Part shown: positions 1-25,558 of the stretch, piece after piece
Position numbering within the stretch: the stretch's first letter is position 1
Layout of the letters: each line of letters opens with the position of its first letter
IMG/VR virus record: IMGVR_UViG_3300012920_000234
Location: 1 to 25,558 of that record
Length of the DNA: 25,558 bases
Reading direction: 5' to 3' (one strand)
From: a virus
The notes under the pieces: generated by a model
The model's input: the letters and a program-made list of their open reading frames with translations, nothing else
What the model was told of the DNA's origin: nothing
Databases searched by the model: none
Made by a program: the position numbers and the translations under genes

Positions 1-188
1 TAACAAAATTTAATACAATCTTTGGCAAAAGGACAAGTTACTTTCCCGGTGCTGTGGCTTTTATAGGCCGATATACCGAAATTATAAAGCCTTATATTTT
101 CTTTTTTGCTTGTTTTCTTCATTTTGTCGTTTTGGGTCAAAACTTGTGTATGCTTCAACCCTTCTAAATCTTTAAATGTAAAATTCAT
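1..188 (-). CDS. GP88-like phage protein, N-terminal 62 residues (runs off the left edge)
   Basis: Reading leftward from an ATG at 188, an open frame continues without a stop to position 1, giving 62 codons plus two bases. Residues 34-62 contain LYNFGISAYKS, then TCPFAKDCIKFC with cysteines 52, 58 and 62. This NFG...TCP...C...C spacing resembles the start of the phage Gene product 88 (GP88) family, first named in mycobacteriophage L5, whose members carry a Cys-rich CP-x-C-x-CYA motif of unknown biochemical role. The first 30 residues are lysine-rich. The gene is divergent from the early operon and its start codon lies directly downstream of an A-rich leader that shares AACCAAAA with two other leaders here. 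Its function is unknown; the family call rests on the motif only because the rest is outside the window. Confidence 0.6.
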   Translation of the reverse strand, partial: MNFTFKDLEGLKHTQVLTQNDKMKKTSKKENIRLYNFGISAYKSHSTGKVTCPFAKDCIKFC

Positions 189-214
189 TTTTTTTTGCAT
201 TTTGGTTAATAATA
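188..214. repeat. Leader element of the leftward gene, repeated at 5992-6031
   Basis: Read leftward this is TATTATTAACCAAAATGC followed by nine A, the last of which is the first base of the GP88-like start codon. It contains AACCAAAA, also present in the leaders at 524 and 3632. Both of its blocks recur exactly at 5992-6004 and 6017-6031. Confidence 0.55.
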
Positions 215-293
215 CGCGCAATTTAATTTGAAAATATTTCTTAAAAAAATGCTTCAAAACTTGCAACTGTCATATTGTCAGCTCAAAACCTAT

Positions 294-360
294 CCCCTAC
301 CGAACATATATAATTTTCTCGATATGATACCCCTCCCCTACCCTCGATTGCCCCTACCCT
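294..360. repeat. CCCCTACC repeat cluster
   Basis: CCCCTACC occurs at 294-301, and CCCCTACCCT at 335-344 and 351-360, all in the same orientation. The starts are 41 and 16 bases apart. CTCGAT also occurs twice, at 318-323 and 343-348. Runs of C are rare in this AT-rich genome, so the cluster is unlikely to be background. Its position upstream of the early promoter suits an operator or replication iterons; neither role is shown. Confidence 0.5.
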
Positions 361-488
361 ATCTAACTTTTTTTCTTATTATTGTGACGCTACTAATTTG
401 TGGGGTGCAGAAAAAAAACTATTTAATTTTAATTTTAAATTTTAATAATTAAAAAAATTTATTCTGTAAACTTTTTACATTTTACTAT

Positions 489-517
489 TTGATTTTTAAA
501 AAATGTTTATATCTTTG
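489..517 (+). promoter_or_regulatory. Bacteroidetes-type early promoter
   Basis: TTG at 489-491 is followed after 18 bases by TATCTTTG at 510-517. This matches the known Bacteroidetes primary sigma consensus (TTG about 19 bases before TAnnTTTG). The start point would fall near 522-525, at the AACC that begins the A-rich leader of the first early gene. It probably drives the early operon from 559 onward. Confidence 0.75.
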
Positions 518-523
518 CCTTCG

Positions 524-536
524 AACCAAAAAAAAA
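524..536 (+). promoter_or_regulatory. A-rich early leader, AACCAAAAAAAAA
   Basis: The 13-mer AACCAAAAAAAAA begins six bases after the -7 element and 35 bases before the first early ATG. The identical 13-mer recurs at 3632-3644 ahead of the replication initiator gene. It may be the start of the transcript and, lacking a Shine-Dalgarno site, may help ribosome binding, as A-rich leaders do in flavobacteria. Confidence 0.45.
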
Positions 537-558
537 TTATAAACTTAAATTGCTTAAA

Positions 559-837
559 ATGAGTAAAGAACAACAGAATCTACTGAAACAAGTTCGACCA
601 ATGTTAATAACTGGTTGGAACTTAAACAACGAAGAAAAGTGTTACGATGTTAAGTTATCGTTTGCTTACTACCCAACCGAATATGATGGAGGTAATCCAC
701 CTCGAATCAGATATACTTTAATTATGGAAAATGGTCGAGAGCAAAGTAATTTTAATTGTTCTAAGCACTTCACTGATATGATTAGTTGTATTACCAAGTG
801 TATATATGAGGCACAACTAAAAAAGAAAAGTCATTAG
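559..837 (+). CDS. Small early protein, unknown function
   Basis: First gene of the early operon, 92 residues from the ATG at 559; an in-frame ATG at 550 would add three residues (MLK). I prefer 559 because MSKEQQ is a typical start and neither site has a clear ribosome binding site. I do not recognise the family. The protein is soluble in appearance, with an aromatic central stretch (SFAYYPTEYDGG) that looks beta-rich and two cysteines near the C-terminus (SCITKC). Being the first product of the early promoter suggests a host-takeover or regulatory role, but that is inference only. Confidence 0.6.
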   Translation: MSKEQQNLLKQVRPMLITGWNLNNEEKCYDVKLSFAYYPTEYDGGNPPRIRYTLIMENGREQSNFNCSKHFTDMISCITKCIYEAQLKKKSH

Positions 838-906
838 TGAAAGTTCCATTTTTAGAAATATTCAAAATAGGTTTATATACCGCCCCCACTTTAAAATAGA
901 TAAATT

Positions 907-1389
907 ATGAAAGGACATTGGAAAAAACAATTTAATTACGAGTACCTAGGGTCGTATTCGTTAGATAGTAAGAGAGAAGCTGTAGTTACAGTTAGTCGAT
1001 TAGCTCAAGAAAAAGTTACTGGACAACAAGGTAGAAAAGAAGATTGCTTTGTAGTTTACTTTAAGGAGTTTGATAAAGGTATGATACTCAACCGAACTAA
1101 TGCTAGGGCAATAGAGAAGGTATCGGGAAGTGGATTAATAGAAGATTGGCTAGGAGTTCAAGTTACATTGTATGTAGAGAAAGGTGTTAAAGCTTTTGGT
1201 GATGTAGTTGATGCTTTAAGAATTAGAGATAAGAAACCGACTAGACAAACTATGACTAAAGAAATCGAGACGAGTATGTTAGATGCTATTAAGAATGGTA
1301 AGGCAAGTCAAGTAGAACAAGCTTTAATCAAGTACAATATGAGTGCTAAACAAAAAGAGACTATCAACTTAGAATTATCTAAGATATGA
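907..1389 (+). CDS. Conserved phage protein of recombination modules, possibly OB-fold
   Basis: 160 residues. The central part (about 45-110) has the pattern VVYFKEFDKGMILNRTN, then EDWLGVQVTLYVE, then KAFGDVVDALRIRDKKP. I know this pattern (ILN-x-TN...DW-x-G-x-x-V-x-LY...AFG...ALRIR) from a widespread, functionally undefined phage family that sits beside RecE-like exonucleases, annealases and SSBs; its short beta strands look OB-fold-like. Residues 120-160 form a helical tail. The gene lies where a partner protein for the exonuclease at 1630 would be expected, and no RecT/Bet/Erf annealase is otherwise visible. Its stop overlaps the ATG of the next small ORF (ATGA at 1386-1389), which indicates translational coupling. 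Function is inferred from company only. Confidence 0.7.
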   Translation: MKGHWKKQFNYEYLGSYSLDSKREAVVTVSRLAQEKVTGQQGRKEDCFVVYFKEFDKGMILNRTNARAIEKVSGSGLIEDWLGVQVTLYVEKGVKAFGDVVDALRIRDKKPTRQTMTKEIETSMLDAIKNGKASQVEQALIKYNMSAKQKETINLELSKI

Positions 1390-1541
1390 TGTTGTTAATA
1401 GTTGTTGCTTGGATATTAGTTGTAGCTAAAGCTCCTTGGTGGATATGGGTTTGTTTTATAATTCACATTATAGGAAGTCTTTTTGCACGGCTATTTGAAA
1501 GTAATGATACTCTAAATAAATTAATTGATAAACTAAAGTAA
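1386..1541 (+). CDS. 51-residue membrane peptide
   Basis: A short ORF starting at ATG 1386 (a second ATG follows at 1389), overlapping the end of the previous gene in an ATGA. Residues 2-14 and 17-32 are strongly hydrophobic (LLIVVAWILVV, then tryptophans and IIHIIG), which suggests one long or two short membrane spans. A charged tail ends in KLIDKLK. It is tightly packed between two real genes and coupled to the upstream one, supporting that it is translated. I recognise no family. It could be a small inner-membrane protein interfering with the host, or inconsequential. Confidence 0.5.
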   Translation: MMLLIVVAWILVVAKAPWWIWVCFIIHIIGSLFARLFESNDTLNKLIDKLK

Positions 1542-1543
1542 TT

Positions 1544-1633
1544 ATGGACACATACATACCATTATTAGTTATACTTGCCATTGTAAGTTATGCAGCTTAC
1601 TTAGCTTTAACGTTAGACGATAAGAAAAAATGA
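1544..1633 (+). CDS. 29-residue single-span membrane peptide
   Basis: A very short ORF from ATG 1544 whose stop overlaps the ATG of the exonuclease gene (ATGA at 1630-1633). The product begins MDTYIPLLVI, continues with a hydrophobic span to about residue 23, and ends in DDKKK. The overlap could couple translation of the exonuclease to this ORF. No family is recognised. Existence is supported by its tight fit and hydrophobic composition; function is unknown. Confidence 0.45.
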   Translation: MDTYIPLLVILAIVSYAAYLALTLDDKKK

Positions 1634-2373
1634 AAACATTTAAGACTGACCAAGAATACTACGGAGACTGGGAGTACACTACAAACTCTCAATTAGGCTA
1701 CCTCAAGAAAGGGTGGGAATATTATGAGATGATGAAGCAAGGTGGTATAATAGATTCACCTGCCTTAAGATTTGGTAATTTAGTTCACACTCTTATATTA
1801 GAGCCAAAAGAATTTCAACGTAAGTTTGTAGTAATAAATCCTGAAGATAGACCTGAACCAAATAAATCTATGGCAAGTAAATTAAATAAAGTTTGGAAGA
1901 TTAAGATGGAAGAAAGGGATGGTATTGTAATCGGAATGGAGCAATATAATTTAGCTTTGAGTCTTAGAGATAAGTTATCTAGGATCGATGAAGTTAAATC
2001 TATTTTAGATAACTCTGAAAAGGAAGTACCGAAGTGTTGGATAGACTTTAACACGATGCGAAAGTGTAAAGGTAAAGCCGATATAGTTGTTGATGGAGGT
2101 GATATGTTAGTAGATATAAAGACTACCTCTAAACCAATTAGTGAGTTCAGGAAAAGTGCTTATAGGTATAATTACCACAGACAAGCTGCATTTTATTTAG
2201 ATGGTTTCGGAGCAAAAGAATTTGTTTTTGTTGTAATAGAAACTCAAGAACCATATCAAGTAGGTATATTTAGATGTACTGAGAATTTTATAGACCAAGG
2301 TAGGCAAGAGTATATTAGCTTACTTGAGATGTTTAATCAACCAAAAAATAAAGTAATACACGAAGAATTATGA
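1630..2373 (+). CDS. RecE / lambda-exonuclease-like PD-(D/E)XK exonuclease
   Basis: 247 residues, the expected size for the nuclease domain shared by RecE C-termini and related phage exonucleases (PDDEXK-like DUF3799 group). These enzymes resect double-stranded ends 5' to 3', leaving 3' tails for annealing. Visible motifs: RFGNLVHTL with His53, KGKAD with Asp151, DIKTT with Asp162 and Lys164 (the D-x-K metal site), and YHRQAAFYLDG with Gln185. The order H...D...D-x-K...Q is that of the RecB-like nuclease fold. The start overlaps the preceding small ORF and the end overlaps the next gene by ATGA. Neighbours (SSB-like, DnaA-domain, OB-like protein) fit a recombination and replication module. 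The partner annealase is not obvious. Confidence 0.85.
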   Translation: MKTFKTDQEYYGDWEYTTNSQLGYLKKGWEYYEMMKQGGIIDSPALRFGNLVHTLILEPKEFQRKFVVINPEDRPEPNKSMASKLNKVWKIKMEERDGIVIGMEQYNLALSLRDKLSRIDEVKSILDNSEKEVPKCWIDFNTMRKCKGKADIVVDGGDMLVDIKTTSKPISEFRKSAYRYNYHRQAAFYLDGFGAKEFVFVVIETQEPYQVGIFRCTENFIDQGRQEYISLLEMFNQPKNKVIHEEL

Positions 2374-2789
2374 AAAGAAAAATTGCTACTGACTATGGAA
2401 TTCGTAAGTTAGAGAAAGTACTTCCTGATATTTGTATATATTGGAATGTAAGTAAAGATGATTTATTAAGTAAATGTAGAGATAGAAATTTAGTTTATGC
2501 TAGGCACTCATTAAGATACTTACTTTATCAAGATAAAAAGTTACCTTTAGCAGAAATTGGAGCTCTTACTAATTGTGACCACGCTACTGTTCTTCATTCA
2601 GTCAAAATGTTTAGAATAATGGTAAAGCAAGATTATATGTTTAATCAATTATTTGATATTATAAATAAAAAATTAATTTATAATAAACACAGTACAATAA
2701 AGTCTAAAATTAAACAAGTATTAACGGCTGATTTAACACAAAAAGAACAAATACAAAAATTAGAAAAACTTTACAATGAAAATAGATAG
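2370..2789 (+). CDS. Stand-alone DnaA domain IV (DNA-binding) protein
   Basis: 139 residues. Residues 14-85 match the DnaA C-terminal DNA-binding domain (Bac_DnaA_C): KDDLLSKCRDRNLVYARHSL, then LPLAEIGALTNCDHATVLHSV. The second stretch is the DnaA signature that contacts the DnaA box, with Asp70-His71 in the usual DH-x-TV position. There is no AAA+ domain, so the protein cannot act as an ATP-driven initiator by itself. Residues 85-139 are a lysine- and glutamate-rich helical tail. It may mark the phage origin, recruit host DnaA or replisome parts, or compete with host DnaA for its boxes. ATGA overlap with the exonuclease gene shows coupling. Confidence 0.85.
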   Translation: MKRKIATDYGIRKLEKVLPDICIYWNVSKDDLLSKCRDRNLVYARHSLRYLLYQDKKLPLAEIGALTNCDHATVLHSVKMFRIMVKQDYMFNQLFDIINKKLIYNKHSTIKSKIKQVLTADLTQKEQIQKLEKLYNENR

Positions 2790-3012
2790 AATAGATGTTT
2801 GTCACGAGACGATTCAAGAGGAAACAAATGAAAGCTTGGTTGTATCTGTAAATGAAACAGACAAAGATGATGAGTTTGAAATAAGGTTTCATTTAAACTA
2901 TAACGAAGAGGTTAGTCCACTTGTAGGGTTATGTGTTGATGAAATGAATAATACACCTGAAGCAAAAGAATTTTTTTTAAAGGTCGTAGACCAATATTAT
3001 GAGCAAATTTAA
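2776..3012 (+). CDS. Small acidic protein, unknown
   Basis: 78 residues from ATG 2776, overlapping the previous gene by 14 bases in another frame. The product is strongly acidic (stretches such as ETIQEETNES, NETDKDDEFE and DEMNNTPEAKE) and ends in an aromatic helix (FFLKVVDQYYEQI). No transmembrane segment or known motif is seen. Acidic small phage proteins may be DNA mimics or protein inhibitors, but nothing here proves it. It lies between the DnaA-domain and SSB-like genes in the same operon. Confidence 0.6.
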   Translation: MKIDRIDVCHETIQEETNESLVVSVNETDKDDEFEIRFHLNYNEEVSPLVGLCVDEMNNTPEAKEFFLKVVDQYYEQI

Positions 3013-3033
3013 TTTTAACTAAACACGAAAAGG

Positions 3034-3402
3034 ATGAGAGATTTATCTTTAAGAGGCGAGATTACAAAAATCGCTAAACTAGAAACTGGAACGTCTAAGG
3101 CGGGAAAGGAATGGAAAAAGTTAGGGTTTGTTATCACCACAGAAGGTGAGTACCCTAAAGATGTTTACTTCACAGTATTCGGTGAAGAGAAAACAGCAAA
3201 CTTTATGACTTACAACAGAGTTGGTCAAGTTGTAGAGGTATTTTTTAATATCAATGCAAGAGAATTTAATGACAAATGGTACACTGATTTAGGTGCTTGG
3301 AAAGTAGTTAGTGAAAAAATTACTGATTCTAATACTCCAGTAACAAGTGAGACAGTTTCTGACAATGGATTTCACAAAGTTACTGATGACTTACCATTTT
3401 AA
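3034..3402 (+). CDS. DUF3127-type single-stranded DNA-binding protein
   Basis: 122 residues. The pattern MRDLSLRGEITKIAKLETG, KAGKEWKKLGFVITTEGEYP, KDVYFTVFGE and NINAREFNDKWYTDLGAWKV is that of DUF3127, an OB-fold family common in Bacteroidetes and their phages. The C-terminus ends in DDLPF, the acidic-aromatic tip by which SSB proteins recruit replication and repair partners. It should coat ssDNA made by the exonuclease and by the helicase. It is the last gene before a terminator, and AAAGG just upstream of ATG 3034 is one of the few Shine-Dalgarno-like sites here. The ssDNA-binding role is inferred from the fold and the tail. Confidence 0.8.
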   Translation: MRDLSLRGEITKIAKLETGTSKAGKEWKKLGFVITTEGEYPKDVYFTVFGEEKTANFMTYNRVGQVVEVFFNINAREFNDKWYTDLGAWKVVSEKITDSNTPVTSETVSDNGFHKVTDDLPF

Positions 3403-3407
3403 TTAAT

Positions 3408-3630
3408 AAAGGCATAAGTGATTAGCGGTTAAACTTTAATAATCTCAGTTACCGAGCGTAATACTTCGATACCAAACCTGAGAGCCTTTTATATAACGAG
3501 AGTGGGCTGCGTGAGTGCTACATAATTAAATCCTAGCTTAAAGAGGTTCGGGCTAGGTTGTTATTGTACAAGGGGAGTGATTATAAAATAGATTTGGTCG
3601 TCTATGCGGCTCCCCTTTTACTTTTTTTTT
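3408..3630 (+). ncRNA. Candidate structured RNA ending in a terminator
   Basis: No gene fits between 3403 and 3658, but paired segments abound. Domain 1: AAAGGC (3408-3413) pairs GCCTTT (3484-3489), stacked on TCTCAG (3443-3448) with CTGAGA (3478-3483); AAGT (3416-3419) pairs ACTT (3433-3436), and CGGT in that loop can pair ACCG at 3451-3454 (possible pseudoknot). Domain 2: ATAAC (3493-3497) pairs GTTAT (3560-3564) around CCTAGC/GCTAGG (3532-3537/3552-3557). Domain 3 is the intrinsic terminator. It could be a regulatory phage RNA or an attenuator. It does not fold as a tRNA and lacks a T arm. Pairings were found by eye. Confidence 0.45.
3570..3630 (+). terminator. Intrinsic terminator between early genes
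   Basis: AAGGGGAG (3570-3577) pairs with CTCCCCTT (3610-3617); inside, ATAGA pairs with TCTAT (3588-3592 and 3601-3605). A run of T follows (3616-3631, interrupted once by AC). It separates the 559-3402 group from the replication group that starts at 3659. Confidence 0.7.
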
Positions 3631-3644
3631 TAACCAAAAAAAAA
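3619..3644 (+). promoter_or_regulatory. Possible weak promoter and A-rich leader for the replication genes
   Basis: TACTTTTT (3619-3626) resembles the -7 element, and AACCAAAAAAAAA (3632-3644) is identical to the leader after the strong promoter at 489-517, at nearly the same offset (13 versus 14 bases). The only -33 candidate, TTG at 3594-3596, is 22 bases upstream, which is too far for a good match. It could need the phage sigma-like factor, or the genes may depend on readthrough. Confidence 0.3.
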
Positions 3645-3658
3645 TACGAAGATTGAAA

Positions 3659-4279
3659 ATGGCAAAAAGATTTACTGACACAATGAAATGGAACGAGGAT
3701 TGGTACTTGGACTTATCCTTAGTAGATAAATTATTTTGGATTTATATTTGCGATAATTGTGACCACGCAGGTATATTTAAACCAAATAAAAGAATGTTTG
3801 AATTATTGATTGGTGGTAAGATTGATGTACGAAAGTTCTTACAAACTGTAAACCAAGATAAAGCAAGAGTTTGCGTTTTAGGTAACGGAAGGTGGTTTTT
3901 AGCAGGGTTTATAGAATTTCAATACGGAAACAAATTAAACCCAAATAATAGAGTGCACAAGTCAATTTTAAATATTTTAAATGACAACGACTTAAACCTA
4001 GAAGTATTTGATACAAAGGTTCGTTTAGATGCACCAACAAAAGATTCAAGAAATATTCCTGAGTCCACCCAAGAAGTTATCATTTACTTCAAAGAAAAGG
4101 GTAGCAACAAAAAAGAAGCAGAACGATTCTATTATTTCTACGAGTCTCAAGGGTGGCGAGTAGGTAAGAATCCAATGAAGGATTGGAGAATGGCAGCTTC
4201 AGGGTGGATTTCACGGAATAATAAAGATAAGCCTGATCCTGATTACTTAGGGGGTCAATTAAACGCTATGAAGAACTAA
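3659..4279 (+). CDS. Phage replication initiator / helicase-loader-like protein
   Basis: 206 residues from ATG 3659; an in-frame TTG at 3653 is less likely. The start MAKRFTDTMKWNEDWYLDL with LFWIYICDNCDHAGIF is the winged-helix-type N-terminus of a replication protein family I know from Bacteroidetes phages. The C-terminal domain (about 139-188) has KEAERFYYFYESQGW and GKNPMKDWRMAASGW, found at the end of many phage replication proteins and thought to act like DnaD/gpO-type loaders. The DnaB-like gene follows two bases later, as expected for an initiator-loader next to its helicase. The role is inferred from similarity and position. Confidence 0.75.
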   Translation: MAKRFTDTMKWNEDWYLDLSLVDKLFWIYICDNCDHAGIFKPNKRMFELLIGGKIDVRKFLQTVNQDKARVCVLGNGRWFLAGFIEFQYGNKLNPNNRVHKSILNILNDNDLNLEVFDTKVRLDAPTKDSRNIPESTQEVIIYFKEKGSNKKEAERFYYFYESQGWRVGKNPMKDWRMAASGWISRNNKDKPDPDYLGGQLNAMKN

Positions 4280-4280
4280 A

Positions 4281-5213
4281 ATGTCTCTTTATAAAGTAAC
4301 CTCTAAACAAGAGGTAACTGATTATTGTAAAGAAATTTATAATAAAGGTTACACAAAGGGTCTTACCACAGGTATAAAACCTTTAGACCCTCACTACACT
4401 TTTCGTAAAGGCGAACTAACTATAATGACTGGGTTTGCTAACATCGGAAAAACCACTACACAACTTTTCTTAATGATGATGGCATCTAAGCTTTACGATT
4501 GGAAATGGCTTATGTATTGTCCTGAAAACGAACCTATCGGTGATTTGATGATAGATATAGCTGAGATGTATTGTGGTAAGACAGCCGATAAAGAATTTAG
4601 TGATAGGATTAGTCAAGATAATTATTTAAGGGCGGTAGAATGGGCTTATGACCATTTTACTGTCCTTACTTTTGAAGAAACACCTAGCGTAGAAGATGTA
4701 TTAAAATCTTTTGATGAATACTTACAAGTGTGTGAGATAGATGGTATTTCTATAGACCCTTTAAACGATTTAAAAGCACCTTCAAAAGTAAGTAAGTATG
4801 ATTACTATTATGATTCTTTAAGTAATATTAGAAGGTTTATAAAACGTCACAATGTAATGTTTTATTTAGTTGTTCACCCTGGCACAGCAGCTAACAGAAG
4901 AAGAAACGAAGATGGTACTCGACCTGCTCCGAATATGAGTGATGTAGAGTTTGGTGCTATGTTTGGGAATAGGGCAGATAACTTTCTTGTGTTTCATCGT
5001 AACCCACAAAGTGATAAGTGGAATGTTACTGAAATACACGCACAGAAGATTAAGTTTCAGAAGTTAGTCGGAGTTCCTACACCTGAGCTAACACCTATCT
5101 GTTTGTTTTATTCGTACACTTTGCGTAGGTTTAGATACCTTAATGAGAACGGAACTTTAATAGACCCAATACAAGAGACAATAATCAAAACACCAACTAA
5201 CGATATATTTTAA
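4281..5213 (+). CDS. DnaB-like replicative helicase / RecA-fold ATPase
   Basis: 310 residues comprising only the RecA-like motor. Walker A is GFANIGKTT (51-59). The next motif, YCPENEP (79-85), supplies the catalytic glutamate, as in DnaB and Twinkle helicases. Walker B is ISIDPLND (156-163), and VVHP (197-200) corresponds to the sensor strand (H3). The region KIKFQK with later arginines fits the arginine-finger end of the domain. The N-terminal DnaB domain and a primase domain are both absent, so it is shorter than cellular DnaB. It probably unwinds the phage template, loaded by the neighbouring initiator. A RecA-like recombinase is the alternative, but the YCPENEP and VVHP motifs favour the helicase group. 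Confidence 0.8.
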   Translation: MSLYKVTSKQEVTDYCKEIYNKGYTKGLTTGIKPLDPHYTFRKGELTIMTGFANIGKTTTQLFLMMMASKLYDWKWLMYCPENEPIGDLMIDIAEMYCGKTADKEFSDRISQDNYLRAVEWAYDHFTVLTFEETPSVEDVLKSFDEYLQVCEIDGISIDPLNDLKAPSKVSKYDYYYDSLSNIRRFIKRHNVMFYLVVHPGTAANRRRNEDGTRPAPNMSDVEFGAMFGNRADNFLVFHRNPQSDKWNVTEIHAQKIKFQKLVGVPTPELTPICLFYSYTLRRFRYLNENGTLIDPIQETIIKTPTNDIF

Positions 5214-5219
5214 ATTACT

Positions 5220-5555
5220 ATGCCCGACCAAATTACACTTAAAGCGATTAATTTATTGCGAGAAGCCGACCCGAATTTAGACGAGATGAATAGTCTCGAT
5301 AAGTTTATAGCACATCAAAACGAGGTGATTAAGATGTACAAACAATTCGAAGGACACCCACAAGCTGAGAAGCTAAAGCCTAGATTAAAGGTGTTCGAGG
5401 AAAGTGCGTTAGCATTTACTTGGGTACACACACAAATGTTAGCTTATAAAAGAGAAAAGCTTTTAGCTAATGCCAATGAAATGGAAATGGCTAATGCTGT
5501 TATAGAACTCAAGCAAGAATTAGATATATTAACTAAACTAAATAAAAGTGACTAA
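5220..5555 (+). CDS. Helical protein of the replication cluster, unknown
   Basis: 111 residues, six bases after the helicase gene. The sequence is almost wholly helical and charged (for example LDKFIAHQNEVIKMYKQF and an end rich in NANEMEMANAVIELKQEL), with no membrane span, cysteine pattern or catalytic motif. I do not recognise it. Its position directly behind the helicase suggests a small accessory factor of replication. The next gene overlaps its end by eight bases. Confidence 0.6.
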   Translation: MPDQITLKAINLLREADPNLDEMNSLDKFIAHQNEVIKMYKQFEGHPQAEKLKPRLKVFEESALAFTWVHTQMLAYKREKLLANANEMEMANAVIELKQELDILTKLNKSD

Positions 5556-5979
5556 AAATGAACTAAACTTGTTAGACCGATTCGCTAGTAAGTATAAAAT
5601 TGATTGTGTCCCTTCTGAGGGAAAGTATGATTTTTGGGATTTTACCTACAAATGGGATAACAGGAAGTTCTATTGCGAAATGAAACAAAGAAACTTTACT
5701 TTAGATAAAGCTAAAAGTGAATACCCTGAAGGATTAATACTAGAAATGCACAAGTACGAAAGGATATTAAGGAAGACTAAAAATAAAAAATTATCCCAAG
5801 GTTTATACATTAACTTTTTTGATTGCGATTCTGTCTTAGTGTTTAATTTAAACAAAACTAAAATAAATAAATGGGTTTGGAGAACAATGCCTGAGTCTAC
5901 TGACTTTGGAAGAACTAAATTTGTTTATAAGTATATTACCTTTTTAGAATATGATAAAGGAAAAGTTTTATATATTTGA
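5548..5979 (+). CDS. Putative PD-(D/E)XK-fold nuclease
   Basis: 143 residues from a GTG at 5548 that overlaps the preceding gene; there is no in-frame ATG before residue 45, and the ATG at 5558 is out of frame. The part KYDFWDFTYKWDNRKFYCEMKQRNF has Asp28/Asp31 followed by Glu44-x-Lys46, the spacing of a PD-(D/E)XK core in which a beta hairpin carries D...E-x-K. Further aromatic beta strands follow. It could be a resolvase or a restriction-like nuclease, perhaps acting at forks. The sequence is too diverged for a family name, and the nuclease call is inference from the motif. It is the last gene before two terminator-like hairpins. Confidence 0.55.
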   Translation: MTKNELNLLDRFASKYKIDCVPSEGKYDFWDFTYKWDNRKFYCEMKQRNFTLDKAKSEYPEGLILEMHKYERILRKTKNKKLSQGLYINFFDCDSVLVFNLNKTKINKWVWRTMPESTDFGRTKFVYKYITFLEYDKGKVLYI

Positions 5980-5985
5980 TGCGTT

Positions 5986-6020
5986 CTTACGTTTTTTTTT
6001 GCATAGTTCGTAAGTTTTTT
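5986..6020 (+). terminator. Weak hairpin with T run
   Basis: CTTACG (5986-5991) pairs with CGTAAG (6009-6014), followed by six T (6015-6020). The 17-base loop is mostly T. It lies just after the stop of the putative nuclease and before a much better terminator. Part of it belongs to the split repeat described at 5992-6031, so it may be incidental. Confidence 0.35.
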
Positions 6021-6031
6021 GGTTAATAATA
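5992..6031. repeat. Split copy of the 188-214 element
   Basis: TTTTTTTTTGCAT (5992-6004) and TTTTGGTTAATAATA (6017-6031) are identical to two adjoining, one-base-overlapping blocks at 188-200 and 200-214. Here 12 extra bases (6005-6016) lie between the blocks. In the first copy the element forms the leader and start codon context of the leftward GP88-like gene; here it lies between two rightward genes with no leftward gene attached. Confidence 0.55.
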
Positions 6032-6032
6032 G

Positions 6033-6068
6033 AAAGAGGATGCCTATTTGTAGGTGTCCTTTTTTTTT
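6033..6068 (+). terminator. Strong intrinsic terminator of the early operon
   Basis: AGGATGCCTA (6037-6046), loop TTTG, TAGGTGTCCT (6051-6060), with two G-U pairs in the stem, then T to 6068. The A residues before the stem can extend pairing with the T run. It ends the replication transcript upstream of the MazG-like gene, so that gene needs readthrough or its own promoter. Confidence 0.85.
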
Positions 6069-6094
6069 GTAATTTAGCGAAAACTGAAAAAATT

Positions 6095-6382
6095 ATGAGT
6101 AGCATAGAAGAACAAGTTTGTTTTAAGCTTTTAAAGCGTTCTGAGGTAGGTAAAAAGAAATATGGAACTACAATGGAGCGAGGTGATTTAAGTTCATTAG
6201 ATTGGCTTAAACACGCTCAAGAAGAAGCGATGGATTTAGCTGTGTACTTAGAAAAGGTAATACAAGAATTAGAGAATATTCCTTTTCGATACGAGTGGAA
6301 TATGACTAAACCTACTGATGACCACAATAGAAAGATGCTAGACCTAGAGATAGAAAATTTAGGAAAAGAAAAAGAGGACTAG
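6095..6382 (+). CDS. MazG-like nucleotide pyrophosphohydrolase
   Basis: 95 residues. The pattern KYGTTMERGDLSSLDWLKHAQEEAMDLAVYLEKVI (read in pieces, residues 22-56) is typical of short phage members of the all-alpha MazG-like NTP-pyrophosphatase group. EE-x-x-D (Glu43, Glu44, Asp47) is the metal-binding motif; a second acidic pair expected in full MazG is not evident, as is usual in the small forms. Such enzymes hydrolyse NTPs or dNTPs to monophosphates and may adjust nucleotide pools or (p)ppGpp during infection. The gene stands alone after a strong terminator and ends against the late operon; its stop lies in the loop of the late terminator. No good promoter is seen in front. Confidence 0.7.
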   Translation: MSSIEEQVCFKLLKRSEVGKKKYGTTMERGDLSSLDWLKHAQEEAMDLAVYLEKVIQELENIPFRYEWNMTKPTDDHNRKMLDLEIENLGKEKED

Positions 6383-6391
6383 CCGTCCTCT
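6361..6391 (-). terminator. Late-operon terminator inside the end of the MazG-like gene
   Basis: Read on the minus strand: AGAGGAC, loop GGCTA, GTCCTCT (stem 6373-6379 and 6385-6391), then TTTTCTTTTCC. This is a perfect seven-pair stem with a T-rich tail, ending the long late transcript. The loop contains CTAG, which gives a TAG stop to each of the converging genes (6380-6382 plus, 6379-6381 minus). On the plus strand the tail CCTTGTTCTTCTT is weaker. Confidence 0.8.
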
Positions 6392-6480
6392 CCTTGTTCT
6401 TCTTCAGTAGAATCCACTATCCAACTTCCGAATATTATTTCCGCTATCTCTTCGGGTGTTTTTTTGTTTCCTTTATCCAT
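6379..6480 (-). CDS. 33-residue acidic ORF at the end of the late operon
   Basis: From ATG 6480 to TAG in the terminator loop. It overlaps the end of the resolvase gene by 37 bases in another frame. The product begins MDKGNKKTPEEIAEIIFGSW and ends EEEQGEDG, an amphipathic helix followed by an acidic tail. Its fit between the resolvase stop and the terminator suggests it is real, but short length leaves doubt. No family is recognised. Confidence 0.45.
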   Translation of the reverse strand: MDKGNKKTPEEIAEIIFGSWIVDSTEEEQGEDG

Positions 6481-6839
6481 TCGCTCGGTATATATTTATC
6501 TGCCCATTTTATATTATTTTTATCGCACCATTGGGCATAAGTTGTACGACTATTCTTATTTAACTTGTTCTTAGGTCTCATAAAAACCATTCGTATATCT
6601 AAATTTGGGTGTTGCTTAATTACCAGTAACATTTTCTTACGATCCTTAGCCGTAAACCTTCCTTTTAATTCAACAACAATTCCGTTTGGGAGTATAACAT
6701 CAGGTATATATTTTCGTTGTTCGGTAATCTCGTAGTAAAGATTAATAGTTTCATATTGAAAAGGTATTTTGTTTTTGCGTAACTTAGAACAAACATCTTC
6801 TTCATATTTACTTCTATATCTATTCTTGTCTATTCTCAT
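6444..6839 (-). CDS. T7 endonuclease I-like Holliday junction resolvase
   Basis: 131 residues, close to T7 gp3 in length and pattern across the whole protein. Matching parts include YRSKYEEDVCSKL, YIPDVILPNGIVVELKG, DRKKMLLVIKQHPNLDIRMVF and NIKWADKYIPSEWIKE, against the T7 segments SGLEDKVSKQL, YTPDFLLPNGIFVETKG, DRKKHLLIREQHPELDIRIVF and GIKFADKLIPAEWIKE. Catalytic residues Glu13, Asp47, Glu57 and Lys59 correspond to T7 Glu20, Asp55, Glu65 and Lys67. The enzyme cuts branched DNA such as Holliday junctions as a dimer, clearing replication and recombination intermediates before packaging. The start overlaps the HNH gene by 20 bases. Its position at the end of the late operon suits a packaging-time role. 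Confidence 0.9.
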   Translation of the reverse strand: MRIDKNRYRSKYEEDVCSKLRKNKIPFQYETINLYYEITEQRKYIPDVILPNGIVVELKGRFTAKDRKKMLLVIKQHPNLDIRMVFMRPKNKLNKNSRTTYAQWCDKNNIKWADKYIPSEWIKETKKHPKR

Positions 6840-7116
6840 AATAAGTCTTTTTATTGTGACAACTGTGACACAATCCTTGTAAATTAGATTCGTCTAACTC
6901 AGCTCCATTTTTTTTAATCGGCACAATGTGGTCGACTACTTCAGCAGGTTTTACTATATTTTTATCTAAACAATGAACGCACAAAGGATTTTTGTCTAAT
7001 ACAACTTTTCTAAGTTTTCGCCAAGCATATTTTCTGTAGAAAGAAGTATCACCACCCCAAGACTTGTTTTTTTCAGCCTTAGTTCGTCTATCTCTTCCTT
7101 TTGGAAGCCAAGGCAC
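6820..7116 (-). CDS. HNH endonuclease
   Basis: 98 residues from a GTG at 7116 that shares one base with the stop of the holin gene (TAGTG). Domains in order: basic N-terminus (1-35), CVHC with Cys46 and Cys49, VVDHIVPI with His63 as the catalytic histidine, Asn78 in ESNLQGLC, and CHSCHNKKT with Cys83, Cys86 and His87. The two CxxC pairs form the zinc site of the HNH fold. HNH proteins of this size next to terminases help cos or headful cutting in HK97-type phages; here it sits instead behind the lysis genes and beside a resolvase. It could serve packaging, or be a remnant of a homing enzyme. Confidence 0.85.
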   Translation of the reverse strand: MPWLPKGRDRRTKAEKNKSWGGDTSFYRKYAWRKLRKVVLDKNPLCVHCLDKNIVKPAEVVDHIVPIKKNGAELDESNLQGLCHSCHNKKTYYENRQE

Positions 7117-7508
7117 TATTTAGACTTTGATGAACCACCAAAGAAAAAATCTATGATGGTGTTTACTTTACTTGACATAGCACCAAATACTGTACTAATA
7201 AATCCTATCTCGTAATCTGAAAGTTCTAAAGTATTTATTATAAAACACTTGAACATAAAGTAAGATATAAGAAAATAAGCACAAGTAAAGATAATAGCCA
7301 ATACTTTTTGTATAAAGCTATCGTCCATAAACATTGTTCTAGCACTACTTCTATCTTGAACTTCCAAAGCAAACATATCCTTCTCGTGGTCTTGTATAAC
7401 TTTCTCAAACTCATTTTTAAGTTTTAATCTTTCTTCATCTGTTGTGACTACTTCGTCTATTATAGTAGAAGCTTGTCCTACTAAATTTTTAATAATATTT
7501 TTTATCAT
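7116..7508 (-). CDS. Holin-like membrane protein
   Basis: 130 residues. The first 60 are a charged helix ending in EVQDRSSARTMFMDDSF, the stretch that precedes the membrane spans in the GTA/3TM-type holin family (PF11351). Hydrophobic spans follow at about 68-91 and 99-118, and the end GGSSKSK is a short basic tail. Holins make the inner-membrane lesions that let endolysin reach the peptidoglycan. The start overlaps the stop of the M15 peptidase gene (ATGA type, 7505-7508), linking the two lysis genes. Family assignment is by pattern, and the two visible spans fit less well than three. Confidence 0.7.
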   Translation of the reverse strand: MIKNIIKNLVGQASTIIDEVVTTDEERLKLKNEFEKVIQDHEKDMFALEVQDRSSARTMFMDDSFIQKVLAIIFTCAYFLISYFMFKCFIINTLELSDYEIGFISTVFGAMSSKVNTIIDFFFGGSSKSK

Positions 7509-7972
7509 AATGTAATTATATCAGGTGCGTATCTGTATTTAGTATCTCCTTCTTTATCTTTATAAGCTTCTAATATTTCTCGTCTGTTATTAGATTTTTT
7601 AAGAGATATATGAATCCAAGAAAAATCAAATTCATTTATCATCTGGTCAAATTCAATAGCATTATTTATAATCCAGTCGTAAATTTCTTTATTATACATT
7701 TGACCATCTTTCCAAAATTGTATATCAAGAGCTTCGCCTTTACAATGCTGTGATTTAATACTTCCGCCAATAGCACGATTAAGCTCTTTGGAACGATAAC
7801 CACTACTAATCCTGATAGGACCAAAATGGTTACGCATAGGCTGTAGAATATTTGTAACAATCCTTTGCAAGTTTTCCAAATCTTTTTTTGTCGGTTCATT
7901 GTTTATTCCAAGTCTATTGGCTGTGTTACTTCGAGTAATCTCTGATAACACAAAGTTTTTACTTAGTCTCAT
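7505..7972 (-). CDS. M15-family peptidase, probable endolysin
   Basis: 155 residues, a single-domain zinc peptidase of the M15 group (Peptidase_M15_3 type). ISSGYRSKELNRAIGG and SQHCKGEALDIQFW give the first two zinc ligands, His76 and Asp83; EFDQMINEF carries the likely catalytic acid, and WIHISL gives His121 as third ligand. Such enzymes cut D-Ala-containing cross-links in peptidoglycan. No signal peptide is seen, so it would need the holin next door for export. N-terminal FVLSEITRSNTANRLGINNEP is usual for the family in phages. The start overlaps the previous gene by four bases. In some phages related domains sit in tail fibres, but position supports lysis. Confidence 0.85.
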   Translation of the reverse strand: MRLSKNFVLSEITRSNTANRLGINNEPTKKDLENLQRIVTNILQPMRNHFGPIRISSGYRSKELNRAIGGSIKSQHCKGEALDIQFWKDGQMYNKEIYDWIINNAIEFDQMINEFDFSWIHISLKKSNNRREILEAYKDKEGDTKYRYAPDIITL

Positions 7973-8298
7973 TGATTAGTTTTTGCTTGTTTAATTTCTA
8001 AATCTTTAACTACTTTGCGTAGATTATCTACTTCTTTTTGTAGATAGTTTATTTTTAAATCTTGTTTAGCATCATCAGGTAAAGCACCCATCTCACCACG
8101 AGGCCATTTAACTCTAAACTCGTGATTAAGTGCTACATCGTCTTGCATACGCAAAACATCTAGCTGTAACTGAGAAATTTCAGCAGTCAATGTAAACCAT
8201 ATACCTGCAAGAGAAATAATACCTGCTACAATACCAACAAGACTCTTTATGTCTAATTGAATCTTAGAACTTTCGTTTATTTCATAATTATCTTCCAA
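7969..8298 (-). CDS. Single-span membrane coiled-coil protein (third of three)
   Basis: 109 residues from a TTG at 8298; no in-frame ATG lies upstream or before residue 50, and the ATG at 8285 is out of frame. A transmembrane span (about 18-38, VGIVAGIISLAGIWFTL) is followed by a coiled coil. The segment EFRVKWPRGEMGALPDD is one I know from many marine phage proteins of this size, without known function; the C-terminus (YLQKEVDNLRKVVKDLEIK) is again coiled coil. It lies between similar membrane proteins and the endolysin, so a role in lysis timing or envelope bridging is possible but unproven. Confidence 0.65.
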   Translation of the reverse strand: MEDNYEINESSKIQLDIKSLVGIVAGIISLAGIWFTLTAEISQLQLDVLRMQDDVALNHEFRVKWPRGEMGALPDDAKQDLKINYLQKEVDNLRKVVKDLEIKQAKTNQ

Positions 8299-8554
8299 CT
8301 TGTTCTTGTATTTTAATCACTTTACTATTAATACGTTCTATATCTTTTTCGATATTTTTAAACTTTTGTAATAATAATTCATTTTTTAATTCCACTTCAA
8401 GCCTTGTAATTTCTATTTTAGGTAAACTCTTAGCTTCATTTATTTCGTTTTGTAAAACAATGTACTCACCAATCAATAAGAATAAAAAAGCAAAAATACT
8501 AAACAATGTTTTTAGGCTTATGCTAAAAGGAGTGTCTTGTATCTCTTTAGTCAT
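8288..8554 (-). CDS. Single-span membrane coiled-coil protein (second of three)
   Basis: 88 residues. A short N-terminus, a membrane span at about 15-35 (LKTLFSIFAFLFLLIGEYIVL), then a charged coiled coil to the end with heptad-like leucine and isoleucine spacing. Overlaps the next gene by 11 bases and the previous one by four, so the three membrane genes are tightly coupled. I recognise no family. The shape recalls inner-membrane spanin subunits, but no lipoprotein partner is present. Confidence 0.6.
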   Translation of the reverse strand: MTKEIQDTPFSISLKTLFSIFAFLFLLIGEYIVLQNEINEAKSLPKIEITRLEVELKNELLLQKFKNIEKDIERINSKVIKIQEQVGR

Positions 8555-8778
8555 TTCTCTTTGATTTGATTAGCAGCTAACAATAATTCTATCTTATGTA
8601 ACTTAGTCGATATATCTGCTAATATAGTTTTTAGTTCATTATCAGATTGTTCTAAGTGATACACCCTAGAAGATATTTTAGTTACTTTAGTTTGTAAGTT
8701 AGTCCAAACACCTACACCAGTAGATAGTAATACTATTAATGATATTACTACTTCTATTATTCCTATTGTTACTTGCAT
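8551..8778 (-). CDS. Single-span membrane coiled-coil protein (first of three)
   Basis: 75 residues. The N-terminal span (about 5-25, IGIIEVVISLIVLLSTGVGVW) is followed by a coiled coil (QTKVTKISSRVYHLEQSDNELKTI in two halves). Size and order recall a mirror image of XhlA, whose span is C-terminal, so XhlA is not claimed. First gene after the tail fibre gene and a structured intergenic hairpin. Function unknown; location suggests lysis or membrane association. Confidence 0.6.
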   Translation of the reverse strand: MQVTIGIIEVVISLIVLLSTGVGVWTNLQTKVTKISSRVYHLEQSDNELKTILADISTKLHKIELLLAANQIKEK

Positions 8779-8799
8779 AATTATTATTTAATTTTATGT

Positions 8800-8863
8800 A
8801 AAGGGAGTGAAAGTAGTCTATCGAAAAGGTAGCGAAAAGATACACTACAATCAAACTCCCTTT
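8800..8863 (-). terminator. Long imperfect hairpin after the tail tip gene
   Basis: AAAGGGAGT (8800-8808) pairs with ACTCCCTTT (8855-8863). Inside, GTAGT-C-TATC (8813-8822) pairs with GATA-C-ACTAC (8839-8848) around one mismatch. The loop holds two copies of CGAAAAG. Only a short T run follows on the minus strand, so it may be a partial terminator, an RNA-stabilising structure, or a control site separating tail and lysis genes. Confidence 0.5.
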
Positions 8864-11800
8864 TTATACTCTTGCTAGTGTTATTTTAGCTCCGTAAACA
8901 TCTCTAGTTGTTGATCCTGGTGTAAATTTTATAGTTAAATATTTACTAGCAACTCCTATTTGATTAGATGATAAAGCTTGATTTGTATTAACTGATGGAC
9001 TACTAGTCAAAGCTGTATTAATATTGTTAGCTACATCGCAAGCATAAACGTCAAAAGTTGATGATGACGAGCTTCCGTTTACTTGTACGTGTGTTGCTTC
9101 ATAGCCAATAGGTATTTGAAAAGTAGCAAATAAAGATGCACTTGATAAATCTACTCTAGCACCTCCACCATTTGACCTACTGTAACCCGCTTTTCCTCTG
9201 TCTGAACTCATAACAAAATCTACAGCAGTTAAGTAAGCTGCTAAATCAAATATATTACCTATGTTAGTACCTCTTAACTCAGAGTCTTTTAAAAAGTCAA
9301 CAGACGTATCTTTAAAAGTTGCTATAGTTAGCTCACCTGCAGCACCCGCTGTTGATGTATTAGCTCTAATTTGAACTTCTCCATCTGCTGCTCTATTACA
9401 AATAGTAACTATATTAGAAGGATGAACTACAAAAGCAAATTTTAACCCTCCTGCTGAATCTCTGTACAATAACCCTCCACTTCCTGAGCCACCGTCTACA
9501 TCGTCATCAATAACAATATCACCGCCGCTATTTAACTTAATTTTTTCATTTGAGCCTTGTATTTCAACATTACCCGTAAATGTAATTTTATCAGTACCAA
9601 CTGTCATTAAGCTAGTTCCACCAAAAGAGCCATTGTTATTAAATTGAACTTGGGTATCTGAGCCAGCTGGATCAGTTGTAAAATCAGTTAGTTTACTATT
9701 AATAGCGTGTCCTGTAACTAATTTTTCACTATTTGCAGCAATATCTGTTTTATTATTTCCAACCTCTTGTATCGCAACGAAATTACCTGTACCTGTAGCT
9801 GTTGCTCTTTTTATAGTGTTTGGTGTTGTACTTGTATCAACCCATATATCACCTATACTTATTGCACTAGGCTCAGAATTACCTGTAAAAGTTTGATTTT
9901 TTGTATTTACAGTACTTGTTAAATTTGATATATCACTTTCATTATCTGTTGACCTTGTTGTGTTATCACTTATGCTACTTGTATTAGTTGTTATTGCATT
10001 AGAATTAATAGCAATTAAATCGGTATTAGTTGCAACTGTCGTTGAATCTGCTTTATTGTTAACATTATCTAATAATGATACTCTTGAAATAATTAATTTA
10101 GCTCCGCTCTCGTAAACATATTCAGGTGTAAAAGAGTCTACAGTTATACTTGTAGCACCTTTATTAACAACACCATTTACAATTAATTTTTTTAGAGTTC
10201 TTCTTGAATCAGAAGCCATTAAAATTATTTCCGTGTTATCAGGTATATCTGTATCTATCCCACCAGTACCATCTGACCCGGCAACTGTTATACTAGTTTT
10301 TGTTGTACCATCAACTAAAATATTCTCATTTAAAACACCAAAAGAATCTTTATTAATTAAACCTATTATTGTGTCATTACCAGGATTACCAACAAAACCA
10401 CCATCTTCATAACCACCACCAGGGTCTTGATAAGGACCATCATCTGTATTTATTGTTGGACTAGTTAAAGGAGATGTTTTAATTCCAATAAAATTAAATT
10501 CATTTAATTGTGGATTAAATTCAAGCCCAGTAAAACAATATAGTTCTTCTTGGTCAGTACCATTTTCATCTGTAAAAAATCTAATAAAAGGATTGTTAGG
10601 GTATATTGCATTAGAAGAACTTTCAAAAGGTTGTAGTAATTTAGAATATAATACTTCTTGTGGATTAGCATTATATTTTAAAATTAAATCAGTTATTAAT
10701 TTATGTATTTTAAAAGCGTTACCTGTTCCATTAATTTTCCAAGTTACTGATTGTATGTAGTTAGTACCATTATTAACCCAAATAACTTTTTCAGGAATAG
10801 CATTTGGACCATCGTTAAAAGTTATATTATCTATAATTAATTGTTCAGGGTTTGTGTCATTTTGTTCGTCATCACCTATATAAGAGTCCATAACCGAACC
10901 CGAAAAAGGTTCACCATCTTGTTCAGCATAAAGTTCTACTGGTTTATTACTATAATGTAATGTAATACTATAACCTGAAAATTGGTCTGCACGATATATA
11001 GTATTACCATCCTCACTCTCTACAGCAAACCAATTATTATCAGAACCACTCAGGTTGTTGTTAGTGTAAGCAGAACCCCAATCACCATCATAATCATTAT
11101 AAATGTGAACACCACTAGCCTCTGATACAGTTGAGTCTGCTGTTTGAACTTGTGTTTGGAAATGCCATTCTTCAAATGCATCGTCTCCAGTTGCACCTGG
11201 TAGTATTTGTGTTAAATCTGTTTTAAATACTTGAGCTTTACTTAAATCTGTGTTTTGATTAGTAGTTTCCCAACTACCACTTGGATATATTGGTGATGGA
11301 TTCGCACCATTTATAGGTCCAATATTATTTATTACTCTGTAAAAAGCATTATTTGTTGTACTACCTGAATTGACAGGTACTTTAAGCCAAAAAGGTAAAA
11401 CAACCCTACCTAAAAAAGCATTGTTTGGAAATGGAGATATAGTAGCAGAGCCAGTAACAGGAACACTAGGAAGTCTTTGAATGCGAATAGAAAAATTATA
11501 GTGTATTTTAAATGTTATTTGTTGAGTAGACTCAAAAAAACCTAATAAACTTGGTCCTTCTAAACTTTGACCATAAGGTTGCCAAGTTGCATTTTCATAA
11601 CCCCAAACAGGAAAATAATTCAAAGGATATAAATCACCAGTAAATTGGTCTGTTTCATCAGGGTCTCCCGAACCATTAAATCTAATTTTTACAGAACCTA
11701 ATTTACTACCAAAAGTTTTTGTTCTTTGAAAAAATCCAGGATTTCTACTTAATTCTGAAGGATTAGATACTGAAAGAGCTGACCTTTCTCCTGTAATAGA

Positions 11801-12670
11801 ATTTGCTACTTGAACAAAACTAGCAGTAGTTGATACAGTACCATTTTTTTTATAACTATTATAAGTTATATTACCATCACTACCTAATTGTTCAAAATGT
11901 GTAAAATAATATTTACCACGAACTAACATAAACCTACATTGAAATAATTGGCATATTGTTCTTAAAACATCATAGAATGATGAAAATGTTGCTTCGTTTA
12001 GTTCATTAAAACTATTAAAAGCAGAACTATCTAGTTGAGTATTTGCAAAAACTCCATTAGAAGAATCGTGAACAGAGTTAGTTGCATACCAATTAATTCT
12101 AGTAGCAAACATATCGTCTGTTGCAGAAAAATGGTCTTTAAAATCAATTTTTCCTAATATTCTTGATATGTGTTCATTTATAGTTACTCGACCTTCATAA
12201 GGACTAGTAGAAGAAGACTTATAATCTATTGTTCTTAATCTTTCAATACCATCCAAACAAACTATTTCTAAATCAAATGGGTATGAAGTATCAGCAATAC
12301 TTATTAATCTATTTTCTATATAACCTAACCAAAATAATTCATAATTAGTTCCATCAGGTGTAAATGGCGGATTTTGTCCTGCACCATAGGTGTCATCTAT
12401 AAAAACTTTAACTTGAAAATGAGGGGTGTTATTTGTACTTAAACTACCAATAAAACTTGATAACGTACTGTTATCTATATTCATTGTAAAACTTAATGTA
12501 CTAGACTTTATTAAGTCCCAAGTGTTTTCACCACCTTTATATTGTAATTTAAAACCATCACCTCTTACATTAAATTCAGTCGCTGTACCTGAAAATGTAT
12601 CATCATAAATCTCAATTTTAAATAATTCTTTTTTGAGATTTCTAAATTCACTTTTAAATCTTAAAGCCAT
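8864..12670 (-). CDS. Tail tip / receptor-binding fibre protein
   Basis: 1268 residues, the largest gene, directly after the tape measure gene. The N-terminal part (about 1-730) begins MALRFKSEFRNLKKELFKIEIYD in two pieces and reads as a tail-tip (baseplate-type) structural protein I associate with Bacteroidetes siphophages. A glycine-rich linker follows (about 745-770, PGGGYEDGGFVGNPG). Residues about 860-915 are Thr/Asn/Ser-rich repeats with heptad spacing, probably a trimeric stalk. SDTQVQFNNNGSFGG (about 1003-1018) is a common phage fibre motif. The C-terminal 150 residues are beta-rich and probably bind the host surface. No peptidase or glycosidase motif is seen. One gene seems to do the work that in many siphophages is shared by distal tail, tail-associated and fibre proteins. 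Confidence 0.75.
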   Translation of the reverse strand: MALRFKSEFRNLKKELFKIEIYDDTFSGTATEFNVRGDGFKLQYKGGENTWDLIKSSTLSFTMNIDNSTLSSFIGSLSTNNTPHFQVKVFIDDTYGAGQNPPFTPDGTNYELFWLGYIENRLISIADTSYPFDLEIVCLDGIERLRTIDYKSSSTSPYEGRVTINEHISRILGKIDFKDHFSATDDMFATRINWYATNSVHDSSNGVFANTQLDSSAFNSFNELNEATFSSFYDVLRTICQLFQCRFMLVRGKYYFTHFEQLGSDGNITYNSYKKNGTVSTTASFVQVANSITGERSALSVSNPSELSRNPGFFQRTKTFGSKLGSVKIRFNGSGDPDETDQFTGDLYPLNYFPVWGYENATWQPYGQSLEGPSLLGFFESTQQITFKIHYNFSIRIQRLPSVPVTGSATISPFPNNAFLGRVVLPFWLKVPVNSGSTTNNAFYRVINNIGPINGANPSPIYPSGSWETTNQNTDLSKAQVFKTDLTQILPGATGDDAFEEWHFQTQVQTADSTVSEASGVHIYNDYDGDWGSAYTNNNLSGSDNNWFAVESEDGNTIYRADQFSGYSITLHYSNKPVELYAEQDGEPFSGSVMDSYIGDDEQNDTNPEQLIIDNITFNDGPNAIPEKVIWVNNGTNYIQSVTWKINGTGNAFKIHKLITDLILKYNANPQEVLYSKLLQPFESSSNAIYPNNPFIRFFTDENGTDQEELYCFTGLEFNPQLNEFNFIGIKTSPLTSPTINTDDGPYQDPGGGYEDGGFVGNPGNDTIIGLINKDSFGVLNENILVDGTTKTSITVAGSDGTGGIDTDIPDNTEIILMASDSRRTLKKLIVNGVVNKGATSITVDSFTPEYVYESGAKLIISRVSLLDNVNNKADSTTVATNTDLIAINSNAITTNTSSISDNTTRSTDNESDISNLTSTVNTKNQTFTGNSEPSAISIGDIWVDTSTTPNTIKRATATGTGNFVAIQEVGNNKTDIAANSEKLVTGHAINSKLTDFTTDPAGSDTQVQFNNNGSFGGTSLMTVGTDKITFTGNVEIQGSNEKIKLNSGGDIVIDDDVDGGSGSGGLLYRDSAGGLKFAFVVHPSNIVTICNRAADGEVQIRANTSTAGAAGELTIATFKDTSVDFLKDSELRGTNIGNIFDLAAYLTAVDFVMSSDRGKAGYSRSNGGGARVDLSSASLFATFQIPIGYEATHVQVNGSSSSSTFDVYACDVANNINTALTSSPSVNTNQALSSNQIGVASKYLTIKFTPGSTTRDVYGAKITLARV

Positions 12671-12680
12671 ATTTAATTAT

Positions 12681-15311
12681 TTATATAACATTAAATAGAG
12701 GATTTTTTAATCCAGTTCTAACACCAAAAGACGTACCACCTTTTCTAGCGGCAATCTTATTACCCATTACTGTTGCTATTTGTATTCCCTCTGCATCTAA
12801 GTGACCTGTAACATTTACATTTACATTAATACTGCCCATCATAGACTTTAACTTATCTAATGGTGCTATAACTTCAGGGTTTGTTCTTGCTCCTTGATAT
12901 TCACCCATTAAACCTACTGTTGGTCCTGATACGATACCACCTTCAGCAAACGTAGGTATTGGTGTTGCTGCGATTGCTGCTACTTGAGCAGCTCCCAACA
13001 CTTTAATAACTTTTGCTAATGGTATAATTGGTAAAGCTTGAGCAACTGCTCTTGCTGTACTTACTATAGCACTAAAAATAGCTTGAGCCTTTTCTAATCT
13101 TGCTTGGTTTCTTTTTATCTTTTTTGATTTTTCAAAAGCTTCATCTTCTATCTTTTGAATAGCATCTTGCTTTTCTTGTTCAGTCATTTGAGCAAACTCA
13201 GCAGAATTTTCTAATCTTTGTATTTCTCTATCATATCTATCTTGGTCTGCTTGTTCTTGCTTTGCTAATTGTGCATCAAATACAGCACCTAGTGCACCAA
13301 AAGCTTGGGTGAACATTAGTTGTAAATTTTCAGCACCTGTTTGACCATTACTTTTTAACTCTTGAAAAAAACTTTTTATTTTAGAAGAACCATTTTTTAG
13401 TGTTGCAGAAAATTTATCTCCGAACAAGTTTTCCCACCAAGGTTTTTTGACAGTGGGTTCTTCACTCGGATCGGGTAAACTCATTACATTTCCACTTGGT
13501 GTTGGTGTATCGACTTGACCTGCTGTAGAGCCTATTTCTTCTAATAGTTTTAAGTAATCTTCAAGTGCTTGAGATGATTCGTCAAATTCTGTTTGATTTA
13601 ATTGTAACTCTTGTCTTAAATCTGATAATGACTTTAATACGTTTGGTCCTATTGTGGCATCTCCTAGTGTTCCAAAAAATTCATTTATTCCTTTACCAAA
13701 CTTTGTTATTTTTGTATCTTCAAAAAATCTATCTAACTTTTGTTTTGTAGATAAAAACTCATTTATTTCCTTACCTGAATCTTCATATGCATCTCTTAAA
13801 AGTTCTAAAGCTTTATTTTCATTCTGTATAAGTTCTTCAGCCTTTTTAGACTTTTCATTCATTAACTCTTGAAGTTTCTCTGACTCTGCTTGTAATCTTA
13901 TCTTTTTTAAGAACGATTTATTTGACTCATCTAAAGCCTTCTTTATATCTTCATTTGAAACTTTTTCAGCATCTAAGTTTCCTAAAAAGCTAGGGTATTC
14001 CTTTTGTAGCTCTTTTATTAGTTTTATTCTTTTCTCAGTACCTTCATTAGCAGACATAGCTCTAGCTGCTAAATTATTTAGAGCTGTATTTTCTTTTTCT
14101 ATTTCAGTTTTATTATCACTTGAAGCTACAGTTAATGCACCTATTCCTGCGGCTAATCCAGTAATAGCTAATCCTAAAGGTGATACTAAAGAAGCTAACG
14201 CACCAATAGCAATAAGGACAGGACCAAGAGCTGCTGATATACCTGCGAATGTAAGTATCATTCGTTTTGTATTATCGTCAAGATTTGTGAATTTATTAGC
14301 TAATTCAGTTATCTTTTTTATAATAGGTAATAACATATCTGCCAGTAAACCACCAAATTCTAATTTTAGTCCTTCTATAGCAGATTGCATTTTTTTAACC
14401 TTAGCAAAGGTAGTACCACCCATTTCGTTTGACATCTCTTTCAAACGACCTGTATTGGTTTTATACTCGTGTGCTAATTCTTTAGTAGCATCTCTATTAT
14501 CTAAAAGTATCTTTAGTTGAGCAGCAGCTGTTTTACCTACAGCATCTGAGGTGTCTATTATACTAACATTACCTTTAGCCATTTCATCAAGACCCTCAGT
14601 AAGACTCTTACCTCTTTGTGCTAACTCAATAAATATTTTACGAAGTCCTGTACCTGCCTTAGAAGCCTTAATACCATTATCCATTAAGACACCCATCATC
14701 GCAGATAACTCATTGAAGTCTACACCTACAGATTTAGCTGCTGTTCCTGCGTGACCAAAGGCTGTTGCGAATGTACTTAATTGTACGCTTGAGTTTGCTG
14801 ATGCACTTGCTAAAGTATTTGCTATTGAACCTGCGTGTTCTGCCTCTAAACCAAAAGCATTTATTGATGCTGATACTGTCTCAGCAGCCAAAGATAAATC
14901 CTCACCAGTTGCTAAAGCTAAATCTAATATGGAAGATTCCATATTTTTAATAGCAGTCGGATCAAAACCTTTACGACCTAATATTAACTGAAGTTCTGAT
15001 ACTTGTTGTGCAGTAAATTGAGTTGTACCACCTAATCGTTTTGCCTCGTCAGATAGCATTTTAAACTCACTAGCTGTTGCTCCAGTAATACTTTTGACCT
15101 TAGTCATTTCATTTTCAAAAGTAGAAAATGTGTCAAAAGCTTGTTTTCCTAAAGCAGCTAAAGGTGTTGTTACACCAAAAGATAAAAGTGAACCTGTACG
15201 AGCTGCATTAGATGCAAACTTTGAAAGTGAACTACTTGCTTTACTTAATCCTTTTTCTAGCCCCTTAATATTAGCAGCTACAATAATGGATATAGTTTTT
15301 ACACCACCCAT
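12681..15311 (-). CDS. Tail tape measure protein
   Basis: 876 residues. Residues about 60-250 carry the phage minor tail/TP901 tape measure core (GTTQFTAQQVSELQLILGRKG, then FGHAGTAAKSVGVDFNELS and GIKASKAGTGLRKIF, read in pieces). A hydrophobic block at about 345-395 likely crosses the host membrane at DNA entry. Long coiled coils follow, and the end FAEGGIVSGPTVGLMGEY is a frequent tape measure C-terminus. At about 0.15 nm per residue the tail would be near 130 nm (inference). It starts one base after the tail chaperone stop, as in lambda-like tail modules. Confidence 0.9.
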   Translation of the reverse strand: MGGVKTISIIVAANIKGLEKGLSKASSSLSKFASNAARTGSLLSFGVTTPLAALGKQAFDTFSTFENEMTKVKSITGATASEFKMLSDEAKRLGGTTQFTAQQVSELQLILGRKGFDPTAIKNMESSILDLALATGEDLSLAAETVSASINAFGLEAEHAGSIANTLASASANSSVQLSTFATAFGHAGTAAKSVGVDFNELSAMMGVLMDNGIKASKAGTGLRKIFIELAQRGKSLTEGLDEMAKGNVSIIDTSDAVGKTAAAQLKILLDNRDATKELAHEYKTNTGRLKEMSNEMGGTTFAKVKKMQSAIEGLKLEFGGLLADMLLPIIKKITELANKFTNLDDNTKRMILTFAGISAALGPVLIAIGALASLVSPLGLAITGLAAGIGALTVASSDNKTEIEKENTALNNLAARAMSANEGTEKRIKLIKELQKEYPSFLGNLDAEKVSNEDIKKALDESNKSFLKKIRLQAESEKLQELMNEKSKKAEELIQNENKALELLRDAYEDSGKEINEFLSTKQKLDRFFEDTKITKFGKGINEFFGTLGDATIGPNVLKSLSDLRQELQLNQTEFDESSQALEDYLKLLEEIGSTAGQVDTPTPSGNVMSLPDPSEEPTVKKPWWENLFGDKFSATLKNGSSKIKSFFQELKSNGQTGAENLQLMFTQAFGALGAVFDAQLAKQEQADQDRYDREIQRLENSAEFAQMTEQEKQDAIQKIEDEAFEKSKKIKRNQARLEKAQAIFSAIVSTARAVAQALPIIPLAKVIKVLGAAQVAAIAATPIPTFAEGGIVSGPTVGLMGEYQGARTNPEVIAPLDKLKSMMGSINVNVNVTGHLDAEGIQIATVMGNKIAARKGGTSFGVRTGLKNPLFNVI

Positions 15312-15312
15312 A

Positions 15313-15609
15313 CTAATTTATTTTTTTAATTTTCTTATTTTCATAAGACTCTATGACTTTCCTTATTTCTTCGGGTGAAGCTATCTTAACTCGTTTTTTC
15401 TTGTTTTCTTTGTCCCAAGGGAAAGGTAAAAGTTCTTGAGCCTTAATTTTATTCTTTAAGTGTGGTGATGCGGTAACGTGTGCTATCACCCTAACTTGTT
15501 CCCAAGAAGTTCTTATATCTTCTTTTCTTAGTTCAAAAAAACCTTTAGAAGCATTAGAAAAAGAACGAGGGGTTAAATCATATAAATCATTATAAGATAA
15601 CCCCATCAT
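15313..15609 (-). CDS. Downstream chaperone segment (T domain), from the first ATG
   Basis: 98 residues if initiated at ATG 15609, beginning MMGLSYNDLYDLTPRSFSN. LSYNDLYDLTPRSF is a conserved stretch in the second chaperone segment of many phages. There is a second acidic block just before this ATG that belongs to the shifted reading frame. I think it is made chiefly as the C-terminal part of the fusion rather than alone. The C-terminus is very basic and its stop is followed one base later by the tape measure start. Confidence 0.6.
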   Translation of the reverse strand: MMGLSYNDLYDLTPRSFSNASKGFFELRKEDIRTSWEQVRVIAHVTASPHLKNKIKAQELLPFPWDKENKKKRVKIASPEEIRKVIESYENKKIKKIN

Positions 15610-15983
15610 TCCTAACCCTATTTTTTCGAGTTTATCCCAATCAAATTCTTCTTCTTCTTCTTCATCGTTATCTTCACCCTCTACTCGTTTCCCTCTTGTT
15701 CGGGTTGGTCGAGTTGAAAAGCTTCAAATATTTCATTTAACTTAGAAAAATCTTCGTTATCAAGCCATTCTTCAATATCTTGTAACTTATACTTAAACTC
15801 TTCTCCTTGGTGTTTAGCTCCGTGTTTTAAACCAAAGTATGTTAAAATACCAACGTGGTCTATTTCCGTGCCTAACTTGTGGAGTTCATTAAGACCTAAC
15901 TTAGTTTTTCTACATATATCTTTAACACATAAGTAAGAAAATCTAATAGACCTTTTTTTACCACCTAATTCTACCTTTTTCAT
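15313..15983 (-). CDS. Tail assembly chaperone fusion made by -1 frameshift (gpGT-like)
   Basis: The upstream frame ends with codons gag gga aac gag tag. The heptamer G GGA AAC (15687-15693) just before the stop permits a -1 slip, after which reading continues through RVEGEDNDEEEEEEFDWDKL into the downstream frame to 15313. The fusion would be 223 residues: 99 from the upstream frame and 124 from the downstream one. The downstream frame is open well upstream of its first ATG (15609), which supports shifting rather than independent initiation. Gene order (tube, chaperones, tape measure) is that of lambda G-GT-H, where G GGA AAG is the slip site. The fusion links tube subunits to the tape measure during assembly. 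Confidence 0.85.
15681..15983 (-). CDS. Tail assembly chaperone, unshifted form (gpG-like)
   Basis: 100 residues, the product when no frameshift occurs. It begins MKKVELGGKKRSIRFSYLC, is helical and becomes acidic at the end (EDFSKLNEIFEAFQLDQPEQ). Sequence identity to lambda gpG is not visible; assignment rests on position between tail tube and tape measure genes and on the slip site. Such proteins bind the tape measure and are absent from the finished virion. Confidence 0.8.
   Translation of the reverse strand: MKKVELGGKKRSIRFSYLCVKDICRKTKLGLNELHKLGTEIDHVGILTYFGLKHGAKHQGEEFKYKLQDIEEWLDNEDFSKLNEIFEAFQLDQPEQEGNE
15687..15693 (-). promoter_or_regulatory. Slippery heptamer G GGA AAC for -1 frameshifting
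   Basis: In the upstream reading frame the heptamer is split as G GGA AAC, the X XXY YYZ form, and lies one codon before the TAG at 15681-15683. The distance from the re-read base (15687) to the downstream stop is 375 bases, an exact multiple of three. No clear stimulatory hairpin was found just downstream. Confidence 0.85.
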
Positions 15984-16000
15984 TTTTTATTTATTTATAA

Positions 16001-16783
16001 TTAATCAGTTCCTGTTGTTACACTAGCTGTTCCAGTAAATGTTACAGAATAAGTAAGATTATCCTCTACACCTGCTTCTACATTAAGACTAGATACAATA
16101 GCATCACCTTGATAATAATAATCACTACTACCCCCCGTAGTTCTTTGTTTAAATCTAAGTGTAATCTTATTACCAGTACCTAAGTCATTGATAAATTGTT
16201 GAAAATTTAAATCAGAAGTGTAATCTTGTAAAGCATCAGTAGACATCTCAAAAGATTTCATACCAGGAGCTTGCTCAGTCCAAGCGTCACTATCTTTAGT
16301 TGTAATATCTCTTAAATCTCTTGTGAAAGATATACTAGCACTAGTTGAAAACGCTATTGGCTCATAATCATTAGCAGTTGATCCTGCAGTAGTAACAGTT
16401 ATATCTATTGCACCTTCTTCTATTTCAGAAGTTCCATTAACTACACTAATAGAATTAGCTAAATCACCTGCAAAAGCATTAGTTACTGTAAATAATCTGC
16501 CACCATCATTAGATGATACTGATGAACAAGAGTAACCTGCTAAATTGTTTATAGCAGTTCTTAAAGCATTTGCTAAACCTAAATCCGTATTAGGTGCGAC
16601 AGTTACAGTTTCATCAGAAACAGAATCACCACTAGCATTAACTAAATTAGTAACCTTAACAGTACCATACGCATCCAATGGAGTATTACCATCTGATTTA
16701 ATAAAAATATTTGTTACTTGAGCAACATCAGAACTACTTGATTTCTTATAAATTAATAAATCCGAAGCATTTTGTATTGCCAT
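16001..16783 (-). CDS. Tail tube protein paralogue with inserted domain
   Basis: 260 residues. Residues 147-260 align with the smaller protein encoded at 16817-17269: TSASISFTRDLRDITTK against TSASISLTRDLRDSTTK, then MKSFEMSTDA against LKSWELSGDG, and SSLNVEAGVEDNLTYSVTFTG against the smaller protein's SSLSAEGGVEENATFSITITG. Both also begin MAI-x-NA-x-D. The extra roughly 120 residues (about 22-142) form a beta-rich Thr/Ser/Asn domain (TVTVAPNTDLGLANALRTAI is recognisable as a repeat-like adhesin module). It may be the main tube protein with a surface domain, or a minor form at one end of the tail. It directly precedes the chaperone genes. Confidence 0.75.
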   Translation of the reverse strand: MAIQNASDLLIYKKSSSSDVAQVTNIFIKSDGNTPLDAYGTVKVTNLVNASGDSVSDETVTVAPNTDLGLANALRTAINNLAGYSCSSVSSNDGGRLFTVTNAFAGDLANSISVVNGTSEIEEGAIDITVTTAGSTANDYEPIAFSTSASISFTRDLRDITTKDSDAWTEQAPGMKSFEMSTDALQDYTSDLNFQQFINDLGTGNKITLRFKQRTTGGSSDYYYQGDAIVSSLNVEAGVEDNLTYSVTFTGTASVTTGTD

Positions 16784-16816
16784 AATATATTGGATTTAAT
16801 TATTAATATTAGTTTC

Positions 16817-17269
16817 CTACAGAGAGGTTAGAGTGCCTGATCCTGTAATAGTAATTGAAAAAGTTGCGTTTTCTTCAACCCCACCTTCAGCAGATAAACT
16901 TGAAATGAAACCTTGTCCTTCATAGTGTTTACCTGGAGCACTTGAACCAAATTTTACATATACGTTTGTACCTGCTTCCCATAGGTCATATAATTTTGTG
17001 TAGCCCATTAAAGTTCCACTTGATCCTGCGTATGGATCGTTATCACTTACTGTATCTGAAAGTTCCACAAAACCATCTCCACTTAATTCCCAAGACTTTA
17101 AACCTGCTAAAGACTCAGACCAAGCTTCTGAAGATTTTGTTGTTGAATCTCTTAAGTCTCTAGTAAGAGATATACTAGCTGAAGTACAATGTGCTACTGT
17201 TTGCAAGTTGCCTTCTGTAGTATCTGTAGATACCTGAATAACTACATCTGTTGCATTTGAAATTGCCAT
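16817..17269 (-). CDS. Major tail tube protein (TP901-1-like)
   Basis: 150 residues in the usual position between the tail completion and chaperone genes. The fold is beta-rich with short hydrophobic strands (HCTSASISLTRDLRDS, VYVKFGSSAPGKHYEGQGF), consistent with a tail tube subunit that forms hexameric rings. It is a paralogue of the larger protein encoded just downstream; the small one looks like the basic form. Assignment is from position and pattern. Confidence 0.75.
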   Translation of the reverse strand: MAISNATDVVIQVSTDTTEGNLQTVAHCTSASISLTRDLRDSTTKSSEAWSESLAGLKSWELSGDGFVELSDTVSDNDPYAGSSGTLMGYTKLYDLWEAGTNVYVKFGSSAPGKHYEGQGFISSLSAEGGVEENATFSITITGSGTLTSL

Positions 17270-17274
17270 TTTTT

Positions 17275-17685
17275 TTAATTTTTAATTATTAAACAGTTAA
17301 AATTTACGTTTTTGTAGAATTTTTCAGGTGTTTTAAAATAGTCATCATCTAAATCAACAAACCTGAACTTAGCTGTGTAGCTTACACTATCTTCAGTATA
17401 AGTTACCTCGTACAAATCTAAAGCTTCTACAACTGCCTTAGCTTGATTATATGTTGTGTTATAAGAGTCTGCAAAACAAGCTATGCGTATTGATACATCA
17501 CACGAGTTTAGAGAACTTCCTTTAGATAAAAAATTTGATACGTTAGTTATTTCAAACGTAGAACAAGGGTAAGATACACCTTGAGGTATAATAACAGGGA
17601 AAACCTTGTTGTTACCATTAACTGTAGTAAAAGCCGATGTAGCTTGTAATTTTGTTACTATTTCTTTTCCTATTACTGCAAACAT
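17275..17685 (-). CDS. DUF3168-type tail completion protein
   Basis: 136 residues. IGKEIVTKLQATSAF, KVFPVIIPQGVSYPCSTFEI and the later FRFVDLDDDYF give the pattern of the DUF3168 family, known as the tail terminator or completion proteins of HK97-like phages. These form a ring on the last tail ring and join the tail to the head. Position after the gp10-like gene and before the tube genes fits. Two central cysteines are probably incidental. Confidence 0.75.
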   Translation of the reverse strand: MFAVIGKEIVTKLQATSAFTTVNGNNKVFPVIIPQGVSYPCSTFEITNVSNFLSKGSSLNSCDVSIRIACFADSYNTTYNQAKAVVEALDLYEVTYTEDSVSYTAKFRFVDLDDDYFKTPEKFYKNVNFNCLIIKN

Positions 17686-17688
17686 ATC

Positions 17689-18198
17689 TTATTTAAAACC
17701 TGCTTGTTTAATCATCCTATCTACCAACTTATCTAAATCTTTTTCAGCTTGAGTGTATATTTGTGATTCCATCTTTCTAGCTGTAGCCTCAAAGACATTT
17801 GGTCTAGGGGCTTGTGGTATTTTATTACCTTTTATTTGCATCGCAGCTAAATTGTAACTATCTTTTCCTTTTACTGTTATAGGAGTAGTTTTACGTTTTA
17901 TAGGACCAACAAATAAGCCTGGTTGTCTTGATTTTCTAGCAGTAATTATACCAATAGTTTTCCAAGTTGGTGTTCTACCTGCTTTTCTTTTTCTTTTAAA
18001 AACCTTATTACCTACTCTTGTCTCGTATTTAAACTCATCTTGATAAGCCTTTTGAATACCTCTAGCTAACATATTAGCAGCAGGTCTCAACGCTTTATTT
18101 ATGGCTGTACGAGATTCTTTAGATGTCTTACCAAGTTCTTTTAAGCTACGTTGAACATCTTGTATTCGTTGTACTCGTATTCCTGTATTAATAGCCAT
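17689..18198 (-). CDS. HK97 gp10-like head-tail / tail component
   Basis: 169 residues, very basic. The N-terminal helix (VQRIQDVQRSLKELGKTSKE) with KALRPAANMLARGIQKAY is typical of the HK97 gp10 family; a basic middle (KRKRKAGRTPTWK) and the end RPNVFEATARKMESQI are also characteristic. The protein is needed for joining or completing the tail. It follows the head-closure gene by two bases and precedes the DUF3168-type gene, the normal order. Confidence 0.75.
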   Translation of the reverse strand: MAINTGIRVQRIQDVQRSLKELGKTSKESRTAINKALRPAANMLARGIQKAYQDEFKYETRVGNKVFKRKRKAGRTPTWKTIGIITARKSRQPGLFVGPIKRKTTPITVKGKDSYNLAAMQIKGNKIPQAPRPNVFEATARKMESQIYTQAEKDLDKLVDRMIKQAGFK

Positions 18199-18200
18199 AA

Positions 18201-18578
18201 CTATACTATAGAATTATTTATATCTATTTTAGTAAAGAATTCAATGTATTCTTTTCTAGGGTCTATAATATAACTTAATATTTCATATTCTTCAGAAGTA
18301 TTTTTATCTACTAATTTCCAAGTTGGCATTAAATTTTGTGCAATATCAGTATTGTATCTTATTTGTATGAAAAACTTTCCATAAGATTGTAATTGGTCTC
18401 CTTCAAATTTTTCATTTATATCTCTTAAAGATGTAACACTTTTTTTAGCCCAAATTGTTGCTTCAGTAGAATAACTACCAACAGGACTTTCGCCAAAATC
18501 ATTTTGACTTGTGTTTGGTGACTTTAACAACATTCTTATATTAAAATCACCTGCCTTTATTTGAGAAATAAAAGCCAT
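18201..18578 (-). CDS. Head closure protein (SPP1 gp16 / HK97 gp7-like)
   Basis: 125 residues, beta-rich. NIRMLLKSPNTSQNDFGESP, ATIWAKKSVTSLRD and YGKFFIQIRYNTDI match the general pattern of head-tail joining proteins that close the portal channel after packaging. It lies between the connector and gp10-like genes, as expected. Assignment is by pattern and order. Confidence 0.7.
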   Translation of the reverse strand: MAFISQIKAGDFNIRMLLKSPNTSQNDFGESPVGSYSTEATIWAKKSVTSLRDINEKFEGDQLQSYGKFFIQIRYNTDIAQNLMPTWKLVDKNTSEEYEILSYIIDPRKEYIEFFTKIDINNSIV

Positions 18579-18581
18579 ATT

Positions 18582-19256
18582 CTACAAATAACATTTATAA
18601 GGTTGTAGTAATATCTCAGAAGCCATTGGAAAAGCTCTCTTACGATCCTCTCTGAAATAATACATATCACTTGCAATTAATTTAATCGCTTGTTTTATAG
18701 CATCAGGAATATCACTTGCCACATCTCCAATACCAGTTTGGAATTGAAAATAATAAGGTGCTTGTTGTCCACCAATAATATCTTCAAAATTTATAGCTTG
18801 TGTTGGGTCTTCCTTTACGTTTACAATAACTGGATTTTGACTTATATCTGAATACCAATTAGATTCTGAAAAATACAAATAAGTATCAGTACCACCAGGA
18901 ACTTCAACTAAACGATATAAACCATCTTTATTGTTTCCATTTAAGTTGAATTTACAATCAGGATAATATAAACTAAACTTAGATGGTAAGTCTTTAAACC
19001 AAAGTTTGTACTTAGCTGTAATAAAATGTCTGTTACAATAATTCTCAGCCATTTGAGTAGAAGCACTTATATATGTAGCTAACAATGTATCTTCATCAGA
19101 AGTATCAATTCTAAGTTGAGACTTTAATTCAGCAGTTGTAACAACTTGAGTTGTTGCAGCTTCTACTAGCTCTAAATTACCATATCTGTTTTGACTTGGG
19201 TTTAGATACTCGTAGTTTTCAAAGTTATATATATTGTGCAAATAATCGTGTGGCAT
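18582..19256 (-). CDS. Head-tail connector / adaptor (HK97 gp6-like)
   Basis: 224 residues. The stretch VVTTAELKSQLRIDTSDEDTL and ATYISASTQMAENYCNRHF is the typical start of the gp6-like adaptor family, and IPDAIKQAIKLIASDMYYFRED is its C-terminal helix. Between these is a longer beta insert (about 90-165) than in HK97 gp6, which is about 108 residues. Adaptor rings attach under the portal. It is the first gene after the hairpin that follows the capsid gene. Confidence 0.75.
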   Translation of the reverse strand: MPHDYLHNIYNFENYEYLNPSQNRYGNLELVEAATTQVVTTAELKSQLRIDTSDEDTLLATYISASTQMAENYCNRHFITAKYKLWFKDLPSKFSLYYPDCKFNLNGNNKDGLYRLVEVPGGTDTYLYFSESNWYSDISQNPVIVNVKEDPTQAINFEDIIGGQQAPYYFQFQTGIGDVASDIPDAIKQAIKLIASDMYYFREDRKRAFPMASEILLQPYKCYL

Positions 19257-19275
19257 CTTATTGTATAAATATTAT

Positions 19276-19308
19276 AAAAGGGAAAGGGAGTTACCCCTTT
19301 CGCCTTTT
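19276..19308 (-). terminator. Hairpin after the capsid gene
   Basis: AAAAGG (19276-19281) and GAAAGGG (19282-19288) pair with CCCTTTC (19295-19301) and, past one bulged G at 19302, CCTTTT (19303-19308). It is a 13-pair stem with a six-base loop and lies between capsid and connector genes. On the minus strand the T tract after the stem is short (TTTT is within the stem, then ATAATA), so it probably gives partial termination or protects the capsid mRNA end. Confidence 0.6.
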
Positions 19309-19323
19309 TAATTAATTATAATC

Positions 19324-20589
19324 CTAGTGTTCGAACTCTACTAAACATCTTGAGAACGCAGCAGGGTGAGTCAAGCCAAATGAAATGTACTTGTTAATCA
19401 CCAATCTTACAGCAGCTTTGTGAGCTTGTGTAAAGTTATCTACTGTGATGTCAAGACCACCAAAGTGTCCTACCATCAATTTAGAGAAGTCACCAAAGAT
19501 AGTAACAACATCAGAGTTACTTGCATCTTTAGCACATCCATTACTAAATATAGTTTTGTAACCATTGAAGTCCATACCTTGCATCGCAGCACTTACGCTA
19601 GTAACTAAACTTGCTTTTTTCATATCAGGCATTAACGCAGGGTTAGTAACATAAGCTAAGTTTCCTGCTAGTCCTTTTGATTCAGCAACTTTTTGCTCCA
19701 TAGCAAGTAAATCACCTAAAACAGAACCTGCTGCGAAAGCAGTAGTAGCTACGTTATTTACACCTGAAACATTAAATAAAGCAGTATCTGCTCCTGTTAC
19801 GTTAGATTCAGCAAACATAGCAGAGTTAACTGCATCTGCAACTGAACGACCTAAATCACGAATAATCGCTTGTTCAGCTCCTGAACCACTTTGTAAAATA
19901 AGTTGTTTAGATAAATCTACATAACCTGCGATTCTTGTTGGAGAAAGAGTCAAAGAAGAGAACTGAGCACCTACGTCACCACCATCTACATTTTCAGGTG
20001 AAGCTGTACCTGCATAAGCAGCGTTATTAGCACCTACAACTGGAATTTGAGTATTAGCAGATAAACCATTTAATATAGTTGCACCTACTTGCTCATAAAC
20101 AGCGTTTTCACGAAGTCCATCTTGGAAAGCACCTAAAGTAGTTGGAGCAATAGAAGAACTACCCTCACTTACAACAGCACGAGATTCCAACATAGAAGCA
20201 GGAATACCAATACCTAATATAGCACTACCTGAAGAACGAGCTTCGCTTACTGCTTGTTCGTGTGCTTCTTTTTCAATACCATCCATATTTCCATTCAAGT
20301 AACCTTCAACTGCTTTAAATACAGAGTAGTTTCTTGCTTCTTTAGGAACGATGTTTTTGTTAGTTTCAAAAGAAACTGGAGTTGAAGCTATCTCAGCGTT
20401 CAATTTTTCTTGACGTTCAACTACCTCAATGTCTTTAGCTAGTTTGTCAATGTTTTCCATCATACCATCGTATGATACTTGCTCGTCATTAGTGAAATCA
20501 CGAGACTCACCTTTAGCCAAGTTTAACAAAGCATCAGCTTTTCCGATAAGTTCTGCTCTCTCTTGACGAATTTCAATCGAATTTTTCAT
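19324..20589 (-). CDS. Major capsid protein, HK97 fold
   Basis: 421 residues. The first 80 or so are helical and charged (EIRQERAELIGKADALLNLA), matching the delta domain that acts as built-in scaffold and is removed by the prohead protease. The rest begins with a Ser/Gly-rich junction (SEARSSGSAILGIGIP) and follows the HK97 capsid pattern: SSSIAPTTLGAFQDGL, SLTLSPTRIAGYVDLSKQL and DLGRSVADAVNSAMFA. There is no separate scaffold gene, as in HK97. ATG at 20589 overlaps the protease stop (ATGA), so the two are coupled. Confidence 0.9.
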   Translation of the reverse strand: MKNSIEIRQERAELIGKADALLNLAKGESRDFTNDEQVSYDGMMENIDKLAKDIEVVERQEKLNAEIASTPVSFETNKNIVPKEARNYSVFKAVEGYLNGNMDGIEKEAHEQAVSEARSSGSAILGIGIPASMLESRAVVSEGSSSIAPTTLGAFQDGLRENAVYEQVGATILNGLSANTQIPVVGANNAAYAGTASPENVDGGDVGAQFSSLTLSPTRIAGYVDLSKQLILQSGSGAEQAIIRDLGRSVADAVNSAMFAESNVTGADTALFNVSGVNNVATTAFAAGSVLGDLLAMEQKVAESKGLAGNLAYVTNPALMPDMKKASLVTSVSAAMQGMDFNGYKTIFSNGCAKDASNSDVVTIFGDFSKLMVGHFGGLDITVDNFTQAHKAAVRLVINKYISFGLTHPAAFSRCLVEFEH

Positions 20590-22112
20590 ATTCGTTTCTT
20601 TAATTTTAATTCGTTACTTAATAAATTTAACTTTGAATCATCAAATGATTCTTCAACCTTTTGCTCCACTTCTTCAACTTGAGGTGTTTCTTCTATAGCA
20701 ACTTCCGTCTCGAAAGCTTCTTTAGAACGAAGTGCAACGTCAGTATTAGCGTAAGCACCAACACCGACTATAGAAACATCAACAAGTCGACCAATTTTTT
20801 TAATCTCTCTTCTTGTTACATCTCCGTCTTTACTCCAGTCATCTTCTTCTACTGTAAAAGCAAATGAAGATTCATAAAGTAAACCTCGTTTCATTAATTC
20901 TGCTACATCATTACCTGTTGTTGTGTTAGGCAAAGTAGCATCGTATCGTAATCCTTTTTTATCTACAGATAGTTTTAAAGTACCACCCATATTTCTATCC
21001 AATATTAAGTTTGGATCGTGGTTAAAAGTTAAGATTACATTATCGTCTAAGCGACCATCAAAAGCATCAGGAGATATGGTTTCTCTAAAACCTAAATCTC
21101 TACTATCTGTGTCAAATAAAGCAGCATATCCACTAACTCTTTTTTCATCTTTATCTTCGTCTTTTGTGACTTTATATTCTGCTCTATATAATCTAATTTC
21201 TTTATTTTCCATAATATAGCTTTTTTCCTCTTTCATACTTTTCTTTACAGGATGATTACTTGGTAGTAAATCAGTATCGTGTTTACCTGAACGAAACTTT
21301 CCTTTTTCCATAGCATATAAGAAAGAGTTTACTCTTGCATAAGCCCATTGTTCAGGAGACTTTACACTAGGTCTTACAGATCCTGGATTTGTTTTGTAAG
21401 CACCTATACCTCTATTAAATACTTTACCTAACTTAGCAGGCGTTACTTTAGCGTTCCAAGAAAGATTTTTCTTACCAACTTTTTCATTGTGGTCTTCTGC
21501 TTTTTTCTGTAAACCTTTTTTTACTGCACCTGTTAAAGCTCTATCTTCATCATCTTCATCTTCATCATCTTTTTTATACATATTATCATTTACCTTACTC
21601 ATCACTTCTTTTGCTTGTTCGTGATTTTCAAAAGGCATATAATATGTTTTACCATCCATTGTGTGTTCGTGATAACCACTTGCACCTAATTCTTGAGCTT
21701 CTAGTTCAGCTTCTTTAATAGAGTCATATAATGGTAATTCTATACCATCAGTTATCATTGTACCTACTTTCATTCTGTTTTCTTCTTCTCTAGCTATCTC
21801 TTTAACTTTTTTCTTTGACCAACTAAATCCTGCGTTCCCGCCCCATAAAGCCCAAGCTATTCTCCAAGCTGTTGGACCACCATCATTTTCTTTGGCAGAA
21901 TAGTGTTTAGCCTTGTTGTTTTCGTGTCGGCTAAAAAAACTAAACATTCTTTTAATACTTGAGATACTTAAATCACCATTTATTATATCTCTAGCACGAG
22001 AAACACCTGTTTGAGTTCCACCTCTACCATACTCTTTTCTCCACTCTAAACCTTTACGAGCTTCTTCTTTCATTCCCTCAGTAGGGGTAGTATTTATATC
22101 ATTTAATGCCAC
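20586..22112 (-). CDS. Multidomain prohead protease (S78-type) with two N-terminal domains
   Basis: 508 residues from GTG 22112, two and a half times the HK97 protease. Domain 1 (about 8-105): TPTEGMKEEARKGLEWRKEY and RIAWALWGGNAGFSW, a phage domain known beside head genes. Short motif GYHEHTMDGKTYYMP (146-160). Domain 2 (about 192-290): LTGAVKKGLQKKAEDHN and SVRPSVKSPEQWAYARVN. Acidic linker 181-190. Domain 3 (about 304-465) is the protease: FNHDPNLILDR with His365, ESSFAF with Ser416, and RLVDVSIVGVGAY, where Asp445 may complete the triad. It should cut the capsid delta domain. No independent scaffold or minor head gene is seen, so the front domains may serve that role. Confidence 0.85.
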   Translation of the reverse strand: MALNDINTTPTEGMKEEARKGLEWRKEYGRGGTQTGVSRARDIINGDLSISSIKRMFSFFSRHENNKAKHYSAKENDGGPTAWRIAWALWGGNAGFSWSKKKVKEIAREEENRMKVGTMITDGIELPLYDSIKEAELEAQELGASGYHEHTMDGKTYYMPFENHEQAKEVMSKVNDNMYKKDDEDEDDEDRALTGAVKKGLQKKAEDHNEKVGKKNLSWNAKVTPAKLGKVFNRGIGAYKTNPGSVRPSVKSPEQWAYARVNSFLYAMEKGKFRSGKHDTDLLPSNHPVKKSMKEEKSYIMENKEIRLYRAEYKVTKDEDKDEKRVSGYAALFDTDSRDLGFRETISPDAFDGRLDDNVILTFNHDPNLILDRNMGGTLKLSVDKKGLRYDATLPNTTTGNDVAELMKRGLLYESSFAFTVEEDDWSKDGDVTRREIKKIGRLVDVSIVGVGAYANTDVALRSKEAFETEVAIEETPQVEEVEQKVEESFDDSKLNLLSNELKLKKRI

Positions 22113-22385
22113 TTAGTATATTGCTACTATATCTCTTGCAGTAGTGCTAGTCCTATAAACTCTATCTACATATATACCTTTTAAGAAAGTTCCTGAAGGT
22201 ACATTTTTGAGTATAACTGTTGAACCACCTGATAAATCAACTTTAACATTACCACCAGTTCCAATATATAATTCAGCTCTTTCTGAATCTAAATTTGAAC
22301 TATCATTTACTGTTACTGTTGCACCTAAATAACCTTTAGCTGTAATTCGTTTTCTTGTTCTTTTTTCGTCTTGACTTAGTGCCAT
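22113..22385 (-). CDS. Small beta-rich virion-type protein, unknown
   Basis: 90 residues. A basic N-terminus (KRTRKRITAKGYL) is followed by beta strands with GGNVKVDLSGGSTVILKNV and GTFLKGIYVDRVYRT. I know this G-x-V-x-VDL-x-GG...TF pattern from small proteins near portal and protease genes in marine phages, with no proven role. Possibly a head decoration or head fibre base; that is inference. It starts one base after the portal stop. Confidence 0.6.
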   Translation of the reverse strand: MALSQDEKRTRKRITAKGYLGATVTVNDSSNLDSERAELYIGTGGNVKVDLSGGSTVILKNVPSGTFLKGIYVDRVYRTSTTARDIVAIY

Positions 22386-22386
22386 T

Positions 22387-23643
22387 TTATTCTATATCTT
22401 TTCTTGTTGTTCCTTCGCCTAAACTATCTAAAGGCATCATATTACTTTGCATATAAACATTTTCACTTGCGCCACCCATAGAGTTCATATCTTCAAAAGA
22501 CCTAACTTCATCAGGCGAAATAACACCAATGTTTACAAGTGTTCTATAATAGTCTGCTCTTGACTTAGAGTCTCCTCTTAAAAGAGCAGTTAAGTTGAAT
22601 TTAAAATATTGTGAACCTTTCTTATTGAAAGGGATTAACTTTTGATTAAGTGCCATCTCAATACGCTTAATCCAAGGTGTAATAGTGTGTACCACAAAAT
22701 CTATTTGCTGTGCCTCTATGTTAGAATAGGTAGCGTTAGATAAATCGTTTACAAGATGGTTAGGTACTCTAAAAATTCTACAAATATCACTAATTTGATA
22801 TTGTCTAGTCTCTAAGAATTGTGCTTGATTGTTTGGAATCTGTCGTGGAGAGAAGTCCATTCCTTCTTCAAGTATTGCAGTTTTACCTGCATTGATAGAA
22901 CCACTATAAGTTTGATTCCAACTAGCTCTTAATCTCTTAGCAGTCTCAGGTTTTAATACTCCAGGATGTTTGAGGATTCCCCCGATAGAGGCTCCATTTT
23001 TGAAGAAAGAACCTGCAAATTGTTCTATAGATAAAGATATACCTAAAGACTCTGCTGCACTTTGTATTGGTGACTTACCCATAATACCATCACAAGACAA
23101 TCCTTTTATGTGAATCATATTCTCAGAAGTCACTTTACCAGTAATAGGATAAGGTATAGTTTCGTTTTGGTCTATTTCATAATAAACTTCTCTACCATCA
23201 GGTGATACATAGACACTTACATCATCACATTGGATAGGGATTATTTGAGTAGGTAGACCACCATTGTTTCTTTCTATGTAAGCATAAAAGTTACCATCTA
23301 AACAAAGGTCTACTAGGACTCTTTCAAAAAAGCTAAAAGAGTTATAGAGAGTTGAAGGTTGCTCTCCTACTAAAGAGTGAAGTGGATTATCAGATAATAT
23401 ATATCTTTTATCATTTGCATCTTTTTCGTATAACGAGATAGGTAGAGAAGCTATTGTTTCAGAGATTACTTTTACGCAACTCCAAACTGTTGAAAGTCTA
23501 AGAGCAGTATCTTTTGATATTACTTGATTTGATGAGTTTCCAAATACAGTTGGATTACCATACAAACTTGTGTTGTAAAACCTTTCCTCTTTCTTAGGTT
23601 CTACTTGTGGTTTTCTTCTGAAAAAATCTAATAGTGTTGCCAA
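22387..23643 (-). CDS. Portal protein, HK97 family
   Basis: 418 residues. WSCVKVISETIASLPISLYE, FYAYIERNNGGLPTQIIPI, NMIHIKGLSCDGIMGKSP and NLTALLRGDSKSRADYYRTL follow the HK97-type portal pattern (PF04860). The portal is the 12-fold ring through which DNA enters and leaves the head. The only available start that keeps the N-terminus MATLLDFFRRK is TTG at 23643; no in-frame ATG or GTG lies upstream in the gap. ACTAGGGATT before it is only weakly Shine-Dalgarno-like. A start this rare may lower portal synthesis. Confidence 0.9.
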   Translation of the reverse strand: MATLLDFFRRKPQVEPKKEERFYNTSLYGNPTVFGNSSNQVISKDTALRLSTVWSCVKVISETIASLPISLYEKDANDKRYILSDNPLHSLVGEQPSTLYNSFSFFERVLVDLCLDGNFYAYIERNNGGLPTQIIPIQCDDVSVYVSPDGREVYYEIDQNETIPYPITGKVTSENMIHIKGLSCDGIMGKSPIQSAAESLGISLSIEQFAGSFFKNGASIGGILKHPGVLKPETAKRLRASWNQTYSGSINAGKTAILEEGMDFSPRQIPNNQAQFLETRQYQISDICRIFRVPNHLVNDLSNATYSNIEAQQIDFVVHTITPWIKRIEMALNQKLIPFNKKGSQYFKFNLTALLRGDSKSRADYYRTLVNIGVISPDEVRSFEDMNSMGGASENVYMQSNMMPLDSLGEGTTRKDIE

Positions 23644-23708
23644 ATCCCTAGTGGTTTTAATGTACCTTATCCATATAGATATATATAAAGTGTGTTTTTG
23701 TGAACCCT

Positions 23709-24206
23709 TTATTTATATTTTTTTTTAAGATAATTTGTAATCCTTTGTAAGTACTTGTAAATCTGCCTTGGAGATACCTTTTTTATCTTAGCAATTTCAG
23801 TTACTTTTAGATTATAAACATATCTCATTTCAATTATTTCTCTTTCTTTTTTAGTAAGTAAGTGATGTATATCAATCCAAACTTTATCAGCTAAAGGATT
23901 GTACTCAGTATCGTCTATATCTATAAATGGTATTTGTTGTCTGTACTTCTTGTGAAATGGTGAAGTACTAGAGAATACTTGGTTTGTAATTATTCTAGCA
24001 ATATAGAATTTAAAGTGTCCTCTTTCGTGAATCGTTTGTATAGATTCATCATTTTGAGTTAATAGTATTAAACAAACCTCTTGAACTAAATCATCAACAA
24101 GGTAAAGGTTTTTATTGCTCCTGAGAACATTAGTACAAATCTCTCTAATAGAGTTGTATTCTTTTTCTATTATCTCATTCTTAGATAAAAAATATTTCTT
24201 TGTCAT
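23709..24206 (-). CDS. Phage sigma-70-like factor
   Basis: 165 residues from ATG 24206 (an in-frame GTG at 24221 is less likely). DDLVQEVCLILL (38-49) resembles sigma region 2 and LLTKKEREIIEMRY followed by VTEIAKIKKVSPRQIYKYLQRI (116-156) is a region 4 helix-turn-helix. It would bind core RNA polymerase or -35 DNA and direct transcription of some phage genes; an ECF-type sigma is the best comparison. It overlaps the terminase end by 26 bases. This placement between terminase and portal is notable. An anti-sigma or region-4-only regulator would be the alternative. Confidence 0.7.
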   Translation of the reverse strand: MTKKYFLSKNEIIEKEYNSIREICTNVLRSNKNLYLVDDLVQEVCLILLTQNDESIQTIHERGHFKFYIARIITNQVFSSTSPFHKKYRQQIPFIDIDDTEYNPLADKVWIDIHHLLTKKEREIIEMRYVYNLKVTEIAKIKKVSPRQIYKYLQRITNYLKKKYK

Positions 24207-25558
24207 CGTAAGCTGAGCCACCCTTATTCTTGTTTTCCATAGCTTCAGATAGTGCCATAAGACAAGCTATGACACCATCCACTTTTTCGTTTGATTTACT
24301 TTTATCTACCTTTACGTTAGCAGCAGGATCGAATGTAAGTACTACATTACTCATCATCCATCTTAGAACTGGATTACCTCCGTGTCTAACCTTACCACTT
24401 AATATTAATGTTTCAAATTCTTTTGTTGCAGGTGACATTGTTTTATAACCTTGACCTACAGGTATCATAGGACAACCTTCCTCAGTCAAGTCGATTACAA
24501 TTTGACTAGCGTTCCATCGATCATAAGCTACTATTTGAATATCAAATATCTCACTTAAATCTCGAATTTTTTGCTTAATGTAATTGTAATCACAAACGTC
24601 ACCAGGAGTATAGATTATGTACCCCTCTCTTTCCCACTTATCATAATTTACTTTATCTCTTTCTGACCTTTTCTTAGCATTCTCTTCAGGTATAAAAGAA
24701 TAGTTTATAATATCGTAACCACCCTCATCATCAGGGAACAATAAAGCTAAACAAGTAACATCTCTTGTACTTGCCAAGTCTAATCCTGCGTAACAAACTT
24801 TACCTCTTAAATTAGACTCATTTACTTCGTTTGCACAAGCCATCCATTTCTCGTCACTAATCCACTTAGTTTCATTAGCAACCCATTGACAAAGGTGAAG
24901 TCTACGAAACGTATTTTCGTATGAAGGCTCATTCTTAGCTTTAGTTGCTTGTTGCCTCATATACTCTTCTTTTATAATAGAACCATAGCCTGGATTAGCT
25001 TTCTTCCAAACCTCTTCGCTAAAAATATCATCTTCCTCATCAGCTTCAAATACAACTGCTAAGAACGATTCGTCTTTGATAGTACCATCAATTAATTTTT
25101 TAGAATAGTCATAAAGCTCTCTCGATATATGGTCTTTCTGATTACCTGCCCCTGCTGTAGTTATGCCTAACATTAGAGGCTCTTTTCTAGCACCCATAGA
25201 AGTAAGTAATACATCGTAGAGGTCACGATTCTTGTGCGAGTGAATCTCATCCAGTAAACAACAAGAGAGGTTTAGTCCGTGCTTGGTATCTGCATCAGCC
25301 GAAATAACTTTGTAGTACGATCCAACTTTATCGTAAGTAATTGAGTCACGATAAGTACCTGCTCTTTTGATAAGGTTAGGTTCTTGTAAAACCATTTGTT
25401 TAGCTATAGAGAAACTTAACCTAGCTTGTTCTTTGTCAGCAGCAGCCGATACAATCTCAGCACCTTTCTCTCCATCAGAGAAAAGCATATAGAGTGCTAT
25501 ACCAACCATCATCGTAGTCTTTCCATTCTTACGAGGAATGAAGATAAAGCACTGTCTA
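24181..25558 (-). CDS. terL: Terminase large subunit, C-terminal part (N-terminus outside the window)
   Basis: An open frame enters at the window edge; 15 codons precede the methionine at 25512, including FIPRKNGKTT, which is the Walker A motif, so that methionine is not the start. Counting from 25512: LLDEIHSH has Walker B Asp88-Glu89, and GITTAGAG is the coupling motif III. The nuclease domain has AGLDLAST (Asp245), AYDRWNA (Asp331) and KVDGVIA (Asp412), the three acidic residues that bind metal. This is the HK97-type Terminase_1 pattern. The enzyme cuts concatemers and pumps DNA into the prohead. The small subunit should lie beyond 25558. Confidence 0.95.
   Translation of the reverse strand, partial: RQCFIFIPRKNGKTTMMVGIALYMLFSDGEKGAEIVSAAADKEQARLSFSIAKQMVLQEPNLIKRAGTYRDSITYDKVGSYYKVISADADTKHGLNLSCCLLDEIHSHKNRDLYDVLLTSMGARKEPLMLGITTAGAGNQKDHISRELYDYSKKLIDGTIKDESFLAVVFEADEEDDIFSEEVWKKANPGYGSIIKEEYMRQQATKAKNEPSYENTFRRLHLCQWVANETKWISDEKWMACANEVNESNLRGKVCYAGLDLASTRDVTCLALLFPDDEGGYDIINYSFIPEENAKKRSERDKVNYDKWEREGYIIYTPGDVCDYNYIKQKIRDLSEIFDIQIVAYDRWNASQIVIDLTEEGCPMIPVGQGYKTMSPATKEFETLILSGKVRHGGNPVLRWMMSNVVLTFDPAANVKVDKSKSNEKVDGVIACLMALSEAMENKNKGGSAYDDKEIFFI

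Follow-up and report, generated by a model that had tools for sequence, protein, structure and literature searches.

Do the two overlapping reading frames that lie between tail tube-like genes and a tape measure gene in an uncultured viral genome encode separate proteins, or is the second frame entered from the first by programmed −1 ribosomal frameshifting? The question is raised by a GGGAAAC heptamer in IMG/VR record IMGVR_UViG_3300012920_000234 (positions 1 to 25,558; this whole 25,558-nucleotide stretch is referred to as the window). In phage lambda, tandem-tRNA slippage gives rise to G and GT in unequal amounts (PMC5009743). Judging from its sequence context, the site in the window is almost certainly a signal for programmed −1 ribosomal frameshifting of the same gpG/gpGT tail-assembly-chaperone type.

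Reading frames and gene order at the junction

The genes concerned lie on the minus strand, which the initial annotation had not stated and which is corrected here. Frame 0 at the end of the G-like gene reads GAG GGA AAC GAG TAG, and the XXXYYYZ heptamer is in the correct register within the overlap of the G and T frames (Table 1). The frame relations proposed in the initial annotation are borne out: the heptamer (15693-15687) precedes the stop (TAG, 15683-15681) by one sense codon, the −1 frame is open from upstream (15723 to 15313), and the 125 codons from 15687 to 15313 (375 nt) correspond to 124 residues plus the stop. The predicted fusion of 223 residues (99 + 124 aa, with EQEGN followed by RVEGED at the junction) is likewise arithmetically sound. 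The assignment to tail chaperone genes is supported by the neighborhood, which runs tail tube, G, T, tape measure, and thus places the pair where the chaperone frameshift class requires it.

Table 1. Features at and around the G/T junction of the window
Feature	Positions	Strand	Basis or remark
G-like frame-0 ORF, 100 aa, ending ...EQEGNE and stop	15681..15983	minus	phrog_2115, IMG/VR relatives
Candidate slippery heptamer G GGA AAC	15687..15693	minus	G GGA AAG in relatives
Frame-0 TAG stop	15681..15683	minus	one codon (GAG) past the heptamer
T-like −1 frame extension in the predicted fusion, 124 aa + TAA	15313..15687	minus	phrog_16333, purifying selection
Stop-to-stop −1 frame around T	15313-15723	minus	
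First ATG of the T frame	15607..15609	minus	ORF-caller start; downstream of the conserved-core start, within the hairpin
RNA hairpin, 22 bp, conserved, within the T frame	15562..15612	minus	15612-15590 pairs with 15583-15562
Tape measure gene	12681..15311	minus	directly downstream of T; PhageMin_Tail E 1.5e-29, phrog_1533 E 1.7e-69
Tail tube-like gene	16001..16783	minus	directly upstream of G; Phage_tail_2 E 6e-12, phrog_1407
Second tail-tube-like gene	16817-17269	minus	adjoins 16001-16783

At the protein level, G matched phrog_2115 ("tail protein") weakly (E 0.0034), and its predicted fold resembled annotated tail assembly chaperones weakly (best of these matches, E 0.12). T belongs to phrog_16333 (E 2.7e-18), a family without assigned function. 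Neither protein gave a Pfam or PDB match in sequence and fold searches or detectable sequence similarity to lambda G or T, and the structure model of T (pTM 0.36) was too poor for interpretation. The two tail-tube (Phage_tail_2) genes form an adjacent pair, the first of which has an extra N-terminal part. Elsewhere in the window, a gene between the terminase and portal genes (23709-24221, minus strand) encodes a sigma-70 region 2/4-like protein, possibly a phage sigma factor.

In the mechanism that we propose, most ribosomes would produce the 100-aa G-like protein and terminate at 15681. In a minority of ribosomes, the peptidyl-tRNA paired with GGA and the tRNA-Asn paired with AAC would move one base back onto GGG AAA. 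Translation would then pass through R-V-E-G-E-D and a variable acidic linker into the T domain, yielding a GT fusion of 223 aa. As in lambda, G would be abundant and GT scarce, and together they would cover the tape measure protein and bring in the subunits of the tail tube. From the sequence, its register, the gene order and the conservation described below we infer slippage, its efficiency and the chaperone role.

The predicted slip site is conserved beyond protein demand

As a bare string, GGGAAAC is not rare, occurring twice in the window against 1.62 occurrences expected; the second copy, at 11265, lies out of register within a long ORF (8864-12670) and was discarded as a candidate. In first-order Markov simulations, an in-register heptamer of any XXXYYYZ type arose in the 43-nt overlap with a probability of 0.10, and one of the GGGAAAZ type with a probability of 0.004. 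The sequence-based case for frameshifting is thus carried by conservation, not by single-sequence rarity.

Among 80 marine IMG/VR loci retained as relatives of the G part (68-97% identity), 78, all outside the window's clade, carry GGGAAAG at the identical codons with a stop directly after it, and the other two, both close to the window, carry GGGAAAC. A scan with a T-domain profile gave the same picture wherever a contig included the junction, with a single variant, GGGAAAG TCA TAG. Over all locus entries, in which some contigs are counted twice, there are 142 cases of GGGAAAG followed by TAG, 10 followed by TAA and one followed by TCA, in addition to five of GGGAAAC; the heptamer was unreadable in two entries, in which the upstream gene is not properly represented. 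Conservation in close relatives, on which the initial annotation had made its reading depend, therefore extends to every relative with a readable junction. Across the whole viral collection, a pattern scan found a non-G seventh base in this context in the window's clade only, and no prophage relatives emerged when genome contigs were scanned with the G profile. The lambda record, used as a positive control, showed GGGAAAG in the same register. One contig, IMGVR_UViG_3300020469_000117 (36.5 kb; entries L036 and L067), contains two diverged G/T cassettes about 28 kb apart and possibly represents two joined genomes.

Codon usage at the site was compared across 26 clusters below 90% DNA identity. 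Gly98 is encoded by GGA in all 26 (29% elsewhere in G), all 25 clusters with lysine at codon 99 use AAG (47% elsewhere), and Glu97 is encoded by GAG in 24 of 24 (32% elsewhere), so that codons 97-99 appear as a frozen GAG GGA AAG, conserved beyond what the protein demands. Moreover, in 27 of 158 locus entries a −1 frame stop immediately abuts the 5′ side of the heptamer, leaving the heptamer as the sole possible entry into T there. The same data bear on the idea that a sequencing error or a decayed gene merely mimics a frameshift; although the window is a single metagenomic contig, the same frame relation recurs in 83 distinct sequences and more than 100 locus entries, and this conservation refutes a frame break, whose residual probability we regard as vanishingly small.

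T is very probably read as an extension of G

ORF callers would start T at the in-frame ATG at 15609, an ATG is found at the same place in most relatives, and the annotated record of Cellulophaga phage phi39:1 uses such a start. T might accordingly be a separate gene and the heptamer incidental. However, the conserved T core begins with [FI][DN]WDKLE upstream of this ATG, and no locus contains a T-frame ATG ahead of the core; in four loci, the ATG near the core is itself missing. Core substitutions upstream of the first ATG fall on codon positions in the order 3>1>2 (5461, 2623 and 903), indicating that this part, including the WDKLExIGLG motif, is under purifying selection at the amino-acid level. 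The initial annotation had described an acidic linker leading into the next gene; such a linker is present, but its length is variable, and the conserved T core starts only at FDWDKLE. The linker between heptamer and core comprises 13 to 24 codons and varies by whole codons, with the frame kept. Together with the frozen synonymous positions of the heptamer and the stable predicted hairpin that covers the T-frame ATG ATG (15609-15604), these features make an independently started T very improbable. Comparative sequence evidence instead indicates that T is read as an extension of G and has no conserved start of its own.

A conserved RNA hairpin resides in the T frame

Known frameshift stimulators lie about 5-9 nt from the slip site. 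At this spacing no conserved structure was found (alifold 0.0 for both the first 60 and the first 90 nt), and single-sequence folds just past the heptamer were unremarkable. Upon extension to 120 nt past the heptamer, a consensus stem appeared (-6.0, compared to a column-shuffled mean of -0.36; 0/100 shuffles). The corresponding hairpin is present in the window and at the homologous place in L002-L167, and several lines of evidence support its existence well, as far as sequences can tell.

First, codon 128 (GGG in 30 of 30 glycines) shows the strongest synonymous constraint in the fused gene, ranking above codons 98, 97 and 99, and codon 138 (ACC) ranks tenth in the same scan. Second, pairing is maintained through sequence change. 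The GGGG:CCCC core is paired in all 59 distinct sequences, with one core pair being GC in 48, GU in seven and AU in four, the latter through replacement of GGG/ACC by GAG/ACT (L035, L049, L156/L159). The pair between the third base of Gly126 and the first base of codon 141 occurs as AU (43), GU (5), UA (5), CG (4) and UG (1), and codon 141 shifts between Ser, Thr and Ala along with the pairing changes. Overall, 82% of cells in the 22-bp hairpin are paired, with a covariation score of 0.174, compared to 0.118 upon shuffling (0/500) and at most 0.101 when the hairpin was slid; as phylogeny is not maintained in this shuffling, the stronger argument comes from compensatory changes that recur between similar sequences (L143/L049, L068/L156).

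Third, the 51-nt hairpin segment folds more stably than its coding content predicts. Resampling of synonymous codons in 33 sequences gave a mean z of -4.9, with 1 of 6600 resampled sequences being as stable, while the antisense strand gave z -2.8. Tolerance of G.U pairs and the stronger signal on the sense strand point to a structure in RNA rather than to a DNA inverted repeat. When codon resampling is applied to the window's sequence alone, the scans are noisy and other regions are listed as well. The T hairpin is singled out only at the family level, where no other conserved structure of the fused gene is as strong (mean z -5.3; next best -1.7) and the other 17-codon windows of that gene range from about -1.7 to +0.6. 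In the first 85 codons of the tape measure gene, mean z reached at most -2.8; this value, found for codons 57-73 in 16 relatives, is the second-best codon-resampled folding signal. In 15200-16100, Rfam covariance models gave no match up to E = 1.

A hairpin also occurs in more distant phages. In related gut phages whose slip run is A9G (L185-L207), most members have one at the homologous position (NTGGGGTGCAT...ATGCACCCC), with a stability of about -26 kcal/mol and a mean z of -2.45 at that offset and near 0 elsewhere, against a conservative background for which codon usage was drawn from the same genes. The register of its 5′ strand relative to the protein differs. F4 and phi39:1, both of which have slip runs, showed no comparable hairpin at this position, and neither did L171.

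Possible roles of the hairpin

Could the hairpin stimulate slippage? It is the strongest conserved structure of the fused gene, it lies in a region that only shifted ribosomes read, and it has the above counterpart in the gut phages whose slip run is A9. However, 75 nt separate the heptamer from the base of the stem, far beyond the spacing of known stimulators, and this distance varies with the 13- to 24-codon linker, which makes a classical stimulator role unlikely; F4, phi39:1 and L171 moreover show no comparable hairpin. We therefore consider that the hairpin is probably not the frameshift stimulator, and that stimulation by 15612-15562 from about 75 nt away is an unlikely addition to the frameshift reading.

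Occlusion of the start codon as the sole role is weakened by L035 and L093, which have no ATG at this place and yet keep the hairpin. A terminator function was rejected, as few T's follow the stem and they are not conserved as a U-run. The hairpin could possibly be a site of processing or protein binding, or restrain expression of the T frame in some other way. Tentatively, and with somewhat less than even confidence, we suggest that the T-frame hairpin in chaperone genes of Bacteroidota phages is a dedicated, covarying element, read only by shifted ribosomes, that controls the amount of GT fusion. For example, it may prevent free T from being initiated internally, act as a site for processing or protein binding, or modulate frameshifting from far downstream. 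If this suggestion is correct, the G:GT ratio would be subject to a second layer of control, of which the searchable literature gives no description. As a covariation-supported RNA structure in a coding region of dsDNA phages, located at a fixed place of the T domain in lineages with different slip sites, the hairpin matters more than the frameshift itself; it yields the specific and testable claim that the G:GT ratio or T expression is under additional control.

Origin of the GGGAAAC variant

Comparison of the −1 frame in L005 (GGG AAA GTA GTA GAG GGA) and in the window (GGG AAA CGA GTA GAG GGT) reveals that a change from GTA to CGA accounts for both the C at the seventh base and the loss of the first stop. 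By parsimony, GGGAAAG would be ancestral, and GGGAAAC together with the displaced stop would be derived in the window's clade. The initial annotation had correctly placed the heptamer one base away from the lambda G GGA AAG, but GGGAAAC is better viewed as this derived variant, with relatives that carry the lambda heptamer itself. On E. coli ribosomes, a second codon AAG is much better than AAC in the A_AAA_AAN context, and G_GGA_AAC is among the most shifty heptamers on mammalian ribosomes (PMC5009743). GGGAAAC is probably less slippery than GGGAAAG, and the window's clade and its relatives offer a clean natural comparison of GGGAAAC-sense-stop with GGGAAAG-stop.

Comparison with known systems

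T homologues of the phrog_16333 type are found in Cellulophaga phage phi39:1, Bacteroides phage F4 and other gut phages, and Cellulophaga phage phi10:1 encodes a weak G homologue. Because the T- and G-domain relatives are in Cellulophaga, Bacteroides and gut phages, the lineage of the window probably infects Bacteroidota. These phages share the gene order of the window but differ in the junction, which is an A8-A9 run; relative to G, the T frame is −1 in F4 and MT835789 and +1 (equivalent to −2) in both Cellulophaga phages. The annotated records of the Cellulophaga and Bacteroides relatives show no G-T fusion. Unannotated A8-A9 junctions are present in phi39:1 (L084, 1427-1436), phi10:1 (L087, 1850-1859), L085 and L086, and in phi10:1 the G gene itself is unannotated. 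Such runs make transcriptional slippage plausible in these distant relatives, and RNA polymerase rather than the ribosome might by extension be the agent that gives access to T. In the window and its clade, however, the G3A3 sequence is too short and mixed, and its register obeys the tandem-tRNA rule, rendering polymerase slippage extremely improbable there.

Ribosomal frameshifting at tail-chaperone genes is a known phenomenon, to which the window adds another predicted case, extending it to a large lineage of uncultured marine phages. Like lambda gpG/gpGT, the locus has an in-register XXXYYYZ heptamer close to where the upstream, putative chaperone gene ends, a T extension in the −1 frame and a tape measure gene next, and the window's relatives have a heptamer identical to that of lambda. 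Unlike lambda, the window reads C rather than G as the seventh base, and compared with its own relatives the stop has shifted by one codon. The same heptamer is nevertheless predicted at the tail chaperone junctions of Burkholderia phage KL1 (gp18/gp19; PMC3483164) and Caulobacter phage Colossus (PMC3556154), and G_GGA_AAC is reported to serve the g-t frameshift of the haloarchaeal virus HCTV-1 (PMC5009743). The window's variant is thus known in kind, although these three viruses have unrelated hosts and KL1 differs in that its heptamer runs directly into the stop and an additional tail gene lies ahead of the tape measure gene.
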